Shown one piece after another: positions 1 through 64,000 of a stretch of 64,000 nucleotides of DNA. The notes under the pieces were generated by a model. That model saw only the letters and a list, made by a program, of their open reading frames with translations. It was not told where the DNA came from and ran no database searches. Position 1 is the first letter of the stretch. Each line of letters begins with the position of its first letter. This stretch comes from Planctomycetota bacterium. GTDB lineage: Bacteria > Planctomycetota > Planctomycetia > Pirellulales > UBA1268. Made by a program: the position numbers and the translations under genes. The stretch covers positions 1 to 64,000 of the forward strand of contig VGZO01000003.1 of the NCBI GenBank assembly GCA_016872555.1, in the 5' to 3' direction.

Positions 1-324
1 GTCCGCTTGGGCGACCGCGGGAAACGCCGAGGGTTTCCCAGGTCGCCGTCGGCCGCATCCAGCGGCCGATCGACTCATCCTGAGCGTGTTCGTTCCGCTG
101 CGGACAAAGCCATCCATGGCCCTCGCCGGCCGCGGGACGGCCGGCTCAGCAAGTCCGCTTGGGCGACCGCGGGAAACGCCGAGGGTTTCCCAGGTCGCCG
201 TCGGCCGCATCCAGCGGCCGATCGACTCATCCTGAGCGTGTTCGTTCCGCTGCGGACAAAGCCATCCATGGCCCTCGCCGGCCGCGGGACGGCCGGCTCA
301 GCAAGTCCGCTTGGGCGACCGCGG
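1..324. repeat. Perfect 152-bp tandem repeat, two copies plus 20 bp of a third
   Basis: The 152-base unit at 1-152 recurs base for base at 153-304, and its first 20 bases start a third time at 305-324, after which the match stops abruptly. Each copy carries a 7-bp perfect hairpin (arms GGGAAAC and GTTTCCC, loop of 7) at 19-39 and 171-191. The array starts at the window edge, so the number of copies to the left is unknown. It ends 14 bases before the stop codon of the adjacent minus-strand gene. Open frames cross the array in several frames, but the peptides are low-complexity and repeat with the DNA, so I read it as non-coding. Confidence 0.95.
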
Positions 325-337
325 CCCGCCTGCCGCT

Positions 338-1168
338 TCACGCCTGTTCGCGGAGCAGCGGTGGCGGATCCTCGATGTCGTCGAGCTCCGGGGGCAGCTT
401 GATCTGGCGCATCGTCTCGTCGGTGCGCCGCATCCCCTCGGCGACCTCGTCGACCCGCTTCGCGAGGTCGCCGACGTCGCGTGGCGTGACCGACGACTCG
501 GCGAGCGCGGCGATCTTCGACTCCAGCCGCTCGACCTCGGCGACGATCACGGCGAGCTTGCGCTGCGCCTCCTCGACGTTGCCGAGTCGCGCCTTGTTGG
601 TCCGCAGGTCGTCCTCGAGGACGGCGCGGAGGTCGGTGGACGAGGCAGTGCCCGAGGGGAGCGCCGCCAGGCGCTGCTCGAGGCTCGCGATCCGGCGGCG
701 CAGCGACAGCTCATCGGTGTGGCCGAGGAAGTCGGAGATCGACTGGGCCCCCCGGATCATCCGCAGGTGGCCCCACAGCAGACGGTCGAGTGCTTCCAGC
801 GATGCCGAGTCGATGCCGCCACGGACGCTGCCGGCGAGGTCGACGAGGCGTTCGCAGTGGGTCTTGAGGTGGTCGAATCGCTCGCGCAGTTCCGGCGACA
901 GCGACTTGCGGATCCGCTCGAACGACTGCTGCGACTCCGCTGATCGTTCCTGCCGCCGTGCCTTGGCATCGCGGGCATCGATCGCCGAACGGAAGCGGTC
1001 GCTGCCGATCATGCTGGCGATGTAGTAGATCTCTCCCGCGGCCAGCAGCGGAAGGACGACGCCGGGAAAACCACTGATGTACGCGGCCGCGATCCCCCCG
1101 CCGAGGAACAGCAGGTTCCACTTCGTGGAGAAGGCCGCGTTGAGATAGCTGCCGATGCGCCCGAACAC
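338..1168 (-). CDS. Membrane-anchored coiled-coil protein of the PspA cluster
   Basis: The protein has 276 residues and no family that I recognise. Residues about 16-55 form two hydrophobic segments that look like a membrane hairpin. The rest is charged and mostly helical: about 60-130 resembles a helical bundle, and about 150-245 has the heptad pattern of a coiled coil (repeated E/R/L with few glycines). The C-terminus is short, acidic and proline-rich. It is the last gene of a minus-strand run that begins with pspA and starts 30 bases after the ABC ATPase stop codon, so it is probably co-transcribed. A role in tethering or sensing at the inner membrane is inference from topology and context. 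Confidence 0.85.
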   Translation of the reverse strand: MFGRIGSYLNAAFSTKWNLLFLGGGIAAAYISGFPGVVLPLLAAGEIYYIASMIGSDRFRSAIDARDAKARRQERSAESQQSFERIRKSLSPELRERFDHLKTHCERLVDLAGSVRGGIDSASLEALDRLLWGHLRMIRGAQSISDFLGHTDELSLRRRIASLEQRLAALPSGTASSTDLRAVLEDDLRTNKARLGNVEEAQRKLAVIVAEVERLESKIAALAESSVTPRDVGDLAKRVDEVAEGMRRTDETMRQIKLPPELDDIEDPPPLLREQA

Positions 1169-1198
1169 GTCCGCTCGTCCCCCGTCGGCCAGACCGTG

Positions 1199-2074
1199 TC
1201 AGAAGGGTCTCGTCGCTTCGGCCTCGATCCGCCCGAGGCGATCCTGGAGATGGTGAACCTTCTCGTGGAACCAGGGCTGTGACTGCGTTTCCCGCGCCGG
1301 CGCCGACGCCGCCGGCATGTGGATCTCCTCGACGATCCGCCCCGGCGTCGTCGCCATCACGAACACCCGGTCTCCAAGATACACCGCCTCCTCGACCGAA
1401 TGGGTCACGAACAGGATCGTCGCCTCGACCTCGCGCCACAGCCGCACCAGCAGGTCCTGCATGTCCAAGCGCGTCGCCGGATCGAGGGCCCCGAACGGCT
1501 CGTCCATGAGGATCACCCGCGGCCTGAGGATCAGCGTCCGGGCGATCGCCACCCGCTGCCGCATTCCCCCCGACAACTCGTGCGGGTACTTGCCGGCGTC
1601 GCGCGTCGGGTCGAGCCCGACCCGGGCGATCCACTCGAGCGCCTCCGCTTCCCGCGCCCGTCGGCCGACGCCCCTGCACTCCAGCCCGAAGGCGACGTTG
1701 GCCAGCACGGTCCGGTTGTCGAAGCTCGTGTAGTCCTGGAACACCATCCCCCGGTCCGCGCCGGGGCCGACGACCGGCCGGCCGAGCACGCGCACGCTGC
1801 CGCTGGTCGGCGGATGCTGGGGAGCGAGGCCGGCGACAAGCCTCAGCACGGTGCTCTTCCCGCAGCCGCTCGGGCCGAGAAACGACGAGATCTCTCCATG
1901 GTCGACGACGTCGGGAATCGTGAACGTTACCCCCTCGATCGCCACGACAGCCCGGCCATCGGCGCCGGCGTAGGTCTTGCCGACGGAGAGAAACTCGACC
2001 GCGGCGGGGCGTTCGGCGGCCGCGGGGCCCGGCGGCGGGGCCGCGGCTGGTTCTCCCCCCGTCTCCGCGCTCAT
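1199..2074 (-). CDS. ABC transporter ATP-binding protein, nitrate/sulfonate/taurine type
   Basis: This 291-residue protein is the cytoplasmic ATPase of an ABC importer of the TauB/SsuB family. Walker A reads GPSGCGKST, the signature is LSGGMRQR, Walker B is VILMDEPFGALD, and the switch histidine lies in FVTHSVEEA. About 25 extra Pro/Ala-rich residues precede the ABC domain. The ATG at 2074 overlaps the permease stop codon as ATGA, so translation is probably coupled. The same frame stays open far upstream, but that part lies antisense-like inside the permease gene in another frame. The substrate cannot be read from the sequence; the neighbours (binding protein with OmpA domain, PspA, AAA ATPase) suggest an envelope-related job. 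Confidence 0.92.
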   Translation of the reverse strand: MSAETGGEPAAAPPPGPAAAERPAAVEFLSVGKTYAGADGRAVVAIEGVTFTIPDVVDHGEISSFLGPSGCGKSTVLRLVAGLAPQHPPTSGSVRVLGRPVVGPGADRGMVFQDYTSFDNRTVLANVAFGLECRGVGRRAREAEALEWIARVGLDPTRDAGKYPHELSGGMRQRVAIARTLILRPRVILMDEPFGALDPATRLDMQDLLVRLWREVEATILFVTHSVEEAVYLGDRVFVMATTPGRIVEEIHMPAASAPARETQSQPWFHEKVHHLQDRLGRIEAEATRPF

Positions 2075-3000
2075 GGCCCGGCCTCCCCTGACCTCGCGCC
2101 CCACCACGCCCCGACGACGTCGTGGACGAACCAGGTCCAGGCCCGTGGCAGCAGTCCCTGGCCACCGTACCGGTAGGGGAACAGGTCGCACTGCAGCCAC
2201 CACAGACCACGGTCGATGAGGTACGCGACCAGCGGGATCGTGAACAGGACGATCAGGATCGGCTCGCGCTGGCCGCGCCGCTGCGAGACGTTGATCAGGT
2301 CGCCGAGGCCCCCCGCGTCGCCCCCGAGCTTCACCACCTCGGCGAGCATCACGTAGCCGAACGCGATCCCGAACAGCAGCCGGAGCGAATTGAAGATCGC
2401 CGGCGCCGCGAGGGGAAGCAGCACCTTGAGGATGATCTGGAGCCGCGACGCCCCGAGCGTCAGCGCGGTGTCGACGTAGCGCTGCGGGACCTCGCGGACC
2501 GCGGCGGTCGTGTCGCTGACGACGAACGCGACGCAGGCGATGAACAGGAACATCACCTTCTGCAGCTCGCCGATGCCGAAGAAGAAGAACGTCAGCGGGA
2601 TCAGGGCCGCGACCGGGATGTTGCGGCCGAAGATCGTCAGCGGCGCGAGAAACGCCCGCAACTCCGCGAAGCAGGCCGCCAACACCCCGAGCGGCACGCC
2701 GACTGCGGCCGCCAGTCCGAAACCGAGCACCACGCGCTTGAGCGTCACGGCGGTGTTGGTGGGGAGCCGCCCCTCGCCAAACACGCGCGGCGCGGCGCTG
2801 ACCGTCTCGGTCGGGCTGGGGAGCGTGGCCGGCCCGATGAACCGGCTCTCCGCCTCGCCGGCGGTGGCGAGGAACCACAGCGCGGCGACCAGCGCGAGGC
2901 TGGTCATCCCCCACAACGCCGCCATCGCCACCGTCGTCTCGCCGCGCATCGGCGCCGCGGGGGGCCGGGGCATGGCGTCACGGGCGACGGTGTCGCTCAT
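2071..3000 (-). CDS. ABC transporter permease, TauC/SsuC-like
   Basis: A 309-residue integral membrane protein of the binding-protein-dependent permease family. The first hydrophobic segment is near residues 24-46, followed by a periplasmic stretch and a core of about five segments. The EAA-type loop that contacts the ATPase reads TLGASRLQIILKVLLP (around residues 180-196). Its start codon overlaps the stop codon of the binding-protein gene by 4 bases, and its own stop overlaps the ATPase start, which gives a tight three-gene transporter unit. The C-terminal 40 residues (after the last segment) are aromatic-rich and longer than in most relatives. Confidence 0.92.
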   Translation of the reverse strand: MSDTVARDAMPRPPAAPMRGETTVAMAALWGMTSLALVAALWFLATAGEAESRFIGPATLPSPTETVSAAPRVFGEGRLPTNTAVTLKRVVLGFGLAAAVGVPLGVLAACFAELRAFLAPLTIFGRNIPVAALIPLTFFFFGIGELQKVMFLFIACVAFVVSDTTAAVREVPQRYVDTALTLGASRLQIILKVLLPLAAPAIFNSLRLLFGIAFGYVMLAEVVKLGGDAGGLGDLINVSQRRGQREPILIVLFTIPLVAYLIDRGLWWLQCDLFPYRYGGQGLLPRAWTWFVHDVVGAWWGARSGEAGP

Positions 3001-4766
3001 TCCTTCTCCGCGGAGTACACCTTGATCTCCACGCGACGGTTGAGGGCATGGTCGTCGGGATGGTCGTCGTCGGCGGGCCGATCCCAGCCGAGGCCATCGA
3101 CGGCGAAGCGGTTGTCGTCGAGGTCGAACTTCTCGACGATCGCCTCCTTCACCGCCCGGGCGCGCTGCAACGACAATTCCTTGACCATCGTCGCCGGTAC
3201 GGCCCCCTTCATCGAACTGTCGGTGTGCCCCTCGATCACGATCCGGGCGTTGCCGAATTGCTTCGCCAGGGCTGCCACCTCGTCGAGCACGAGGTCGACG
3301 CGCGGATCGTAGGGCTGTTCGACGTCCTTCCCGTCGATCTTCTTGATCACCGTCTTCCGCAGTTCGGAGCTGTTCGGGAAGAACTTGATGACGATCGTGT
3401 TGGTGAGGATCTCGTCGTTCTCGGCACGGATCTGGCCGACCGACCGCGGCTGGACCACGGCGGTGTACTCGTCCTTGGTCTCGGCGTATTTCGGCTCGGT
3501 ACCGAGTTTCTGCAGGACCGAGAAATCCATCACCTGATCGAACGGCACGGGATTGTTGGAGATCGCCCCGACCTTCCGATACAGGTAATAAGCCTGCTTC
3601 CAGATCCGCTCGAAGTTGGCGGGATTGTTGCGGTTGAGGAAGAACTGGTAATTCTCCGCCCAGTTGGTCGAGTGGGCATCGCCGAGCATCGACAGCGCGT
3701 CGGCGGCCGGGATCGTGTACCCGTCGGCCATCAGCTGGGCGACGCGGGCCCGGACGTCTTCGCGATTCAGCTCGCTCATCGCGTCGAAGATGCCGCGCAC
3801 GAGGGCCTCGACCTTGTCGGGGTGATCCTTGGCGAAGTCCGCCCGGGCGAACCAGACGTCGGCGATCAGCCGGTTGGCGGTCTTGGTCGTGACCAGCATC
3901 CGGTTGCCCTTGGCTTCGGCGAGGTTGTAGATGTCCGGGGCCCACGACACACAACCCGCGATGCTCTTGTCGCGGTTGAACGCGGCGGCCGCCTCGAACG
4001 CCGTCGTGACGTAGATCATCTCCACGTCGGCCGGCTGCAGCCCGCCGGCGACGAGCATGTTGAGGGCGAAGAACTGGCTCGGTGAGTTCTGCGCCATCAC
4101 GAGCTTCTTGCCGGCGAGATCCTTGACCGTCTTGATCGTGTCGCGGACGACGATCCCATCGCCACCATTGGAGAAGTCGACCTGCTGGTAGACGCGCGGC
4201 ATGATCCGCGAATCCTTGGCGAAGCTGTCGACGAACAACGGCAGCATGTCGAGCGTCGCCCAGCCGATGTGCACCTCACCGGCCGCATAGGCATCCCGCA
4301 TCTGGACGGGGTCGTCGATCAGCACCAGCTCGACCTTGAACGGACGCCCCCCCGGCGCCTGCCAGACCTTGCCCGGCTTGAAGCCGTCGTTGGCGAGGAT
4401 GATCGGGCTCCAGCCGGCCCAGACGTTGAGGGCGAAGCGGACGGTGTCGTTTTCCAGCGGCTTGTAGGCGCTGACCCCCTTCACCGGCGGCAGGCGCTCG
4501 GCGGGCTTGAAGGTGTATTCCTTCACGGTCGTGGGCACGGCGACGTCGGGGGCCTCGGACATGGGACCCCCGGCACTGCTCCCGCCGCCCCCCCCCGGCG
4601 CCGGTCCGCCGCCGCCCGGGCCGGGCCCTCCGGCCATCGGGGCGGCGCGCGGCGCCGCCACGGGGCGGTCGCCGAACATCCCCGCCCGCCACGCGGCCAA
4701 GGCGACCAGTCCGAGGATCACCGCCCACACCGCCAGCCAGAACGGAGCCTTGGGTTCGTTCGCCAT
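2997..4766 (-). CDS. ABC substrate-binding protein fused to a C-terminal OmpA peptidoglycan-binding domain
   Basis: The 589-residue protein has an uncleaved-looking N-terminal membrane anchor (residues 8-26), a Gly/Pro-rich flexible linker (about 35-67), an NMT1/SsuA/TauA-like periplasmic binding domain (about 100-430), and an OmpA-family domain (about 460-589). The OmpA part shows the hallmark motifs VIEGHTDSS, LSLQRARAV and LNRRVEI, which hold the Asp and Arg that bind diaminopimelate in this family. Importer binding proteins normally end after the solute domain, so the architecture would tie a solute receptor to both the inner membrane and peptidoglycan. The permease gene overlaps it by 4 bases. 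Binding by the OmpA domain is inferred from the family, and the ligand is unknown. Confidence 0.93.
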   Translation of the reverse strand: MANEPKAPFWLAVWAVILGLVALAAWRAGMFGDRPVAAPRAAPMAGGPGPGGGGPAPGGGGGSSAGGPMSEAPDVAVPTTVKEYTFKPAERLPPVKGVSAYKPLENDTVRFALNVWAGWSPIILANDGFKPGKVWQAPGGRPFKVELVLIDDPVQMRDAYAAGEVHIGWATLDMLPLFVDSFAKDSRIMPRVYQQVDFSNGGDGIVVRDTIKTVKDLAGKKLVMAQNSPSQFFALNMLVAGGLQPADVEMIYVTTAFEAAAAFNRDKSIAGCVSWAPDIYNLAEAKGNRMLVTTKTANRLIADVWFARADFAKDHPDKVEALVRGIFDAMSELNREDVRARVAQLMADGYTIPAADALSMLGDAHSTNWAENYQFFLNRNNPANFERIWKQAYYLYRKVGAISNNPVPFDQVMDFSVLQKLGTEPKYAETKDEYTAVVQPRSVGQIRAENDEILTNTIVIKFFPNSSELRKTVIKKIDGKDVEQPYDPRVDLVLDEVAALAKQFGNARIVIEGHTDSSMKGAVPATMVKELSLQRARAVKEAIVEKFDLDDNRFAVDGLGWDRPADDDHPDDHALNRRVEIKVYSAEKE

Positions 4767-4813
4767 CGTGTCCCTCGTGAAAAACGGCCGACCGGATCGT
4801 GACCGCCGTCAGA

Positions 4814-5119
4814 TCAACCCTGAAACCGGGTCCGCGGCCGCGCCCGGCCCGCCATGTGAAGCATGTTCATCAGATCGTAGGCCGTGACCTCGCACAGCAG
4901 CTTGGTCACCTTCTCGTGGGCCTCGGGGGAGAGGAGTGGCTCGACTTCCTTCATCAAGGCAACGAGACGCTTCTCCTGGTCCTCGACTTCCTTCGAATCG
5001 ACACGCCCGTCGGCAACCGCATCGACGAACGAGTCGAGCTTCCGCGCGTACTCCTGCAGCAGCGGCGCCTCGGTGGTGGCGTCGAACCAGGGGGTGCTGG
5101 GGCTGGAACCACGGGCCAT
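4814..5119 (-). CDS. Small conserved-looking protein between the AAA ATPase and binding-protein genes
   Basis: A 101-residue protein that I do not recognise. It is soluble, acidic and predicted helical, with a central run of charged residues (about 25-75) and no Cys pair, signal peptide or membrane segment. It starts 81 bases after the AAA ATPase stop codon and ends 47 bases before the start of the SBP-OmpA gene, in the same direction, so it is very likely part of the same operon. The ATG at 5119 is preceded by a GAGG-containing purine stretch. Its position suggests an adaptor for either the ATPase or the transporter; that is inference only. Confidence 0.75.
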   Translation of the reverse strand: MARGSSPSTPWFDATTEAPLLQEYARKLDSFVDAVADGRVDSKEVEDQEKRLVALMKEVEPLLSPEAHEKVTKLLCEVTAYDLMNMLHMAGRARPRTRFQG

Positions 5120-5200
5120 GGTGAACTCCTCGGAGGTTTCTGATCAGCCTATCGGGAAAACGGTCTGCGGTCGTGGACGCCGCCGCTCGGCGGCCGCGGC

Positions 5201-7135
5201 TCAGGTGCCGGCCATGTCGCGTAATTCGGCCATCCGCTCCTGCAGGTCGGCGCGCCCGCCGGGGCGGCTGACGGCCTCGCGCCAGCGCTCGGGCAGGAAG
5301 CGTTTCTCGGTGCATTCGAGGACGGCGGCGATCTCCTGGGCTTCCTTCTCCAACCCCTGCGCCGAGGGAAGGAAGTCGGTGAGTGCCTCCTGGAAATCGG
5401 CATCGCCGATCTCGTCGCCGCCGGGAGCCGGTCGCCCTTCCTCCGCGGCGGCGGCGGCGCGCTCGAGCCCCTTGCGCCGCGCCGCCAGGACGATGCTCTC
5501 GATGTCGGCCCCGGACAGGCCGAGCTCGAGATCCACCTGCCCTGGCAGGCCCGGCGCCAGCTTCACGCGGCATTTCCGCGCCATCGCCTGGAACATCGCC
5601 TCCATCTCGGCCTGATCGTGTGGGTAGAAGAGGGGAATGTGGACTTCCGCCCGCCCCTGTCGCTTGAGGTCGATGGGGAGGCGATCGGGGCGGCTGGTGA
5701 GGAGCATCCAGACGATCTTGCCGCGGTAGCGGGTGTCTCCCATCTGCCGGGCGATCATCGAGAACACCCTGGCGCTGGTTCCCGAGTCACCACCGGACTC
5801 ACGGTTGCCGAGGGCCGCATCGGCCTCGTCGATGATCACCACCACCGGGCCGAGGCTGCGGAGGACGCCGAGGGCGTGCTCGAGATTGCCCTCGGTCTCG
5901 CCGACGTACTTGCTGCGGAAGTTCTTCAGCTCCACGCACGGGATCCCGACGCTGCCGGCATAGCACTCGGCGATGAAGCTCTTGCCGGTACCCACCGGCC
6001 CGCAGATCAGGTAGCCCATCGGCGCGGCATCGAGCTGGCCACGACGGATCGCCTTGGCATCGGCTTCGAGGCGTGCCTTCGCGGCCTCGTGACCGGCGAC
6101 GTTGTCGAGCGTCAGGCGTGGCTGGATGAACTCGATCAGCCCCCGGCACGACCGCTCGATGAGATCTTTCTTCTTCGCGCCGAACTCAGCCCCGTCGGGC
6201 GCCGTGCCCTCCCGCGCCGACAGCGTGACGATCGCCCGGATACTCTCGAGCGTGAGGCCGGCCGAGAGCTTCGACATGCGCTCGACCGCGTCCATCTGTC
6301 CGACCGGCACGCCCACGGCGCGGGCGGTGGCCAGGGCGAAGCGGCGCCGCTCGTCGGCGTCTGGGAGCGGCACCTCGATCGCGGTCACCGCCGGATTGGT
6401 GACGAGACGCGGATGGACCTCGGCCATCGTCTCGGCGAGCAGCACGATCGCGACGTTGACACGGCGGAGCAGTGGATTGGTCGCCCAGCCGACGACCCGG
6501 ACGAGCCGGCCGGCGGTACCACGCGAGGCGCTCGCGGCATCGCCGTCAGGCACGAGGTACTGGGCATGGTCGAGGAAGACGGCGATCTTCTTGCGCTGCT
6601 CGGGAGGATCGGTGAGATTCCGCTCGAGGATCGCGTCGATCGCGGCCAGGGCGGCATCGGGCTCGCGCGGCCAGGCCGAGGCGTTGCCGAGCCGCTCGGA
6701 AAGCCATTGCACCATCGTGCGCAACCGCGACGGATCGGAGCCGGCCAACGGCCGCAGCCCCTTGCCCACGTCGTAGGCCAGGACCACGTCCCAGCTGCCG
6801 AAGACCTCGCGGGCGAGAAAGTCACCGACGGTTCCGAAAGCCGCCGCCGGATCAGCCGCAGGTGTCGTCGTCGCCGACTCGGGGCCGAGCGGCACCAGAT
6901 CGCGGACGTTGCCATGCGCCAGGAAGACGCAACTGGTGCCCGACAGGTAGGCGTCGCCGAGCCGCTCCGCCCACGACGGACACCAATCAGGCAGGGCACC
7001 GCCGGGACGGGTCCCGGTGCCCAGCCCGGTCCGCGGGCCATTGGCAGCCGGCGTGGCGCCCGTCTCGGCAGGGAGCCTGTCCCGGTGGGCCGGAGGGCCT
7101 CCGATCGCCGACGCCCTCGATGAATCGTCGTTCAC
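5201..7135 (-). CDS. Tandem AAA ATPase, first module degenerate
   Basis: I start this at the GTG at 7135, which has a GGAAGG ribosome site about 6 bases upstream; the frame is open to 7249 but that extension is basic and low-complexity. The 644-residue product has a classical AAA module in its second half: Walker A GPVGTGKS (about 378-386), Walker B VVIIDEADAAL (about 430), and a second-region arginine stretch near TSRPDRLP. The first half has an AAA-like fold pattern with a Walker-B-like KIAVFLDHAQYL but no P-loop, so it looks like a degenerate ATPase module. It sits 199 bases after pspA. AAA proteins of this kind remodel protein complexes; working on PspA polymers or the membrane transporter is inference. 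Confidence 0.9.
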   Translation of the reverse strand: MNDDSSRASAIGGPPAHRDRLPAETGATPAANGPRTGLGTGTRPGGALPDWCPSWAERLGDAYLSGTSCVFLAHGNVRDLVPLGPESATTTPAADPAAAFGTVGDFLAREVFGSWDVVLAYDVGKGLRPLAGSDPSRLRTMVQWLSERLGNASAWPREPDAALAAIDAILERNLTDPPEQRKKIAVFLDHAQYLVPDGDAASASRGTAGRLVRVVGWATNPLLRRVNVAIVLLAETMAEVHPRLVTNPAVTAIEVPLPDADERRRFALATARAVGVPVGQMDAVERMSKLSAGLTLESIRAIVTLSAREGTAPDGAEFGAKKKDLIERSCRGLIEFIQPRLTLDNVAGHEAAKARLEADAKAIRRGQLDAAPMGYLICGPVGTGKSFIAECYAGSVGIPCVELKNFRSKYVGETEGNLEHALGVLRSLGPVVVIIDEADAALGNRESGGDSGTSARVFSMIARQMGDTRYRGKIVWMLLTSRPDRLPIDLKRQGRAEVHIPLFYPHDQAEMEAMFQAMARKCRVKLAPGLPGQVDLELGLSGADIESIVLAARRKGLERAAAAAEEGRPAPGGDEIGDADFQEALTDFLPSAQGLEKEAQEIAAVLECTEKRFLPERWREAVSRPGGRADLQERMAELRDMAGT

Positions 7136-7334
7136 GGCACCTTCCGTGCGCCCGGGCGCACGCCTCGTCTGGCCATGGGTCCCACTGACGCCGGACCGTC
7201 GGTCGCGGGGGGTACGGGACACGCCGCCCGTGGGACGGGGCGCGGCCACGGATGGGCTGCACGATCCGTCGCCAGGCTGGCCGCAACGGTCCCCACGGAA
7301 AAGTCGGGGGCGTCGCCGTTGTGAACGGAGCGCC

Positions 7335-8084
7335 TCAGCCTGAGATCTGTCGGAGCCGTTCTGACCCGAGCAGCTTCTCGTCGTCCGTGACCTTCGACGT
7401 CTCGGGAGTCACCATCCCCAACTCGCGCTCGAACTCACGGAGGGCCGCGTCGGCCATCTGCGACTCGACTCGCTGCTCGTCCTTGATCTTGTCGAGCCCG
7501 TCGCCGGACAGGTCGGCGGCGACGCGCACCTTCGCGCGGTTGAGCCCGATCTTGTCCTGGATCACGTCCTCGATCTGGCCGAAGTCGGTGGTGACGTCGA
7601 ACTTGAAGGTCGAGGCGAGCTTCGCCAACTCGGCTTCGGCCCGCGACATCTTCAGGTCGGCGTCGTACTTCTGGATCTTGTGCTTGAGGTCGGCGAGCTT
7701 CTTGGTGGCATGCTTCACTTTGGTGACGTTGTTGCCGTACGCCGTCTCGTGGAGCTTGAGCTGGGCCTCGTTCTCCTCGAGGTCCTTGCGAGCACGCTGC
7801 AGTTCGAGCGCGAACTTCGCCGCCGTCTCGCGCTCGCCCGCCTGGAGGTAGGCCTTGACCTGCGCCTCGAGTTTGGCGACGTGCTGGCGGTCTCCCTCGG
7901 CCTGACGAGCGACCCGCTCGACGAGCGCCCGGTACTGCTCCAGCCCCTCGCGCCCCTCCTTCATCTGGTCGACGGCCTTGTCGTATTCGTACTGCAGCTG
8001 CGCGATCGGATCGGCGGTCCAGAAAAAGTTGGCGATCTTGTTGACCTGGGCGGCCATCGCCTTCCACAGCTTGCCGAGGATCAT
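7335..8084 (-). CDS. pspA: PspA/IM30 family envelope-stress protein
   Basis: A 249-residue protein that is almost entirely helical and charged, the hallmark of the PspA/Vipp1 (IM30, ESCRT-III-like) superfamily. The N-terminus carries an amphipathic-type helix (ILGKLWKAMAAQVNKI), followed by the family pattern FFWTADPIAQLQYEYDKAVDQ and long heptad coiled coils (about 30-200). Family members coat and repair the inner membrane after loss of proton motive force. Its length fits the family. It is the first gene of the seven-gene minus-strand cluster. No PspF, PspB or PspC homologue is visible here, so regulation must differ from the enterobacterial system, although a sigma-54-like promoter lies upstream. 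Confidence 0.92.
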   Translation of the reverse strand: MILGKLWKAMAAQVNKIANFFWTADPIAQLQYEYDKAVDQMKEGREGLEQYRALVERVARQAEGDRQHVAKLEAQVKAYLQAGERETAAKFALELQRARKDLEENEAQLKLHETAYGNNVTKVKHATKKLADLKHKIQKYDADLKMSRAEAELAKLASTFKFDVTTDFGQIEDVIQDKIGLNRAKVRVAADLSGDGLDKIKDEQRVESQMADAALREFERELGMVTPETSKVTDDEKLLGSERLRQISG

Positions 8085-8286
8085 CGGATCATCTCCAGGG
8101 TGCGGGTCGGGATCGGGAGCGGATCCCCGGGACCGTCGGCGAATCGCCCGAGAACCAGCGGCCTCCGCGGGCGGTGCCGGGGCCGGGCCCGCTGGAACGG
8201 GCGGACAGGACCCTCCGTCCGCCTTTTCAGCGAGATTCCCCAGGGGTCATCGTCTTACCCCCCCGCGCCACGACCGTCAAACGTCC

Positions 8287-8302
8287 TGCAATACCGCTGC
8301 CC
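8287..8302 (-). promoter_or_regulatory. Candidate sigma-54 (-24/-12) promoter for the pspA cluster
   Basis: Read on the minus strand the 16-mer is GGGCAGCGGTATTGCA, which I aligned by eye to the sigma-54 consensus TGGCACG-N4-TTGCW. The essential GG and GC are present with the correct spacing, and the whole TTGCA block matches, but the CACG part is CAGC. It lies about 203 bases upstream of the pspA ATG, within the gap after the LRR gene. The long leader contains a 7-bp hairpin at 8200-8223 (arms GGCGGAC and GTCCGCC). Enterobacterial pspA is also sigma-54 dependent, which makes the match suggestive, not proven. Confidence 0.35.
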
Positions 8303-8349
8303 TTGGCAGGGTCGGCAGGCCCGGCACCAGCGTGGCCGGACGGAACACG

Positions 8350-9648
8350 TCACTTCGTGACGACGATCTCGGGACGGGCCGAGCGGAGAGCCGCGAGGGC
8401 GTCGTCGGCGACCGGTGCGAAGCTGAGGTCGAGGGCCCGCAGCGCCGGCAGCCGCCCGACGGCCGCCAGGCCCGGCCCGGAGACCTTGGTGCCGGCCAGG
8501 TCGAGCGCGGCGAGCTTCGTCGAACCGGTCAGCCGCCCGAGCCCCGCGTCGGTGACCCGGGTGTTCCGCAGCACCAGCTTGGTGAGGGCCGGCAGCCGAC
8601 CGATCGTGGTCAGCCCCTCGTCGCCGACCTTCGTGTCCCACAGGTCGAGGTCGGCGAGCTTCTCGAGCCGGCCGAGGTGGGCGACACCGGCATCGCCGAT
8701 CCCCGTCTCCGCCAGGTCGAGGAGGACGAGATTGGTGAGGCCGGCGACGTGGACGAGCGCGGCATCGTCGATCAGCGTGCCGCGCAGTTCGAGGCGCTTG
8801 AGCTTGCCGAGACCCTTGAGATGGGCGAGCCCGTCGCCGCCGATGAACGTCCGCATCACGTTGATCTCGTCGATGTCCCCCTTGGTGGCGAACGGCGCCA
8901 GTCCGGCGTCGGTGATCTGGCCGTCCTCGGCGGCGAACCCGCGGAGCTTCGGCAGCCGGGCGATCGCCGCCAGACCGCGGTCGGTGACCCCGGGGCAGCG
9001 GAGTTTGACCCGCTCCAGGCTCGCCATCCCGGCGACGTGCTCAAGGCCGGCGTCGCCGATCAGCGAGCAACCGCGCAGATCGAGCACGCGGAGCTTGGTC
9101 AGGGGCAGGAGGTGGGCCAGACCGGCGTCGGTGAAATTGTTGTAGAGCAGGACGAGTTGCTCGAGGCCCGTGAGCTTCCCCACGGTCTCGAGCGCCGCAT
9201 CGGAAAGGTTCGAGCTGCGGCGAAGGTTGAGGATCTTGAGGTTCCGCAGTTTCGCCAACTCGCCGATGCCGGCATCGGTGACGTCGGTATTCTCGAGGAC
9301 CAACTGCTGCAGCGATCCGATCGCCGCCAGCGCGGGCATGCCGGCGTCGCCGATCTCGGCGCCCCAGACCTCGAGCGATTGCAGCCCCGGGAGCGTGCCG
9401 AGGACACGGAGGTCGGCATCGGTGGCGGGCCGGTTGGCGAGGTTCACCTTCGTCACCCGGCCGTCGGTCCCGTGCTCGACGCTCCCGCCGCGCGACTTGA
9501 CCAGCGCGACGGCGGCGGCCTCCGCAGGGATCGGCTCGAGGGCCAGGGCCGGGGCGCCGCCGGCCGCGAGGGCCAGCGCCACGATCAGCGTTGCCCCACG
9601 CCGCGTCACGAGCGCGGACCGCCGGCCAGTTGCACCGTCGCCTGTCAC
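8350..9648 (-). CDS. Secreted leucine-rich-repeat protein
   Basis: The GTG at 9648 is preceded by a strong AAGGAGG site, so I start there and not at the upstream end of the open frame. The 432-residue product begins with a Sec signal (basic start, hydrophobic run about 20-36, ALA-type cleavage near AGGAPALA). Residues about 75-430 are some fourteen leucine-rich repeats of the cysteine-poor 'T-D-A-G-L-A-x-L' class (for example VTDAGIGELAKLRNLKIL), a type that is very common in planctomycetes. LRR domains bind proteins, but no partner is suggested by the neighbours: the downstream gene is pspA, 265 bases away, and the upstream gene is an oxidoreductase. Confidence 0.88.
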   Translation of the reverse strand: MTGDGATGRRSALVTRRGATLIVALALAAGGAPALALEPIPAEAAAVALVKSRGGSVEHGTDGRVTKVNLANRPATDADLRVLGTLPGLQSLEVWGAEIGDAGMPALAAIGSLQQLVLENTDVTDAGIGELAKLRNLKILNLRRSSNLSDAALETVGKLTGLEQLVLLYNNFTDAGLAHLLPLTKLRVLDLRGCSLIGDAGLEHVAGMASLERVKLRCPGVTDRGLAAIARLPKLRGFAAEDGQITDAGLAPFATKGDIDEINVMRTFIGGDGLAHLKGLGKLKRLELRGTLIDDAALVHVAGLTNLVLLDLAETGIGDAGVAHLGRLEKLADLDLWDTKVGDEGLTTIGRLPALTKLVLRNTRVTDAGLGRLTGSTKLAALDLAGTKVSGPGLAAVGRLPALRALDLSFAPVADDALAALRSARPEIVVTK

Positions 9649-9694
9649 AGCCCCTCCTTCACTGATCGATCCCTGCGTCCGCCGGCGGGTCGGC

Positions 9695-11110
9695 TCAGGC
9701 CGACCAGCCATCGCGGGCGGTCGGCCGGATGATCGCCTCCACCTCGGGGGCGTTCTTGGCGACCAACTTCACCGGATCCCACTCGATCTTCTTCCCCTTG
9801 GTTTCGGCCGCGTCGGCGGCCCAGACCGCGAGGTTCCCCAGCAGGATCGTCTCGGTGAGCGGTCCGGCGTAGTCGGGGAAGTTCGACATCGGCTGCGGGC
9901 CGCCCTTGATCGCATTGACCCACTCGATGAAATGGCCCGGCGACGGCGTGAACTCGGCGTCGGCGGGTGCCTTGCCGCTCTTGAGCTTGAAGCCCTTCTC
10001 ACAGTAGTCGCCGGGGGCGTAGAGCGTGTCCTTGTCGCCGATGCAGAGGATGCCACTCGAGGCGGTCTTGAACGGCAGCGTCTCCTCCTTTCCGTCGGCG
10101 TCCTTCTTGGTCTCACCGGGGAAGCCGGCGAACAACCCCTCCTCGGGGAGCTTGCCGCCGTCGTACCACACCACCTTCAACCCCGCCCGGGCTCCGATCG
10201 TCGGGAAATCGAAGTCGATGATCGACCACTTCGGATAGGTCTCCTTGTTGTGGCCGCTGGTCAGCGCCTGGACGCTCGACGGGTCGCGGAGGTTGAGCGC
10301 CATGAACGGCATGTTGAACGTGTGGCAGGCCATGTCGCCGAGCGCACCGGTGCCGAAATCCCAGAAGCCACGCCAGCTGAAGGGGTGGTAGCCGGTGCCG
10401 TAGGGCCGGACCGGCGCCGGGCCGAGCCACAGATTCCAGTCGAGGTTGGCGGGAACCGGCGCCTCCGCCGGGCGCCCCCCGCCCTGCGGCCAGACCGGCC
10501 GGTTGGTCCAGACGTGCAGTTCCTTGACCGTGCCCAACCCTCCCGACTTGATGAACGCGGCGGCCTTCCGCAGCGAGCTCTCGGCGGTGCCCTGGTTGCC
10601 CATCTGCGTGGCGAGCTTCTTGGCGCGGGCCAGTTCACCCATCAGCCGCGCCTCGGAGATCGCCCGGGTCAGCGGCTTCTGGCAGAAGCAGTGCTTCCCC
10701 ATCCCCATCGCCATCATCGCCGCGGCGAAGTGGGTGTGGTCGGGCGTGCTGACGGTGACGGCATCGATCTCCTTGCCGACCTCGGCGAGCATCTTCCGGT
10801 AGTCCTGGAACGTCTTCGCTCCCTCGAAGGCCTTCTCGCCGCGCTTCAGTTGGTTGCTGTCGACGTCGGCGACCGCGACCACCTTTCCGTTGCGGGCTGC
10901 GTCGGCCGAATCGCTCTGCCCCTTGCCACCGATGCCGATGCAGGCGAAGCGGATCTCGGAGTTGGCGCTCGTCGCCGGCTTGTCGTCGGCGCGGACCTCG
11001 GGAGCGATCCACACGCCACCGGCGATGCCGGCCAGCGCTCCGGCACCGGTGGCACCGGTGGCGATGAAGTCACGACGGGAGGCGCTGGAACGGGAACGTC
11101 GCGTGGCCAT
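9695..11110 (-). CDS. Gfo/Idh/MocA family oxidoreductase, Tat-exported
   Basis: I start at the ATG at 11110, which follows an AGGAGA ribosome site. The 471-residue protein opens with a twin-arginine signal (SASRRDFIATGATGAGALAG), then the NAD(P)-binding Rossmann fold with FACIGIGGKG (about 50-60) and the family motif VTVSTPDHTHF and CQKPLT around residues 115-145. The second half is the GFO_IDH_MocA_C alpha/beta domain with HPFSWRGFWDFGTGALGDMACH. Exported members of this family are abundant in planctomycetes and act on sugars or sugar-like substrates, probably with a tightly bound cofactor. The exact substrate cannot be told. The LRR gene follows 46 bases later. Confidence 0.93.
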   Translation of the reverse strand: MATRRSRSSASRRDFIATGATGAGALAGIAGGVWIAPEVRADDKPATSANSEIRFACIGIGGKGQSDSADAARNGKVVAVADVDSNQLKRGEKAFEGAKTFQDYRKMLAEVGKEIDAVTVSTPDHTHFAAAMMAMGMGKHCFCQKPLTRAISEARLMGELARAKKLATQMGNQGTAESSLRKAAAFIKSGGLGTVKELHVWTNRPVWPQGGGRPAEAPVPANLDWNLWLGPAPVRPYGTGYHPFSWRGFWDFGTGALGDMACHTFNMPFMALNLRDPSSVQALTSGHNKETYPKWSIIDFDFPTIGARAGLKVVWYDGGKLPEEGLFAGFPGETKKDADGKEETLPFKTASSGILCIGDKDTLYAPGDYCEKGFKLKSGKAPADAEFTPSPGHFIEWVNAIKGGPQPMSNFPDYAGPLTETILLGNLAVWAADAAETKGKKIEWDPVKLVAKNAPEVEAIIRPTARDGWSA

Positions 11111-11424
11111 CGGAACATCTCCTGTGAACGGGACCGCAGGCCCCGCCGGGATCGGGATCTGATTCAACACCGTGAATGGCTGATCGAACCGTGGAGCCGC
11201 GAAGACCGATCGGCGTGACACCGACGACAGCACGCATGGCGTCCGGAGGTGATGGCCCGCCCACCGGGCCGACGCGTCGCCTCAAGCAAGAGAATAGCCT
11301 CCGCGAAAGGGCCGTCGCAACGGTCGTCGGCCCTACGGAACGGACGACGACGCGAGATGCCACGCCGCGGCACGCCTCGCGGGGCGCCGCCGCCCCGAGG
11401 CACCGCGCCGGTCGCGGCAGGAAG
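11111..11424. other. Intergenic stretch between the oxidoreductase and tRNA-His
   Basis: These 314 bases hold the upstream region of the oxidoreductase gene (AGGAGA site just upstream of 11110). I see no coding frame with family resemblance, no strong terminator and no repeat. Peptides that can be read through it and into the tRNA are frame shadows. Confidence 0.6.
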
Positions 11425-11499
11425 GGTGGCTGACGGGATTCGAACCCGCGACCCCCAGAACCACAATCTGGTGCTCTAACCAACTGAGCTACAGCCACC
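11425..11499 (-). tRNA. tRNA-His (GTG)
   Basis: The minus strand folds as a complete cloverleaf: the acceptor arm begins GGTGGCT and ends AGCCACC, the D arm reads GTAGCTCAGTTGGT, the anticodon loop is TTGTGGT giving anticodon GTG, and the T arm is CGGGTTCGAATCCCG. The extra 5' G (position -1) opposite C73, the identity element for histidyl-tRNA synthetase, is encoded. The CCA end is not encoded (the next bases read CTT). Confidence 0.97.
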
Positions 11500-11574
11500 A
11501 TCGGCAATCGCGGGGAGAGTGTATCACGTCCGCGGCTCTCCGCCCGCCGCCCCCGGCCGACGGTGCCGGGACCG

Positions 11575-12027
11575 TCACTCCCGCCGCCGGGAGTCGAGTG
11601 GAATCGTGACCGGCCCGTCGTTGACCAGACGGACCGCCATCGCCGCCCCGAACCGGCCGCACTGCACCGGGCGACCGAGCTGCACGGCGAGCGTGTCGAG
11701 GAACGAGTCGTAGAGCGGGATCGCCTCCTCGGGGCGGGCCGCGGCCAGGAAACTCGGACGGTTCCCGCGGGCGGTGCTGGCGTGGAGGGTGAACTGGCTG
11801 ACCACCAGCACCTCCCCCCCGACGTCGATGACGCTCCGGTCGAACAGCCCCGCCGCGTCCGGGAAGATGCGCAACCGGACGATTTTGCCCGCCAGCCAAC
11901 CGGCGTCTGCGGCGGTGTCGCCGACCTCGACACCGACCAGCACCACCAGCCCGCGCCCGATCGAGCCCACGGCGGCGCCGTCGATCGTGACCTCGGCCTC
12001 GCTCACCCGCTGGACCACCGCGCGCAT
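11575..12027 (-). CDS. dtd: D-aminoacyl-tRNA deacylase
   Basis: A 150-residue cytoplasmic enzyme that removes D-amino acids (and glycine from tRNA-Ala) mis-charged on tRNA. Family landmarks are the N-terminus MRAVVQRVSEAEV, the SQFTL motif (about residue 78-82), and the Gly-cis-Pro motif in NDGPVTIPLDS near the C-terminus. I start at 12027 because the family begins MRAVVQRV; the frame also has an in-frame ATG at 12060 that would overlap nothing useful. It follows rarA by 29 bases in the same direction, so the two are probably one transcript. Confidence 0.95.
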   Translation of the reverse strand: MRAVVQRVSEAEVTIDGAAVGSIGRGLVVLVGVEVGDTAADAGWLAGKIVRLRIFPDAAGLFDRSVIDVGGEVLVVSQFTLHASTARGNRPSFLAAARPEEAIPLYDSFLDTLAVQLGRPVQCGRFGAAMAVRLVNDGPVTIPLDSRRRE

Positions 12028-12056
12028 CCCCTTCCCCGGTGTCGCCGCCGGGCTCC

Positions 12057-13415
12057 TCACGGTGCTGCCGCGCCGCCGCCATCCCCGCCGGGGGGTTCGT
12101 CGCCCGCCGCTCCGAGCCGCCGACGGATCTCGGCCAAGCGCACCGCGATCCGCTGCTCCTCGCCGCGGTCGGTCGGCTCGTAGTAGCAGCGCGGCACCCC
12201 GAGGTAGTCCTGCGCGGCGATCGCGTCCGGGGCGTCGTGCGCGTAGCGGTAGCCGTCGCCGCGGCCGAGGGCCCGAGCCGATGCCGAGTGGCCGTCGCGG
12301 AGGTGTCGTGGCACCGGGATCACCGCCTGCTCGCGGACGTCACGCCGCGCGGCGGCGATGGCGCTTGTGCAGGCGTTGCTCTTGGGGGCGACGGCCAGGT
12401 AGGTGACCGCCTGGGCGAGCGTCAACTGGCACTCGGGCAGACCGACGAACTCGGTCGCCTGCATCGCCGCCACGGCGACGAGCAAGGCCCGCGGGTCGGC
12501 GTTGCCGACGTCCTCGCTGGCGAGGATCACCAGCCGCCGGGCCAGGAAGCGCACGTCCTCCCCCCCCTCGAGCATCCGCGCCAGCCAGTACAGGCCGGCG
12601 TCGGGGTCGCTGCCGCGGATGCTCTTGATCAGGGCGCTGGCGCAGTCGTAGTGGGTGTCGCCGTCGTCGTACACGACCCCCTTGCGCTGCACGCTCTCAC
12701 GCGCCAGTTCGAGCGTGAGCTCCAGCGGCCGCGTGCCGCTCGACAGCACGCCGACCTCGAGGGCGCCCAGGGCGCGCCGCGCGTCGCCGTCGGCCGAGGC
12801 GGCGAGGAACTCGCGGGCCGCGGCCGTGAGCACCACCTGCTCGCGCCCCAGGCCGTGTTCGGCATCGGCCAGGGCGCGGTCGAGGATCGTGGCGATCTCG
12901 GCGGCGGTGAGCGGTTCGAGGGCGAACAGCCGGCTGCGGCTCACCAGCGCGCTGGTGAGCGAGAAATAGGGATTCTGCGTCGTCGCGCCGATCAGCGCGA
13001 TCACGCCGGCCTCGACGTCGGGCAGAAGCACGTCCTGCTGCGCCTTGTTGAAGCGGTGGATCTCATCGACGAACAAGCAGGTGTGGCCGCCGTCGTCCTC
13101 GAGCCGGCGCCGCGCCGCGTCGAGAACCTCGCGAACCTCCTTCACTCCCGCCGCCGTCGCCGACAGCTCGACGAACCGGCGCTTCGTCTCGCGCGCGATG
13201 ATCTCGGCGAGCGTCGTCTTCCCCACTCCCGGCGGACCATGGAGGATCACCGACCCCAGCCGGTCCGACTCGATCAGTCGACGGAGCAGCCGCCCGGGAC
13301 CGACGACGTGGTCCTGCCCGACGTAGTCGGCGAGCCGGCGCGGCCGCATCCGCGCCGCCAGGGGCGCGGCACGGGCGACGTGGGCGGCCCGCGCGGCGGC
13401 GAACAGATCGGCCAT
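12057..13415 (-). CDS. rarA: Replication-associated recombination protein A (RarA/MgsA) AAA ATPase
   Basis: A 452-residue AAA+ clamp-loader-like ATPase that acts at stalled replication forks. Visible landmarks are MRPRRLADYVGQDHVVG near the N-terminus, Walker A HGPPGVGKTTLA (about 60-70), Walker B with sensor region LFVDEIHRFNKAQQD (about 115-130), sensor-1 IGATTQNP, and the characteristic SALIKSIRGSDPDAGLYWL (about 265-283) followed by VILASEDVGNADP. I start at the ATG at 13415, where family similarity begins. The C-terminal 20 residues are a Gly-rich tail. dtd follows by 29 bases. Confidence 0.95.
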   Translation of the reverse strand: MADLFAAARAAHVARAAPLAARMRPRRLADYVGQDHVVGPGRLLRRLIESDRLGSVILHGPPGVGKTTLAEIIARETKRRFVELSATAAGVKEVREVLDAARRRLEDDGGHTCLFVDEIHRFNKAQQDVLLPDVEAGVIALIGATTQNPYFSLTSALVSRSRLFALEPLTAAEIATILDRALADAEHGLGREQVVLTAAAREFLAASADGDARRALGALEVGVLSSGTRPLELTLELARESVQRKGVVYDDGDTHYDCASALIKSIRGSDPDAGLYWLARMLEGGEDVRFLARRLVILASEDVGNADPRALLVAVAAMQATEFVGLPECQLTLAQAVTYLAVAPKSNACTSAIAAARRDVREQAVIPVPRHLRDGHSASARALGRGDGYRYAHDAPDAIAAQDYLGVPRCYYEPTDRGEEQRIAVRLAEIRRRLGAAGDEPPGGDGGGAAAP

Positions 13416-13649
13416 CACGAGGTTCCGGGGCGGGGGCAGATCGGCAGCGTCTGCGATTGTCCCTCGCCCGCAGCCTGCGGCCACCCCCGCTTGCCAGGCC
13501 GCGGTGCCGGGCCCTCCCGCGGGCGACCGGAGCCGATCGAACGGCCGCGACGGCCGAGGCGCTGTGCGACGCGGCGGTCCGTCACCGCCGCGCGATGCTC
13601 GACCTCAACACCGCCGTCGGCCTGCGGATCCTCCCCTGAAGTCCGACCG

Positions 13650-15236
13650 TCAGCCCGGCGGCTGTCCCCTCCGCTCACGGAGCGACAGCCGGCCGAGCTG
13701 CAGGTCGGTGATCGCCGCGATCACGAATATCAGCAGGGCGACGATCGCCGCGAGGTGCCATTCCACGGCGGCCGGGCGGGCGAGGAGCACGGCGACGTAG
13801 CCGACGAGCGACACCGCGGCAGCGAGGCGGACCAGGCCCCCCTCGAGCCAGACCCCCGCCGCGGCGACGAGCACCGGATAGACAGCGACGAGCGGGCCGT
13901 TGGCGCCGTCCACCAGCCACAAGAGGAAGCTGACGAAGACGCCGTCGGTCAGCGTGAACAACCGCGCCACCGCGCCCACCGGCAGCGCGCGTACTCCGGC
14001 CCACTCCCAGGCCGCGGCCAGCGCTCCCCAGGCGCCCAGGCCGACGAGCACTGGCGCGTAGAAGCCGATCGTGTCGGGCGCGAGCAGGCACCGGACCACC
14101 ACCACCGCCGCGGTGCCGACGATCCCGACGAGCCGAAACCCCACCGCCGGATGACGGCGCACGGCGCGGACGATCCGGTGGCCCAGGTTCCCGCCCACGG
14201 CCGGCCCGCGCTCGCCGCGGAGGAAGGCCTCGAGCTCGTCGGCCAATGCCGCGGCGGACGCCGGCCGGCGGTCGGGGGCCTTCTCCAGCGCCCGCAGGCA
14301 AATCGCCGCCAGCGCCCGCGGCACGCCCGGATTCCAGCGCCGCGGCGACACCGGCTCGCGCTCGAGGACCTGCAGCAGCGTCGCCAGGCGCGTCGGCGCC
14401 GAGAAGGCGGGGCGGCCGGCGAGGATCTCGTAGAGGATCGCGCCGAGCGAATAGACGTCGCCGCGCGCGTCGGCAGCGCGGCTCCCCGTGACCTGTTCCG
14501 GCGGCATGTAGGCCGGGGTGCCGAGGATCGTGCCGGTGGCGGTGGGATCGCCGTCGCCGGCCTCGTCGCGGGCGAGGCCGAAGTCGGTGACGATCGGCGC
14601 CCCGTCGCCGGCGAGGAGGATGTTGCGCGGTTTGAGATCGCGGTGGAGCACGCCCGCAGCGTGGAGGTGGGCGACCGAACGGGCGACGTCGGCCACGAGC
14701 CGGACCGCGGCGGCCAACGGCAGCGGGCCGCGGGCGAGCCGGGCCGCGAGATCCTCGCCGTCGATCAGGTCCATCGCGTAATACAACTGGCCATGGTCCG
14801 CGCCGGCGTCATGGATCACGACGATCCCCGGATGACGGATCCGGGCGGCGAGCCGGGCCTCGGCGAGGAACCGGCGGCGCTGCTCGTCGGAGGCCTGCAT
14901 CCCGGCGGCGAGGACCTTGAGGGCCACGTCGCGGTCGAGGCCCGCCTGCCGCGCCCGGTACACGACCCCCATCCCGCCGCGGCCGATCTCGGCGACGATC
15001 CGGTACGCCCCGTAGCGCGTGCCGGCCGGGACCGCGGCCGATTCGGCTCCCGGTTCGAGGCCGGAGGCGAGAAGGTCGAGATCCTCGAGGCACTCGTCCC
15101 AGTCGGCGAGCCGGGGCTCGTCGCGGAGGAGGGCCCGCCGCGCCTCGTCGTCGCCGGCCTGCAGCGCGGCCAGGTAGCGGTCGAGGAGGTCGGCGGACAC
15201 CGCAGCGCCGCCACCCGAGCCGGGGGCCCCGCTCAC
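13650..15236 (-). CDS. Membrane Ser/Thr protein kinase coupled to an ECF sigma factor
   Basis: The GTG start at 15236 overlaps the sigma-factor stop codon as GTGA, which implies coupled translation. The 528-residue protein has a short acidic N-terminal region (1-75), a Hanks-type kinase domain (about 77-340) with IGRGGMGVVYRAR, VALKVL, HRDLKPRNIL, DFGLAR and GTPAYMPPEQ, then a C-terminal block of about six hydrophobic segments (about 345-515). All catalytic residues (Lys of VALK, Asp of HRD, Asp of DFG) are present. Kinase/ECF pairs are widespread in planctomycetes; in the best known cases the kinase phosphorylates the sigma factor to switch it on. Here the sensor would be the membrane block, because no extracytoplasmic domain follows. 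Confidence 0.93.
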   Translation of the reverse strand: MSGAPGSGGGAAVSADLLDRYLAALQAGDDEARRALLRDEPRLADWDECLEDLDLLASGLEPGAESAAVPAGTRYGAYRIVAEIGRGGMGVVYRARQAGLDRDVALKVLAAGMQASDEQRRRFLAEARLAARIRHPGIVVIHDAGADHGQLYYAMDLIDGEDLAARLARGPLPLAAAVRLVADVARSVAHLHAAGVLHRDLKPRNILLAGDGAPIVTDFGLARDEAGDGDPTATGTILGTPAYMPPEQVTGSRAADARGDVYSLGAILYEILAGRPAFSAPTRLATLLQVLEREPVSPRRWNPGVPRALAAICLRALEKAPDRRPASAAALADELEAFLRGERGPAVGGNLGHRIVRAVRRHPAVGFRLVGIVGTAAVVVVRCLLAPDTIGFYAPVLVGLGAWGALAAAWEWAGVRALPVGAVARLFTLTDGVFVSFLLWLVDGANGPLVAVYPVLVAAAGVWLEGGLVRLAAAVSLVGYVAVLLARPAAVEWHLAAIVALLIFVIAAITDLQLGRLSLRERRGQPPG

Positions 15237-15850
15237 GGCCCCACCCCCGCGTCGGCAAGCTGCGCGCGGAGCTGCTCGAGGGCCCGCATCCACAGCATCC
15301 GGCAGGCCCCGGCGGAGCGGTCCATCCGCCGGGCCACTTCGTCGAACGGCAGGCGCTCGAGATGGCGCAGCTCGATCACCCGACGGTGGTCGTCGGCGAG
15401 CCGATCGACGGCGGCCGCGAGCTGCCACTCGCGCTCCCAGCGCAGCGCGCGCTGGCTGGGGGACGATCCCGGATCGGCCGCCGGCTCGAACCCCGCCACG
15501 CCGTCGAGGGAGCGCTCCCGACCGGCATCGCGGCGCGCGGCGACGCGATGGCCGCGCGCGGCATCGAGGGCGTTGTGGGTGGCGATCCCGCGCAGCCAGG
15601 CCAGCCACTGGCCAGGTGAATCCCCCGCGAACCGGTCGAATCCGCGGTGGGCCTCGAGCAGCGACTGCTGGACGACGTCCGAAGGATCGACCCGTGCCGC
15701 CAGCCCGCGTTGCAAGTGGCAGCGGGCCACGGTGGCCACGTAGCTGCGGCAGGCGGCAAACAGCTCGTCGCGGGCCGCGGCGTCGCCGCGCCGCGCGCGG
15801 TCGAGCCAGTCGGCGATCCGCCGCCCCTGCGACGATTCACCCTCTGCCAT
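15233..15850 (-). CDS. ECF-family RNA polymerase sigma factor
   Basis: A 205-residue sigma factor. Region 2 is recognisable around VDPSDVVQQSLLEAHRGFDRF, with WLRGIATHNALDAARGHR, and region 4 around DRLADDHRRVIELRHLERLPFDEVARRMDRS, ending in the helix-turn-helix that reads the -35 element. The ATG at 15850 gives the usual ECF length; the frame is open upstream but that part is arginine-rich and antisense to osmC. The kinase gene overlaps its stop codon by 4 bases, and no anti-sigma factor is adjacent, which supports control by phosphorylation. Targets are unknown. Confidence 0.93.
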   Translation of the reverse strand: MAEGESSQGRRIADWLDRARRGDAAARDELFAACRSYVATVARCHLQRGLAARVDPSDVVQQSLLEAHRGFDRFAGDSPGQWLAWLRGIATHNALDAARGHRVAARRDAGRERSLDGVAGFEPAADPGSSPSQRALRWEREWQLAAAVDRLADDHRRVIELRHLERLPFDEVARRMDRSAGACRMLWMRALEQLRAQLADAGVGP

Positions 15851-15875
15851 GGCAATCGCTTCCTCGCCGGCGGCG

Positions 15876-16292
15876 TCAGCCGCGCCACACGAACTCCACC
15901 GGCGACTCGATGCCCCCGCCGAGGCTCTCGTGGACCGGGCAGCCGAGCGCCGCGCGCTCGAGCAACTCGCGCTGCGGATGGTCGGCCGGCAGCGGGACGG
16001 TGATCCGCGTCCGCAGCGTGGCGATCCGCCGTGGCGGGCTGGTCGACATTTCCTTGGTCGTCTCGGCCGTCGTTCCGGCCAGATCGATCCCATGACGGTC
16101 CGCCACGATCCCCATGATCGTCATCATGCACGTCCCCAGCGCCGTCGCCACCAGGTCGGTCGGCGAGAAGCTCTCGCCGCGACCGTGGTTGTCGACGGGG
16201 GCATCGGTCAGCAGGGTCGCCCCCGACGGTCCGTGGACGGCCCGGCAGCGCAGCCCCCCCTGGTACGTGCTGGTGATCGTGACCATCGCCAT
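15876..16292 (-). CDS. OsmC family peroxiredoxin-like protein
   Basis: A 138-residue OsmC/Ohr-fold protein. The first catalytic cysteine lies in SPTDLVATALGTCMMT (about residue 55) and the second in ERAALGCPVHESL (about residue 119), the pair that reduces organic hydroperoxides in this family. The ATG at 16292 has a GGGGAG site upstream; a second ATG lies two codons later. It ends 25 bases upstream of the ECF sigma-factor start, so the three genes may be one transcript. The region between it and the divergent ubiD gene is 115 bases and includes ACTATAAAT near 16340, a possible promoter element. Confidence 0.93.
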   Translation of the reverse strand: MAMVTITSTYQGGLRCRAVHGPSGATLLTDAPVDNHGRGESFSPTDLVATALGTCMMTIMGIVADRHGIDLAGTTAETTKEMSTSPPRRIATLRTRITVPLPADHPQRELLERAALGCPVHESLGGGIESPVEFVWRG

Positions 16293-16407
16293 CGTTCTCC
16301 CCGGAGCCGCACCACTCCGGCGGTCCGGAGCGGCGGCACGACTATAAATCCCCACCGGAGTGTACCGGCCCGTGGCGGTCGGCGCGACCACGTCACGGAC
16401 CGCACCG

Positions 16408-18297
16408 ATGGGATTCCGCTCGCTCCAGGATTGCGTCCGGTCGCTGGCGGCGGCGGGCGAAGTGGTGCGGATCGACCATCCGGTCGATCCCCGGCTCGAG
16501 ATCGCGGAGATCCAGCGGCGGCTGTTCCGGGCGGGGGGCCCGGCGCTGCTGTTTTCCAGCCCGTGCGGCTCGTCGTTTCCGATCGTCGTCAATCTGTTCG
16601 GCACGCGGCGGCGCGTGGAGCGGATCTTCGCCGACACCCTCGAGCGCGTGCGGAGGCTCGTCGAACTGAAGATCGAGCCCCAGCGGGCCCTCGAGCGGCC
16701 GTGGCGCTACTGGCGGGCGCCGCTCGACGCCCTCTCGATGCTCCCGCGCCGGGTCCGCTCCGGCCCGATCATGGCCCACGCGATCGCGCTCGACCGGCTG
16801 CCGCACCTGGTCTCGTGGCCGGGCGACGGCGGGCCGTTCGTGACGCTGCCGTGCGTCTACTCCGAGGATCCCGCCGCACCGGGCACGCGGGCCTCGAACC
16901 TGGGCATGTACCGGGTCCAGCTGGCGGGCAACGACTACGATCCGCTCCACGAAGTCGGCCTGCACTACCAGATCCACCGCGGCATCGGTGTCCATCACGC
17001 GCGGGCGCTGGAGCGCGGCGTGCCGCTGCGCGTGGTGATCACCGTCGGCGGCGCGCCGGCGATGACCGTGGCGGCGATGATGCCGCTCCCCGAGGGGCTG
17101 TCGGAGCTGACCTTCGCCGGGGCGCTGGCCGGTCATCGGATCCCGATGGTGCGGCGCCCCGGCGGGCCGGCCGTCTACGCCGACGCCGACTTCGCCATTG
17201 AAGGGACGATTCTCCCCGGCACGAAGCCCGAGGGGCCGTTCGGCGACCACCTCGGCTACTACGCCCGGCAGCACGAGTTCCCGGTCCTCCGCGTCGACCA
17301 GGTCCGCCACCGTCCCGGGGCGATCTGGCCGGCGACGGTCGTCGGTCGCCCGCCGCAGGAGGACACGCTGTTCGGCTGGCTCGTCCACGAGCTCACCGGG
17401 CCGGTGATCCCGACCGTCCTGCCCGGGGTGTCGAGCGTTCACGCCGTCGATGCCGCCGGTGTCCATCCGCTGCTCCTGGCGGTCGGGAGCGAGCGCTATC
17501 TCCCGTGGCGGCGCAGCGACCGCCCCGCCGAGCTGCTCACCCAGGCCTCCGCGATCCTCGGCCAGGGGCAGCTGTCGCTGGCGAAATACCTGCTGATCGT
17601 CGACGGCCTGGGTGCGCCTGGCCTCGACGCCCACGACGTGCCGGCGTTCCTCGCGCATCTCCTCCAGCGCGTCGACTGGCAGCGCGACTGTCACTTCCAC
17701 ACCGAGACGACGATCGACACCCTCGACTACTCCGGCAGCGGTTTCAACGCCGGGAGCAAGCTGGTCGTGGCGGCCCGTGGCCCGGCCCGGCGGGTGCTGG
17801 GCACCGACATGCCCACGGACGTGCCCCTCCCATCGGGCTTCCATTCCCCGCGCGTCTGCCTGCCGGGGATCGTCGCGGTCGGCGGGCCGGCGATCGCGCC
17901 GCGGCCGGCGCTGGCGGCCCCCGACGAGCGGGCGATCTGGAGCCGCTGCGCCACCGCCGACTGGACCGCCGACACCGACCGGCTCACCGCCGCCATCGGG
18001 CCCGATCACGCGCTCGGCGCCTGGCCGCTGGTGGTGGTGGTCGACGATCCCGGCTTCGCCGCGGCCCGTCTCGAGAACTTCCTCTGGCTGACATTCACCC
18101 GCTCCAATCCCGCCACCGACGTCCACGGCGTCGGCGCCGGCATCCGCCACAAGCACTGGGGCTGCCGCGGTCCGCTGGTGATCGACGCCCGGCTCAAGCC
18201 GCACCATGCCCCGCCGGTCGAAGAGGATCCGCAGGTCTCGGCGCGCGTCGACGCCCTGTGTGCGCGCGGCGGACCGCTGCACGGCATCGTCGAGTGA
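16408..18297 (+). CDS. UbiD family prenylated-FMN-dependent decarboxylase
   Basis: A 629-residue member of the UbiD superfamily of reversible decarboxylases that use prenylated FMN. The start MGFRSLQDCVRSL matches family N-termini, so I prefer 16408 over the GTG at 16360. Cofactor and catalytic motifs are NLGMYRVQ (the Arg, about residue 172) and EGTILPGTKPEGPFGDH (two catalytic Glu, about 265-280). The oligomerisation half contains ILGQGQLSLAKYL. No UbiX flavin prenyltransferase lies in the window. It is transcribed away from osmC and converges on rplU. The substrate cannot be assigned; planctomycetes often carry this menaquinone-associated or aromatic-acid type. Confidence 0.92.
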   Translation: MGFRSLQDCVRSLAAAGEVVRIDHPVDPRLEIAEIQRRLFRAGGPALLFSSPCGSSFPIVVNLFGTRRRVERIFADTLERVRRLVELKIEPQRALERPWRYWRAPLDALSMLPRRVRSGPIMAHAIALDRLPHLVSWPGDGGPFVTLPCVYSEDPAAPGTRASNLGMYRVQLAGNDYDPLHEVGLHYQIHRGIGVHHARALERGVPLRVVITVGGAPAMTVAAMMPLPEGLSELTFAGALAGHRIPMVRRPGGPAVYADADFAIEGTILPGTKPEGPFGDHLGYYARQHEFPVLRVDQVRHRPGAIWPATVVGRPPQEDTLFGWLVHELTGPVIPTVLPGVSSVHAVDAAGVHPLLLAVGSERYLPWRRSDRPAELLTQASAILGQGQLSLAKYLLIVDGLGAPGLDAHDVPAFLAHLLQRVDWQRDCHFHTETTIDTLDYSGSGFNAGSKLVVAARGPARRVLGTDMPTDVPLPSGFHSPRVCLPGIVAVGGPAIAPRPALAAPDERAIWSRCATADWTADTDRLTAAIGPDHALGAWPLVVVVDDPGFAAARLENFLWLTFTRSNPATDVHGVGAGIRHKHWGCRGPLVIDARLKPHHAPPVEEDPQVSARVDALCARGGPLHGIVE

Positions 18298-18354
18298 GGA
18301 GGGGGCGTGGCTCGGCAGCGGCCCTTGCGCGGCCGGGGGATCACGCCACCACGA

Positions 18355-18723
18355 TCAGGCCGAGATCGACGCGATCTTCACCCGCGTGACCAGGGCACGG
18401 TGTCCGGTGCGCCGGCGGTAGTTCTTCCGGCGGGCGAACTTCTGCACGAACAGCTTCTTGCCCTGTTCGGAGCCGAGCACCTCGGCCTTGACGGTCGCCC
18501 CCTTCACCAGCGGCGCACCGATCGTGAGCTTCCCGGCGTGGCTCACCGCCAGGACTTCGTCGAACACCAGTTCGCTGCCCGCCGGAAGGTGACGGAAGTC
18601 GATCGCCACCTCCTGCCCCTCCATGACGCGGTACTGGCGCCCGCCGTCGACGACGATCGCGTAATGATGGCCGGTGCCGGCCATGCCGGCGGCGGAGGAG
18701 TCGGTGGGGTTCTGCTTGGCCAT
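18355..18723 (-). CDS. rplU: 50S ribosomal protein L21
   Basis: A 122-residue L21 protein. The family core begins YAIVVDGGRQYRVMEGQEV (about residue 21) and ends with GKKLFVQKFARRKNYRRR and RALVTRVKIASISA. It has about 20 extra N-terminal residues compared with the usual start (MYAIIxxGGKQY), and the ATG at 18723 has purine-rich GGAGG-like sequence upstream. In most bacteria rpmA (L27) follows at once; here the next gene is the converging ubiD, so L27 must be elsewhere. The usual partner rng lies upstream, separated by one inserted gene. Confidence 0.95.
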   Translation of the reverse strand: MAKQNPTDSSAAGMAGTGHHYAIVVDGGRQYRVMEGQEVAIDFRHLPAGSELVFDEVLAVSHAGKLTIGAPLVKGATVKAEVLGSEQGKKLFVQKFARRKNYRRRTGHRALVTRVKIASISA

Positions 18724-18885
18724 GGCGGGTCGGAGGGTCGGAGGAACCGGCGTGGCATACTGCCGCCGGGAGAAATCCAGAGACTATCGCACCGCCGCCG
18801 GCGGGTCGAGTCCGGGTGGAAGACTCCGGAAAAACCCGCTCTCACCTCCCCCGCGACGTCTCAGGGAGGCGGTCCGGCGGCCGCG

Positions 18886-21570
18886 TCAGTCGTCGTCATC
18901 GTCGACGGTCGCCGCCGTGGCCCATTCAGGGTAGGGGGCGGCACTCCCTTTCACGGCATGCCAGAGGATCCGGTTGAGCAGGTCCTCGGGGGCCCGGTCG
19001 ACCGCCGAGAAGTCGATCGCGGCGCTGGCGATCGCGTGGGCCTCGAGGAGCGGATCGCCGAGCGACTGCGGGGCCCCATTCATCAGGTCGAGGGGAACGG
19101 CGGCCGGCAGGGCGGCGAACGGCGTCAGGTCGGGCTGGTCGGTGAAGCAGTCGAACATCGGCGTCGCCGCCGCGTCGAACTGGTTGAGCGGCTGCATCCC
19201 GAGAATCTGGCCGATCGTGCGGAGGACGCTCGTGGTGTTGTAGTGGGTGCTGACCGTGACGCCGCGGCGCGCGAACGGGCTGGCGACGTAGGCGGTCGTG
19301 CGGAAGCCGCTGACGTGGTCCCAACCGGCCTGGGGATCGTCCTCGATCGCGAACAGCGCCATCCGCGGCCAAAACCGGCTCCGCGACAGCCCTTCGAGAA
19401 TCCGCCCAAGGGCAAGGTCATTGTCGGCCACGCAGGCCTCGGGAGTCGGGCAGTCCTTCGTCGTGCCGCTGGTATGGTCCTGCGGCAGGCAGATGATCAC
19501 GAGGTTGGGGTAGCTGCCGGCGGCCTCGCAGGCGGCGAGGTGGGCGAGCACGCGATCGGCGCGGAACTGATCAGGCACGCTCATGTTCCACCCCACGGTG
19601 TCGGTCGCCGACACGGCGCGGAGCGACTCGATCGCCGGCTCGCTGGCAAACGTGACGTCGCCGCCGCCGGCCTTCCAGGCGGCGTAACAGGCGCGGAAGT
19701 CGGGCTGCCCCTTCCGCCCCGGATCCTTCCACGCCACGCGCGGCATCATGAACTCGCCGAAGTTGCGCACGCTCCGGCCGTGCCGCAGGCAGGCGTCCCA
19801 GATGAACCCCGCCGACGACCAGGCCAGCGCGTCGGCGTCGGCATCCTCCATGCCGTCGGGGTAGCTGCGTGGGAAACCGGCGAAGCTCCGCTCGAGGTAG
19901 TCGTTGGCCAGCGCCGAGGTACTCCAGTTGTGGCCGTCGGCGGAGAGGATGCCGCAACAGTACGTGTTGTCGAGGAGCACGAAGCGCCTGGCGATGGCGT
20001 GCTGGTTGGGGGTGATCCGCTCGGGGAAGATGCACAGCTCCGGATCGCCGTTGCCCTGGGGCATGTCGCCGAGCACCTGGTCGAACGTCCGGTTTTCCTT
20101 GATGACGTAGACGACGTGCTCGATCAGGCTCGGCTCGCCGATCCGCGCGGGGATGGCACGCGGGGCGACGCCCTGGCGCGGCGGCAGCCGCGAGGCGGCG
20201 ATCCGCCCGGCGCGGAGGTTTCGGGCGACGCGCTCCGAGCAGGCGGCGAGCAGGTCGCCGTCGGGAAGCGGCACCAGCCCGATGCTCCCGGCGTGCTGGT
20301 GCGAGTTGAACCCCTCCCCGCCCCCGTTCTGCTTCCGCCGCTCGGTCGGTAGCCCCTTCATGTTGGAGACGAGCAACTGCCCGCGGGCGGCGTCGACCAC
20401 GACCCCCGACGGATGCCAGCCGACCGGGATCAGGCCGAGGAGCCGGGTAACGCCCCGTTCGGCGGGCTCCCAGTCGAAGACCGCGATCGCATTCTGGGCG
20501 GAGTTGGCGCAGTACAGCCGCTCGCCGTCCGGCGCGAACGCCAGTGCGGCCGGCATCGCCCCGTACAGCTCGGCCGGCGTCCGCTTCGTCCATACCGTCT
20601 CGATCACCCGCCCGGCGGCGACGTCGATCAGCGACAGCGTGTCCGATCCGGCGTTGGCGCAGACGACAATCGCTCCGCCAGGGGCGACGGCCAGCCCCGA
20701 GGGATGGAGCCCGACCGCGATCTCGTCGACCGTGCCGGTTTCGAGGTCGATCCGGCTGACGGTGCCCTCCGTGGCGACGTGCCGGACCGGGTCGACGCGG
20801 ACGCGCGTCCCCTTCCCCGCCGGACCGGTGAGGTCGCCGGGGCGGGGGCGGCGCCCGCCGAGGTTCGTGACCAGCGCCCGGCCGCCGACGAGGACGACGT
20901 CGAACGGGGCCACGCCGACGTCGAACGTGCGGAGCACGGTGCCGGTGGCGGCCTCGAGTTCGAGGAGCCGGTTGGAGAGGTTGCCGCAGACGTACAGCCG
21001 CGTGCCGTCGGCCGACAGGGCGAGGCCGCAAGGCACCTCCGCGGCGCGCTCGGGAGCGCGGGCGGGGGGCAGCGGCAGGGGCCCGAGGGCGGTCAGTCGC
21101 CCATCGGAGACCGCGAACACCTGCACCGCTCCCTGCACGTCGCTCATGAACAGCCGCGTGCCGTCCGGCGAGAACACCAGGCCTGTCAGGCTCGCCAGCG
21201 CCTTCTTGTCGGGGGCGAGGTTCCGCTCGGCCGTCCGGTTGGCGGTGCCGGCGGCCGGCGCCGCGACCGGCGCGACTCGTTGCCGCACCGCACCGCCGTC
21301 GGGATCGACGACGACCACCTCCGGTGTCTTCCCCGCCGTGACGAGCAACCGGCCGTCGGGCGACAGGGCGACGGCCTGCGGGCGCAGGCCGGGGAGCGAC
21401 ACGAGCGTGCCCAGCGGCGTGAGCACCTGGTCGACCGGCGTGACCAGGGAATCGTCGGCCTGCCGGCCGACGGCCGCTTCGGCCGGTTCGGGGGGCTGCG
21501 CGCGTGCCGGCTGGGCCGCCAGTGCCGCCAGGACCGTCACCGCCGCCAAACCGCCGAGCCGCTGCCGCAT
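18886..21570 (-). CDS. Secreted beta-propeller (YncE-like) protein with phosphoesterase domain, paralogue 1
   Basis: An 894-residue exported protein. Residues 1-24 are a Sec signal (AALAAQPARA). About 45-450 are YVTN/YncE-type propeller blades (for example AVALSPDGRLLVTAGKTPEVVVVD, shown here only as a pattern of SPDG and NxxSNxLLELE). About 480-870 is an alkaline-phosphatase-fold phosphoesterase region with HVVYVIKENRTFDQVLGD, SADGHNWS and PQDHTSG. It ends in five aspartates. A paralogue with the same order lies at 47725-50412. The gene is inserted between rng and rplU, which are neighbours in most bacteria. The fold suggests hydrolysis of phospho-esters outside the cell; the substrate is unknown. 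Confidence 0.9.
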   Translation of the reverse strand: MRQRLGGLAAVTVLAALAAQPARAQPPEPAEAAVGRQADDSLVTPVDQVLTPLGTLVSLPGLRPQAVALSPDGRLLVTAGKTPEVVVVDPDGGAVRQRVAPVAAPAAGTANRTAERNLAPDKKALASLTGLVFSPDGTRLFMSDVQGAVQVFAVSDGRLTALGPLPLPPARAPERAAEVPCGLALSADGTRLYVCGNLSNRLLELEAATGTVLRTFDVGVAPFDVVLVGGRALVTNLGGRRPRPGDLTGPAGKGTRVRVDPVRHVATEGTVSRIDLETGTVDEIAVGLHPSGLAVAPGGAIVVCANAGSDTLSLIDVAAGRVIETVWTKRTPAELYGAMPAALAFAPDGERLYCANSAQNAIAVFDWEPAERGVTRLLGLIPVGWHPSGVVVDAARGQLLVSNMKGLPTERRKQNGGGEGFNSHQHAGSIGLVPLPDGDLLAACSERVARNLRAGRIAASRLPPRQGVAPRAIPARIGEPSLIEHVVYVIKENRTFDQVLGDMPQGNGDPELCIFPERITPNQHAIARRFVLLDNTYCCGILSADGHNWSTSALANDYLERSFAGFPRSYPDGMEDADADALAWSSAGFIWDACLRHGRSVRNFGEFMMPRVAWKDPGRKGQPDFRACYAAWKAGGGDVTFASEPAIESLRAVSATDTVGWNMSVPDQFRADRVLAHLAACEAAGSYPNLVIICLPQDHTSGTTKDCPTPEACVADNDLALGRILEGLSRSRFWPRMALFAIEDDPQAGWDHVSGFRTTAYVASPFARRGVTVSTHYNTTSVLRTIGQILGMQPLNQFDAAATPMFDCFTDQPDLTPFAALPAAVPLDLMNGAPQSLGDPLLEAHAIASAAIDFSAVDRAPEDLLNRILWHAVKGSAAPYPEWATAATVDDDDD

Positions 21571-21616
21571 CGGTCGTCCTCCCTGGGAGTTACCGTCGCC
21601 CCGACCATGCCTCCGG

Positions 21617-23251
21617 TCAGGGAAACCGCAGCGTGCGGCCCGACGAGTCCCAGGCCTCGAACACCAGATGCTCCGGCGACACGCTCTCCTTGCCGACGAC
21701 GTGGAGCTGGACGTGGACCGAGTCCTCGAACTGCGCCACCTCGCGCCGCTTCCGGTTGTTGATCCAGGTCGCCACCTCCTCGTGCACCGTGACGTTGAGG
21801 CGGGTGATGTCGGTCCGCGTGGCCGCCAGCTGTAGCGTCCGCATCACCTCGATCGCCATGCTCTCGGCCGTCTTCACCATTCCGGTGCCGGTGCAGGTCG
21901 GGCAGTCGCGGAAGATGCTCTTCCGCAGCGACGGCCGGATCCGCTGCCGCGTCATCTCCACCAGGCCGAAGGGGCTGGTGCGGAGGATCTTGGTGCGCGC
22001 CCGGTCGCGCTTCATGGCGTCGTGGAGCGCCTTCTCGACGCCACGCCGGTACTTCTCCTTGCGCATGTCGATGAAGTCGTTGACGATCACGCCACCGAGG
22101 TCGCGGAGGCGGAGCTGCCTGGCGATCTCCTTGGCGGCGATCAGGTTCATCTGGTAGGCGTTCTCCTCGGCACTCTTCTCGGTGCGGAACGAGCCGGAGT
22201 TGACATCGATCGCCACCAGCGCCTCGGTCTGGTCGATGACGATCGACCCGCCTCCCTTGAGCGGCACCTTGCGCTGGTGGATCCGGGCGATCTCGTCCTC
22301 GAGGCCGTAGCGGTGGAACAGCGGTTCCTTGCCGTCGTAGAACTGCAGCCGTGGGGCGTATTTCGGCATCACCAGCTCGAGGAACTCGCGGGCCCGCTCG
22401 TAGGCGGCCGGCTCGTCGATCAGGATCCGCCCGACGTCCTCCGTGAACATGTCACGGATCGTGCGGATGATCATGTCGCTTTCCTGGTAGATGTCGATCG
22501 GCGCGGAATACTTCCGCATCCGCCGCACGATGCTCTTCCAGAGGCGGAGGAGGTAGGCCATGTCGCGGGCCATCTCCGACTTGGTCCGTTCCGTCCCGGC
22601 CGTGCGGACCACGAACCCGACCCCCTTCGGCGGCTTGAGGTCGAGCATGATGTCGCGCAGCTCGCGCCGGTCGCGTTCGTCGTCGATCTTCTTCGAGATC
22701 CCGACGCGTCCCAGCGGCGGCATGAGCACGAGGTACCGGCCGGGGATCGAAATGTAGGTCGACAGCGTCGGCCCCTTGGTGCCGAAACCCTCCTTGATGA
22801 CCTGGACGAGGACTTCGTCGCCACGCCGGAGGATGTCCTGGATCGGCGGCTTGACCCGCGGACGGTCGCCGAGCCGCGGACGCCGCCGCGTGGCCGTCCG
22901 GGATCGCCCATCTCCCTCCTCGGCGCCCCCCTCGGCGGGGCGCGGTGCTTCGCTCCCCGCGCGCGCCGCGTCACCGAGGTCGAACGCCTTGTCGGGGTCG
23001 AGCCCTCCCTGGCGGTAGTACTGCGGTTCGACGTCGGAGATGTGGAGGAAGCCGTTGCGGCCCACGCCGAAGTCGACGAACGCCGCCTGGATCGAGGGCT
23101 CGATGTTGACGATCCGCCCCTTGTAGATGTTGCCGACGTGGTTGTCCTGGCTGGTGCGCTCGACGTACAGCTCCTCGAGGACGCCGTCCTCGAGGATCGC
23201 GATCCGGCACTCCTCCGGCTGCGAGACGTTGATCAGCATTTCCTGTTTCAT
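21617..23251 (-). CDS. rng: Ribonuclease G/E family endoribonuclease
   Basis: A 544-residue RNase E/G catalytic protein that cuts single-stranded RNA in rRNA maturation and mRNA decay. The S1 domain spans about 36-160 (VGNIYKGRIVNIEPSIQAAFVDFG, in parts), split by an Arg/Glu-rich insertion at about 92-130. The 5' sensor and DNase-I-like part follow, with the metal-binding DVNSGS at about 348 and the Zn-link CPTCTGTG at about 449. No long C-terminal scaffold follows, so it is of RNase G length. It begins 63 bases after ptsI in the same direction. The frame N-terminal MKQEMLINVSQPEECRIAIL is standard for the family. Confidence 0.95.
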   Translation of the reverse strand: MKQEMLINVSQPEECRIAILEDGVLEELYVERTSQDNHVGNIYKGRIVNIEPSIQAAFVDFGVGRNGFLHISDVEPQYYRQGGLDPDKAFDLGDAARAGSEAPRPAEGGAEEGDGRSRTATRRRPRLGDRPRVKPPIQDILRRGDEVLVQVIKEGFGTKGPTLSTYISIPGRYLVLMPPLGRVGISKKIDDERDRRELRDIMLDLKPPKGVGFVVRTAGTERTKSEMARDMAYLLRLWKSIVRRMRKYSAPIDIYQESDMIIRTIRDMFTEDVGRILIDEPAAYERAREFLELVMPKYAPRLQFYDGKEPLFHRYGLEDEIARIHQRKVPLKGGGSIVIDQTEALVAIDVNSGSFRTEKSAEENAYQMNLIAAKEIARQLRLRDLGGVIVNDFIDMRKEKYRRGVEKALHDAMKRDRARTKILRTSPFGLVEMTRQRIRPSLRKSIFRDCPTCTGTGMVKTAESMAIEVMRTLQLAATRTDITRLNVTVHEEVATWINNRKRREVAQFEDSVHVQLHVVGKESVSPEHLVFEAWDSSGRTLRFP

Positions 23252-23314
23252 GACGTTTCCGATTCTTTCCTTCCTCGGTTGCCGGGCGGCGCACCGCCCG
23301 GGGGCAGGCGCACG

Positions 23315-25057
23315 CTAGCGTGCGCCCGCGGCCGCCCCCCGACGACGCATCTGGTCGGTCAAGTAGGCCTTCACCTCGCGCGCCCCCTCCATCTGCAGGG
23401 CCCGCTCGGCGATCACGCGGCATTCGGCGACCGAAACACTTCGGCACGCCTGCTTCACCTCGGGGATGGCGCTGGCCGGCACGCTGAGCTGCCGCAGACC
23501 CAATCCCAGCAGAAGCTGCGTGTACATCACGCTGCCGCTCATCTGTCCACAGACATTGGCCGGCACGCCGGCCTCGCGGGCGATGTCGAACGACCGCTGC
23601 AGGAGGCGCAGCACGGCCGGGTCGCACGCGTTGTACAGTTCCGCAACCTCCTTGTTGCTCCGATCGACCGCCAGCGTGTACTGGATCAGGTCGTTCGTCC
23701 CGAGCGAGACGAAATCCACCTCCTTGATGAACACGTCGAGCATCATCACCGCCGCCGGCGTCTCGACCATGATCCCGACCGGCAGATCGCGGTTGAAGGG
23801 GATGCCGTGCTCGGCGAGATCCTCCATCACGTCGGCGAGTACCATCCGCGCCTGGCGCAGCTCGACGATCGTCGAGACCAGCGGGAACAGGACGCGCACG
23901 TCGCCGAGGGCACTGGCGCGGAGGATGGCGCGAAGCTGCGTGCGGAACATCGGCAGCTGCCGCAGCGAGAGGCGGATGCTCCGCAGGCCGAGGCAGGGAT
24001 TGCGCTCCTCCTCCGGCGTCGACTCGGTGAGCATCTTGTCGGCGCCGAGATCGAGCGTGCGGATCACCACCGGCCGTCCGGCCATCACCCGGGCGACCTC
24101 GGCATAAGCCGCGTAGTGGTCCTCCTCGGTCGGCTCGCGGCGGGCGGTGAGGTAGAGGAACTCGGTGCGGTACAGCCCGATCCCGTCGCACCCACGTGCC
24201 AGGCAGTGCTCGGCCTCGTTGGGAAACTCGATGTTGCCCGTGATCTGCACGCGCACGCCGTCGAGGGTCTCGGCGGGAAGGTCGCGGAGACCGTGGAGCC
24301 GCGCCGCCACCGTCCGCGCCGCCTCGACTTCGAGACGGTAGCGGGCGATCGTCTCCTCGTCGGGCTGGAGGATCACCACGCCCTGGTTGCCGTCGAGGAT
24401 CACCGGCTCGCCGCCGGAGACGTCGGCGAGAAACGGCCCGAGCCCGACGACCGCGGAGATCTCCAGCCCTTCGGCGACGATCGCGGTGTGGCTGCCGGGG
24501 CCACCGAGCTCGGTGGCGAACCCCTGGACGAAACGCCGGTCGAGGTTGGCGGTCTCGCTCGGGGTGAGGTTGTGGGCGAGGATGATCACCGGCTGGGAGA
24601 TTGCCGCGAGCGTCTCGCGCTCCTGCCCGAGGAGGTGACGGAGCAGGCTCTTCTCGATGTCGTAGATGTCGTGGGCGCGCTGGGCGACATGGTCGTCGAG
24701 GCTCTGGAAAACCTTGGCGTAGCGGCGCAGGGTCCGGCTGACCGCGTACTCCGGCCAGAAGTTGCGGTCGCGGACGGCGCTGACGAGCTCCTCCTGCAGC
24801 CGCGGGTCGTGGAGCATCGCCTGGTGGGCGGAAAAGATCGCGGCGTACTGATCCCCCAACTCGCTGCGGATCGCGTCGCGGTTGCGCTCGATCTCGGCCG
24901 ACGTCTCGGCGACGGCCCGCGAAAGTCGTTCGAGCTCGGTATCGACGGCGCTGCGTGCCACGAAGCGGCGCGGGATCCGGAAGCCCTCGGTATCGAGGAC
25001 CAGCGCTTCACCGATCGTGACGCCGGGGGATACGGCGATACCCTGGAGTTTCAGCAT
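23315..25057 (-). CDS. ptsI: PTS phosphoenolpyruvate-protein phosphotransferase (enzyme I)
   Basis: A 580-residue enzyme I that transfers phosphate from phosphoenolpyruvate to HPr. The N-terminal phospho-domain holds the active histidine in GGPGSHTAIVA (about residue 184), where the usual GGxTSH has G in place of T. The PEP-binding barrel follows with IGLYRTEFLYL, DLGADKML, SLGTNDLIQYTLAVDR and the active cysteine in NVCGQMSG (about 502); most family members have CGEMAG. No GAF domain precedes it, so it is of sugar-type layout by domain but sits in a nitrogen-type context (hpf, ptsN). HPr lies 165 bases upstream and rng follows by 63 bases. Confidence 0.95.
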   Translation of the reverse strand: MLKLQGIAVSPGVTIGEALVLDTEGFRIPRRFVARSAVDTELERLSRAVAETSAEIERNRDAIRSELGDQYAAIFSAHQAMLHDPRLQEELVSAVRDRNFWPEYAVSRTLRRYAKVFQSLDDHVAQRAHDIYDIEKSLLRHLLGQERETLAAISQPVIILAHNLTPSETANLDRRFVQGFATELGGPGSHTAIVAEGLEISAVVGLGPFLADVSGGEPVILDGNQGVVILQPDEETIARYRLEVEAARTVAARLHGLRDLPAETLDGVRVQITGNIEFPNEAEHCLARGCDGIGLYRTEFLYLTARREPTEEDHYAAYAEVARVMAGRPVVIRTLDLGADKMLTESTPEEERNPCLGLRSIRLSLRQLPMFRTQLRAILRASALGDVRVLFPLVSTIVELRQARMVLADVMEDLAEHGIPFNRDLPVGIMVETPAAVMMLDVFIKEVDFVSLGTNDLIQYTLAVDRSNKEVAELYNACDPAVLRLLQRSFDIAREAGVPANVCGQMSGSVMYTQLLLGLGLRQLSVPASAIPEVKQACRSVSVAECRVIAERALQMEGAREVKAYLTDQMRRRGAAAGAR

Positions 25058-25222
25058 GGGCGCATCGCGTCCGCCGGCTGCGTCATCGGCCGGGCCACCG
25101 GGAGCGGATCGGGGGAGACCAAGGCTCCCGCCGGCTCGCGCGGTTCGGCACCGGGCGACTCGCGCCAGGCGTTCGTTGCGGCTCCTCGTCTTGGTCGTGT
25201 GTGTATCGTGCCGATCGAATCG

Positions 25223-25549
25223 CTATGGGGCGTCGGGAGCCGACGGTTCACCGTCGGCCTCGTCGCCGCCCCCCGTCTCGTCGAAGTTTCTCGCGAACAA
25301 CCCCCCGATCGCGTCGAGCGCCTCGCTGGCGTCGGGGCCGGTGACCTCGATCGCCACCCGACTGCCCGACTCGACCGCAAGGGTCATCACGTCGAGGATG
25401 CTCTTGCCGTCCACGCGCTGGCGGTTGGCGATCACCTCGACGCGGGATCGCCAGCGCCGCGCCTCGCGGGCGAGCATGTCGGCCGGGCGAAGGTGCAGTC
25501 CCTTCGCCAAACCGACGACGAATTCCCGGGTCACCGTCTGCTCGACCAT
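25223..25549 (-). CDS. HPr family phosphocarrier protein
   Basis: A 108-residue HPr. The phospho-accepting histidine lies in AKGLHLRPADML (the classic GLHxRPA), and the regulatory-serine region reads GKSILDVMTL. A short acidic tail (about 95-108) extends beyond the normal HPr end. I start at the ATG at 25549, with AGGGAG upstream. The frame is open back to an ATG at 25858 that overlaps the ptsN stop codon as ATGA, which would add 103 basic, low-complexity residues; I judge that extension unlikely. The gene lies between ptsN and ptsI. Confidence 0.92.
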   Translation of the reverse strand: MVEQTVTREFVVGLAKGLHLRPADMLAREARRWRSRVEVIANRQRVDGKSILDVMTLAVESGSRVAIEVTGPDASEALDAIGGLFARNFDETGGGDEADGEPSAPDAP

Positions 25550-25854
25550 CGCTCCCTTTCCGTCGCCCCTGCCGTCAGCCATCGTCCACCGTTGGTCCGC
25601 TGCTCCCGCCGTCCCACACCGAAACGCTGCTTCGTCCCGTGCCCCTGCTCCGCCGCGCGGTTCCGCCCCCGGGAGCCCCCATTGTCGTGCCCCGGCAAGC
25701 CACGGCGGCGGGGCCGCGACCCCGAAGCCCCCACCCCGTGCCGTGCGGTGGATTCGGGAGCCACCCACCGCCCGGCTCCGTCGGCGGCCGGGCGATTCGC
25801 CGCCGCCGGTGGCCCGGTGTCGCCCCGTGCCGTTCTCCCGCAACCCGCGTTCGC
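25550..25854. other. Gap between ptsN and HPr genes, open in the HPr frame
   Basis: About 305 bases with no stop codon in the HPr frame. The translation is Arg/Gly/Pro-rich with no family resemblance, so this is either leader DNA or an unusual N-terminal extension of HPr starting at the ATGA overlap with ptsN. I see no promoter or terminator in it. Confidence 0.5.
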
Positions 25855-26331
25855 TCATGGCACGAGGCCATGGCTGTCGGCGGCCTCGAGCAACTGCTGG
25901 ATCTCGCCCGGGGCCCGGGCCGCCTTCAACTCCCGACAGAACGCGTCGTCGCGCAGTTGGCGGGAGATGTTCTCGAGTGCCCGGAGGTGATCCCCGGGCC
26001 GGTCGGGAGGCGAAACCAGGAGGAAGAAGAGTTGCACGGGATCGCCGTCGAGGCTGTCGAAGTCGATCCCGTCGTGGCTGACGGCGACGGTGCCCACCAG
26101 CTTGCCGACCCCGGGGTGCTTGGTGTGGGGCACGGCGACTCCCCGACCGATCCCGGTGCTCCCCAGATCCTCGCGCTTCATGATCGCGCGGACGATCCCG
26201 TCGAGGTCGGCCGCCTTGATCCGTCCGGCGTCGACCAGAGCCGATGCCATCTCCCGGATCACGGCTTCCTTCGTGGTCGCCTCGACGTCGGAGCGGATGG
26301 CGTCGACGACGACGAAATCAGAGAACTTCAT
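25855..26331 (-). CDS. ptsN: PTS IIA component, nitrogen-regulatory (PtsN) type
   Basis: A 158-residue EIIA of the fructose/nitrogen class. The phospho-accepting histidine lies in GVAVPHTKHPGV (about residue 70), preceded by REDLGSTGIGRG, as in PtsN proteins. There is no membrane EIIB/EIIC partner in the window, which fits a regulatory phosphorelay, not sugar uptake. It starts at the ATG at 26331 about 105 bases after hpf, the same order (hpf then ptsN) as in many bacteria where both follow rpoN. No rpoN is visible here. Confidence 0.92.
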   Translation of the reverse strand: MKFSDFVVVDAIRSDVEATTKEAVIREMASALVDAGRIKAADLDGIVRAIMKREDLGSTGIGRGVAVPHTKHPGVGKLVGTVAVSHDGIDFDSLDGDPVQLFFLLVSPPDRPGDHLRALENISRQLRDDAFCRELKAARAPGEIQQLLEAADSHGLVP

Positions 26332-26435
26332 GCAAAACGCTTCCGGTCTTGTGGCTGCCGTCGCTCGTCTCCGGTGGCGAACCGCCGGCGATCGGGCCGG
26401 CGCCGCGGGCCCGCCTCCCTGGGGCGCCCCACGGC

Positions 26436-26756
26436 TCAGGGGTGCCGCGAGGACTGCACGTGCTTGTGATCGCGAACCTTTTCCTTGTGCTTGCGGAGCT
26501 GCTGCTCCATTTTCTGCGTCGCGCCGTCGATGCTGCGCCACAACTGGCCCGAGACCTCGTGGCTCACCAGATCGTGAAAATGCTCGGCCGAAGCCACGAT
26601 CTCCACCGAGGGTTGGGCCGAGTGCTCGAGGTCGACGGTGACGTTGAGGGCGGTGAGGCGGTCAAAATACCGCTTCAATCGCGAGACCTTGGCCTCGATT
26701 TTCGACTGTGTGGCCGGGCTCAGGTGTCCATGACGGGCCGACACGTTGATCTGCAT
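26436..26756 (-). CDS. hpf: Ribosome hibernation-promoting factor, short form
   Basis: A 106-residue member of the HPF/RaiA (S30AE) family that silences ribosomes in stationary phase. The family start MQINVSARHGHLSPATQSKI is preceded by AGGAAGGG, so I use the ATG at 26756, not the upstream in-frame GTG/ATG. The beta-alpha-beta core runs to about residue 95, with KVSRLKRYFDRL and QMEQQLRKHKEKV-like helices; the long-form C-terminal dimerisation domain is absent. It heads the hpf-ptsN-HPr-ptsI-rng run. Confidence 0.92.
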   Translation of the reverse strand: MQINVSARHGHLSPATQSKIEAKVSRLKRYFDRLTALNVTVDLEHSAQPSVEIVASAEHFHDLVSHEVSGQLWRSIDGATQKMEQQLRKHKEKVRDHKHVQSSRHP

Positions 26757-26884
26757 GAGTCCCTTCCTGTCGCCGACGGTCACCAAAGCATATCACCCCC
26801 CGCGCGGCGACGACAAACCGTCCCCGCCGACCGGCCGCGACGTGGCAAACGACGGCGGGAATCGCTGCCGGCAGGCTGCCGCCG

Positions 26885-28897
26885 TCACTCGCACGGTGCC
26901 GCACCGGCAGGCCGACGATCGACCTGGCGGCGCCACCACGCGGCGCCGTCGCGCCGCCGCTCGGGGGGTGAATCGGGCTGGTACCGGGCGCGGTCCGCGG
27001 CCGTCGGAACCGCCAGACGACACAGCTGAACGTACGCCGCGCGACGGACCACCAGCGTCTCGTCGTCGAGGAGATCGACGAGCGCCGCCAGCGCGGTCGC
27101 GCGGTCGGCCCCCGGGTCGGGCCCCGTGAACAGCCCCCAGAGCAGGTCGCCGCGGCCCGGGGGAGCGCGTGACTCCACGGCCTGGCGCAACGCCGCCGCC
27201 GCGTTGGCCCCCCGGGCCAGCGCCAACGGCACGGCGGCGGCGAACACCTCCTCCCATTGCCCGTCGCGGAGCCCACGGGGAGGCCCGTCGGCGACCAGCA
27301 GGTCGACCAGGTCGTCGTATCGTCCGAGCAGCGCGCCGGTGGTGGCGGCAAGCGCGCGCTGCTCGACACGCCGTGACCCGGCCAACGCCGTCAGCGCCGC
27401 GTCGAGATCGTCTCCGGCCGCCAGCCGCGTTGCCAACGCCGCCGCGGCGGAGCGCTCGAGGCGCTCCCGGGCCGCATCCTCCCGGACGATCGGCCGGGCG
27501 ACCGTGACCACGGTGGCAGCCCCGGGATCGGCCCCGTCCCAGGCCAGCGTGCGGCCCGCCTCGAGCTGGATCCCCTCGCCTGCGGCCGCGACCGACAGCC
27601 GGATGCCGGCGCCCAGCGCGGTGAGTCGACCGCCAACCGTGGCTACGGTGGTCGCCGGATCGGCACCGGTCGGGAGGAGCCGTGATGCTTCCACGTCGAC
27701 CCCGGCGGCGAGAGAACCGCCGACCGTGGCTTCCAGACCGGCCGCCGCGATGCGGAGCGTGGCATCGGGGCGATCAGCGGTGACGACGCATCCGCCGAAC
27801 AAGACCTCCAAACGCGGACTGGCCGCGGCGTCGACGGTGATCACGCAGCGGCTCCCCGGCCGCGGCCGCACGGTGATCCCCAGGGCCGTCACGGCCGGTT
27901 CCGCACCGGGTGGCACGACCAGGTCCGCGGCGGCACCGATCTCGGCACCCGGCAGCACCGCAGTCCACTCGCCCCCTCGCCCTGCCGGTCGCCACACCAG
28001 CGCCCCCGTGCCGGTCACGCTGGCCAGCGCCGTTGCGGCTTCAGCCTGATCGCTCCCCGGCGGACGTTCGCCCGCGGCCGCCGCGCCGGCGGCCGCGGCC
28101 ACCGGCACGCTCACCGCGACGGCCGTCGCCGCACCCTCCGCAGGAACGGGGGCGGTTTCGGGGATCGCGGGCGGCGGAGGCTCGGAGGCAGGCGGCACGG
28201 CCGTGCCCAGGGGCGGTGCCGCCGCGACCGGTGCGGCCGGTTCGGCGACGGCCCGACCGCCGGCGGCAGCCAGGGCGTCGGGCTGCCCGGGGCGCTGCCC
28301 GTCCCCGGCGCCCGGGCGGGCGCTGAGCGCGGTCACCAAGACGCCGACCAGCACCGCCACGGTCGCAAGTGCGAGCGCCGCGATTCCCCACGCCAACCAG
28401 GGCACACGGCCACGCATCGCCGGCGTGCGCGGCGTCGCCGTAGCGCCACGTTCCGCGCTCGCCACGACCACCGGGCCGCCGTCGACGGGCCGTGCCGCCG
28501 ACGCCTGGGCCAGGGCCGCCAGGAGGCGGGCCCGGGTGATGGCGTCGAGCGGGGGAAGGGCCGCCGGGTCCCGCTCGAGGCCGGCGAGGATCCGATGGCA
28601 CGAGGCGACTTCCGCGAGGTGCATGTCGGACTCGAGGCAGATCCGCTCGAACGGCTCGAGCTGTTCGTCCGGCAGCGTGTTGTCGAGGTACCGTGCGACC
28701 GACAGGGGATCGCCCCCCAGTCCGCGGGCATCGGTCCGCGCCGCGCCCACCTGCGGGCGGGCGACGACCTCGTCGATGCGCTCGAGGAGCGGAGCGGCCA
28801 CCGGACTGGCGGTGACTTTTTCGCCCAGCGCACGCAGTTCTGCCTCCGGCAGCACGCCGTCCTTCCAGGCCAGCAGCGTTCGCAGCGTCAAGCGCAT
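26885..28897 (-). CDS. Planctomycete-type single-pass membrane protein with MRLTLRTLLAW start
   Basis: A 670-residue protein. The N-terminal ~165 residues are a two-part helical module (MRLTLRTLLAWKDG, then YLDNTLPDEQLEPFE and LAEVASCHRIL) known to me from many planctomycete proteins and similar in spirit to anti-sigma-factor zinc-finger-like domains, but with no metal-binding motif. A hydrophobic segment at about 176-200 follows (LAWGIAALALATVAVLVGVL), then an Ala/Pro-rich linker (about 215-310) and an extracytoplasmic beta-rich part with Val/Gly/Ala repeats (FecR-like in flavour) ending in a helical tail. It is divergent from the TPR gene. Function is unknown; a membrane-bound regulator is inference. 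Confidence 0.82.
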   Translation of the reverse strand: MRLTLRTLLAWKDGVLPEAELRALGEKVTASPVAAPLLERIDEVVARPQVGAARTDARGLGGDPLSVARYLDNTLPDEQLEPFERICLESDMHLAEVASCHRILAGLERDPAALPPLDAITRARLLAALAQASAARPVDGGPVVVASAERGATATPRTPAMRGRVPWLAWGIAALALATVAVLVGVLVTALSARPGAGDGQRPGQPDALAAAGGRAVAEPAAPVAAAPPLGTAVPPASEPPPPAIPETAPVPAEGAATAVAVSVPVAAAAGAAAAGERPPGSDQAEAATALASVTGTGALVWRPAGRGGEWTAVLPGAEIGAAADLVVPPGAEPAVTALGITVRPRPGSRCVITVDAAASPRLEVLFGGCVVTADRPDATLRIAAAGLEATVGGSLAAGVDVEASRLLPTGADPATTVATVGGRLTALGAGIRLSVAAAGEGIQLEAGRTLAWDGADPGAATVVTVARPIVREDAARERLERSAAAALATRLAAGDDLDAALTALAGSRRVEQRALAATTGALLGRYDDLVDLLVADGPPRGLRDGQWEEVFAAAVPLALARGANAAAALRQAVESRAPPGRGDLLWGLFTGPDPGADRATALAALVDLLDDETLVVRRAAYVQLCRLAVPTAADRARYQPDSPPERRRDGAAWWRRQVDRRPAGAAPCE

Positions 28898-29100
28898 CGT
28901 CCCCCCCGTCGTTCCCATCCGCCACGGTGGCGGGCCCGCCCGACGCGGCCGCCTGGAAAGGAGTGGCGTCGACGGCGCGTTTTCGTGAAGGCGGCGGAAA
29001 AAACAGGCTGCGGCTCGACCCACGATCCCCGTGCCGGCGGGCTGCGTATAACTTTTTCGGGGCCCCCAGGCCCGTCGCGCCCCGCGTCCAAGGTGCCGCC

Positions 29101-29664
29101 ATGGAAGACCTGCACACCCTCCGCGACGCCTTCTCGCTCAAGGAGGCAGCCGGGGCGATCGAACTGGCCGAGGGTCTTCTCCAGGGTGACACGCCCCCCG
29201 CGCCGGCGGTCCGCCGGCTCCTCGCCTCGGTGCTCGACCGCCTCGATCGGCTCGGCAGCGACACCCGCGACTCGGTGTTCGCCGCCCTGCTGCGCGGCGA
29301 GGCGCTCCGCGCCCTGGGGAGGCTGGAGGAGGCGATCGTGGCGTTCGACACGGTCGTCCACCGCGATCACGACGCGGTCGCCGCCTGGGTCGGTCTCGGC
29401 TGGTGCCACAAGCGGCTCGGGCGGCTCGACACGGCGATCGGGGCCCTCCGTCAGGCGCTCGAGGCATCACCCGACGAGCCCCTCCTCCACTACAATCTCG
29501 CCTGCTACCTGTCGCTGTCGGGGGATGCGAAGGGGGCGGTCGAGCACCTCGCCAGCGCGATCTCCCGCGAGAGCCATTACCGCACGCTCACCGCCCGGGA
29601 GCGTGATTTCGACCCGATCCGCGCCGATCCGCTGTTTCTCGAGGCGACCAAACAGGTCGTCTGA
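29101..29664 (+). CDS. Tetratricopeptide-repeat protein
   Basis: A 187-residue soluble protein with three or so TPR units (about 60-165): ALLRGEALRALGRLEEAIVAF, AWVGLGWCHKRLGRLDTAIGAL and LLHYNLACYLSLSGDAKGAVEHL. The C-terminus DPIRADPLFLEA is a common ending for short planctomycete TPR proteins. No signal peptide. It shares a 203-base divergent region with the 670-residue membrane protein and is followed 95 bases later by the AroE-like gene. TPRs mediate protein contacts; no partner can be named. Confidence 0.85.
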   Translation: MEDLHTLRDAFSLKEAAGAIELAEGLLQGDTPPAPAVRRLLASVLDRLDRLGSDTRDSVFAALLRGEALRALGRLEEAIVAFDTVVHRDHDAVAAWVGLGWCHKRLGRLDTAIGALRQALEASPDEPLLHYNLACYLSLSGDAKGAVEHLASAISRESHYRTLTARERDFDPIRADPLFLEATKQVV

Positions 29665-29759
29665 GGGCCTTTCGGGCCCGGCCGGCGGCGGTGCCCGTGG
29701 CGGTCCCCTTTCCGTCGCTGCGACGGCATGCTTTCATGGGGGGATCCGGAATCCTTGCC

Positions 29760-30608
29760 ATGACCACCGCCGCCAGCACAGCCCTGCAGGATGTCGTCTC
29801 GCTGCTCGGCTGCCCGGCCGCCGGCAACCCCGCGCAGTATCTGTTCGAGCGCGCGTTCGCCGCGGCCGGTCTCGATTGGCGCTTCCTGTCGCTCGACGTC
29901 GCCCCCGAGCGCCTCGCCGAGGCCCTGGCCGGCGTCTCCGCACTCGGCTTCCGGGGCTGCATCCTCGACGGCCCGCTCCGCCACGCCGCGGTGCCGCTGG
30001 TCGGGCACCTGTCGCCGGCGGCGACGTTCGCCGGCGCGGTCAGTCTCGTCGCTGCTGAACCCGCCGGCGCACTCGTCGGCCACATGACCGACGGCCGCGC
30101 CATCCTGTCGGCGCTGCGAATGCACGCCGACGTCGGTGACGCGCACGTGCTCGTGGTCGGCGCCGGGGCGGTCGCCCGGGCCACGGCATTGGAATTGGCG
30201 CTCGCCGGAGCCCGCGAGATCCTCGTCACCAACCGCACCGCCGCGCGGGCCGAGGCGCTCGTCGGCGACGTCGCCGGGCTCGGCCGGGCCGCGGCCGACG
30301 TCGTGCCGTGGGGGCAGGTCCTCGAGATCCCGGACCGCACGAGGATCGTGGTCGCGGCGCTGCCCGAGAGCGGCGTGCGCAAGGGGCTCGACCTGCGGGC
30401 ACTGCGTGGCGATCTGGTGGTCGTCGACACGGCGCTCGGTGCGACGCCGTCGGCGTTCGCCCAGGGTGCTGCCCGTGCCGGAGCGTGCCTGATCGACGGC
30501 CTCGAGGTCCACTGCCATCGGACGGCGATCGACTTCCAGGCCTGGACAGGCCGGGCGACCGACACCGACCTGCTCCGCGAGGCCCTCGACGAATTCCTCG
30601 ACGCCTGA
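29760..30608 (+). CDS. Shikimate-dehydrogenase-like protein with altered active site
   Basis: A 282-residue protein with the AroE two-domain layout: an N-terminal substrate domain (about 1-105) and an NADP Rossmann domain with VVGAGAVARA and VTNRT. The end DGLEVHCHRTAIDFQAWTG matches AroE C-termini. By eye, however, the shikimate contacts are replaced: the SxS motif is GNPAQ, and NVTxPxK becomes ILDGPLR, so the catalytic lysine is arginine or shifted, while the TDG aspartate remains. It may act on another substrate or be a regulatory paralogue. Start at 29760 is the best of weak choices; an ATG at 29736 is possible. Confidence 0.8.
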   Translation: MTTAASTALQDVVSLLGCPAAGNPAQYLFERAFAAAGLDWRFLSLDVAPERLAEALAGVSALGFRGCILDGPLRHAAVPLVGHLSPAATFAGAVSLVAAEPAGALVGHMTDGRAILSALRMHADVGDAHVLVVGAGAVARATALELALAGAREILVTNRTAARAEALVGDVAGLGRAAADVVPWGQVLEIPDRTRIVVAALPESGVRKGLDLRALRGDLVVVDTALGATPSAFAQGAARAGACLIDGLEVHCHRTAIDFQAWTGRATDTDLLREALDEFLDA

Positions 30609-30617
30609 GCCGGCCGG

Positions 30618-31622
30618 TCAGCCGCGTCCGGAGGAGGGCGCCGTCCCGACCCGTCGCAGTTTTTGCACCACGGCCGCCGCAGCCGTGCGGACGTCGGCGA
30701 TCGGATCGGACACCAGGGCGTCGACGAGCCGGATCACCTCGGCTGGCGGTTCTTCGGCCCCGGCATCGACGAGCAGGGCGGTGGCCCGCAGCGCGTTGAC
30801 CACCACCAGCGCCCGCTTGTAGCGGGCCGACAGCGCCTCGGTGTTGCCGGCGGCAGCGGCGACGTCCGGGAGGGCGAGGAGCTCGGCGAGCGTCGGGTAG
30901 GCCTCGCTGCGCCCCAGACGGGCGAGCCCGACGGCCGCGTTGGCGCGGACGTCGTCGTCGGCATCCGTAACCAGGTCGAGGAGCCGCTCGGTGGCTCCCG
31001 AACCGCCGACGACGCCGAGCGTGAACGCGGCCGCCGACGTCAGGGCGCGGTCGGAGGATCGCGACGCGGCGATCACGGCCTCGGCCACGCGGCCCTCGTC
31101 CCACCGGGTGCCGGCGGCAGCGAGGTTGGCGGTGAGCACCGACAGCGCCTCGACAGCAGCGCGGGCCCGCTTCGGCGCGGCGATGTCGCGGGCCTGCGCG
31201 ACGAGGGGATCGACGGCCTCGGGAATCGCGAACTCGCCGAGTGCCCGGCAGAGGTACAGCTCGAGCATCTCGGTCTGCTCGCCGGTCCGCCCGCTGGCGA
31301 CCTCGTCTTCGAGGATCCGCCCCAGTTCGGTCGCCAGGGCCGCATCGCGCTTGAGGACGTCGCCGCGCGGCCCGCGGATGTCGTTGGCGAGGTTCAGCGC
31401 CGCCTGCCAGCGCCCCTCGTTGGGCCGGCGGAGCGTGCGGACGTACGCCTGGGGATCGTTGCCGAGGTGTGCCAACCAGTGGAACGCGAGCCAGACACAG
31501 ACGATGATGGCGACGATCAAACCCGGCACGAGGAACAGCTGCACGAGGAACGCGGCGCTGGGAGGCTCGACGGGCGGAAGCAGGTCGTCGGCGGCCAGCG
31601 GGCGGGAGGGTTTGTCGCTCAT
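30618..31622 (-). CDS. HEAT-repeat membrane-anchored protein
   Basis: A 334-residue protein with one N-terminal hydrophobic segment (about 25-48, LVPGLIVAIIVCVWLAFHW) and a helical-repeat cytoplasmic or periplasmic domain (about 65-325). The repeats carry the HEAT pattern, such as LLDLVTDADDDVRANAAVGLARLG and LVDALVSDPIADVRTAAAAV-like blocks. Two short Pro-rich stretches flank the anchor. It converges on the AroE-like gene (10-base gap) and is divergent from the lipoate-ligase-like gene (76 bases between starts). A PBS-lyase-type adaptor role is possible; no specific function can be given. Confidence 0.82.
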   Translation of the reverse strand: MSDKPSRPLAADDLLPPVEPPSAAFLVQLFLVPGLIVAIIVCVWLAFHWLAHLGNDPQAYVRTLRRPNEGRWQAALNLANDIRGPRGDVLKRDAALATELGRILEDEVASGRTGEQTEMLELYLCRALGEFAIPEAVDPLVAQARDIAAPKRARAAVEALSVLTANLAAAGTRWDEGRVAEAVIAASRSSDRALTSAAAFTLGVVGGSGATERLLDLVTDADDDVRANAAVGLARLGRSEAYPTLAELLALPDVAAAAGNTEALSARYKRALVVVNALRATALLVDAGAEEPPAEVIRLVDALVSDPIADVRTAAAAVVQKLRRVGTAPSSGRG

Positions 31623-31698
31623 ACCCGCTAGTGTAGGCGGCGCGGCGCAAAAGTCCGCCCCAAACCGGTTTTTCCCCGTGCCCAGCCGGCAAGCCACC

Positions 31699-32466
31699 AT
31701 GGCCGCGCCCTTTCCCTCCGCCGATCACGTCGCCGACTGGCTCCCCGGAGGCCCGGCGGAGGTCTCCGGCCAGCTGGCCCTTGACGACGCGCTGCTGGCC
31801 GAAGCCAACGACGGGCTCCTGCCGCGGCCGGTCGTGCGCTGCTGGGCGGCCGACCGGCCGACAGTGGTGGTCGGATCGTCGAGCCGGATCGACGACGAGG
31901 TCGATCGCCAGGCCTGCGCCACGGCAGGTGTCGCCATCCTCCGCCGCCCCAGCGGCGGGCTCACCGTCCTCCTCGGCCCAGGTTGTTTGGCCTGGAGCGT
32001 GGTGATGCCCTGCCCGGCCGGTGTGCCGCCGGTCGAAGCGCTGCACCGCGGCATCCTCACCCCGCTGGCGGCGATGCTGTCGGCGCTCGGACCCGATCGC
32101 CGGTCGGTCGAGTTGTCCGGGAGCTGTGATCTGTCGATCGCCGGGCCCGTCGGGCGCCGCAAGGTCGGCGGCAACGCCCTGCGGATCCGCAGGCAGGCGG
32201 TGCTCTACCACGGCACGCTGCTCCACGGGCTCGACCTCGATCTCCTCGCCCGCCTCCTGCGCCACCCGCCGCGCGAGCCGGGCTACCGTGCCGGGCGACC
32301 GCATGGCGAATTCGTCGCCTCCCTGCGCCAACCGCGCGAGGCGCTCGAGGACGCCGTCCGCGCCGCGTTCCACGCCCGGTCGCAACGCACGGACTGGCCG
32401 GTGGCTGCCGTCGACCGCCTCGTCGCCGAGCGGTACGAGACGGTCGCCTGGACGGAGCGGCAGTGA
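31699..32466 (+). CDS. Lipoate/octanoate/biotin protein ligase family protein
   Basis: A 255-residue protein of the LplA/LipB/BirA superfamily. Motifs are LRRPSGGLTVLLGPGCLAWS (RRxSGG type, about 77-95) and GRRKVGGNALRIRRQAVLYHGTLL (KxxGxAxR type with the conserved lysine, about 152-175). Enzymes of this family attach lipoate or octanoate to carrier proteins, or transfer octanoyl between carriers. Neither lipA nor the E2/GcvH targets are nearby, so the reaction cannot be chosen. The ATG at 31699 lies 76 bases from the divergent HEAT gene start. Confidence 0.85.
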   Translation: MAAPFPSADHVADWLPGGPAEVSGQLALDDALLAEANDGLLPRPVVRCWAADRPTVVVGSSSRIDDEVDRQACATAGVAILRRPSGGLTVLLGPGCLAWSVVMPCPAGVPPVEALHRGILTPLAAMLSALGPDRRSVELSGSCDLSIAGPVGRRKVGGNALRIRRQAVLYHGTLLHGLDLDLLARLLRHPPREPGYRAGRPHGEFVASLRQPREALEDAVRAAFHARSQRTDWPVAAVDRLVAERYETVAWTERQ

Positions 32467-32702
32467 GTGCCGGTCGGGGCGGGTGGGCAAACGGGGCAGA
32501 CCTGGCGTCTGGCGCCGGCTGCCCAGTCTCCGAAAAGACAACATCATCCGCTCGGGGTCGCGATGACGATTCTCTCCATGGCCGGAGGGCGGGCGGAACG
32601 GCCACCGGAAATCCACCTTCTGCCGAGGGCGGATTCCCGGTACGGTCCCCGCCCCCGATCGACAGGACGTCGTTCGAGAGACCGCGACAGGAGGTTGCGT
32701 CC

Positions 32703-32972
32703 ATGCGCCTGCACATGCATGCCGCCGACGTGCGTCAGCTCGTCGTCAGGTACTTCCTCGACATGGGCATCGACGCCGTCGAAGCCGCCGAGGTCGAGGA
32801 AAACATCCGCATCGACCGCGGCCGCTGCGTGGCCCGCTGCTACCGGGCTTCGGAAATGTTCGCGATGTGGCTGATCGACGTCGGCGTCCTGCAGTTCTAC
32901 GACGCGGGAGGAGAGATGCTGCAGACGGTGAACCTGTTCACCGAATTGCAGCCGCAGCGCGCCGCCGCCTGA
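32703..32972 (+). CDS. Small conserved-looking cytoplasmic protein of unknown function
   Basis: An 89-residue protein with no family that I recognise. It begins MRLHMHAADVRQLV, is predicted alpha/beta, and contains EVEENIRIDRGRCVARCYR (two Cys) and a hydrophobic FAMWLIDVGVLQFYD. It has no signal peptide. It lies between the lipoate-ligase-like gene (236 bases upstream) and the glycosyltransferase-like gene (67 bases downstream), all in the same direction. Coding is supported by normal codon usage, which is continuous with the neighbours, and an ordinary-looking start with GACAGGAGG-like sequence upstream. Confidence 0.72.
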   Translation: MRLHMHAADVRQLVVRYFLDMGIDAVEAAEVEENIRIDRGRCVARCYRASEMFAMWLIDVGVLQFYDAGGEMLQTVNLFTELQPQRAAA

Positions 32973-33039
32973 CGTGGCGTGGGCCGGGCGTCTGGCCCGG
33001 CGGAGGGGCTCGGGGGGGTTCCGGGATCGGGGGGCCTGG

Positions 33040-34026
33040 ATGATGCCGCGCGCCTGCACGGGGCGCAGGCTGTCGATCGTCGTTCCGGTGACCGGCGACA
33101 CCGCCGCACTGGAGGAGACGCTCGTCAGCGTGCTGGAAAACCGTCCTGCCGACACCGAGGTGATCGTCGGCCTGGGCTGCGACTATGCCGATCCCTGGCA
33201 CATCGCGGAAGAGGTGACGTTCGTCGCCGCACCGCGGCGCGGGGGGCTCGTCGGCTGCGTGAACGGCGCCCTCGCCGCGGCGACCGGGACGGTGGTCCAC
33301 GTCCTTGCCGCCGGGTGGCGTGCCACCCCGGGATGGACCGACGCCGCGGTGGAGCGGATCGTCGCCGGCGAGGCCGACGCGGTGATCCCGGTGACGGTGG
33401 CGGAGCAGGACCGCGCCCGGATCGTCGGTGCCGGCCTGCGTGTCACGGCGGGCGGCCGCCGCGTGGCGGTCGTGGCGCGGCGCGGCGCGGTCGAGGTGCC
33501 GGCGGTGCCGGTCCGGTCGCCGGTCGGTCCGGTCCTCGAGGCCGGTTTCTGGTCGCGGGACGTGCTGTCGCGCGGCGGCCCGGGCTTCGCGGCGACCTGC
33601 GCGACGCTGGCCGACGCCGATCTGGCCGTCGCGCTGTCACGCGCCGGCGCGACGACGGTCATCGAGCCTGCCAGCCAGGTCCTCGCGCCCGTCCTGCCGG
33701 CGGCCCGGGTGCCGGCGTTCGTCCAAGGCCTCCACGCCGAGCGGCTCTTTTGGCGCTCGCGGGTCGGGGGCGGGGGCATCACCGCCCACGCCGCCCATGC
33801 CTGGGAGGTCCTCCGGCACACGGTGACGACGGCTCCGCTGGGAACGGTGCCGATGCTCCTCGGCCGGCTGGTCGCGGCGGGCACGCCGTGGGGCTACCGT
33901 TCGCGCCACAGGCACCTGGAGTCCCTGGTCGCCGAAGCCCAGGCGACCGCCCTGGCGACGATCCCGATCGGGGGTCGGGCCGATGAAGCGCCTGTGACCG
34001 CGCAGCCGCTTCGCCGCTCGGCCTGA
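33040..34026 (+). CDS. Family-2 glycosyltransferase-like protein lacking a clear DxD
   Basis: A 328-residue protein. The N-terminal ~110 residues follow the GT-A nucleotide-sugar fold (LSIVVPVTGDTAALEETLVSVL, then a TEVIVGLGCDYAD-type strand and GGLVGCVNGALAAATG), as in glycosyltransferase family 2. At the place where the metal-binding DxD should be, the sequence is VVHVLAAGW, so the enzyme may be inactive or use a different metal site. The C-terminal part has helices and no obvious membrane segment. I use the ATG at 33040 (an in-frame ATG also lies at 33043) with a G-rich leader. It ends 73 bases before tRNA-Arg. Confidence 0.78.
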   Translation: MMPRACTGRRLSIVVPVTGDTAALEETLVSVLENRPADTEVIVGLGCDYADPWHIAEEVTFVAAPRRGGLVGCVNGALAAATGTVVHVLAAGWRATPGWTDAAVERIVAGEADAVIPVTVAEQDRARIVGAGLRVTAGGRRVAVVARRGAVEVPAVPVRSPVGPVLEAGFWSRDVLSRGGPGFAATCATLADADLAVALSRAGATTVIEPASQVLAPVLPAARVPAFVQGLHAERLFWRSRVGGGGITAHAAHAWEVLRHTVTTAPLGTVPMLLGRLVAAGTPWGYRSRHRHLESLVAEAQATALATIPIGGRADEAPVTAQPLRRSA

Positions 34027-34099
34027 CGGTCGCCGGCGGTGGGCCGCCGTCGCGGGGAGGTGGTGGGCCGATTTGCGGGCTGGTAGACTTTGCTGCCGC

Positions 34100-34173
<74 letters not shown>

Positions 34174-34778
34174 CTGAAATCCCGCGTTTCCCGCTGTTTT
34201 CCGAGGAAAACGCGACTCTGTCTCCCGCCGTGACGGCTCCAGCAGGCCGCCGGCGGACGCCGACTGTGCCGGGGAGTGTGCCGGCTCGGCTGCCGGTCAG
34301 AGGTGTGAGAACGGCACGGCGACAATCGCTTCGTCGATCTGCCGCAGTTCGCTGTCGTTGGTGATCACCAGTCCGTACCGACAGCGCCGCTCGGCGACGC
34401 AGGGAAAACCGGCAAGATACTCGTCAAGAAGTGGCTTACAGGCTCTTGTCATGCCTTGCAAAAAAACTCTCGATTATGGAGTGCAAGATCCGGGCCGTCG
34501 CCTCAAGGTCGCCCCTTCACGGTGGAGGCGCTCACGCGGGTGGAGTGACCGGCCGTGTCACCTGGACCCTGGAGACCAATCGTCGCTCGAGCGGCTCTCC
34601 GACGACGCGATCGTCGCGACAACCTACGGTCACTGGACGGCAGGGGCCGCACCGTGGATCGTGTCGGTACGATTCACCGCCGTCGATCCAGACCGGCGGG
34701 CCGCGACGGCCACCCCGATCGCCTGTCCACCGCCGCACGATGCCGGCCGACAGTGATCACAAGCGCGGTCGTGTTCTG
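34174..34778. other. Non-coding stretch after tRNA-Arg
   Basis: These 605 bases hold the short hairpin at 34196-34211, a small minus-strand relic (34297-34452) described separately, and about 300 bases (34453-34778) in which I see no supported gene. A locally A+T-richer patch with a run of seven A lies near 34458-34465. Such debris next to a tRNA is typical of integration or deletion sites. Confidence 0.6.
34297..34452 (-). pseudogene. Possible C-terminal relic of a PIN-domain (VapC-like) toxin gene
   Basis: A 51-codon minus-strand frame ending in a TGA at 34297. The product contains YGLVITNDSELRQID, which resembles the last conserved strand of PIN-domain RNases (LVTNDxEF type), followed by AIVAVPFSHL. 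The acidic residues that would start the domain are missing, and the frame is closed by a stop eight codons above the ATG. No antitoxin gene is beside it. I read it as a decayed or truncated gene; it could also be an unrelated small gene. Confidence 0.35.
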
Positions 34779-36764
34779 TCAGCGTTCCTTGCGACCACGG
34801 TCCCCGTGGCGTTCGGGAGTGCCGCCCGACGACGGCAGATCGTCGTCATCCATCTGCTGACGACGCGCATCGTACCGCGCGATGTCGCGGAGAATCGGCT
34901 CCGCCTCGTCGGCCGGTAGTTCTCGGCGCGCCGCCTCCACCAACCGCGGGGCGATCGCGAGCGCCGCCTCGACGTGGTTCGTGTCCCGATACAGCGAGAA
35001 CAGGTTCATGCAGTTCATGAAGTCGGGGTGAAGGTCGGTGGCGATTGCGAAGTGTTCGATCGACTCGCCGATCGCGCCGTTTTCGGCGAGCAGGGTCGCC
35101 AAAGCGCTGTGGGCGTCCCAGGCATCGGGCTTGAGCCGGATGACCTCGCGATACGTGTCGATCGCCTCGAGAACCCGTCCGTTCTTTTCCAGGGCCACTG
35201 CCAGCGCTTGGACCGCCGCCGGCAGGCGGGGATGGTTACGGTGGTGCGTGCGGCATACCGAGAGCATCTGCGGATAGCGCTGCGTCCGATCGAGCACCGC
35301 GATCACGACATTCGCCAGGAACCGAGTTCCGGGGCTCATCCGCCACGCCCGCGTGACCTTGTCGATGCCCGCGTCGACGGCGCCATCCTCGTAGTCCTGC
35401 CAGCCGGCGAATGCAAGGGCCAGGGCGTTGTCGGGCTGGTGGGCGAGAACGTGGTCCCACAGCCCGGACCTCGTCGCCAAGCGTGGCACGGTCGCGACCA
35501 CCACGCCCACCGACAACGCCGTCACGGCGACGGTCGGTAGCCACGATCCCGCTACCGCCAGCCGAACGCGACCGGCCGTCCGCGTTCCGAGGACGCGCGT
35601 TGCCAGCACCCGGGTCGCTTCCATGACCGAGATCGTCAGGAAAGGGAGGACGACCAGGGAGGCCACGTACATCCGCCTCTCGGCGATCTCCTCGTGGGGC
35701 AAGGGCACGATCAAGGTCGGTGACAGGACAAGAAAGAACGACGCCAGCGAGAACCCCAGCGGACGCCGATACCACACGGCAACGGCGGTGACCGCGACGT
35801 AGGCAGAAAGGCCGACTACGGCGGGCCAGGCCGCGCCGAGCGAATGCAGCGTCGGCACTTGGTAGTGCAGCAGAAGCGGCATCGGCCAGAACAGGAGCCG
35901 CCAGTAAACGAAAAACGACCCGCTCTGCGTCAGCCAGTAGTCGTGTGCGGAGATCGTGTTGTTGAATCCGGCGAGGGGAGTCCCCGCGCCACGCGCGTAG
36001 AGCACGCCGAGCGGGAGCAGGCTGGCGAGCACCCCGAGGTACAGCGGCCAGGAGCGGCGTAGGATCGCGAGCGGCGCACCGCCGAGGAATGTCCACTCGT
36101 ACAGCGCCAAGACGGCCGGAACCGAGGCCATCATCTCCTTGGAGAGCATGCCAGTAACGCTCGTGACAGCCGCGACGGCCGCCAGCGCGAGCCGCGACTG
36201 CCATCCGCGGCAGCGCCAGTACGCGATTGCCGCCCAGAGCGTGAGGAGATAGGACAGCCCCATCTGCAGGTCGGTCCGCTGGGTCAGATAGACGATCGTT
36301 TCCTCGTGGACCGGGTGGGCCATCCACACCAGGGCGGCGGCGAATCCCGTCGCCCCCGCGCGCCCACTGAACCGGCCGGCGAACGGCGGAGAAGTCACCG
36401 TCGCTGCCACGATCACCCATGCAACCAGCGCCGCAATGGTATGGACTGCGAGGTTCACCAAGCGGTAGCCTCTGGGGTCCGTACCTCCGAAATGGTAGTT
36501 GAGGGCAAACGTCAAGTTGACGGCTGGTCGGACCTCGAGAGGAGTGCCTGGCGACGGCCGCAGGGGGCCGGGCAAAGCGGCCGTGCCGAACAGAGGGCTG
36601 AGCCGACGAATCGATTCGTTGGACTCGATCGACGGGCGATCGTCGAAGATCAACTCGTAATTCAGGGTCCTGCCGTACATGAACCAGCACACGGCCACGA
36701 GCAGGGCGATGCCGATAGCCGCGGTAGCCGAGGACGGGATCCGAAGGGGATGTGTGCTCGACAT
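34779..36764 (-). CDS. TMTC-like multi-pass membrane protein with C-terminal TPR repeats
   Basis: A 661-residue protein. Ten or more hydrophobic segments span about 14-425, and about 455-610 are TPR-like repeats (VLEAIDTYREVIRLKPDAWDAHSALATLLAE, in two parts of this pattern). The first loop holds LIFDDRPSIESNESIRRL and later TQRTDLQMGLSYLLTLWA and ADERM-like EEIAERRMY, the layout of the TMTC / O-mannosyltransferase-like (GT-C) family. Members transfer lipid-linked sugars to proteins. The ATG at 36764 is preferred to the one at 36827. Codon use has somewhat more A/T at third positions than neighbours. It is divergent from the flavoprotein gene. Confidence 0.85.
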   Translation of the reverse strand: MSSTHPLRIPSSATAAIGIALLVAVCWFMYGRTLNYELIFDDRPSIESNESIRRLSPLFGTAALPGPLRPSPGTPLEVRPAVNLTFALNYHFGGTDPRGYRLVNLAVHTIAALVAWVIVAATVTSPPFAGRFSGRAGATGFAAALVWMAHPVHEETIVYLTQRTDLQMGLSYLLTLWAAIAYWRCRGWQSRLALAAVAAVTSVTGMLSKEMMASVPAVLALYEWTFLGGAPLAILRRSWPLYLGVLASLLPLGVLYARGAGTPLAGFNNTISAHDYWLTQSGSFFVYWRLLFWPMPLLLHYQVPTLHSLGAAWPAVVGLSAYVAVTAVAVWYRRPLGFSLASFFLVLSPTLIVPLPHEEIAERRMYVASLVVLPFLTISVMEATRVLATRVLGTRTAGRVRLAVAGSWLPTVAVTALSVGVVVATVPRLATRSGLWDHVLAHQPDNALALAFAGWQDYEDGAVDAGIDKVTRAWRMSPGTRFLANVVIAVLDRTQRYPQMLSVCRTHHRNHPRLPAAVQALAVALEKNGRVLEAIDTYREVIRLKPDAWDAHSALATLLAENGAIGESIEHFAIATDLHPDFMNCMNLFSLYRDTNHVEAALAIAPRLVEAARRELPADEAEPILRDIARYDARRQQMDDDDLPSSGGTPERHGDRGRKER

Positions 36765-36871
36765 CGCGAACGGTTTACTTCCGGCGACGGCAGCTCCCCG
36801 CGGCCGCCGCGAGGTGGATACCGACAATCCCCGCGCGGAAATTACCTGACGCCGGCACGAGGAGTCTACGG

Positions 36872-38449
36872 ATGATCCAGGGAGGAATCAGGACGGAGGC
36901 GAGCCCCGTTACCGAGCCGTCGGCCGGGGGCCGCTCCGCCGGTCGGATACCGCGCCGCGTCGCCGTGATCGGGAGCGGACCGGCCGGGCTCACCGTCGCG
37001 TGGCAGATGGCCCGCGCGGCCATCGCCGTCGATGTCTATGAGGCAGCCGCGCAGGTCGGGGGATTGTCGCGGTCGATCGATCTCTGGGGCAGACGCGTCG
37101 ATTTGGGGCCACATCGCTTTTTCAGCGCCGATCCGCGGGTCAATCGTTTTTGGCGGACGGTCGTCGGCGACGACTGGCACGTCATCAATCGGCTCACCAG
37201 GATCCGCTTCGACGGCAAGCTGTTCGCCTATCCCCTGCGACCGCTGGACATCGTCCGCCACCTCGGCATCGGCGAATGCCTTCGCATGATCGTCAGCTAC
37301 GCTGCAGCGCGTGTCGGCGGCCAAGCCCGCCGAGGCGCCGGGAATTCGTTCGAGGACTGGGTCGTGCGTCGGTTCGGGCGCCGATTGTTCGAAATGTTCT
37401 TCAAGACCTACAGCGAGAAACTGTGGGGGATTCCTTGCACGCGTCTGAGCCACGACTTCGCCGTGCAGCGCATCCGTCGGCTCTCGCTCGCCGACGTCGT
37501 CGCCAACGCCCTGTCCGGCGGTCGGTTGCGCCGCCACCGGACTCTCGCCGACTGCTTCGCCTACCCGAGCGGCGGCACCGGCATGGTGTACGAACGCCTC
37601 GCCGCAAGGATCGTCGCGGACGGAGGACGCGTGTTGTGCCGTGAGACCGTGACCGAGATCCTCACCACCTCCGGCGCGGTCACCGGATTGCGACTCGAAC
37701 ACGGCCGTGTCGAAAAGTACGATCGGGTCGTCTCGACGATGCCCCTGACGCACCTTGTCCATGGTCTCGCATCCACTCCTCCCGCGGTGGTCGCCGCCGC
37801 TCACCAACTCTCCTTCCGGAACACGATCCTGGTCTACCTGCGGGTGGGGACGCCGCATCTGTTTCCGGACCAGTGGGTGTACGTCCACGACCCCGCCGTC
37901 GGCGTCGGTCGGGTGACGAACTTCAACAATTGGGGCCCGCCCGGCGGTCAGTCCCCGTCCGACACCGTCGTGTGCTGCGAATACTGGTGTACTTCCACCG
38001 ACCCCGTCTGGTCTGCCAGCGATGCCGACTTGCAGCGGTTGGCGGCCGCGGAGATGCGCACGGTCGGCCTGCTCCGCGACCACCCGGTCAGCGACGGGCA
38101 CGTCGTCCACCTCCCCAGGTCATATCCGGTGTACGAAATCGGCTACCGCCGGCACGTGGAGACGATCGCTCACTTCCTCCGCGGGATCCACGGCCTGACG
38201 GTGATCGGACGCTACGGGTCGTTCAAGTACAACAATCAGGACCACAGCATCCTGATGGGACTGTTGGCCGCCGAGAACGTGCTTCTCGACCGGAACCACG
38301 ACCTGTGGGCCGTCAACTCCGATAGCGACGGCTACCAGGAGTCGGCCACGTTCGACGAATCCGGTGTACTGGCCCACCGCGGCCGGCCAGCCGCCGGCGC
38401 GGCGGGCACGGTGGACGTCGAACGCCCCGCCGCCCTGTCGGCGGCTTGA
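36872..38449 (+). CDS. FAD-dependent amine-oxidase-fold protein, UDP-galactopyranose-mutase-like
   Basis: A 525-residue flavoprotein. After about 28 residues comes the dinucleotide motif VAVIGSGPAGLTVAWQMARA and then GGLSRSIDLWGRRVDLGPHRFFS, typical of the NAD(P)-binding Rossmann/amine-oxidase family that includes UDP-galactopyranose mutase and protoporphyrinogen-oxidase-like enzymes. Later landmarks are FKTYSEKLWGIP and FKYNNQDHSILMGLLAAEN. The ATG at 36872 has AGGAG 8 bases upstream. Neighbours (TMTC-like protein, methyltransferase) suggest a cell-surface glycan or glycolipid role. The exact reaction is not certain. Confidence 0.87.
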   Translation: MIQGGIRTEASPVTEPSAGGRSAGRIPRRVAVIGSGPAGLTVAWQMARAAIAVDVYEAAAQVGGLSRSIDLWGRRVDLGPHRFFSADPRVNRFWRTVVGDDWHVINRLTRIRFDGKLFAYPLRPLDIVRHLGIGECLRMIVSYAAARVGGQARRGAGNSFEDWVVRRFGRRLFEMFFKTYSEKLWGIPCTRLSHDFAVQRIRRLSLADVVANALSGGRLRRHRTLADCFAYPSGGTGMVYERLAARIVADGGRVLCRETVTEILTTSGAVTGLRLEHGRVEKYDRVVSTMPLTHLVHGLASTPPAVVAAAHQLSFRNTILVYLRVGTPHLFPDQWVYVHDPAVGVGRVTNFNNWGPPGGQSPSDTVVCCEYWCTSTDPVWSASDADLQRLAAAEMRTVGLLRDHPVSDGHVVHLPRSYPVYEIGYRRHVETIAHFLRGIHGLTVIGRYGSFKYNNQDHSILMGLLAAENVLLDRNHDLWAVNSDSDGYQESATFDESGVLAHRGRPAAGAAGTVDVERPAALSAA

Positions 38450-38530
38450 CCGGACACCCCGCGCAATCAGCTGGCCTGTGAGCCGGGTGCCGGCGGGTGG
38501 CCGGTGCGTTGGCGCCGACGAGGCACTCGG

Positions 38531-39280
38531 ATGCTGCTCGACGACGAAGCCACCCGCCGGCACTACGACGGTATCGTCGGGCACCGCTCGCGACTGTACC
38601 GCGAGCGGTTCGACGACGATCTCCTCGAAAACCGGCCGATCGTCGCCCGGATGTTCGAGCGGGCCTTCGCGCGGTTGTATCCCCTGCGCGTCGGCTCGAT
38701 GCTCGACGTCGGCTGCGGGACGGCCCTGTACTTCCCGATCCTCTGCCGCCACGCCGACCGGCTCGAGGGGATCGATGGCTCGGCGGCGATGATCCGCCGG
38801 GCCGAGGCGAACCTCGCCACGCGGGGGCTCGCCAACTGCCGGGTACATGTCGGCAGCGCCACCCGGCTCCCGTTCGCCGATCGATCGTTCGACGCCGTCA
38901 ACTCGTGGGACTTCCTCCATCACGTCGGCAACCTCGAAGGGACCCTCGCCGAGATCCGCCGCGTGCTCAAGCCCGGGGGTCGGTACGTGGCCGTGGAACC
39001 GAACCTCCTCAATCCGTCGATTGCCTGGTACCACGCCCGCCGTCGTTCCGAATGGCGGTTGTTCGCGCGGAACCAATTCACGATCCCACGGCGGCTCGAG
39101 GCCGCGTTCGATACCCTGATCGGCTACGACAACACCGTGATCAGCTTCGTCGATGCGCGAACCGAATGGCTGTGGCGGGTCGCAGACGGGTTGACGTCGC
39201 TGCCGCCCCTCCGCTGGCTCGCGTTCAGGTATGTTGTCGAATGCCACCTACGCGACGGGCACGACGTCCAGGCGCCGTGA
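38531..39280 (+). CDS. SAM-dependent class I methyltransferase
   Basis: A 249-residue methyltransferase. SAM-binding motif I reads MLDVGCGTALYFP (about 58-70), the acidic residue follows in LEGIDGSAAMI, and motif IV/post motif is NSWDFLHHVGNLEGTLAEIRRVLKPGG. The C-terminal ~90 residues hold aromatic pieces that probably cap the substrate pocket. It follows the flavoprotein by 81 bases in the same direction and is likely part of the same surface-glycan or lipid island. The substrate is unknown. Confidence 0.88.
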   Translation: MLLDDEATRRHYDGIVGHRSRLYRERFDDDLLENRPIVARMFERAFARLYPLRVGSMLDVGCGTALYFPILCRHADRLEGIDGSAAMIRRAEANLATRGLANCRVHVGSATRLPFADRSFDAVNSWDFLHHVGNLEGTLAEIRRVLKPGGRYVAVEPNLLNPSIAWYHARRRSEWRLFARNQFTIPRRLEAAFDTLIGYDNTVISFVDARTEWLWRVADGLTSLPPLRWLAFRYVVECHLRDGHDVQAP

Positions 39281-39336
39281 CGGATCACGGGCGGGCGTTG
39301 AGCGCCCGTCGGCACGCCCTCCGGAGGATCGATGCC

Positions 39337-40233
39337 ATGCCCGTCGACCTCGAGCGCATCGACGACCTGTTCCGCGTCCGCCCCGGGAGGAAGTTCGGCC
39401 TCGCCGACCACGATCCGGCCTGGGCCGGCGACCCGAAGGAGCCGGAGAAGAAGCGGCGCGAGAAGGCCGAACAGCTCCTCGCGGCCGACGTCGAGGAACT
39501 GGCACGGATGCAGGAGCTCCTCTGGGCGGCCGACACCTGGAGCGTGCTGGCGATCTTCCAGGCGATGGACGCCGCCGGGAAGGACGGCGTCATCAAGCAC
39601 GTCATGTCCGGCATCAATCCGCAGGGGGTCGAGGTGACGAGCTTCAAGCACCCGTCGGCCGAGGAGCTCGACCACACCTTCCTGTGGCGCTGCATGAAGC
39701 GGCTGCCGGAACGGGGCCGGATCGGGATCTTCAACCGCTCCTACTACGAGGAGGTCCTGATCGTCCGAGTCCATCCCGGGTTGCTCGCCGCCCAGCGAAT
39801 CCCCGGCGTCGAGGCGAAGAAGAAGACCTGGGAGGGGCGGTTCGACGACATCAACGCCTTCGAGCGCCATCTCACCCGCAACGGCACGGTGGTCCTGAAG
39901 TTTTTCCTCAACGTCTCGCGGGAGGAGCAGCGGAAGCGCTTCCTGGCGCGGATCGACGAGCCGGCCAAGCACTGGAAATTCTCGGCGTCCGACGTCGCCG
40001 AGCGCGGCCACTGGGACGACTACATGGCCGCCTACGAGGCGCTGCTCGCCGCGACGAGTACCGAGCACGCGCCGTGGTACGTCGTGCCCGCCGATCGCAA
40101 GTGGGTCAGCCGTGCGGTCGTGGCGGCGGTGCTCGCCGGCACCATCGGCCGGCTCGGCCTCGCCTGGCCGGAGGTCACGGCCGACAAGAAGCAGGCGATC
40201 GAGGAGGCACGACGGAAGCTGATGGCCGAGTGA
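39337..40233 (+). CDS. Polyphosphate kinase 2 family phosphotransferase
   Basis: A 298-residue PPK2-family enzyme, which moves phosphate between polyphosphate and nucleotides. Walker A region is FQAMDAAGKDGVIKHVMSG, followed by INPQGVEVTSFKHPS, and Walker B is IGIFNRSYYEEVLIVRVHP; the lid holds RFLARIDEPAKHWKFS. Length and motifs fit the one-domain class that phosphorylates AMP or ADP; the class cannot be fixed by eye. GGAGG lies about 12 bases upstream of the ATG at 39337. It converges on the LEPR gene, 24 bases away. Confidence 0.92.
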   Translation: MPVDLERIDDLFRVRPGRKFGLADHDPAWAGDPKEPEKKRREKAEQLLAADVEELARMQELLWAADTWSVLAIFQAMDAAGKDGVIKHVMSGINPQGVEVTSFKHPSAEELDHTFLWRCMKRLPERGRIGIFNRSYYEEVLIVRVHPGLLAAQRIPGVEAKKKTWEGRFDDINAFERHLTRNGTVVLKFFLNVSREEQRKRFLARIDEPAKHWKFSASDVAERGHWDDYMAAYEALLAATSTEHAPWYVVPADRKWVSRAVVAAVLAGTIGRLGLAWPEVTADKKQAIEEARRKLMAE

Positions 40234-40257
40234 CGGGGTCGCGGGCACGCCGCTCGC

Positions 40258-42309
40258 TCAGGTCCGTGCCGCCGCTCCCCACGACCAGGTCTTGAGCGTC
40301 GACCAGTTGAAGTAGGCGGTGTCGGTGAAAGTGCTCACCCCGCCGAGGGCGACACGCCAGGTGCCGGTGTTGCGGTTGCGGGCGCTGATGTCGGCCCGGC
40401 CATCGCCGTTGAAGTCCCCGACGACGAAGAAGTCGTAGGGAATGCTCGCCCCCCAGGTGCCATACGCGCCGCTGACCGCGACGGCATTACTGATCCGCGA
40501 CACCCGCCACGTGCCGGTCAGCGCATCGCGGCCGGCGATGTCGGTCCGGCCGTCGCCATTGAAGTCGCCGGTCATGACGTTGATCCAGGTCACCGCCGGT
40601 GACCAGTTCCACTGGTAGAGGTCGCTGAACCCGACGCCCGTGGACAGCGCCAGCCGCCAGTTGCCGGTGACGGGATTGCGGCCGGCGAAGTCGAGGCGCT
40701 TGTCGCCGTTGAAGTCGCCGGTGACGAAGTTCGACCAACTGACGGCGTTGGTCCAGGTGGCGACCGTGCTACTGACGTAGATCGAGCCGTTGAACCGCGA
40801 CAGGCGCCACTGGCCGGTCAGCGGGTCGCGGCCGAGGAGATCGGTGCGGCCGTCGCCGGTGAAGTCGCCGGTCATGACGTTGGTCCAGGCGACGTTTGCC
40901 GGCCAGTTCCAGAAGGCGGCGTCGGAAAACGATCCGCCGGTGCTGACGCCGATCCGCCAGTTGCCGTTGGTCGGATTGCGGGCGGCGATGTCGGTGCGGC
41001 CGTCACCGTTGAAATCGCCCGCAACATAGTCGGTCCAGTTGATGCTCATCGGCCAGGTCGACCAGACCTGCGGCGTCGCCGTGCCGCTGGCCGGCGTGAG
41101 GATCACCTGCCACTGGCCGCTGCCGCTGCGCAGCGCCGTGTCGTCACGGCCGTCGGCGTTGAAGTCGCCGGTGAGCGTGGCGGTCACCGTGGCGCTGGCG
41201 AGCGTGGCGAGGAGGGTCGTCGTCGCGACGCCGTTGGTGCGCCGGCTGACCCACAGCTCGTTCCCGGACCGGCCGACGAGGCCGCCAGCCATCGCCGGTT
41301 GGCGGACGACCGTGAACTGGTCTTCCTTGAAGTCGGTCGGGTCGAGGGCCGATGCGGCGCGGACGGTGATCACCGCCGTGCCCGACTGACTCACGGCATG
41401 ATCGAGCCGCAGGACGCCGTCGCCGATGCTCGCCGCCACCAGGGCCGGATTACTGCTCGAAACCGTGTACACCAGTTCGCCGACCCGGCTGACCGACGGG
41501 AACGACACGAACTGCGCCGGCTGGACCACGAGCGGATTGGGGATCGGGATGGGGACGTCGCGGATCGGTAGGTCGGTGAAGGCGCCATTTTCGCCGTTGG
41601 GATAGACGGCCGCACCGTAGGAGCCGTAGTAGCCGGAGGCGTTGTAGGTGGGGACGGCCGCCAGCGAGTCGACGGCCGCCATGCCGTTGCCGAGGACGCG
41701 GCCGAAGGCGGTGAAGCCGCCGTTTTGGTTGTCGAGGTTGGAGGAGTTGTCGGCGAGGTTGAAGAACCACTGGTTGGTGGCGCTGTCGGGATTGTTGCCC
41801 AGCTTGGCCATCGCGATCGTGCCGCGGATGTTGGTATTGCCCGGCTCGTTGACGACCGGCGGCTTCGTCGCGATCACCGTCGGCGCACCCCCCGGGCCGC
41901 CGTAGGGGGCCGTCGGGGCGCTGAATCCACCTCCCTGGGTGACGAACCCGGTCACACGCCGGTGGATGATCGTGTTGGCGTAGCGCCCCTCGTCGGCATA
42001 GGCGAGGAAGTTGGCGACCGTCTGCGGCGTGGTCCGCGTGCGCCCCGCCCCCGGTTGGTCGAACAGTTCGACGAAGATCCGGTCGTCAGGGGCGGGGGAA
42101 TTGGTCGTGAACCGCACCAGCGTCCCGGTCACGGCCGTGTCGTCGAACCGGCCGGAGAGCGAAATCGTCTGCGACGTCGCGGCCGCGGGCACGGTGAGAT
42201 CGGGCAGCGGACTGACGACCACGACGGCCAGGGCGAGCCGTGGCTCGAGCGTCTCGCCGGGGCCGAGCGGGCAGGGGCGACGCCGATCGCGGCGGCTGGG
42301 GCGTCTCAT
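40258..42309 (-). CDS. Secreted cyclophilin-type peptidyl-prolyl isomerase with FG-GAP/VCBS repeats and LEPR signature
   Basis: A 683-residue exported protein. The Arg-rich start ends in ETLEPRLAL, the LEPR-type N-terminal export signature seen in planctomycete secreted proteins. About 60-260 is a cyclophilin-like domain (IFVELFDQ, TVANFLAYADEGRYANTIIHRRV, FVTQGGGF, NTNIRGTIAMAKLG, SATNQWFFNLADN, FGRVLGNGMAAVD). About 270-345 is a cadherin-like beta domain. About 385-675 are seven to eight repeats of FNGDGRTDIAGRD type with calcium-binding-like DFNGDGR. It is divergent from the sulfatase gene. Likely anchored or released outside the cytoplasm; fold-assist activity is inferred. Confidence 0.88.
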   Translation of the reverse strand: MRRPSRRDRRRPCPLGPGETLEPRLALAVVVVSPLPDLTVPAAATSQTISLSGRFDDTAVTGTLVRFTTNSPAPDDRIFVELFDQPGAGRTRTTPQTVANFLAYADEGRYANTIIHRRVTGFVTQGGGFSAPTAPYGGPGGAPTVIATKPPVVNEPGNTNIRGTIAMAKLGNNPDSATNQWFFNLADNSSNLDNQNGGFTAFGRVLGNGMAAVDSLAAVPTYNASGYYGSYGAAVYPNGENGAFTDLPIRDVPIPIPNPLVVQPAQFVSFPSVSRVGELVYTVSSSNPALVAASIGDGVLRLDHAVSQSGTAVITVRAASALDPTDFKEDQFTVVRQPAMAGGLVGRSGNELWVSRRTNGVATTTLLATLASATVTATLTGDFNADGRDDTALRSGSGQWQVILTPASGTATPQVWSTWPMSINWTDYVAGDFNGDGRTDIAARNPTNGNWRIGVSTGGSFSDAAFWNWPANVAWTNVMTGDFTGDGRTDLLGRDPLTGQWRLSRFNGSIYVSSTVATWTNAVSWSNFVTGDFNGDKRLDFAGRNPVTGNWRLALSTGVGFSDLYQWNWSPAVTWINVMTGDFNGDGRTDIAGRDALTGTWRVSRISNAVAVSGAYGTWGASIPYDFFVVGDFNGDGRADISARNRNTGTWRVALGGVSTFTDTAYFNWSTLKTWSWGAAART

Positions 42310-42700
42310 CGGTGCAGTCTCCGTGCGAATAGAACTTGCCTTGCGTGAGTATACGGCTCGATCCCGCCGATGGATCGGCTCGGGATTCCGGGCCGATTGG
42401 CGGGAGTGGTGCCAGGGCGATCGTGCGCGAGCCTCTGCTCGGGCTCTGCAGAGGGGGGCGCCCCTCGCGCCTTTGCCCTCGCATCGACCCGCACGACATG
42501 GCGACGGGCCGATGCGAGGGCGACGGCGGAGGGGCTACGCGGGTCCCGTGGACTGGGGGTAGTGGGGCCGCGGGTGCGCCGGTTTGTCGGCGACCGGTCC
42601 CATCGGGCCAGCCCCGATTGACCGGCTTCGGCGGTACGGCCGACAATCCCGGGTCCTGCGGCCGGGGGGGCCGCGACGCTGTTCAGTTCCGGGGGATTCG
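42310..42700. other. Divergent intergenic region with strong inverted repeats
   Basis: 391 bases between two divergent start codons. It holds a perfect 11-bp inverted repeat (CCCTCGCATCG at 42476-42486 and its complement at 42510-42520); after one mismatch the stem continues with CCCG/CGGG. A second 7-bp hairpin, CCTCTGC/GCAGAGG, lies at about 42432-42453. GC-rich runs follow. No coding frame is supported. The structure could be a regulator site for both genes or structured 5' RNA of one of them. Confidence 0.6.
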
Positions 42701-44119
42701 ATGCACCGTGTACTCCATGTCCTGACCACTGTTCTGTGCCTCGTTACCCCCTTCACCGCCGGTGCCGCGCGGGGTGCCGACGTGCCGCGGCGGCCCAATA
42801 TCGTCGTCATCGTCGCCGACGATCTCGGCTACGCCGACCTCGGCTTCCAAGGGGGGCGCGACGTCCCCACCCCGCACCTCGACGCCCTGGCTGCCACGGG
42901 TGTGCGCTGCACGTCGGGGTACGTCTCCGGCCCCTACTGCAGCCCGACGCGCGCCGGGCTACTCACCGGCCGCTATCAGCAGCGCTTCGGCCACGAATTC
43001 AATCCCGGCCCGCCTGGCCCCGACACGCTCGAGATCGGCCTGCCCCTCACCGAAACGACGCTCGCCGACCGGCTCGGCAAGGCGGGCTACGCCACCGGTC
43101 TGGTGGGCAAGTGGCATCTGGGCAACGGGCCGAACCATCAGCCGCAGTCGCGCGGGTTCGCCGAGTTCTTCGGGTTCCTCGGCGGCGCCCACGGCTACGG
43201 GCCGTTTCCCGACGGCGACAAGGGGCCCAACGCGATCCGCCGCGGCCGCGAGCCGGTGGCCGAGAACGAGTATCTCACCGACGCCTTCGCGCGCGAGGCG
43301 GTGGCGTTCATCGACCGCCATGCGGCAGCGCCGTTCTTCCTCATGCTCACGTTCAACGCGGTCCACACACCGATGGAGGCGCGCGCCGGCTCGGAAGCGC
43401 GCTTCGCCGGCGTCACGCCGCCGCGCCGGCGGACCTACGCGGCGATGCTCGCGGCGATGGACGACGCGGTCGGGAAGGTCACGGCGGCGCTCGCCGAGCG
43501 AAAGCTGACCGGCGACACGGTGGTGTTCTTCATCAGCGACAACGGCGGCCCGCCGGTCAACGCGTCGAGCAACGGCACCCTCCGCGGCCACAAGGCGACC
43601 ACCTGGGAGGGGGGCGTGCGCGTGCCGTTCGTCGTCTCCTGGCCAGGCACCCTGCCGGCCGGGAAGACCTACGACGAGCCTGTGATCCAACTCGACATCG
43701 CCCCGACGGCACTGGCCGCCGCCGGCATCGCCCGCCCCGACGGGCTCGACGGCGTCGACCTGCGCCCGTTCCTCACCGGCGACCGCGGCGGCGCCCCGCA
43801 CGACGCGCTGTACTGGCGCTTCGGACAGCAGCGCGCGATCCGGATGGGGAACTGGAAACTCGTCGACGCGACCGGCGGCACCGGGCCGATGCTCGTCGAC
43901 CTGGCCGCCGACCTCGGCGAGCAGACCGACAAGAGCACCGCCGAGCCGCAGGCGCGGCAGCGCCTCGAGGAGGCCTGGAAAACGTGGAACGCGACCCTTC
44001 AGGAGCCGCGCTGGGGCCGCGGCAACCCCGCGCGCCAGCGGCAGCGCCAGCAGCAACGCCAGCGCCAGCCTCAAGGCGGTCGGCAGACGGTGCCTCCCGC
44101 GACGGCCAGCGACCGATGA
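42701..44119 (+). CDS. Secreted type I sulfatase
   Basis: A 472-residue arylsulfatase-family hydrolase of sulfate esters, exported by a Sec signal (residues 1-30, AGAARGAD). The metal-binding start is VVIVADDLGYADLGFQG, the formylglycine site is YCSPTRAGLLTGRY (Cys about residue 80, needing a formylglycine-generating enzyme), and later motifs are KWHLG, FFLMLTFNAVHTPMEA and FFISDNGGP. The C-terminus after about residue 440 is an odd Gln/Arg-rich tail. Its stop codon overlaps the next gene as ATGA. Confidence 0.94.
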   Translation: MHRVLHVLTTVLCLVTPFTAGAARGADVPRRPNIVVIVADDLGYADLGFQGGRDVPTPHLDALAATGVRCTSGYVSGPYCSPTRAGLLTGRYQQRFGHEFNPGPPGPDTLEIGLPLTETTLADRLGKAGYATGLVGKWHLGNGPNHQPQSRGFAEFFGFLGGAHGYGPFPDGDKGPNAIRRGREPVAENEYLTDAFAREAVAFIDRHAAAPFFLMLTFNAVHTPMEARAGSEARFAGVTPPRRRTYAAMLAAMDDAVGKVTAALAERKLTGDTVVFFISDNGGPPVNASSNGTLRGHKATTWEGGVRVPFVVSWPGTLPAGKTYDEPVIQLDIAPTALAAAGIARPDGLDGVDLRPFLTGDRGGAPHDALYWRFGQQRAIRMGNWKLVDATGGTGPMLVDLAADLGEQTDKSTAEPQARQRLEEAWKTWNATLQEPRWGRGNPARQRQRQQQRQRQPQGGRQTVPPATASDR

Positions 44120-46113
44120 GCCGCCCGGCGGCACGATCGGTTCGGGCCGCGGCGTTCGCCGGCGCCGCGCTGTGCAGCCTGGCGCTGGTCGCCGCCGAAC
44201 CCGCGCCGTCGCTGACGACGTGGGACGGCCGCCACCCGATCGCGCGGATCGAGGCGACTGTCGTTCATTTCGTGCCCGCCGACCGAGAAGTGCTCCCCGA
44301 CTGGCGGGAGCGCGCCGAGTGGTTCGCGCGGCGGATCGAGGCGTTCCACGCGCGCGAGTTCCAGGGGCGCTCCGAACTGGTGGCCCGCGTCGAGGAGGCG
44401 GCGCTGGTGTCGCGGCTCCCGACGGCGGCCCTGCGGGAAGGGGATGCCGACGCGATCTTCTTCCGGACCCTCCGCGAGGCCGACGAGCGGCTTTCGTTCG
44501 CGCGCGAGACGAGGGCGGCGTTTCCCGTCCTCGTCGTCCTCAGCGACATCAACTGGCGGCCGCTCGACGATTTCCACCGCCTCTCCCCGCGCGGAACAGG
44601 GTGGGAGTTCGAGGGGGCCCTGTACCCCGACGGGATCCACGTCCCCGGTGCGGCGTCGGGGGGAGCCCGAGCCACCTACCTCGCCGAGGCCGGCAACGGC
44701 TGGGGGCTGGTGAGTGCCGACGGCTGGCGCGTGCCCTACCGCGGGAGTGACTGCGTCGTCTACCACGAGGGGGTCGGCCACGCGATCGGCCTGCCCCATC
44801 CACAGCAGCCCACCGCCGACGTGATGAGCCAGGGGCAGTACCGCGTCACGCTCGGCCAATCGTGGGTCGACGACGCCCAGAAGCGCACCCTCGGCTGGCG
44901 CCAGGTGGCAGGCTTCGATGCCGCCGCCCACGCGCTGTTCTCCGGGTTCACAGCGGCTCCCGAGCCGGCCGTGCCCCGGCCCGGCCAGGCGGTGGCCCTC
45001 CGCCTCGGGTTTCCCGAAGGCGTCGCCGTGACGTTACCGGTGGTCGAGTTCCAGACGTCGCTGCGCGGACCGTGGACGAGCGTCGCGGTCCCCGCCACGG
45101 CGCTCTCCGACGGCCTGGTGCCCCTCGGGCGCTTCGACCGCCCCTGCCCCGTCGCCTGGCGGGCGCGCGTGCGCCGGGCGCAGCCGCAAGGCACGGCAGA
45201 CGACGCCGCCGAACTATGGGGCTATTTCCAGGTCCGGAGCGAACCGGGCACCCCTCCCCTCCCGACCGACGTCGATCCGCGGTACTTGCCGCAGCGTGAC
45301 ATTGTCGCGGCCGCACCGCCCTGTCCCCGGGAAGGCAGTCCCCCCGCCATCGGAGAGCGCCGGATGATCGCCGTCAGCAACGTCTCGAAGAGCTTCGCCG
45401 GCCAGCGGGTGTTGGCACCGACGAACCTCGATGTGCCGCGCGGGCGGACGACCGTGCTGATCGGCCCGAGCGGCTGCGGCAAGAGCACGCTGCTACGGAT
45501 CATCGTCGGCCTGATCACCCCCGACAGCGGCGGCGTCACGATCGACGGTGAGCCGATGACCGCGGCCACCGCCCTCGAGCTGCGGCGCCGGATCGGCTAC
45601 GTGATCCAGGACGGCGGCCTGTTTCCCCACCTCAGCGGCCGCGACAATGTCACGCTGCTGGCGCGGCGCCGGGGGCGCGACCCCGACTGGATCCGGCGCC
45701 GCGTCGACGAGCTGGCCGATCTGGTGCGCCTGCCGCAGGCGGCTCTCGACCGCCCGCCGGGGGCGCTTTCCGGCGGCCAGCGGCAGCGCCTCGGGATCAT
45801 GCGGGCCTTGGCGCTCGACCCGCCGGTGGTCCTCCTCGACGAGCCACTCGGGGCCCTCGACCCGCTGGTCCGGTACGACCTCCAGGAGGACCTGCGGCGG
45901 ATCTTCCGCGAGCTCGCCAAGACCGTCGTCCTCGTCACCCACGACATGGGTGAGGCCGGCTTCTTCGGCGACGAGATCGTCCTCCTCGGCGGTGGCACGA
46001 TCGTCCAGCGCGGCACGCTCGACGCCCTGATCCACTCCCCCGCCGACGAGTCGGTGCGCCGTTTCATCCTCGCCCACCGGCTCCCGGGCATGACCGCAGG
46101 AGATCACCGATGA
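44116..46113 (+). CDS. Metzincin-like exported protein in frame with an ABC ATPase (apparent 665-residue fusion)
   Basis: One uninterrupted frame runs from the ATG at 44116 (overlapping the sulfatase stop as ATGA) to 46113. Residues 1-25 are a Sec signal, and about 30-400 look like a secreted metalloprotease: the zinc-like motif reads HEGVGHAIGLPH, which has one glycine more than the canonical HExxHxxGxxH. From residue 417 on, the same frame is a complete OpuCA/ProV-like ATPase with its own GGAGAG site and ATG at 45364. A signal peptide with a cytoplasmic ATPase makes no topological sense, so a lost stop codon (1-base indel near 45297-45300, where an adjacent frame has TGA) or independent translation is more likely. 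Confidence 0.7.
   Translation: MSRPAARSVRAAAFAGAALCSLALVAAEPAPSLTTWDGRHPIARIEATVVHFVPADREVLPDWRERAEWFARRIEAFHAREFQGRSELVARVEEAALVSRLPTAALREGDADAIFFRTLREADERLSFARETRAAFPVLVVLSDINWRPLDDFHRLSPRGTGWEFEGALYPDGIHVPGAASGGARATYLAEAGNGWGLVSADGWRVPYRGSDCVVYHEGVGHAIGLPHPQQPTADVMSQGQYRVTLGQSWVDDAQKRTLGWRQVAGFDAAAHALFSGFTAAPEPAVPRPGQAVALRLGFPEGVAVTLPVVEFQTSLRGPWTSVAVPATALSDGLVPLGRFDRPCPVAWRARVRRAQPQGTADDAAELWGYFQVRSEPGTPPLPTDVDPRYLPQRDIVAAAPPCPREGSPPAIGERRMIAVSNVSKSFAGQRVLAPTNLDVPRGRTTVLIGPSGCGKSTLLRIIVGLITPDSGGVTIDGEPMTAATALELRRRIGYVIQDGGLFPHLSGRDNVTLLARRRGRDPDWIRRRVDELADLVRLPQAALDRPPGALSGGQRQRLGIMRALALDPPVVLLDEPLGALDPLVRYDLQEDLRRIFRELAKTVVLVTHDMGEAGFFGDEIVLLGGGTIVQRGTLDALIHSPADESVRRFILAHRLPGMTAGDHR
45364..46113 (+). 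CDS. OpuC-type glycine betaine/choline ABC transporter ATPase
   Basis: The 249-residue ATPase most likely translated from the ATG at 45364 (GGAGAG 7 bases upstream). Walker A is GPSGCGKST, Q-loop YVIQDGGLFPHL, signature LSGGQRQRLG, Walker B PVVLLDEPLGALD, switch VTHDMGEA. The C-terminal CBS domains of long OpuCA proteins are absent; it ends HRLPGM-like and overlaps the next gene by 4 bases. Together with the fused binding protein/permease it forms an osmoprotectant or quaternary-amine importer. Confidence 0.85.
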   Translation: MIAVSNVSKSFAGQRVLAPTNLDVPRGRTTVLIGPSGCGKSTLLRIIVGLITPDSGGVTIDGEPMTAATALELRRRIGYVIQDGGLFPHLSGRDNVTLLARRRGRDPDWIRRRVDELADLVRLPQAALDRPPGALSGGQRQRLGIMRALALDPPVVLLDEPLGALDPLVRYDLQEDLRRIFRELAKTVVLVTHDMGEAGFFGDEIVLLGGGTIVQRGTLDALIHSPADESVRRFILAHRLPGMTAGDHR

Positions 46114-47633
46114 CGCGCCGGGCGACGATCTGGGGGCTGGTGGCCGCGGCCTGCCTGGCCGGTCGGGCCGGCGCGGCGGAGCGCGTCGTGATCGGGTCGA
46201 AGGGGTTCACCGAGGGGATCATCCTCGGGGAGATCCTCGCCGCCACCGTGCGCCACGCCGGCGGCGAACCGGTTCACCGTAAGGCGCTGGGGGGGACGCA
46301 GATCGTCTTTCAGGCGCTCGAGCGCGGCGAGATCGACTGCTACGTCGAATACACCGGGACGCTGTCCGCCGAGATCCTCCGCGACGCCGCGGCCGCGGCG
46401 CCCGAGCGGCTGGCGGAGGCGCTGGCCGCGCGCGGGATCGTCGCCGGCCCCGAACTGGGGTTCGACAACACCTACGGCCTGGCGATGAAGCGCGAGCTCG
46501 CCGAGCGGCTCGGGATCCGCACGATCGGCGATCTGGTGGCCCGTGCCGGCGAGCCGGCGATCGCGGCGCTCGAGTTCGCCTTCAGCGACGAGTTCGTCCG
46601 CCGCGCCGACGGCTGGCCCGCCGTCCGCGCCGCCTACGGCCTGCGGCAGACGCCGCGCGTCGTCGACCATGCCCTGGCCTACAAAGGCATCGACGCCGGA
46701 TCGATCCAGGTCACCGACCTCTACGCCACCGATCCCGAACCGCGCCTCCACGACCTGGTGCTGCTCGAGGACGACCGCCGCGCCTTCCGTGAGTACCGGG
46801 CGCTGATCCTCACCCGGGCCGACCTGCACGAGCGGGCGCCGGCCGTGGCCGCGGCGCTGGCCGAGCTGGCCGGGACGATCGACGGCCCGACGATGGCGGG
46901 GATGAACACCGCCGTGCGCGTCGACAAGCAGGGGGAGGCGGAGGTGGCGACGGCGTTCCTCCGCGAGCGCGTCGGCTGGGACGTCGCGCCGGTCGCTGCC
47001 GACGGCTTCCGCCGGCTCGTCCACGACATCCTCCGCGCCACCGGCCAGCACCTCCTCCTGGTCTTCGTGTCGCTGGCGGCGGCGGTCGTCGTCGGCGTGC
47101 CGGCGGGAATCCTCGCCGATCGGCATCCTGCCGCGGGGCGCTGGATCCTCGGCGCGGCCGGCATCATCCAGACGATCCCCTCGATGGCGGTGCTGGTGTT
47201 CATGGTGCCGCTGCTCGGCCTCGGCTGGCGGCCGGCAGCGCTGGCGCTGTTCCTCTACAGCCTGCTGCCGATCATCCGCGGGACGGCGACCGGCCTGGCG
47301 TCGATCCCCGGCCATCTCCGCGAGGCGGCGCTGGCGCTGGGGCTGACGCCCGGCGAGCGCTTGCGCCTCGTCGAGCTGCCGATGGCGTCACGCTCGATCC
47401 TCGCCGGCATCAAGACCGCCGCGGTGATCAACGTCGGCACCGCCACGATCGGCGGCCTGATCGGCGCCGGCGGCTACGGCGAGGCGATCCTCTCGGGGAT
47501 CCGGCTCGCCGACGCCGCCCGGCTGATGGAGGGAGCGATCCCGGCGGCGCTGGTGGCCCTCGGCCTCGAGCGCGGCTTCGACCGGCTCGAGCGCTGGCTG
47601 GTGCCGGCCGGCCTCCGCACGGCGGGCCGCTGA
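46110..47633 (+). CDS. OpuC-type ABC importer: substrate-binding domain fused to permease
   Basis: A 507-residue protein. The N-terminal signal (ACLAGRAGAA) leads into an OpuAC/ProX-like binding domain (about 25-300) with VVIGSKGFTEGIILGEI and CYVEYTGTLSAEIL, followed by a transmembrane permease domain (about 310-495) with IQTIPSMAVLVFMVP, ALALGLTPGERLRLVELPMA (the EAA loop) and VINVGTATIGGLIGAGGYGE. Separate OpuCB/OpuCD and OpuCC genes are the norm; here permease and binding protein are one chain. The ATPase gene overlaps by 4 bases. Choline, betaine or similar osmoprotectants are the likely cargo. Confidence 0.93.
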   Translation: MTRRATIWGLVAAACLAGRAGAAERVVIGSKGFTEGIILGEILAATVRHAGGEPVHRKALGGTQIVFQALERGEIDCYVEYTGTLSAEILRDAAAAAPERLAEALAARGIVAGPELGFDNTYGLAMKRELAERLGIRTIGDLVARAGEPAIAALEFAFSDEFVRRADGWPAVRAAYGLRQTPRVVDHALAYKGIDAGSIQVTDLYATDPEPRLHDLVLLEDDRRAFREYRALILTRADLHERAPAVAAALAELAGTIDGPTMAGMNTAVRVDKQGEAEVATAFLRERVGWDVAPVAADGFRRLVHDILRATGQHLLLVFVSLAAAVVVGVPAGILADRHPAAGRWILGAAGIIQTIPSMAVLVFMVPLLGLGWRPAALALFLYSLLPIIRGTATGLASIPGHLREAALALGLTPGERLRLVELPMASRSILAGIKTAAVINVGTATIGGLIGAGGYGEAILSGIRLADAARLMEGAIPAALVALGLERGFDRLERWLVPAGLRTAGR

Positions 47634-47724
47634 GGGGCTGATGAGGCCACGGCGAGTTTTTCCCGACCGGGTGAAGGGCCGCGCGCCCCGCAGTACAACG
47701 GGGAACCCAGAGGAGACACCCGGC

Positions 47725-50412
47725 ATGCACCGCCCCTGCACGATTCTGGCGGCGACGATCATCGGTATCGGCTTGGCCGCGGCGCACCCGGCCAACGCCT
47801 GGCAGCCCAGCAGCACCGCCGCTCCCGAAACCGCCCCCCATCCGGGCCGGCGCACGCCAGGCCCGCAGCCCGACGGCTCGGTGATCCTCCCGAACCAGTG
47901 GTCGCTGCGGCCGGTCGGCCGGCAGACCGTGGTCGGCGACTTCCCGGTCAACATCGCCCTCCACCCCGACGGCCGCCACGCCGTCGTTCTCCACTGCGGC
48001 TACGGGCCCCACGAGCTGGCGGTCGGCGACATCGAGACGCGGCGGATCCTGTCACGGACGCGGCTCGACGACGCGTTCCAGGGGCTGGCGTTCGCCGACG
48101 GCGGGACGCGGCTATACGTCTCGGGAGGGTCGGCGGAGACGATCCTCGCCTTCCGCTTCGAGGCCGGCGTGCTCGTGCCGGCCGGAGCGGTGGCGGTGCG
48201 CGAGCCCACGGTCCGCGGCATCCCCTGCGGGATCGCCCTCGGCCCCGGCGGCCACCTCTACGCCGCCAACGTCTGGGGCCACACCGTCTCGGTCGTCTCG
48301 CCGGCGACGGCCGAGCATGCCGCCGTCGTCCATCCCGAGCTGCTCCTCGGCACCGTGGCGCCGGCGCCGGCGCCGATACCACGGCCGACGACCGACGACC
48401 CGTCGATCACCAAGCGCGCCGACGCGCTCCTCGAGCGGGTGATCGCCGACGCCCCCCATCCCTGGACCTGCGTCGTTGACAACGCGCGGCGGCGGCTCTA
48501 CGTCTCGCTGTGGGCACAGGCCGCCGTCGCGGTCCTCGACATCTCCACACCCGACGCGCCGCATGTCGTCGGCCGGGTCGAGGTCGAGGAGCACCCCAAC
48601 GAGATGCTCCTCACCCCCGACGGCGAGCGCCTGTTCGTCGCCAACGCCAACCGCAACAGTGTGTCGGTGATCGATCCCGACACGCTCGCGGTCACCGAGA
48701 CGCTCGTCGCCACGCTGTCGCCCGACGCGCCGCCGGGCAACACCCCCAACTCCCTCGCCCTCTCCCCCGACGGTACGCGGCTCTACGTCTCCAACGCCAC
48801 GATCAACGCCCTCTCGGTGTGGGACGTCGCCGAACCGGGGCGCTCGCGGAGCCTGGGGTTCATCCCCGTCGGCTGGTATCCGACCTGCGTCCGCGTCACC
48901 GCCGACGGCCGCACGCTGCTGGTCGCCAACGGCAAGGGGGTGATCTCCGACTCCAACCGCAACGGCCCGCGCCCCGGCTACGACCGCGACGCGCCGACCC
49001 CCGATTACATCGGCGGGCTGTTCGAGGGGACGGTGTCGTTCATCGACCTGCCCGCCGACGACGAGGCGGGCCGGGCCCGGCTCGCGGAGTGGACGCAGCG
49101 CGCCTTCGCCTGCCGGCCGCCGGCGGCACTCGACGCCTTCACCACCGAGGAGCTCGACGACCATCCGATCCCGCTCTCGGCCGGGGGGAAGAGCCCGATC
49201 ACCCACGTGATCTACGTGGTGAAGGAGAACCGGACCTACGACCAGGTCCTCGGCGACATGCCCGAGGGGCACGGCGACCCGACGCTGTGCCTGTTTCCCG
49301 AGCGTGTCACCCCCAACCACCACGCCCTGGCCCGGGAGTTCGTCCTCCTCGACAACTTCTACGTCGAGAGTGAGGTCAGCGCCGACGGCCACGAATGGAG
49401 CATGGGGGCCTACGCCACCGATTTCGTCGAGCGCAACTGGCCGCTCTCCTACGGCCACAACCGCGCGAAGAAGTTCCCCTATCCCAGCGAGGGGAACTTC
49501 GCCGCGGCGCGGCCGGCGGGGGGCTACATCTGGGACCGGGCGATCGCCGCCGGGGTCTCGTTCCGCAGCTACGGCGAATGGGTCGCCAACGGCCCGACGC
49601 CCGACGCCCCCTGCACGGCCAAGGTGCCGGCGCTCGAGGGGCGCTTCGACCCGGGCTACCGCAGCTTCGACCAGGACTACTCCGATCTCAAGCGTGCCGA
49701 CAGGTTCATCGCCGAACTGGCGCGCTTCGAGCGCGAGGGGGAGATGCCGCGGCTGCAGATCGTCCGCCTTCCCAACGACCACACCAGCGGGGCGAGCCCC
49801 GGCAAGCTCACGCCCACGGCGTTCATGGCGGAAAACGACCTCGCCTTCGGGCGGATCGTCGAGGCGGTGAGCCGGTCGCGCTATTGGCCGACGACGGCGA
49901 TCTTCGTCGTCGAGGACGACGCCCAGAACGGCTCCGACCACGTCGACGCCCACCGCACGATCGCTTTCATGATCAGCCCGTGGGCCCGGCGCGGGGCGGT
50001 CGATTCGACGCTCTACTCGACCAGTTCGATGCTCCGCTCGATCGAGTTGATCCTCGGCCTCGAGCCGATGTCACAGTTCGACGCCGCGGCGCTGCCGATG
50101 GTCCGCTCGTTCGCCAAGACGGCTGACCCCACCCCCTATGTCTGCCGGCCGGCGGCCGTCGATCTCGACGAGCGCAACGTCGCCAGTGCCTGGGGGGCGG
50201 AGGCCTCGCTGGCGATGGATTTTTCGCGCGAAGACGCCGCCGACGACCTGCTCCTCAACGAGATCGTGTGGAAGAGCGTCCGCGGCGCCGATTCGCCGAT
50301 GCCGCCGCCGCGCCGCGCGGCGTTCGTGTTCACGGCGCTCGAAGACGAAGACGACGATGACGGCGACGATGACGACAGCGACGAGGCCGGCGGGGAGCGC
50401 GACGGCGGCTGA
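47725..50412 (+). CDS. Secreted beta-propeller (YncE-like) protein with phosphoesterase domain, paralogue 2
   Basis: An 895-residue paralogue of the 18886-21570 product with the same domain order: Sec signal (AAHPANA), YVTN propeller (about 60-470), phosphoesterase (about 490-850). The shared core HVIYVVKENRTYDQVLGDMP and PNDHTSGASPG is conserved, and FPERVTPNHHALAREFVLLDN matches the first copy in pattern. The acidic tail is longer here (EDEDDDDGDDDD type). AGAGGAG precedes the ATG at 47725. Two such genes in 30 kb suggest a lineage-specific expansion for extracellular phosphate or sugar-phosphate processing, which is inference. Confidence 0.9.
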   Translation: MHRPCTILAATIIGIGLAAAHPANAWQPSSTAAPETAPHPGRRTPGPQPDGSVILPNQWSLRPVGRQTVVGDFPVNIALHPDGRHAVVLHCGYGPHELAVGDIETRRILSRTRLDDAFQGLAFADGGTRLYVSGGSAETILAFRFEAGVLVPAGAVAVREPTVRGIPCGIALGPGGHLYAANVWGHTVSVVSPATAEHAAVVHPELLLGTVAPAPAPIPRPTTDDPSITKRADALLERVIADAPHPWTCVVDNARRRLYVSLWAQAAVAVLDISTPDAPHVVGRVEVEEHPNEMLLTPDGERLFVANANRNSVSVIDPDTLAVTETLVATLSPDAPPGNTPNSLALSPDGTRLYVSNATINALSVWDVAEPGRSRSLGFIPVGWYPTCVRVTADGRTLLVANGKGVISDSNRNGPRPGYDRDAPTPDYIGGLFEGTVSFIDLPADDEAGRARLAEWTQRAFACRPPAALDAFTTEELDDHPIPLSAGGKSPITHVIYVVKENRTYDQVLGDMPEGHGDPTLCLFPERVTPNHHALAREFVLLDNFYVESEVSADGHEWSMGAYATDFVERNWPLSYGHNRAKKFPYPSEGNFAAARPAGGYIWDRAIAAGVSFRSYGEWVANGPTPDAPCTAKVPALEGRFDPGYRSFDQDYSDLKRADRFIAELARFEREGEMPRLQIVRLPNDHTSGASPGKLTPTAFMAENDLAFGRIVEAVSRSRYWPTTAIFVVEDDAQNGSDHVDAHRTIAFMISPWARRGAVDSTLYSTSSMLRSIELILGLEPMSQFDAAALPMVRSFAKTADPTPYVCRPAAVDLDERNVASAWGAEASLAMDFSREDAADDLLLNEIVWKSVRGADSPMPPPRRAAFVFTALEDEDDDDGDDDDSDEAGGERDGG

Positions 50413-50443
50413 GCGCCGGCTCCCGAGCTGCCGCCGACACCCG

Positions 50444-51343
50444 TCAGGCCCAACCGGCGGCGAGGAGCATCGTCGCGGCGTGGATGTCGACGATCTCGTC
50501 GACGTCGGGGCAGTAGCCGCCGCCGCAGACGATCGCCACGGGGAGCCCGGCGCCGCGGGTGGCCGCCAGGACCGCCCGGTCGCGGGCCAGAAGCCCGGCC
50601 TTCGACAGCGCCAGCCGCCCCAGCCGGTCGCCGGCGTAGGGATCGGCGCCGGCGATGTAGAGCGCCAGGTCGGCACGCGCCCGGGCGAGCGACTCGGCCA
50701 ATGCCGGCTCGAGCGCCGCCAGGTAGCCGGCGTCGTCGCAGCCGTCGTCGAGCGGCACGTCGAGCGAGCCGGGATGCTTGCGGAGCGGGAAGTTGCGGGC
50801 ACCGTGGATCGACATCGTGAACACCGTCGGGTCGGCGGCGAAGATCTGCGCCGTGCCGTTGCCCTGGTGGACGTCGCAGTCGAGGATCAGCACGCGCCCG
50901 ACCGCGCCGCGGGCCTGCAACTCGCGGGCGGCGACGGCGGTGTCGTTGAACACGCAGTACCCCTCGCCGAAGTCGCTGCCGGCGTGGTGGGTGCCGCCGG
51001 CGAGGCTTGCGGCCACGCCATCCTCGAGCGCCGCCGCGGCGGCATCGACGGCGGCGCCGGTGCTGCGCAGCGAGCGCTCGACCAGCTCCCCGCTCCAGGG
51101 AAACCCGATCCGGCGCACCTCGGCGGCCGACAGGCTGCCCGACAGCACGCGCCCGACGTAGCCGCGCTCGTGGACGCGGAGCAGCTCGTCGGCCGTCGCC
51201 GCGTGGGGCTCGATGAACTCCAGCGCCGCCCCCGCCGCCGCGTGGGCCTCGAGCCGCTCGCGCAGCCGCCGGTACTTGACCAGCGGGAAGCGGTGCCCCT
51301 CGGGCAGCGGCAGCGGATAGCGGTCGCAGGGATAAAGCCGCAT
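50444..51343 (-). CDS. Histone-deacetylase-family (AcuC/HDAC-like) deacetylase
   Basis: A 299-residue zinc deacetylase. The active-site region reads GGTHHAGSDFGEGYCVFND (catalytic His pair), the metal ligands are in ILDCDVHQGNGTAQIF and ADPYAGDRLG, and the tyrosine lies in CGGGYCPD. Members deacetylate acetyl-lysine proteins or small acetylated amines. It converges on the propeller gene (31-base gap). Substrate unknown; no acetyl-CoA synthetase lies nearby. Confidence 0.92.
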   Translation of the reverse strand: MRLYPCDRYPLPLPEGHRFPLVKYRRLRERLEAHAAAGAALEFIEPHAATADELLRVHERGYVGRVLSGSLSAAEVRRIGFPWSGELVERSLRSTGAAVDAAAAALEDGVAASLAGGTHHAGSDFGEGYCVFNDTAVAARELQARGAVGRVLILDCDVHQGNGTAQIFAADPTVFTMSIHGARNFPLRKHPGSLDVPLDDGCDDAGYLAALEPALAESLARARADLALYIAGADPYAGDRLGRLALSKAGLLARDRAVLAATRGAGLPVAIVCGGGYCPDVDEIVDIHAATMLLAAGWA

Positions 51344-51436
51344 CGGGCGCTCCGGCTGCTGGTGGGACCGGCCCGCGTGAACGACAGGGGCCCCGCACGC
51401 CGCCGGGGGTCCGGAACCGATCGGCTCGGGCGGCGC

Positions 51437-52375
51437 TCAGGCCCGGCGCCGGCGGAGGAGCAGCCAGCCGGCGCCGATCCCGGCCAGCAAGAGCGCCGAC
51501 GGCTCGGGGACGATCGCCATGATCTGCGGGCGGTAGAGCGCGAGGTCGGCGGAGAAGGTCTCATTGCCGAACACGGCGTTGGCACCGGCATCGGGTTGAC
51601 CGGAGTAGCCGGCAACCGCGAGCATCAGCCCCGCCAGCTCCCAATCGGCACCGTTCTTCGTGAACACGCCGCCACCGGAATCGCCGTAGCTGGCCTGGGC
51701 CTCGGAGCTGCCCGGCACGAAGTCGAACGTCGTCACCACCGACCGCACATCACCGTAGCCGTAGGAGATCCACGCGCCGGTCCCGGAGAGCGTGTTGGTG
51801 CCCCAGCGCATCGAGCGGGCGGCCATGTTCGCCTTGTAGCCGGCGGCATCGCCTCCCGAGGCGACCTCGGTCCACGTCCACGGGGACGCCGACGTGTTCA
51901 CGCTCCACTCCGTCAGCCCCGGCTGCCGGTCGCGACCGGCGCCGATCATCGTCACCGCCGTCCCCACTGCCGGCGGCGCCGCGGCGATCCGCGGGGCGAC
52001 GATCCCGGACGGGATGACCGTGAGCCGGTACATCATCAGGTCGGTGTCCGCCGTCATCCCCGGCACGCCGGCATTGGTGAGCCGGACCTCGGAGCCGGGG
52101 ACGGCGAAGTAGGTGCTGCCCGAGAGGGTGATCGGCCCCGACCAGACGTGGGCCGCGGTGAGGACCCAGCCGTTGCCCACGTAGACGCCGGTGCCGATCC
52201 CCCGGGCGCCGACGGCGGCCCAGCCCGGATCGTCGGGAGGGGCAGTGGTGTTGCCGCTGCCGGTGGTCGTCTGGATGATCACCGCAGGGGCGGTCGGGGC
52301 GACTAGCGACAGTCCCGCGACCACGAGCCACAGGAAGCCCGACGGCTCCGGGCCGCCGTTGCGTACGCGTGCCAT
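51437..52375 (-). CDS. Secreted trypsin-like serine protease with PEP-CTERM sorting signal
   Basis: A 312-residue protein. Residues about 12-30 form the export signal. The catalytic triad is visible as His in VLTAAHVW (about 70), Asp in TADTDLMMYRL (about 110) and Ser in GDSGGG (about 231). The C-terminus VPEPSALLLAGIGAGWLLL plus an RRRR tail is the PEP-CTERM sorting signal that exosortase recognises. GGAGGG lies upstream of the ATG at 52375. Many such proteins are linked to extracellular polymer or cell-surface processes in planctomycetes. Confidence 0.9.
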   Translation of the reverse strand: MARVRNGGPEPSGFLWLVVAGLSLVAPTAPAVIIQTTTGSGNTTAPPDDPGWAAVGARGIGTGVYVGNGWVLTAAHVWSGPITLSGSTYFAVPGSEVRLTNAGVPGMTADTDLMMYRLTVIPSGIVAPRIAAAPPAVGTAVTMIGAGRDRQPGLTEWSVNTSASPWTWTEVASGGDAAGYKANMAARSMRWGTNTLSGTGAWISYGYGDVRSVVTTFDFVPGSSEAQASYGDSGGGVFTKNGADWELAGLMLAVAGYSGQPDAGANAVFGNETFSADLALYRPQIMAIVPEPSALLLAGIGAGWLLLRRRRA

Positions 52376-52457
52376 CAGCCACCCTCCGCGGCCGCGCCCT
52401 CCCGGCCCACACCCAGTTCTACTCCGCGCGGCGCCGCCGGACCAGGCGCCGTCCGGC

Positions 52458-53078
52458 TCAGGCCCGCCGCAGCGTGGTGAACAGGGCGTGGGCACCGCCG
52501 GGGGAGAACTCCGCGCCGGCGATCCCCGGCACGACCTCGAACCGGGCCGGCTCGATCGACTCGACCGTGAAACCGTCGGCGAACGCCGTGCGGATCTCCC
52601 CCTCCGACACGCGCCGTGGTCCCTGCTCGCCCGGCTCGGCCGGTGACATCGAGAGGATGAAGACCCGCGCCCCCGGCTCCAGCAGCCGGCGCAACGCCGC
52701 CACGTAGCGGGCGCGGGCCGCGTCGTCGAACGAATGGAACAACCCTGAGTCGGTGACCGCGTCGAACCGCGCGGGGATCTCACCGACGGCCAACGCGTCC
52801 ATCTCCAGGAAGGTCGCCTCGACACCGGCGCGGCGTGCCTTGTCGCGCGCGGCCGCGAGCGGCGCCGCGAGGAAGTCGACGCCGGTCACGGCGTGGCCGC
52901 GCTCCGCGAGCCAGATCGCCAGATCGCCGCTCCCGCAACCGCAGTCGAGGATGCGGCCGCCGATCCGGTCGCCGGCGGCGACGAAGGCGTGCTGCGGCCG
53001 GCCGATGTCCCACGGGGCGGTGGGGAGGGCGTAATAGTCGCTGAAGCGCTCGCGCGCCGTGTCGTTGCGGCTGGTCAT
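52458..53078 (-). CDS. SAM-dependent methyltransferase
   Basis: A 206-residue class I methyltransferase. Motif I is RILDCGCGSGDLAIWLAE (about 42-59) with VTGVDF, then DAVTDSGLFHSFDDAARARYV and a short C-terminal beta part with VFILSMSPAEPGEQGP. The fold resembles thiopurine/tellurite-type methyltransferases (short, no insertion). The carbonic-anhydrase relic starts 9 bases upstream of its ATG, on the same strand, so the relic may have been upstream in an old operon. Confidence 0.88.
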   Translation of the reverse strand: MTSRNDTARERFSDYYALPTAPWDIGRPQHAFVAAGDRIGGRILDCGCGSGDLAIWLAERGHAVTGVDFLAAPLAAARDKARRAGVEATFLEMDALAVGEIPARFDAVTDSGLFHSFDDAARARYVAALRRLLEPGARVFILSMSPAEPGEQGPRRVSEGEIRTAFADGFTVESIEPARFEVVPGIAGAEFSPGGAHALFTTLRRA

Positions 53079-53087
53079 GGTCGCCTG

Positions 53088-53210
53088 CTACCGCCGCCCC
53101 TTCGCCGGCATCTTCGCGGCCGGCTTCACCGCACCCTGGCCGTCGACGAGGACGTCGATCGTGCCGCTCTCCACCCGGTACAGCCAGCCGTGGATCCGCG
53201 GCAGGGTACC
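53088..53210 (-). pseudogene. C-terminal relic of a beta-carbonic anhydrase
   Basis: About 40 codons read LPRIHGWLYRVESGTIDVLV and then a Lys/Ala-rich tail. This matches the last strand and C-terminus of beta-carbonic anhydrases (PxxHGWVYD...G.L..L). All zinc-binding and active-site parts (the C...HxxC region) are missing, and the frame upstream turns into unrelated sequence. It is a remnant of a gene that was deleted or truncated on its 5' side. Confidence 0.6.
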
Positions 53211-53297
53211 ATGGCCCGCGCCGGCTCCGCCAATCGCCGACCGGGGTGATGGTTGCCCTTGCACCGCGGCCGCCCGGGACGGGAAAACCTCCGCATC

Positions 53298-53323
53298 GCC
53301 CCCGTGGCGGAATCGGCACACGT
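53298..53323 (+). other. Possible tRNA-Leu 5' fragment
   Basis: The 26 bases read GCCCCCGTGGCGGAATCGGC followed by ACACG. The GTGGCGGAATxGGCAxACG core is typical of the acceptor/D-arm half of tRNA-Leu. No anticodon arm, T arm (GGTTCGA) or 3' acceptor strand follows, so this cannot be a working tRNA. It may be a leftover from recombination at a tRNA gene, or chance. Confidence 0.3.
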
Positions 53324-53377
53324 CGCCGACCCCCGGCCGCGAGCGGCACGCTTTCACCGACCAGCGGGCACACGACC

Positions 53378-55291
53378 GTGGATTGGCAAAGCCTCCTCAC
53401 CGCGGTGGTCGTCGTCGTCACGCTGGTGCTGCTGTCGTCGGCGCAGCGCGCCCCCGACATGGCGATGATCGGCGGCGTGGTGGTGCTCCTCGCCGCCGGG
53501 GTCCTGACCCCCGACGAGGCCCTCAAGGGGATGGCCAACGAGGGAATGATCACCGTCGCGGCGCTGTTCGTGGTGGCCGCGGCGGTCGAGCGGACCGGCG
53601 CCCTGGCGCTGGTCGTCGACCGGGTGCTCGGCAGGCCGAAGTCGCTCGAAGCGGCGCAGTTCCGCACGATGGCCGGGCCGGCGCTGGTGTCGGCGTTGAT
53701 GAACAACACCCCCGTCGTCGCCCTGATGGTGCCGGCGATCCGTACATGGGCCGCCAAGCACCGGCTCAGTGTGTCGAAGCTGCTGATGCCGATGAACGCC
53801 GCGGTCGTCCTCGGCGGCCTGTGCACGCTGATCGGCACGAGCACCAACGTCGTCGTCAGCGGCCTGCTCAAGGCCAAGACCGGGGAGCCGATGGGGATGT
53901 TCGACATCTCCTGGCTCGGCGTGCCGCTGCTGGCGGTGGGATTCGTCTACCTGCTCGTCGCCAGCCGGCACCTCCTCGTCGACCGGCGCCCGGCGATCAG
54001 CGAGACCGACGACCCGCGTCAGTATTCGGTCGAGATGGAGGTCGATCCCGCCAGCGCGCTGGTGGGGCGGACGATCGAGGAGGCGGGGCTCCGCGGCCTC
54101 GACGGGCTGTTCCTCATGGAGATCGACCGGGCCGGCCACGTGCTCGCCGCGGTCGCCCCGAGCGAACGCCTCGAGGCCGGCGACCGGCTGGTGTTCGTCG
54201 GCGTGATCGACAGCGTCGTCGAGTTGCAGAAGATCCGCGGCCTGCGCCCCGCCACCGACCAGGTGTTCCAGCTCGACGGGCCACGCAGCGAGCGCGTACT
54301 GGTGGAGGCGGTCGTCTCGCCGGCCTGCCCGGCAGTCGGCCTGTCGATCCGCGACGGCCGCTTCCGCACCGCCTACGACGCGGTGGTGATCGCCGTGGCC
54401 CGCAACGGCGAGCGCCTCCAGGGGAAGCTCGGCGACATCGTCCTCGAGCCGGGCGACACGCTCCTCCTCGAGGCGAGCCCCGGTTTCATCGAGCGCAACC
54501 GATCGCGCCGCCACTTCTACCTCGTCAGCGAGATCGCCGGTGCCCAGCCCCCACGGCACGACCGGGCCTGGATCGCCGGCGCGGTCCTGGTGGCGATGGT
54601 CGCCGCCGCCGCCAGCGATCGGGTGCCGATGGTCGCCGCGGCCCTCGTCGCCGCCGGCGTGGTGATCGCCACGCGCTGCATATCGGCCGGCGAGGCGCGG
54701 CGGGCGATCGAGTGGGAGTCGCTGCTGCTGATCGCCGCCAGCTTCGGCCTCGCCAGGGCGCTGGAGAAGACCGGCCTGGCCGGGATGCTGGCTCAGGCCA
54801 CGATCTCGGCCGCCGGGTCGAACCCCTCCGCCGTGCTGGCGGCCGTCTACCTGGTGGCGATGCTGTTCACCGAACTGATGAGCAACAACGCCGCGGCGGT
54901 GCTCGTGTTCCCGATCGCCTGGCAGGCAGCGGCGGACCTCGGCGTCAATCCGCTGCCGTTCGTGATAGCGATCACGGTCGCCGCCAGCTGCGGCTTCGCG
55001 ACGCCGATGGGCTACCAGACCAACCTCATGATCTACGGCCCGGGCGGCTACCGGTTTTCCGACTACCTGCGCTTCGGCGGCCCGCTCAACCTGCTGGTGA
55101 TGGCCGTCACGGTGGCACTGGCACCGCTGATCTGGCCGTACGGTGCCCGGGCGACCGCACCCGCCGCCACCACGCCCCGGCCGGCGGCCGCGCTCGCTCC
55201 CGCTCCGCCCCCCGGCGAGCCGGGCGCTCAGCCGGCAGCGATCCCGGCGACGACGTCGGCGAGCCGGTCGATCTCGGCGACGGTGTTGTAG
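53378..55291 (+). CDS. SLC13/DASS-type transporter with two RCK_C (TrkA_C) domains
   Basis: A 637-residue membrane protein starting at a GTG (VDWQSLLTAVVV, a typical family start). Two transmembrane halves (about 5-190 and 390-600) flank two cytoplasmic TrkA_C/RCK_C domains (about 220-300 and 305-380, with LEAGDRLVFVGV and LEPGDTLLLEA). Transport motifs are NNTPVVALMVPAI and LMSNNAAAVLVFPIA. Family members move dicarboxylates, sulfate or phosphate with Na+; the sulfur-rich neighbours make sulfate a fair guess. Its 3' end overlaps the converging cysteine-desulfurase gene by 64 bases. Confidence 0.9.
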   Translation: MDWQSLLTAVVVVVTLVLLSSAQRAPDMAMIGGVVVLLAAGVLTPDEALKGMANEGMITVAALFVVAAAVERTGALALVVDRVLGRPKSLEAAQFRTMAGPALVSALMNNTPVVALMVPAIRTWAAKHRLSVSKLLMPMNAAVVLGGLCTLIGTSTNVVVSGLLKAKTGEPMGMFDISWLGVPLLAVGFVYLLVASRHLLVDRRPAISETDDPRQYSVEMEVDPASALVGRTIEEAGLRGLDGLFLMEIDRAGHVLAAVAPSERLEAGDRLVFVGVIDSVVELQKIRGLRPATDQVFQLDGPRSERVLVEAVVSPACPAVGLSIRDGRFRTAYDAVVIAVARNGERLQGKLGDIVLEPGDTLLLEASPGFIERNRSRRHFYLVSEIAGAQPPRHDRAWIAGAVLVAMVAAAASDRVPMVAAALVAAGVVIATRCISAGEARRAIEWESLLLIAASFGLARALEKTGLAGMLAQATISAAGSNPSAVLAAVYLVAMLFTELMSNNAAAVLVFPIAWQAAADLGVNPLPFVIAITVAASCGFATPMGYQTNLMIYGPGGYRFSDYLRFGGPLNLLVMAVTVALAPLIWPYGARATAPAATTPRPAAALAPAPPPGEPGAQPAAIPATTSASRSISATVL

Positions 55292-56118
55292 AACGCCAGC
55301 GACGGGCGCACGGTCGCCTCGAGACCGAAGTGCCGCAGCGACGGCTGGGCGCAGTGGTGGCCGGCCCGGACGGCGATGCCGGCGCGGTCGAGCCGCTGCC
55401 CGATCGCGACCGGGTCGTGGCCGGCGAGCACGAACGACAGCACGCCGACCTTGTCCCGCGCCGTCCCCACCAGGCGCAGTTTGTCGATCGCCTCGAGACG
55501 CCGGGTGGCATGGTGGAGCAGCGCGTAGTCGGTAACGTAGAACCGCGCGAGGGCGTCGATCACCGCCTGCGGCTTGTGCGTGGTGGCGGCGTTGTCGAAC
55601 CAGGCGAGCGGGTGCCCGTGGATCCGCTCCTGGAGGATCGGGAAATCGAGACGCACGCGATCGACGTCGAAGCCCGCCGCCGCGGCGGTCGCCGGCACGC
55701 CCGCTGCCGACTGGAGCCCGGCGCCCTGCCACGCCGGTAGCGGGGCGGACTGCCGGTGGTCGAGGCCGCGGACCTGGCTCACGAACCGCCGCAGCCCCGT
55801 CCAGTCGGTGGTGCCCCGCTGCACGGAATGATGATGAGTCGCCGGCGCGGCCTCTCGCGGCTGTTGGGGGAGCCCATGGGGCTGGAGGAGCCCGCTGGGG
55901 AGGGTCATCCCGGTCGGCAGGGGGACGTCGACCTGCTGGCCTGCGGCCGAGGGAATCATCGGGGCAGGCACCGGCGCCGTGGGGGGGGCCGTCGGCGGCG
56001 CCATCCCCCCGACGGCGGCTGCCGCGATGGCGTCGCGCGCCAGCCGCGCGGCGGCGGCGCCGATCTCCTCGGCGGCGGTCCCCGACCTGTTGGTCCCGAT
56101 CACGTCGGACATGCTCAT
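55228..56118 (-). pseudogene. Encapsulin-type cysteine desulfurase with internal deletion
   Basis: A 296-codon frame. Residues 1-140 are a Pro/Ala-rich, disordered region of the type that targets cysteine desulfurases into family 2 encapsulins. A SufS-like fold then begins (WFDNAATTHKPQAVIDALARFY) but jumps directly to the C-terminal domain (YALLHHATRRLEAIDKLRL), ending with the active-cysteine loop RAGHHCAQP. Compared with SufS about 260 residues are missing, including the PLP-binding lysine region (SGHKLYGP). The frame is kept, but the product cannot bind PLP. It follows the shell gene by 36 bases. Confidence 0.8.
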
Positions 56119-56154
56119 GCTGTTGTTTCCGGTTCGCTGGTCCCGCCTCGGCCG

Positions 56155-57374
56155 TCAGATCCCCGACCCTTCGGCCTGCGCTCCGCGCGTGATCGCCCGG
56201 TCGTCGTGGTAATAGCCCACCTCGGCGTTCTCGAGCTTGTCGCAGGGTACCAGCGGCACGCCGCGCCACATGATCACCGGCGAGCCGTGGATCGTCGTCG
56301 TCACCGGCGGCACGCCGCGGCGCGTGCACTCGCGCTCGAAGGCGGCGATCGCCTTGGGGTGGGCGAGGAAGAAGGCGGGCTTCTTCCAGACCAGCGACAG
56401 CAACTCGTCGAGGTCGTCGGGGGTCGGGGCGCCGTAGCGCGTGCTGACGCGCATCGCCGGGTCGACCGAGTGGAGCAGCCCGAACTTCTGGTTGTTGATC
56501 AGTTCCCACTCCTGGCGCTCCTTGATCCCCTCGATGGTGAGGCGGATCTGCTCCTCGAGCTGGTCGTAGGGGCCGTTGTAGAGGTCGGAGACGCGCGTGT
56601 GGACGCGGACCACGGTCTGGATCGCGGCCAGGGCGTATTCGCGCGGATTGGCGGCGTAGTCGACGAAGGTCTCGGGAATCTCGACGTTCTCGGCGAAGCC
56701 CGAGACGAGGTCGATGTTGCGCTCGCCGTAGCGGTTGACGCTCGACCGCAGGGCGAGGTGCTCGTCGACCGCCTGCCGGAACGAGTCGCGCTGGGCGGGA
56801 AGATTGTCGAGCACCGCGTCGAGATCCTGGCGCGAGAGCGTGAGCAGCACGCAGGGGGTGATCGTCCGCACGGTGATCCCCGACGGCTTGTCGCTCACCA
56901 GATCGACCTCGCCGAAAAACTCCCCCTCGGCGAGCAGGGCGGCGCGGAGATCGCGGCCGTGGACCCCCTTGGAGAGGATCTCGACCTGCCCCTGGGCGAT
57001 CACGAAGAACGTGCTGCGATCCTGCCCCTCGATGAGCAAGTCGCTGCCCAGCGGCACCTCTTCGGTGCGGAAGCGCTGCTGCATCTGTTCGAGCAGCGTC
57101 TCGGGAAACCGGGAAAACAGCGGGACGCTGCGCAATTCACCGGAATTGAAGGCGAGGCCGCCATCGGCCGGCACGATCTCGATCCGCTCCGCCTTGGAGA
57201 GCTCGACCTTCGTCCGGTTGACACGTACACGCCCCCTTCGACCTGCACCCAGGGGAGCAGGTGGAGCAGATGCCGCGGGGTGATCGACATCATCATCGGC
57301 CGCGTCTTGGTCGTAGTGGCCAAGTTGCGGGCGACGGCGGTGGTCACGCTGCGCTGGAGAAGGCTGTCGGACAT
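56155..57374 (-). pseudogene. Family 2 encapsulin shell protein with cyclic-nucleotide-binding domain, frameshifted
   Basis: The N-arm starts at the ATG at 57374 ([32 protein letters not shown]) as in SrpI-type encapsulins. At about 57224-57230 one base is missing (expected TACCGTGTC, found TACGTGTC); the rest ([22 protein letters not shown]) continues in another frame to 56155. A cNMP-binding domain follows ([32 protein letters not shown]), then the shell domain (DLYNGPYDQLEEQIRLTIEG). Between WRGVPLVPCDKL and ENAEVGYYH about 65-70 residues of the shell fold are absent. cysK lies 42 bases upstream and the desulfurase 36 bases downstream. Confidence 0.85.
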
Positions 57375-57416
57375 GGCAGACGGGCTCCGAGGGGAATCGT
57401 GGGCGGGGTGGCGGGC

Positions 57417-58340
57417 TCAGGCTTCGTAGATGCCGGTCGAGAGGTAGCGTTCACCAGAATCGGGAAGGACGACGACGATCGTCTTGCCGGCCGACTCCGG
57501 CCGGGCCGCGACGCGCAGCGCCGCGTGCATCGCCGCACCGCAGGAGATGCCGCAGAGGATCCCTTCCTCCTTGGCGATCCGTCGGGCGAGCGCGACGGCC
57601 TCGTCGTTGGTCACCTGGAGGATCTCGTCGACGAGGCTGCGGTCGAGGACGTCGGGCACGAAGCCGGCGCCGATCCCCTGGATCTTGTGGGGGCCGGGGG
57701 AGCCGCCGGAGAGCACCGGGCTGGCAGCCGGTTCGACGGCGACGGTGTGGAGGCGCTGGCCCTGGGCCTGCTTGAAGAACCGGGACACGCCCGTGATCGT
57801 GCCGCCGGTGCCGACGCCCGCGACGAACACGTCGACCCGCCCCTCGGTGTCGTTCCAGATCTCGGGGCCGGTGGTACGGAAGTGGATCTCGGGGTTGGCG
57901 GGATTCTTGAACTGCTGCGGCATGAAATAGCGCGGGTCGCGGGCCATCTCCTCGGCCCGGGCCACGGCTCCGCGCATCCCCTCGCCGGCCGGCGTGAGGA
58001 CGATCTCCGCTCCGAGCCCGCGGAGCAACTGGCGGCGCTCGACCGACATCGACTCGGGCATCAGGAGCGTGAGCGGGCAGCCCTTGGCGGCGCAGACGAA
58101 CGCCAGGGCGATGCCGGTATTGCCACTGGTCGGTTCGACGACATGCTGGCCGGGCGCGAGCTTGCCGCTCCGCTCGGCGTCCTCGATCATCGCCGCGCCG
58201 ATCCGGCACTTGACGCTGAAGGCTGGATTGCGCCTCTCGATCTTGGCCAGCAGCCGGACGTCGAGGCCGCTGGCAAGGCGATTGATCCGCACCAGCGGAG
58301 TCCGCCCGATCGTCTCGACGTTATCCGGGAAAACAGGCAC
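57417..58340 (-). CDS. cysK: Cysteine synthase A (O-acetylserine sulfhydrylase)
   Basis: A 307-residue PLP enzyme that makes cysteine from O-acetylserine and sulfide. The PLP lysine lies in [14 protein letters not shown] (about 43-45), the substrate loop is [13 protein letters not shown], the phosphate-binding loop is [15 protein letters not shown], and the C-terminal [11 protein letters not shown] is standard. I use the GTG at 58340 with GGAGG 5 bases upstream; the frame is open further but the extension is not family-like. It is upstream of, and close to, the encapsulin genes. Confidence 0.95.
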
Positions 58341-58531
58341 GGGCACCTCCAGCGCCGCGGGGGAGCGGGTCGGGCGTGCCTCCAAGTCGACAGGTCAGCG
58401 ACGCGGAAAACGGATTGTCGGCGGGCGATGGTGGCACCCGCAGGCGGGGCCGCCGGTTGACGAACACCCGCAAGGTCCGCGTACCTTAGCGAGGTTCCCA
58501 GGAATTGAGAAGTCTCCGCCGGAGGTCGATC

Positions 58532-59875
58532 ATGCGCGTCGCGGCGTTGCTCGTGCTGTCGCTGGTGAGTTGTCTGTGGGTTTCCCGGCCGGGCAGCGCG
58601 GCACCGCCGAACGTGCTGGTGATCTACGCCGATGACCTCGGCTGGGGTGAGCTCGGCTGCCAGGGGAACCGCGAGATCCCCACGCCGCACATCGATTCGC
58701 TGGCCCGCGACGGCGTCCGCTGCACGCAGGGCTACGTCGCCGCCACCTACTGCAGCCCATCGCGCGCCGGCCTGCTCACGGGCCGCTACCCGACGCGCTT
58801 CGGCCACGAGTTCAACGCCGTGGCCCAGCAGACCGGCCTGCACCTCGACGAGACGACGCTCGCCACGCGTCTCAAGTCGCTCGGCTATGCCACGATGTGC
58901 ATCGGCAAGTGGCACCTCGGCGGCAAACCGCCCTACCTACCGACGGCGCGGGGCTTCGACCAGTTCTACGGCACGCTGGGCAACACGCCGTTCTTCCATC
59001 CCAAGCAGTTCATCGATTCGCGCCGCTCGACGGAGGTCGTGCCGGTCGACGATCCCGCCTTCTACACGACCGAGGCCTACGCCCAGCGCGCCGTCGAATG
59101 GCTGAAGGACCGCACGGGGGAGCCGTGGTTCCTCTACCTCCCGTTCAACGCCCAGCACGCCCCCCTCGAGGCGCCGCAAAAGTATCTCGACCGGTTCGCC
59201 ACGATCCCCGAGGGGAAGCGACGGACGTTCGCGGCGATGATGTTGGCGATGGACGACGCCGTCGGCAGCGTCCTGGAGACGGTGCGGGCCCTCGGCCAGG
59301 AGGAGAACACGCTGGTCTGGTTCATCGCCGACAACGGCGGCCCGACCGCCGGGACGACGTCGGGCAACGGCCCGCTCCGCGGCTTCAAGATGACGACGTT
59401 CGAAGGGGGCCCGCGCGTGCCGTTCCTCGTAAAGTGGAAGGGGACGCTGCCGGCGGGCAAGGCCTACGACCTGCCGGTGATGAACCTCGACGTCGTCCCC
59501 ACCGTGCTCGCCGCCGCCGGCAAGCCCGTCGACGCGGCAGCGCATCTCGACGGCGTCGACATCCTCCCCTACCTCTCTGGCCGTCAGACCGGCCGCCCCC
59601 ACGACTCGATGTACTGGCGCTGCGGCGAGCAGTGGGCCGTGCGCAAGGGCGACTGGAAGCTCGTGGTCTCGAAGGGGGGCAGCGGCAAGCCCGAGCTCTA
59701 CGACCTGTCGAGCGACGTCGGCGAACAGCGCGATCGGGCGGCCGCCGAGCCGGCGCGGGTCGCCGAGCTCCAAAAGCTCTACGACGTCTGGAACGCCGAG
59801 CAGGCGCCGCCGTCGGCGCGCGACAAACCTGCCGATCAGAAAAAGAAGCGAGCGGCCGCGGCACCGGCAGCATGA
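58532..59875 (+). CDS. Secreted type I sulfatase
   Basis: A 447-residue sulfatase with Sec signal (about 1-24, SRPGSAA). Metal-binding start LVIYADDLGWGELGCQG, formylglycine site YCSPSRAGLLTGRY (Cys about residue 73), KWHLGG and WFIADNGGPTAG are all in place. A Lys/Ala tail ends the protein. GGAGG precedes the ATG at 58532. It is divergent from cysK (191 bases between starts) and close to the sigma-54 activator, consistent with release of sulfate from organosulfates under sulfur control; that regulatory link is inference. Confidence 0.94.
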   Translation: MRVAALLVLSLVSCLWVSRPGSAAPPNVLVIYADDLGWGELGCQGNREIPTPHIDSLARDGVRCTQGYVAATYCSPSRAGLLTGRYPTRFGHEFNAVAQQTGLHLDETTLATRLKSLGYATMCIGKWHLGGKPPYLPTARGFDQFYGTLGNTPFFHPKQFIDSRRSTEVVPVDDPAFYTTEAYAQRAVEWLKDRTGEPWFLYLPFNAQHAPLEAPQKYLDRFATIPEGKRRTFAAMMLAMDDAVGSVLETVRALGQEENTLVWFIADNGGPTAGTTSGNGPLRGFKMTTFEGGPRVPFLVKWKGTLPAGKAYDLPVMNLDVVPTVLAAAGKPVDAAAHLDGVDILPYLSGRQTGRPHDSMYWRCGEQWAVRKGDWKLVVSKGGSGKPELYDLSSDVGEQRDRAAAEPARVAELQKLYDVWNAEQAPPSARDKPADQKKKRAAAAPAA

Positions 59876-59920
59876 CGAGCGCCGCCGCCGGGATCGCACC
59901 GCCGGCCGGCGCGGCCGCAG

Positions 59921-61528
59921 TCAGTCCCGAAACCGCCCCGGCTCGACCCCCAGCTTCCGCATCCGCGCGCGGAGCGTGTGGGGATTGATCTGGAGCAGGG
60001 CCGCCGCGCCGCGCGGTCCCTCGATCCGCCCGCGCGTCGCTGTCAAAGCCCGCTCGACATGGCGGCGCATCGTCACGGCCAAGGGGACGATGTCGGCCAA
60101 CGCCGGCGCCGGCTCGACGGCGGCCGCCAGCGGCGTACTTTCGGGCACGACCTCGAACAACGTCGGATCGGTGGCCGGCACCGGCGGCGGCGGACGCCGC
60201 CCCAGGCCGAGCGCCGCCGCCACGTCGAGCCCGCGCCCGCCGCCGAGGATCGCCGCCCGATCGATCACCGCCCCCAGTTCGCGGATGTTGCCCGGCCAGT
60301 CGTATTCGCCGAGCAGCAGGAGGTCGGCGCTGGTCGGCTCGACCTCGGGAAGGCCGAACCGCACCGCCGCCCGGTGGGCGAAATGACGGACCAGCGCCGG
60401 GATGTCCTCGCGGCGCTCGCGGAGGGTGGGAAGGAGGATCGGGAACACGTTCACGCGGTACCAGAGATCCTCGCGGAACGAGCGCTCGGTGACCATCGCG
60501 GCCAGGTCGCGGTGGGTGGCGGCGACGATCCGCACGTCGACCCGCACCGGTGCCTTGCCACCGACGCGCTCGATCTGGTGGTCCTGGAGCACGCGGAGGA
60601 GGCGGACCTGCGCCGGCAGGGGGAGCTCACCGATCTCGTCGAGAAACAGCGTGCCGCGGTCGGCGCGCTCGAACCATCCCTGGTGCTGGTCGGCGGCGCC
60701 GGTGAAGCTCCCCTTCTCGTGCCCGAAGAGCTGCGAATCGACGAGCTCCGGTGGGATCGCGCCGCAGTTGACGCGGATGAACGGCCCGTCGGCACGTTTC
60801 GAGCGGGTGTGGATCGCGCGGGCGACCACCTCCTTGCCGGTGCCGGTCTCGCCGAGGATCAGCACCGGCACGTCGGAGCGCGCGACCAGCTCGACCCGCT
60901 CCATCACGTGCCGCAGCCCGGTGCGGGCGCCGACGACATCCTCGGCGATCTCCTGCCGGCCGAGCCGCGACAGGAGCGAGCGCCGATCGGCCTCGGCCGC
61001 CTGCCGCAGCGACCGCAGCTCGTGGAGCCGGGCGTCGTTTTCGAGTGTCACCGCGAACGGCTCGAGGAGCCGGGCGACGAGCGCCCGGTCGGCGGCGGAA
61101 AATGCTTCGCCCGATGCCGGCTCGAACACGACGGCGCCGAGCGGGCCATCGACACCGCACAGCGCCCCTGCCAGGCCACCGCGCGGATGGCCGACCGCCG
61201 CCACGAGCGCGGCGACCGCGGCGTCGTCGGTCGTGGCCACCGCGCCGCTCCGTACCCAGGCGACGAGCCTCCGCCACTGCGCCGCAGCGAGCGGCGTGGC
61301 CGGGGAGGCCGGCTGGGGGGCACCCGACGGACCGGCGCTCGCCACGACCTCCACGCGCTGCCCATCGGCGACGATGCGCACCACGTGGATGCCCGCCACA
61401 GGAAACGCGGCCGAGAGCACATCGGCAATCGCGTCGACCGCGACAGCAATCTCGAGGTGCCGGCCGGTCTCGCGCCACACCGCGGCGAGGGGGTCGGTTT
61501 CGGTCATGGCGGCTGCGTGTCGGATCAT
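59921..61528 (-). CDS. Sigma-54-dependent transcriptional activator with GAF domain
   Basis: A 535-residue enhancer-binding protein. N-terminal GAF-like domain (about 25-170), AAA+ domain (about 195-430) with GETGTGKE, the sigma-54 contact loop GSFTGA, and Walker B GTLFLDEIGEL, then a Fis-type helix-turn-helix (about 490-535, AALLQINPHTLRARMRKLG). No receiver domain precedes it, so it probably senses a small ligand. Two starts are possible (ATG at 61528 and 61507); neither has a strong Shine-Dalgarno. It is divergent from the DUF2292 gene, whose promoter it likely drives. Confidence 0.9.
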   Translation of the reverse strand: MIRHAAAMTETDPLAAVWRETGRHLEIAVAVDAIADVLSAAFPVAGIHVVRIVADGQRVEVVASAGPSGAPQPASPATPLAAAQWRRLVAWVRSGAVATTDDAAVAALVAAVGHPRGGLAGALCGVDGPLGAVVFEPASGEAFSAADRALVARLLEPFAVTLENDARLHELRSLRQAAEADRRSLLSRLGRQEIAEDVVGARTGLRHVMERVELVARSDVPVLILGETGTGKEVVARAIHTRSKRADGPFIRVNCGAIPPELVDSQLFGHEKGSFTGAADQHQGWFERADRGTLFLDEIGELPLPAQVRLLRVLQDHQIERVGGKAPVRVDVRIVAATHRDLAAMVTERSFREDLWYRVNVFPILLPTLRERREDIPALVRHFAHRAAVRFGLPEVEPTSADLLLLGEYDWPGNIRELGAVIDRAAILGGGRGLDVAAALGLGRRPPPPVPATDPTLFEVVPESTPLAAAVEPAPALADIVPLAVTMRRHVERALTATRGRIEGPRGAAALLQINPHTLRARMRKLGVEPGRFRD

Positions 61529-61556
61529 GGGAACAAGTTTTCCGTCACATCCCAAG

Positions 61557-61583
61557 GTCGTCCGTGATATTTGGTCGGACGAC
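61557..61583. promoter_or_regulatory. Palindromic operator candidate for the sigma-54 activator
   Basis: Perfect 8-bp inverted repeat: GTCGTCCG (61557-61564), 11-base spacer, CGGACGAC (61576-61583). It lies about 29 bases upstream of the activator ATG and about 120 bases upstream of the -24 element of the DUF2292 promoter, the usual distance for an enhancer site. Related CCGTSACAT-like half-sites flank it at about 61543 and 61587. Binding by the Fis-type HTH is inferred. Confidence 0.5.
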
Positions 61584-61705
61584 AACCGTGACATGTTCAG
61601 GAAAACCGCCGCTCGGCCCCGACCACGATGGTTCCCCGTCACACTGGGAAAGACAAACCGGCACCCACGTCACGGAGGGGCGTGCCTGGCGTTCGGATCG
61701 GGTCC

Positions 61706-61721
61706 CGGCACGGCACTTGCC
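61706..61721 (+). promoter_or_regulatory. Sigma-54 (-24/-12) promoter of the DUF2292 gene
   Basis: The 16-mer reads CGGCACGGCACTTGCC. Against TGGCACG-N4-TTGCW it differs only at the first and last base; the essential GG and GC and their spacing are exact. It lies 45 bases upstream of the ATG at 61766 and shares its region with a divergent sigma-54 activator gene and a palindrome, so it is a strong candidate. Confidence 0.8.
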
Positions 61722-61765
61722 ATACCAAAGGAGTCAGCAGTCCTTCCAATCGTGAGGAAGCCGCC

Positions 61766-61954
61766 ATGCCGGACGGACCCGACTCCCCACGGCCGATCGA
61801 AACGCAGTCCTCCGCGCAGCCGGCGACTGACGCCGTCCTGAGACGGATCGGCGACGCCCTGCGCGGGCTCCGCTTCGGGTCGGTGTTGGCGATCGTGCAA
61901 GACCGCGTCGTCGTCCAGATCGAACGAACCGAGAAAACGCGCTTTCCTCGCTGA
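61766..61954 (+). CDS. DUF2292 (YezD-like) small protein
   Basis: A 62-residue protein. The conserved part RRIGDALRGLRFGSVLAIVQ and then DRVVVQIERTEKTR is the DUF2292 pattern; the Bacillus YezD relative sits in sulfur-regulated operons. The first ~20 residues are Pro/Ser-rich. AGGAAG precedes the ATG at 61766. A near-consensus sigma-54 promoter sits directly upstream and the divergent gene encodes a sigma-54 activator, so its expression is probably switched on by that protein. Its biochemical role is unknown. Confidence 0.82.
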   Translation: MPDGPDSPRPIETQSSAQPATDAVLRRIGDALRGLRFGSVLAIVQDRVVVQIERTEKTRFPR

Positions 61955-62080
61955 TGTCGCCGCCGTGCCGCGACCGCCACCGGTCGGTGGCCCAGCCCAC
62001 TTTCCCCCCACCCTGCCCCCGGCGTAGGCTGTCGTGTTGGCCAGCCGACGACGGCCGGCCGGCGGGGCAGCCGGGGGCGC

Positions 62081-63427
62081 ATGAGCGACGTTCTCTTCCA
62101 TTATTACCGCGTCAACCCGACGACCTGGTTTTACCTGTCGTCGCTGCTGACAGTCGCGCTGTTCTTCAAGTTCAGCCGCGTGTTCAGCATCCGCAACGTC
62201 GACCTGGCGGCCCTGATCCTCCTCGCTCCGGGCCTGCTCGCCCGCGAATACGGTGAATTCCGCGACAGCGACGCCACCCGCCAGCTCGGCTACGTCTGGA
62301 TCTTCGCCGTGTCGGCGTTCCTGATGGTGCGGATGCTCCTCGACACCCTGATGGAGCGCCGGCCGCTGCTGGAGTCGAACCTCTCGCCCGGTGGCCTGGT
62401 GTTCCTCGGCGGGTCGCTGCTGGTGTTCCTCCTGGCCAACGTCGTCGTCACCCCACCGGCCCAGGAGGACCTCGCGGCCGCCGAGGCGGCGACCCGGATC
62501 GAGGCCCGTGAGCCGGGGCTCGACGCCGATCAGCTCACCCGGCTCGGGCCGGGCTACCCGCTGCTGTTCCTGCTCCCGCAGATCTCGACGCAGTCGCTGT
62601 TTTCGCCCGACGGGGCCGCGGCGGGTGCCCCGCCCGCGGCCCGGCAGGAAGTCCACGCCCTCACCGCGCGGATCATGGCGATCCTCTCGCAGGTGGCGAT
62701 CGTCGTCGGGATGGTGGTCGTCGGCTGGCGCCACTTCGACAACGTCCGGCTCGGCGTCGCCGCGGCGGTGCTCTACCTGCTCCTCCCCTCGACCGCGCTG
62801 TTCACCGGCCGCGTCGATCACGCGCTGCCCGGGGCGCTGATCATCCTTGCCATCGCCGCCTACCGCTGGCCGATGCTCGCCGGGGCGCTGATCGGCCTGG
62901 CGATCGGCACGATCTATTACCCGCTGTTCCTCCTTCCGCTGTGGTGCAGCTTCTACTGGGAGCGCGGGATCGGGCGGTTCGTCGTCGGCGTGGCGGCGTC
63001 GCTGGCGGCGCTGGTCGCGGGGTTGTGGTTCACCGCCCCCGACGCGACGGTGTTCCTCGATCAGCTCCGGCAGATGTTCGGGTGGATCTTTCCCAATGCC
63101 GTGTCGCTCACCGGGTTCTGGGGCCTGCCCGGCAACGACGCCGTGTTCCGACTCCCGGTGCTGGCGGCGTTCGTGGCGATGATGGCGACGCTGGCGATCT
63201 GGCCGCCGCGCAAGAACTTGGGGACGCTCCTCAGCTGCACCGCCGCCGTTCTCCTCGGCAGCCAGTTCTGGAAGGCCCACGACGGCGGCCTGTTCATGGC
63301 GTGGTTCCTGCCGCCGCTGTTGCTCACCGTGTTTCGGCCGAACCTCGAAAACCGGGTCGCCCTCAACGTCCTCGAGGACGAATGGTTCCCGCGGATCCGT
63401 CGGGCAGCCGACCCGATCGCCGCCTGA
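62081..63427 (+). CDS. Multi-pass integral membrane protein of unknown function
   Basis: A 448-residue protein with about ten hydrophobic segments (about 16-32, 40-52, 68-86, 100-118, 155-165, 200-220, 228-245, 250-300, 305-325, 360-385). It has no signature that I recognise: the loops contain YGEFRDSDATRQLGYVW and FTGRVDHALPGALI; the layout resembles polytopic GT-C or O-antigen-related proteins, but none of their catalytic motifs is clear. The start ATG at 62081 follows a G-rich stretch. It converges on the HEAT-repeat gene. Confidence 0.8.
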   Translation: MSDVLFHYYRVNPTTWFYLSSLLTVALFFKFSRVFSIRNVDLAALILLAPGLLAREYGEFRDSDATRQLGYVWIFAVSAFLMVRMLLDTLMERRPLLESNLSPGGLVFLGGSLLVFLLANVVVTPPAQEDLAAAEAATRIEAREPGLDADQLTRLGPGYPLLFLLPQISTQSLFSPDGAAAGAPPAARQEVHALTARIMAILSQVAIVVGMVVVGWRHFDNVRLGVAAAVLYLLLPSTALFTGRVDHALPGALIILAIAAYRWPMLAGALIGLAIGTIYYPLFLLPLWCSFYWERGIGRFVVGVAASLAALVAGLWFTAPDATVFLDQLRQMFGWIFPNAVSLTGFWGLPGNDAVFRLPVLAAFVAMMATLAIWPPRKNLGTLLSCTAAVLLGSQFWKAHDGGLFMAWFLPPLLLTVFRPNLENRVALNVLEDEWFPRIRRAADPIAA

Positions 63428-63433
63428 CACCCT

Positions 63434-64000
63434 TCAGTCGCGGCGCAGGTCGAGATCCGGCGGGGCGTCGCGGGTCGCCAGCCAGCCGCGCCAGGCGTCG
63501 ACGTTCCACTCGAAGTTGACGCCGGTGATTTCGACGAGCGCTTCGAGGACTTTGTCGTTGCGGACGCGGACCTTGCCGCGCTTCGGCCCGCCGCCGAGCG
63601 ACAGCCCGCCCCCCGACGGCGTGAACGTGGCGCTCGTCTGCCCCTCGCGGCCGCCGCCGCTGACGACGACGTGCTCGGTCTCGAGCACGCCGATCAGGGC
63701 GCCGACGGCGCCCGTGGCCCGTAGCCGGCCGAGGACCTCGGCAGCGCGGTTGATCCGGGCGTTGTCGGGCCCGGCCAGCGCCGCCACGAACAGCGGCACC
63801 ACGGGGCGCGGCCCGAGGGCGGCGAGCCGCTCGACGGCGCCGATCCGCGTCTCGGGATCGGGGTGATCAAGCGCGATCGCCGCCAACGCCGCCAACACGT
63901 CCGGGCCCGGGAGCCGGGAGAGGGTTTCGATCTCGAGGAGGCGGACGCGGAGGACCGGCTCCTTGCCGATCGCCGCCACCAGCGCCGGCAGGGCGAGCGG
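63434..64000 (-). CDS. HEAT-repeat protein, 5' end beyond the window
   Basis: The 3' part (about 188 codons) of a gene that continues past the right edge. The visible part has PBS-lyase/HEAT-like repeats (LAAIALDHPDPETRIGAVERLAALG and similar), followed by a Gly/Ser-rich stretch and a C-terminal region with WRGWLATRDAPPDLDL. No start codon can be chosen, because the frame is open to base 64000. It converges on the membrane-protein gene with 6 bases between stop codons. Confidence 0.8.
   Translation of the reverse strand, partial: PLALPALVAAIGKEPVLRVRLLEIETLSRLPGPDVLAALAAIALDHPDPETRIGAVERLAALGPRPVVPLFVAALAGPDNARINRAAEVLGRLRATGAVGALIGVLETEHVVVSGGGREGQTSATFTPSGGGLSLGGGPKRGKVRVRNDKVLEALVEITGVNFEWNVDAWRGWLATRDAPPDLDLRRD

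Follow-up and report, generated by a model that had tools for sequence, protein, structure and literature searches.

A two-module AAA ATPase with a P-loop-less first module and its tail-bearing PspA partner in Planctomycetota suggest a bacterial counterpart of the Vps4/ESCRT-III machine

The window analyzed here is a stretch of 64,000 nucleotides from a planctomycete of the order Pirellulales (contig VGZO01000003.1, positions 1 to 64,000). Near the beginning of this stretch, the genes for a two-module AAA ATPase, a PspA/IM30 family protein and several transport-related proteins are encoded on the same strand. The features of this region, all on the reverse strand, are the following:

338-1168, reverse strand: all-helical coiled-coil protein with a hydrophobic, probably membrane-spanning N-terminus; recurs in these operons.
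1199-2161, reverse strand: ABC ATPase, TauB-like, with matches below the model cut-offs.
2071-3003, reverse strand: ABC permease, TauC/NtrB-like, with matches below the model cut-offs.
2997-4766, reverse strand: NMT1-like substrate-binding domain (E = 3.2e-9) fused to an OmpA domain (E = 7e-12).
4814-5119, reverse strand: conserved 101-aa protein adjoining the ATPase gene.
5201-7135, reverse strand: two-module AAA ATPase of 644 aa, with a GTG start at 7135.
6131-6988, reverse strand: first module of the ATPase, residues about 50-335, with a predicted AAA fold lacking the P-loop (alignment, AlphaFold2 model and structural superposition).
6899-6913, reverse strand: G-N-V-R-D, residues 75-79, conserved in the family alignment and replacing the lost P-loop.
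5336-6124, reverse strand: second module, residues about 338-600, a classical AAA ATPase, intact in its sequence (Pfam and family alignment).
5978-6001, reverse strand: Walker A, GPVGTGKS, residues 379-386 (GxxxxGK[ST] in 53/53).
5897-5911, reverse strand: pore loop 1, K-Y-V-G-E, residues 409-413 (aromatic residue at 410 in 53/53).
5819-5839, reverse strand: Walker B, VIIDEAD, residues 433-439 (D436, E437 and D439 in 53/53).
5651-5662, reverse strand: R-Q-G-R, residues 492-495, with the two SRH arginines (R492 and R495 in 53/53).
7335-8084, reverse strand: PspA/IM30 family protein of 249 aa, the partner (PF04012, E = 2.4e-13).
7365-7376, reverse strand: K-L-L-G, residues 237-240 of the PspA, C-terminal tail motif (tail comparison).

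An earlier note on this sequence, made from the letters alone, had described the product of 5201-7135 as a AAA protein preceded by a P-loop-less module, and this observation proved to be correct. The N-terminal ~45 residues show low conservation and a low-confidence predicted structure, and a second in-frame GTG for the same reading frame lies at 7249. Pfam recognizes a AAA domain at residues 376-501 only (E = 4.6e-23), with nothing detected in the first half at E 0.1. Conservation was assessed in an alignment of 53 family members, hand-chosen from the loci and including two homologs encoded on Bacillota plasmids. The GxxxxGK[ST] signature, present in all second modules of this alignment, is found in none of the 53 first modules, in agreement with the proposed loss of the P-loop; the motif that occupies its place, G-N-[VI]-x-D, is strongly conserved (G75 in 53/53, N76 in 46/53 and D79 in 51/53). 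The Walker-B-like segment that the first half was said to retain is only partly preserved: residue 189 is acidic in 42/53 sequences, but the expected Glu that follows is replaced in at least 49/53 (with the six commonest letters tallied). Similarly, the second half, which was said to have all AAA motifs, does contain Walker A, Walker B, the SRH arginines and the pore aromatic; in 50/53, however, Ser, Cys or Ala takes the place of the sensor-1 Asn. Overall, the first module is conserved to a lesser extent than the second.

The AlphaFold2 model of the ATPase was built from an alignment of 41 sequences and has a mean pLDDT of 63.6. Within the first module, most ten-residue pLDDT means lie between 70 and 92, falling to 50-69 around residues 81-100, 191-230 and 241-250. 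The model of this module superposes, with Z of about 12, on p97 D1 (5kiy_A: Z 12.4, rmsd 3.4, 215 aligned residues; 3hu2_A: Z 12.0, rmsd 3.3, 210 aligned), a PAN chimera (3whk_E: Z 12.0, rmsd 4.3, 204 aligned) and Vps4 (5uie_F: Z 11.8, rmsd 3.6, 206 aligned), so that the first module, as modeled, is a AAA fold. The second module was modeled poorly, with stretches below 50, probably because the input alignment was shallow; its identity is nevertheless clear from its sequence.

The ATPase resembles several known AAA families without belonging to any of those considered. The likeness to Vps4 and CdvC consists in the classical AAA motor, with Walker A and B, SRH arginines and an aromatic pore loop (53/53), and in a partner from the ESCRT-III superfamily whose C-terminal tail is conserved. 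The difference is that a AAA-fold module without a P-loop stands in place of the MIT domain: no MIT domain was detected in the Pfam scan at E 0.1, and the N-terminal part models as a AAA fold. Membership was rejected on these grounds and on the NCBIfam CdvC score (49 bits, against a cut-off of 650). Cdc48/p97, which has a P-loop in both modules, likewise contains two tandem AAA modules and is among the best sequence and fold matches of the ATPase; this assignment was also rejected, given a score of 58.7 bits against a cut-off of 802.65 and the first-module P-loop in 0/53, and the Pfam scan did not reveal a Cdc48 N-domain. FtsH was dismissed as well (40.4 bits against a cut-off of 600; no peptidase domain at E 0.1). 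Our initial, tentative guess had been a Ycf46-like protein.

Outside Planctomycetota, homologs of the ATPase were found on two plasmids of Paenibacillaceae (Bacillota), with 25.1% identity over 88% of the query and 27.5% over 70%. Neither has an annotated PspA within 7 kb, and the iterated PspA profile detected none there either; the same holds for a shorter ATPase match on an Arthrobacter plasmid, with no annotated PspA within 5 kb and none found with the iterated profile. The P-loop-less first module, which is shared by the Bacillota plasmid proteins and by a sister clade within the phylum (see below), is thus not a PspA-specific invention, and the plasmid homologs lacking a nearby PspA imply that this architecture either predates the pairing with PspA or extends beyond it.

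The partner in the window is a member of the PspA/IM30/Vipp1 family: it scores 50.7 bits against PF04012, above the curated cut-off of 33.9, and the profile of linked PspAs of the window type (A5, 22 rows) matches the solved chains of Protein sll0617 (E = 6e-13), Vipp1 and PspA. Of 45 close relatives identified with peptide patterns, 42 have a PspA upstream of the ATPase; for the remaining three, the retrieved sequence starts inside the gene or less than 130 bases from the ATPase match. More distant planctomycete relatives show the gene orders PspA-AAA alone, PspA-coil-AAA and PspA-SBP-permease-ATPase-coil-AAA. Four genomes of family f22 (L208, L209, L211 and L214) have a PspA-SBP-permease-ATPase-coil operon with no AAA gene in the fetched stretch; the AAA gene of these genomes is located on a different contig. 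The 101-aa protein has no match in Pfam at E 0.1 or in NCBIfam at E 0.01. At one locus (L073, 8042-10219), the ATPase frame continues into the 101-aa protein, through either a natural fusion or a sequencing error; if real, the fusion would tie this protein to the ATPase.

Kinship of the coiled-coil protein (338-1168) with ESCRT-III is not supported, with hhalign probabilities of 0.4% in one comparison and of 1.5% and 1.1% in another (0.3% for the reversed control of the latter), and with Foldseek and VIA-align matches that are weak and generally helical. Such kinship may nonetheless exist; Snf7 homologs with a TM segment are mentioned by Ravi et al. (PMC11237479). A gene for a leucine-rich-repeat protein (8350-9711) lies upstream of pspA on the same strand, and a same-strand match upstream of pspA was seen in 17/45 close relatives, many other stretches being too short to reveal one. 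One operon contains a tandem pair of SBP-OmpA genes (L089, 12466-16011). The genome that contains the window encodes a second PspA_IM30 match (E = 7.4e-12; L130, L221), on the 8.2-kb contig C92, where none of the operon profiles matched.

In previous work, Ravi et al. 2024 (PMC11237479) described a protein that adjoins PspA in some bacterial clades and contains two AAA domains, of which the first is inactive, as well as longer operons with an ABC ATPase, a permease and a PBPB-OmpA protein; they termed the PspA-AAA association occasional and already drew the comparison with Snf7 and Vps4. The window shows the same arrangement, with two AAA domains, the first apparently inactivated by P-loop loss, encoded next to pspA in an operon with an ABC ATPase, a permease and a PBPB-OmpA protein; the correspondence to their example OGG56892.1 is one of description. 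The pairing of pspA with this ATPase is therefore already known, and what the earlier note picked out is a rediscovery of a described gene association. Here we add co-occurrence statistics across 294 genomes, C-terminal motifs matched to the ATPase clade, and a diverged PspA family in a sister clade. In the main text of Ravi et al. 2024 (PMC11237479), clade-matched tails or a diverged PspA partner were not found, the words "tail" and "motif" being used there with other meanings. Such a PspA tail was also not found in the literature searched (titles and beginnings of abstracts, and passages of PMC9239133, PMC10936438, PMC11746142 and PMC13051332), and it may still have been published.

To quantify the association, we surveyed 294 genomes of one phylum, Planctomycetota. 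The ATPase family was detected at E 1e-30 or better in 53 genomes, of which 45 make up the main ATPase list and 8 have distant ATPases only. The A5 profile matched at 140 bits or more in 45 genomes, with the cut set after viewing the gap between 147 and 62 bits; in the A5 and PF04012 searches, scoring was limited to nine first-look candidates per genome, and matches may therefore have been overlooked. The main ATPase and the A5-type PspA were both present in 42 genomes, the ATPase alone in 3 (G040, G061 and G079), the PspA alone in 3 (G102, G131 and G187) and neither in 246 (Fisher p = 1e-43, for genomes that are not independent and search profiles that were built from linked loci). When all 53 ATPase genomes were considered, the corresponding counts were 42, 11, 3 and 238 (p = 6e-37). 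The 42 both-positive genomes span 18 family codes, as read by eye, and therefore do not represent one lineage. Classical PspA served as a control and was counted in the 25 genomes where a PF04012 match reached about 84 bits; weaker matches, including partial ones of ~135 residues in the class of the window, were counted on neither side. Against the main ATPase list, it yielded 6, 39, 19 and 230 genomes (p = 0.24), that is, classical PspA is without such a tie to the ATPase family. If the diverged PspA type described below (A6) is included, a special PspA is present in 52/53 ATPase genomes (42 by A5 and 10 by A6) and in 3/241 genomes without the ATPase family.

Among the discordant genomes, G187 contains, on a contig of its own, a match to the first module of the ATPase (query positions 52-135, 40% identity). 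G131 (82% complete) encodes a tail-bearing PspA; the ATPase family was not found there at E 1e-30, and its AAA matches are weaker (2e-18) and group outside the family in the tree. In G102 (79% complete), the linked-type PspA is without the tail motif, and here, too, weaker AAA matches were detected in place of the ATPase family. In G061, the ATPase is present and profile and Pfam searches did not find a PspA.

The two genes lie within 10 kb of each other on one contig in 29/42 genomes, and in all 29 they are on the same strand. Among the other 13, the ATPase of G090 and G211 is at the start of a contig, so that linkage there may have been missed. Five genomes show a clear separation, with several kilobases of ATPase flank lacking a PspA (G009, G076, G149, G164 and G178, seen in stretches L096, L085, L109, L092 and L110).

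Linked PspAs diverge down to 16% identity with the PspA of the window, and yet in nearly all of them a variable linker, in many cases rich in Ala and Pro, leads to a terminal [KR]-x-[ILM]-G, to which a P is often added. This motif, which was defined after viewing the tails, is found in the last 20 residues of 78/84 distinct linked-type PspA sequences and of 22/24 representatives below 70% identity, 11/13 below 50% and 7/8 below 40%; the 84 sequences and the 24 representatives include the PspAs of G102 and G131, where the ATPase family was not found. When the tails were shuffled, a mean of 0.38/24 carried the motif. Extending the search to the last 45 residues gives 24/24, but two of these matches (L093 and L207) fall outside the tail, which is why the last 20 residues were used. 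In this respect, the partner differs from classical members of the family: the motif is absent from all 27 classical PspAs of the same phylum that were compared (loci L132-L138 and L223-L242, the high end of the PF04012 list). The motif is retained by a PspA in 12 of the 13 genomes for which linkage was not observed, the exception being G090 with another ending. The PspAs of G003, G108 and G090, all of which have the ATPase, lack a [KR]-x-[ILM]-G tail and share the ending RQ[KR]I[AS]E (recognized by eye in three sequences), perhaps a third tail form in three divergent genomes.

A tree of 59 ATPases (quick search, no bootstrap, midpoint root) contains a main clade of 40 rows with SH-aLRT support of 98, in which 39/40 rows come from genomes with the linked PspA type, and a sister clade of 10 rows with support of 100. 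The ATPases of G003 and G108 form a long branch of their own, and that of G090 is absent from the tree. A grouping with unrelated AAA clades not linked to PspA, which the earlier note named as speaking against the partnership, was not seen within Planctomycetota: the ATPases of genomes with linked PspA make up one clade.

The sister clade has a PspA of its own. An iterated search identified a diverged PspA-like coiled-coil protein at 8 loci with sister-clade ATPases (for example, L103 12192-13019, L099 9673-10680 and L104 11975-12841; the others are L098, L100-L102 and L106), so that 8/10 sister-clade rows have it next to the ATPase gene or elsewhere in the stretch. The search did not find it in stretches L097 (G040) and L105 (G079); in both genomes, it is present elsewhere. 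There was no Pfam match in the two members scanned (L103 and L099), and the Pfam PspA searches of the genomes reported none of these places. The profile of the diverged family (A6) aligned to the PspA profile over 216 columns with 96.7% probability (E = 4e-10), compared with 1.0% for the reversed control. At E 1e-6, A6 matched in 10/294 genomes (G004, G040, G079, G094, G111, G121, G126, G144, G262 and G288), each of which also has the ATPase; they are the 8 with distant ATPases only and two of the three ATPase-only genomes (G040 and G079); the match is weak in G040 (2e-25) and 5e-122 or better in the others. All nine strong sister-clade PspAs have ΦPE at or beside the C-terminal end (LPE in 8/9 and IPEA in 1/9, L098), and the weak one of G040 lacks the LPE ending. 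Among the 23 residues fixed differently between the two ATPase clades, 17 are in the second module and 4 in the first; the reader of the tail could thus be either module or a C-terminal extension.

Gene clusters travel together, and joint transfer could in principle account for the co-occurrence, with the tail serving something else, such as membrane binding, a protease or the 101-aa protein. We regard this as very unlikely: in several genomes, most clearly the five named above, long-flanked contigs carry the ATPase and the PspA separately, and yet both are present and the tail is kept; moreover, the tail types track the ATPase clade. Linkage, co-occurrence that persists when the genes are unlinked, and matched tail motifs together lend strong support to the specific partnership with PspA proposed in the earlier note. 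Its fuller reading, as a PspA-specific disassemblase, is partly supported, the disassembly component being drawn by analogy.

Taken together, an ATPase with a dead first half and a tail-bearing PspA suggest a bacterial counterpart of the Vps4/ESCRT-III machine. We consider it probable that this is a dedicated PspA ATPase that is recruited by the PspA tails and pulls subunits from PspA polymers, Vps4-like but built differently. We infer that the second module would be the motor, forming a hexameric ring, hydrolyzing ATP and gripping the polypeptide with the aromatic pore loop. The first module, having kept the AAA fold and presumably lost normal ATP binding, most likely would be a passive ring into which the substrate is taken up, in the role that the MIT domain has in Vps4. 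As its substrate, the ATPase would have the PspA with which it co-occurs; the tail motif of this PspA ([KR]-x-[ILM]-G or ΦPE) would act like the MIT-interacting motif of ESCRT-III. By binding the tail and threading the subunit, the ATPase would remodel or dissolve a PspA coat on the inner membrane. The coiled-coil membrane protein and the OmpA-anchored ABC transporter that are encoded alongside probably organize the sites of action, and the OmpA-anchored binding protein may position the system where the envelope meets the inner membrane. It may also be that the PspA tail binds another component of the operon instead.

A more specific version of the tail-recruited disassembly scheme, which we put forward tentatively, is that in this bacterial ESCRT-III/Vps4 pair the PspA motif would be read by the dead first ring, which would have taken over this task from the MIT domain. 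Reader and motif would have changed together at least twice, yielding three tail codes ([KR]-x-[ILM]-G-P, ΦPE and RQ[KR]I[AS]E), one for each of three ATPase lineages, with PspA coats being actively dismantled.

In a rival view, the ATPase does not dismantle polymers but serves as a chaperone for the assembly or loading of PspA, or of a complex of PspA with the transporter, at the membrane. Ravi et al. 2024 (PMC11237479) have proposed that PspA acts in assembly together with AAA+ and other chaperones; they also note that the control of assembly is unknown for PspA homologs without an associated AAA ATPase. According to Junglas et al. 2024 (PMC11746142), chaperones or PspF may perform both disassembly and assembly in a manner analogous to Vps4. 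The presence of ABC and OmpA components in the operons would also fit a loading function, whereas the aromatic pore loop and the intact second module fit threading, an activity that chaperones have as well, so that nothing here is decisive, and we judge an assembly chaperone to be unlikely. The pair bears on the question of a dedicated ATPase for the disassembly of bacterial PspA coats. In one phylum, the ATPase is almost never found without its PspA, and the short, defined tail can be deleted or swapped; with a constant pair and a short tail, disassembly becomes testable with two purified proteins and one peptide.

Yet another possibility is that the ATPase acts mainly on the ABC transporter or on the coiled-coil membrane protein, with PspA as a membrane scaffold that brings it there. 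Many main-clade ATPases, or their PspAs, are accompanied by genes for the ABC components, SBP-OmpA and the coiled-coil protein, and OmpA/SBP genes together with a gene for a helical membrane protein of another family are found near 3/8 sister-clade ATPases (L098, L103 and L104), two of which also have permease and ABC ATPase genes beside them (the neighbor Pfam scans covered 20 chosen ORFs of L097-L099 and L102-L105). PspA is, however, the more constant partner. In L083, L094, L095, L111 and L114, the PspA-ATPase pair occurs with no ABC gene detected in the fetched stretch, and the tail motif is retained. We consider the transporter or the coiled-coil protein quite improbable as the main client.

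Two further loci showed unusual gene content. In the sister-clade stretch L098, a gene for a von Willebrand A protein (4714-5718) is located between the OmpA-domain gene and the SBP-like gene. In G142 (L222, 4091-7973), a AAA protein with limited similarity to the ATPase of the window (E = 3e-8), which resembles FtsH, is encoded just upstream of two PspA genes; both of these PspAs are without the tail motif, and the locus represents a different PspA-AAA pairing.

Follow-up and report, generated by a model that had tools for sequence, protein, structure and literature searches.

Introduction

In activators of the NtrC/NifA/NorR type, an AAA+ domain with Walker A and Walker B motifs and a GSFTGA loop is joined to a GAF-like domain at the N-terminus, and the protein works from upstream sites on a -24/-12 promoter. 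The planctomycete locus described here has the same layout, but its activator comes with its own predicted operator of three 16-bp sites and, judging from relatives, with a sulfate importer as its target. Among described sigma-54 activators, SfnR of Pseudomonas, which serves dimethyl sulfone use, belongs to sulfur-starvation metabolism according to titles cited in PMC8234197. Compared by description, the present activator resembles SfnR in acting, as predicted, in sulfur-starvation metabolism. SfnR, however, answers to CysB and governs sulfone genes, while the predicted target of the present activator is the sulfate importer; no SfnR model appears among the 25 listed of 28 NCBIfam matches. The sigma-54 regulons of Clostridiales are also similar in that several upstream sites lie mostly 100-250 bp from the promoter and each activator usually has one target operon, but the pathways named in the accessible part of that account are cysteine and methionine catabolism, not sulfate import (PMC6615313).

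On the side of the target gene, the closest described system is OscA of Pseudomonas, which is tied to sulfur starvation and chromate resistance (PMC2996968) and whose gene is linked to genes for a sulfate-binding protein and an ABC importer. A first-pass annotation of our locus had called the role of its DUF2292 protein unknown, which is not wholly so in light of this relative from the same Pfam family. Since the planctomycete protein scores 42 bits against the NCBIfam OscA equivalog NF033785, below the cut-off of 85, we term it OscA-like rather than OscA (its gene is written oscA for short). Its gene also differs in setting: it lies behind a sigma-54 promoter, as the last gene of an operon in relatives and without an importer here. 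Family 2 encapsulins have likewise been linked to sulfur starvation (PMC8049743). Sigma-54 control of a sulfate ABC importer did not turn up in our search of the open literature, whose coverage was limited so that absence is not proof, and sulfate goes unmentioned in the main text of a 2025 cross-phylum sigma-54 survey covering Planctomycetota (PMC12316311).

Results

Features of the activator-oscA locus

We analyzed a 64-kb stretch of DNA (the window) from a planctomycete draft genome (the focal genome, G000), in which the following features surround one short control region.

61507..59921, minus strand: sigma-54 enhancer-binding protein (activator), 528 aa, with a predicted GAF domain (residues ~1-180), an AAA+ domain and a C-terminal, putatively Fis-like DNA-binding segment
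61542-61557: predicted activator site 1, CCGTCACATCCCAAGG, 12.0 bits, third best in the window
61562-61577: predicted activator site 2, CCGTGATATTTGGTCG, 13.9 bits, top score of the window, spaced 20 bp from site 1
61586-61601: predicted activator site 3, CCGTGACATGTTCAGG, 12.8 bits, second-highest score of the window, spaced 24 bp from site 2
61557-61583: inverted repeat GTCGTCCG-N11-CGGACGAC, judged incidental
61706-61721, plus strand: -24/-12 promoter CGGCACGGCACTTGCC, exact GG-N10-GC, predicted start near 61732
61766..61954, plus strand: DUF2292/OscA-like protein, 62 aa, PF10055 E=6.6e-14

Both genes named by the first-pass annotation, a divergent sigma-54 activator and a 62-residue DUF2292 gene, are confirmed. 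The activator matches the AAA+ sigma-54 interaction domain (Pfam PF00158, E=1.7e-70), and its GETGTGKE (Walker A), GSFTGA and LFLDEIGEL (Walker B) motifs are common to the aligned relatives with minor substitutions. The C-terminal segment, INPHTLRARMRKLG, is strongly conserved and matches no Pfam HTH family at E 0.001. An AlphaFold model of the N-terminal 180 residues (pLDDT 89.8) is GAF-like, and a Foldseek search with it returned a diverse set of GAF domain matches including the sigma-54 regulator domain 3k2n, so that the regulatory N-terminal domain is a predicted GAF sensor. The activator scores under the curated cut-off of every NCBIfam equivalog among the matches listed. The parts of the switch are all of known kinds, and we regard it as a new orthologous group of a known family. 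The small protein scores 51.7 bits against PF10055, above the gathering cut-off of 22; its AlphaFold model, of low confidence (pTM 0.49), consists of a helix and a hairpin, and a search of solved structures gave no meaningful match.

The -24/-12 promoter and its exact GG/GC spacing also stand, while the reported agreement with 14 of 16 consensus positions does not: CGGCACGGCACTTGCC matches 10 of the 12 specified positions of the core consensus, or 13 of 17 in mrNrYTGGCACG-N4-TTGCWNNw. As a bare pattern the promoter is not above chance: with two mismatches allowed, the window contains 10 matches where 8.5 are expected, and four places have strict GG/GC and a core of 10/12. It is credible because it is conserved across relatives, a promoter being found at the equivalent position in the activator loci compared. 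The GG-N10-GC element, this conserved position and an RpoN encoded in the focal genome together identify it as a sigma-54 promoter, although at 10/12 it belongs to the weak end among these loci.

Three predicted activator sites upstream of the promoter

The intergenic region of the activator loci contains a conserved 16-bp element, CCGTsAnATnTsACGG. We fitted a palindromic 16-bp matrix on the regions from activator start to promoter of 14 relatives, leaving the focal locus out; the seed consensus had been spotted by eye with the focal locus among the regions viewed, and the training loci are therefore not an independent test and the focal locus is only partly one. The matrix was applied to the window and the loci, and the whole genome was searched by pattern. 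The three top-scoring places in the 64 kb start at 61562, 61586 and 61542, and three such sites arose in none of 5000 dinucleotide shuffles of the region. The two-site (tandem) pattern occurs at the focal locus alone in the 4.47-Mb genome; in relatives, it occurs at activator loci and at isolated places. The usual geometry is three sites, 20 and 23-24 bp apart, mostly 88-164 bp before the promoter, and the focal sites, at 12.0-13.9 bits, rank toward the weak end.

Outside the fitting set, a promoter scoring 9/12 or more and two or more sites occurred together in 10 of 10 activator loci (the focal one and nine others), compared with 0 of 13 sbp operons that lack an adjacent activator. The corresponding Fisher p of 9e-7 is a guide only, the thresholds having been set after the training scores were seen and the species being related. 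Exceptions are the training locus L039, which has no site above threshold, and the activator locus L122, where three sites are strong but no promoter reaches 10. We infer that the activator binds the 16-bp sites.

A wider regulon in the focal genome was considered and not retained. The strict motif gave two matches per strand genome-wide versus one for the reversed control, and there was no clear site beyond the tandem at the focal locus. Within the window, no other site reaches 11.9 bits, the cysK and encapsulin genes included, and none were found in the stretches around the encapsulin genes that were scanned from G001 and G006.

The first-pass annotation had pointed instead to a perfect 8-bp palindrome as the likely operator. 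This inverted repeat is present and its sequence occurs once in the genome. However, the window contains 109 inverted repeats of this kind (8-bp arms, spacers of at most 15 bp) versus ~62 in shuffles, and this one is absent from the orthologous region of the closest relative. The palindrome is almost certainly not the site of the activator, and its overlap with the middle 16-bp site is a coincidence.

The same unit precedes a sulfate importer in relatives

To compare gene order, we mapped loci around DUF2292 genes together with 40 named loci of a species-level collection, using as queries the window proteins and Sbp, CysT, CysW and CysA of the congener G001 (names assigned by reading the G001 translations and from the order of the four genes). 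The comparison covered over 20 orthologous loci of other Planctomycetota, and these strongly support the annotated unit of activator, promoter and DUF2292 gene. The recurrent order is the activator on the minus strand followed by sbp-cysT-cysW-cysA-oscA on the plus strand; the activator is single-copy and nearly always divergent from sbp-cysT-cysW-cysA, after which oscA usually follows. That DUF2292 is the only clear target, as had been noted, holds for the focal genome, but in relatives the sulfate ABC operon stands behind this same set of activator, sites and promoter. On this comparison, the unit in relatives most likely turns on the sulfate importer.

With the putative DNA-binding segment as query (E below 1e-15), a clear activator orthologue was found in 18 of 59 genomes, and DUF2292 is present in 25 of the 59, the focal one included; oscA is carried by 16 of the 18 activator genomes versus 9 of the 41 others. 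No activator orthologue was found genome-wide in G008, G010, G011, G019, G020, G026 or G027. The oscA loci of these seven genomes lack an adjacent activator, and those that were scanned upstream of sbp have no sites there. Conversely, G012 and G051 have the activator and no detected oscA, with sbp still divergent from the activator and sites nearby, and for this reason the core target of the switch looks like the importer rather than oscA.

Variants of this order were observed. A second cysK copy lies between the activator and sbp at L039:3987-4883 (also in L078), which may make cysteine synthase a further target of the switch in the species of L039. At L034:2638-8250, activator and importer genes share one strand, with the importer genes downstream, and the sites and promoter point the opposite way, to the oscA match.

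Sulfur genes near the switch

Near the switch, the window contains genes for cysK, a family 2 encapsulin and a cysteine desulfurase. The encapsulin shell and cysteine desulfurase cargo genes (55228-57374) look damaged relative to G001: the shell gene has a frame change near the N-terminus and lacks a stretch near the C-terminus, and a large internal part of the cargo gene is missing, through either real decay or an assembly error. A predicted multi-pass permease (53246-55291), SLC13-like by a reading of its sequence alone, lies close to these genes and adjoins the activator or the sbp operon in L028, L031, L044 and L046; it could be an alternative sulfate importer. Elsewhere in the focal genome (G000:C50:9957-11154), a SulP-type sulfate permease gene is seemingly split in two frames; the gene is unbroken in G003, G006 and G008.

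The importer is missing from the focal genome

In the window and in the congener G003, the activator and oscA are adjacent with the control region alone between them, and L070 has the same order. A CysW query found no match genome-wide in the focal genome or in G003, whereas five control genomes gave matches with E values of 1e-100 or lower. G003 is 74% complete, which makes the absence there weaker evidence, and the importer loss rests on draft genomes. One could suppose that the importer is missing only through an assembly error that fused the promoter to oscA, given that the draft consists of 162 contigs, that it shows further apparent deletions and that a SulP gene in it looks split, and given that G001, the closest relative by activator identity, retains the importer. 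We consider such an error very unlikely, with the locus contiguous in a 154-kb contig, the same order present in G003 in a sequence of its own, and CysW absent from both whole assemblies while the controls match. Since G001 keeps the importer and G003 is without it, the loss may have occurred more than once.

A loss of the importer leaves two possibilities for what remains. The switch and oscA might be a remnant, purposeless and degrading after the deletion, a reading that would fit the weak focal sites and promoter, an Arg in the focal OscA where 19 of 19 aligned relatives carry Gly, and the internal deletions in the nearby encapsulin shell and cargo genes. This is improbable in our judgment, because the activator is intact, oscA is under purifying selection with a pN/pS (0.14-0.33) inside the range among relatives, and in G003, where both promoter and sites are strong, oscA likewise follows them directly. 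On account of the intact activator and the pN/pS of oscA, we favor a working, slimmed switch.

Discussion

We think it probable that the region is a sigma-54-dependent sulfur-limitation switch, whose target is sbp-cysTWA-oscA in relatives and oscA alone here. In the proposed mechanism, the GAF domain of the activator would sense low sulfur, and the activator would assemble on the three 16-bp sites, 20 and 24 bp apart and 120-164 bp upstream of the promoter. DNA looping would bring the site-bound activator to the -24/-12 promoter, where it would spend ATP to open the RNA polymerase-sigma54 complex. In relatives, sbp-cysTWA-oscA would then be transcribed, yielding a sulfate ABC importer and the small OscA-like protein, while in the focal genome, with the importer genes apparently lost, the promoter would drive oscA alone. 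Comparative evidence supports the gene order, the promoter, the sites, the co-occurrence of sites and activator, and the importer loss as predicted from sequence. We infer the sulfur signal from the target genes, the nearby cysK and encapsulin/cysteine desulfurase genes, the family 2 encapsulin link and Pseudomonas OscA; OscA would presumably act in sulfur-starved cells.

A signal other than sulfur limitation, e.g., oxyanion or redox stress, is also conceivable but unlikely. GAF domains bind varied ligands, and the diversity of the Foldseek matches leaves room for such a signal. Pseudomonas that has lost oscA is susceptible to chromate, which also strongly induces the oscA-sbp unit, but the same study ties chromate stress to sulfate starvation (PMC2996968), and in the planctomycetes the conserved target is a sulfate importer with cysK nearby.

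With the operator motif, a regulon becomes testable in a phylum for which regulatory data are scarce. Some species have naturally lost the importer, which uncouples OscA from the transporter and makes OscA function directly testable. On balance, we lean toward the view that in planctomycetes a dedicated sigma-54 activator, acting through a triple operator of its own, controls sulfate import, and that some species drop the importer and keep the OscA-like protein under the switch. If true, OscA would have a role in sulfur-starved cells that is independent of the ABC importer.
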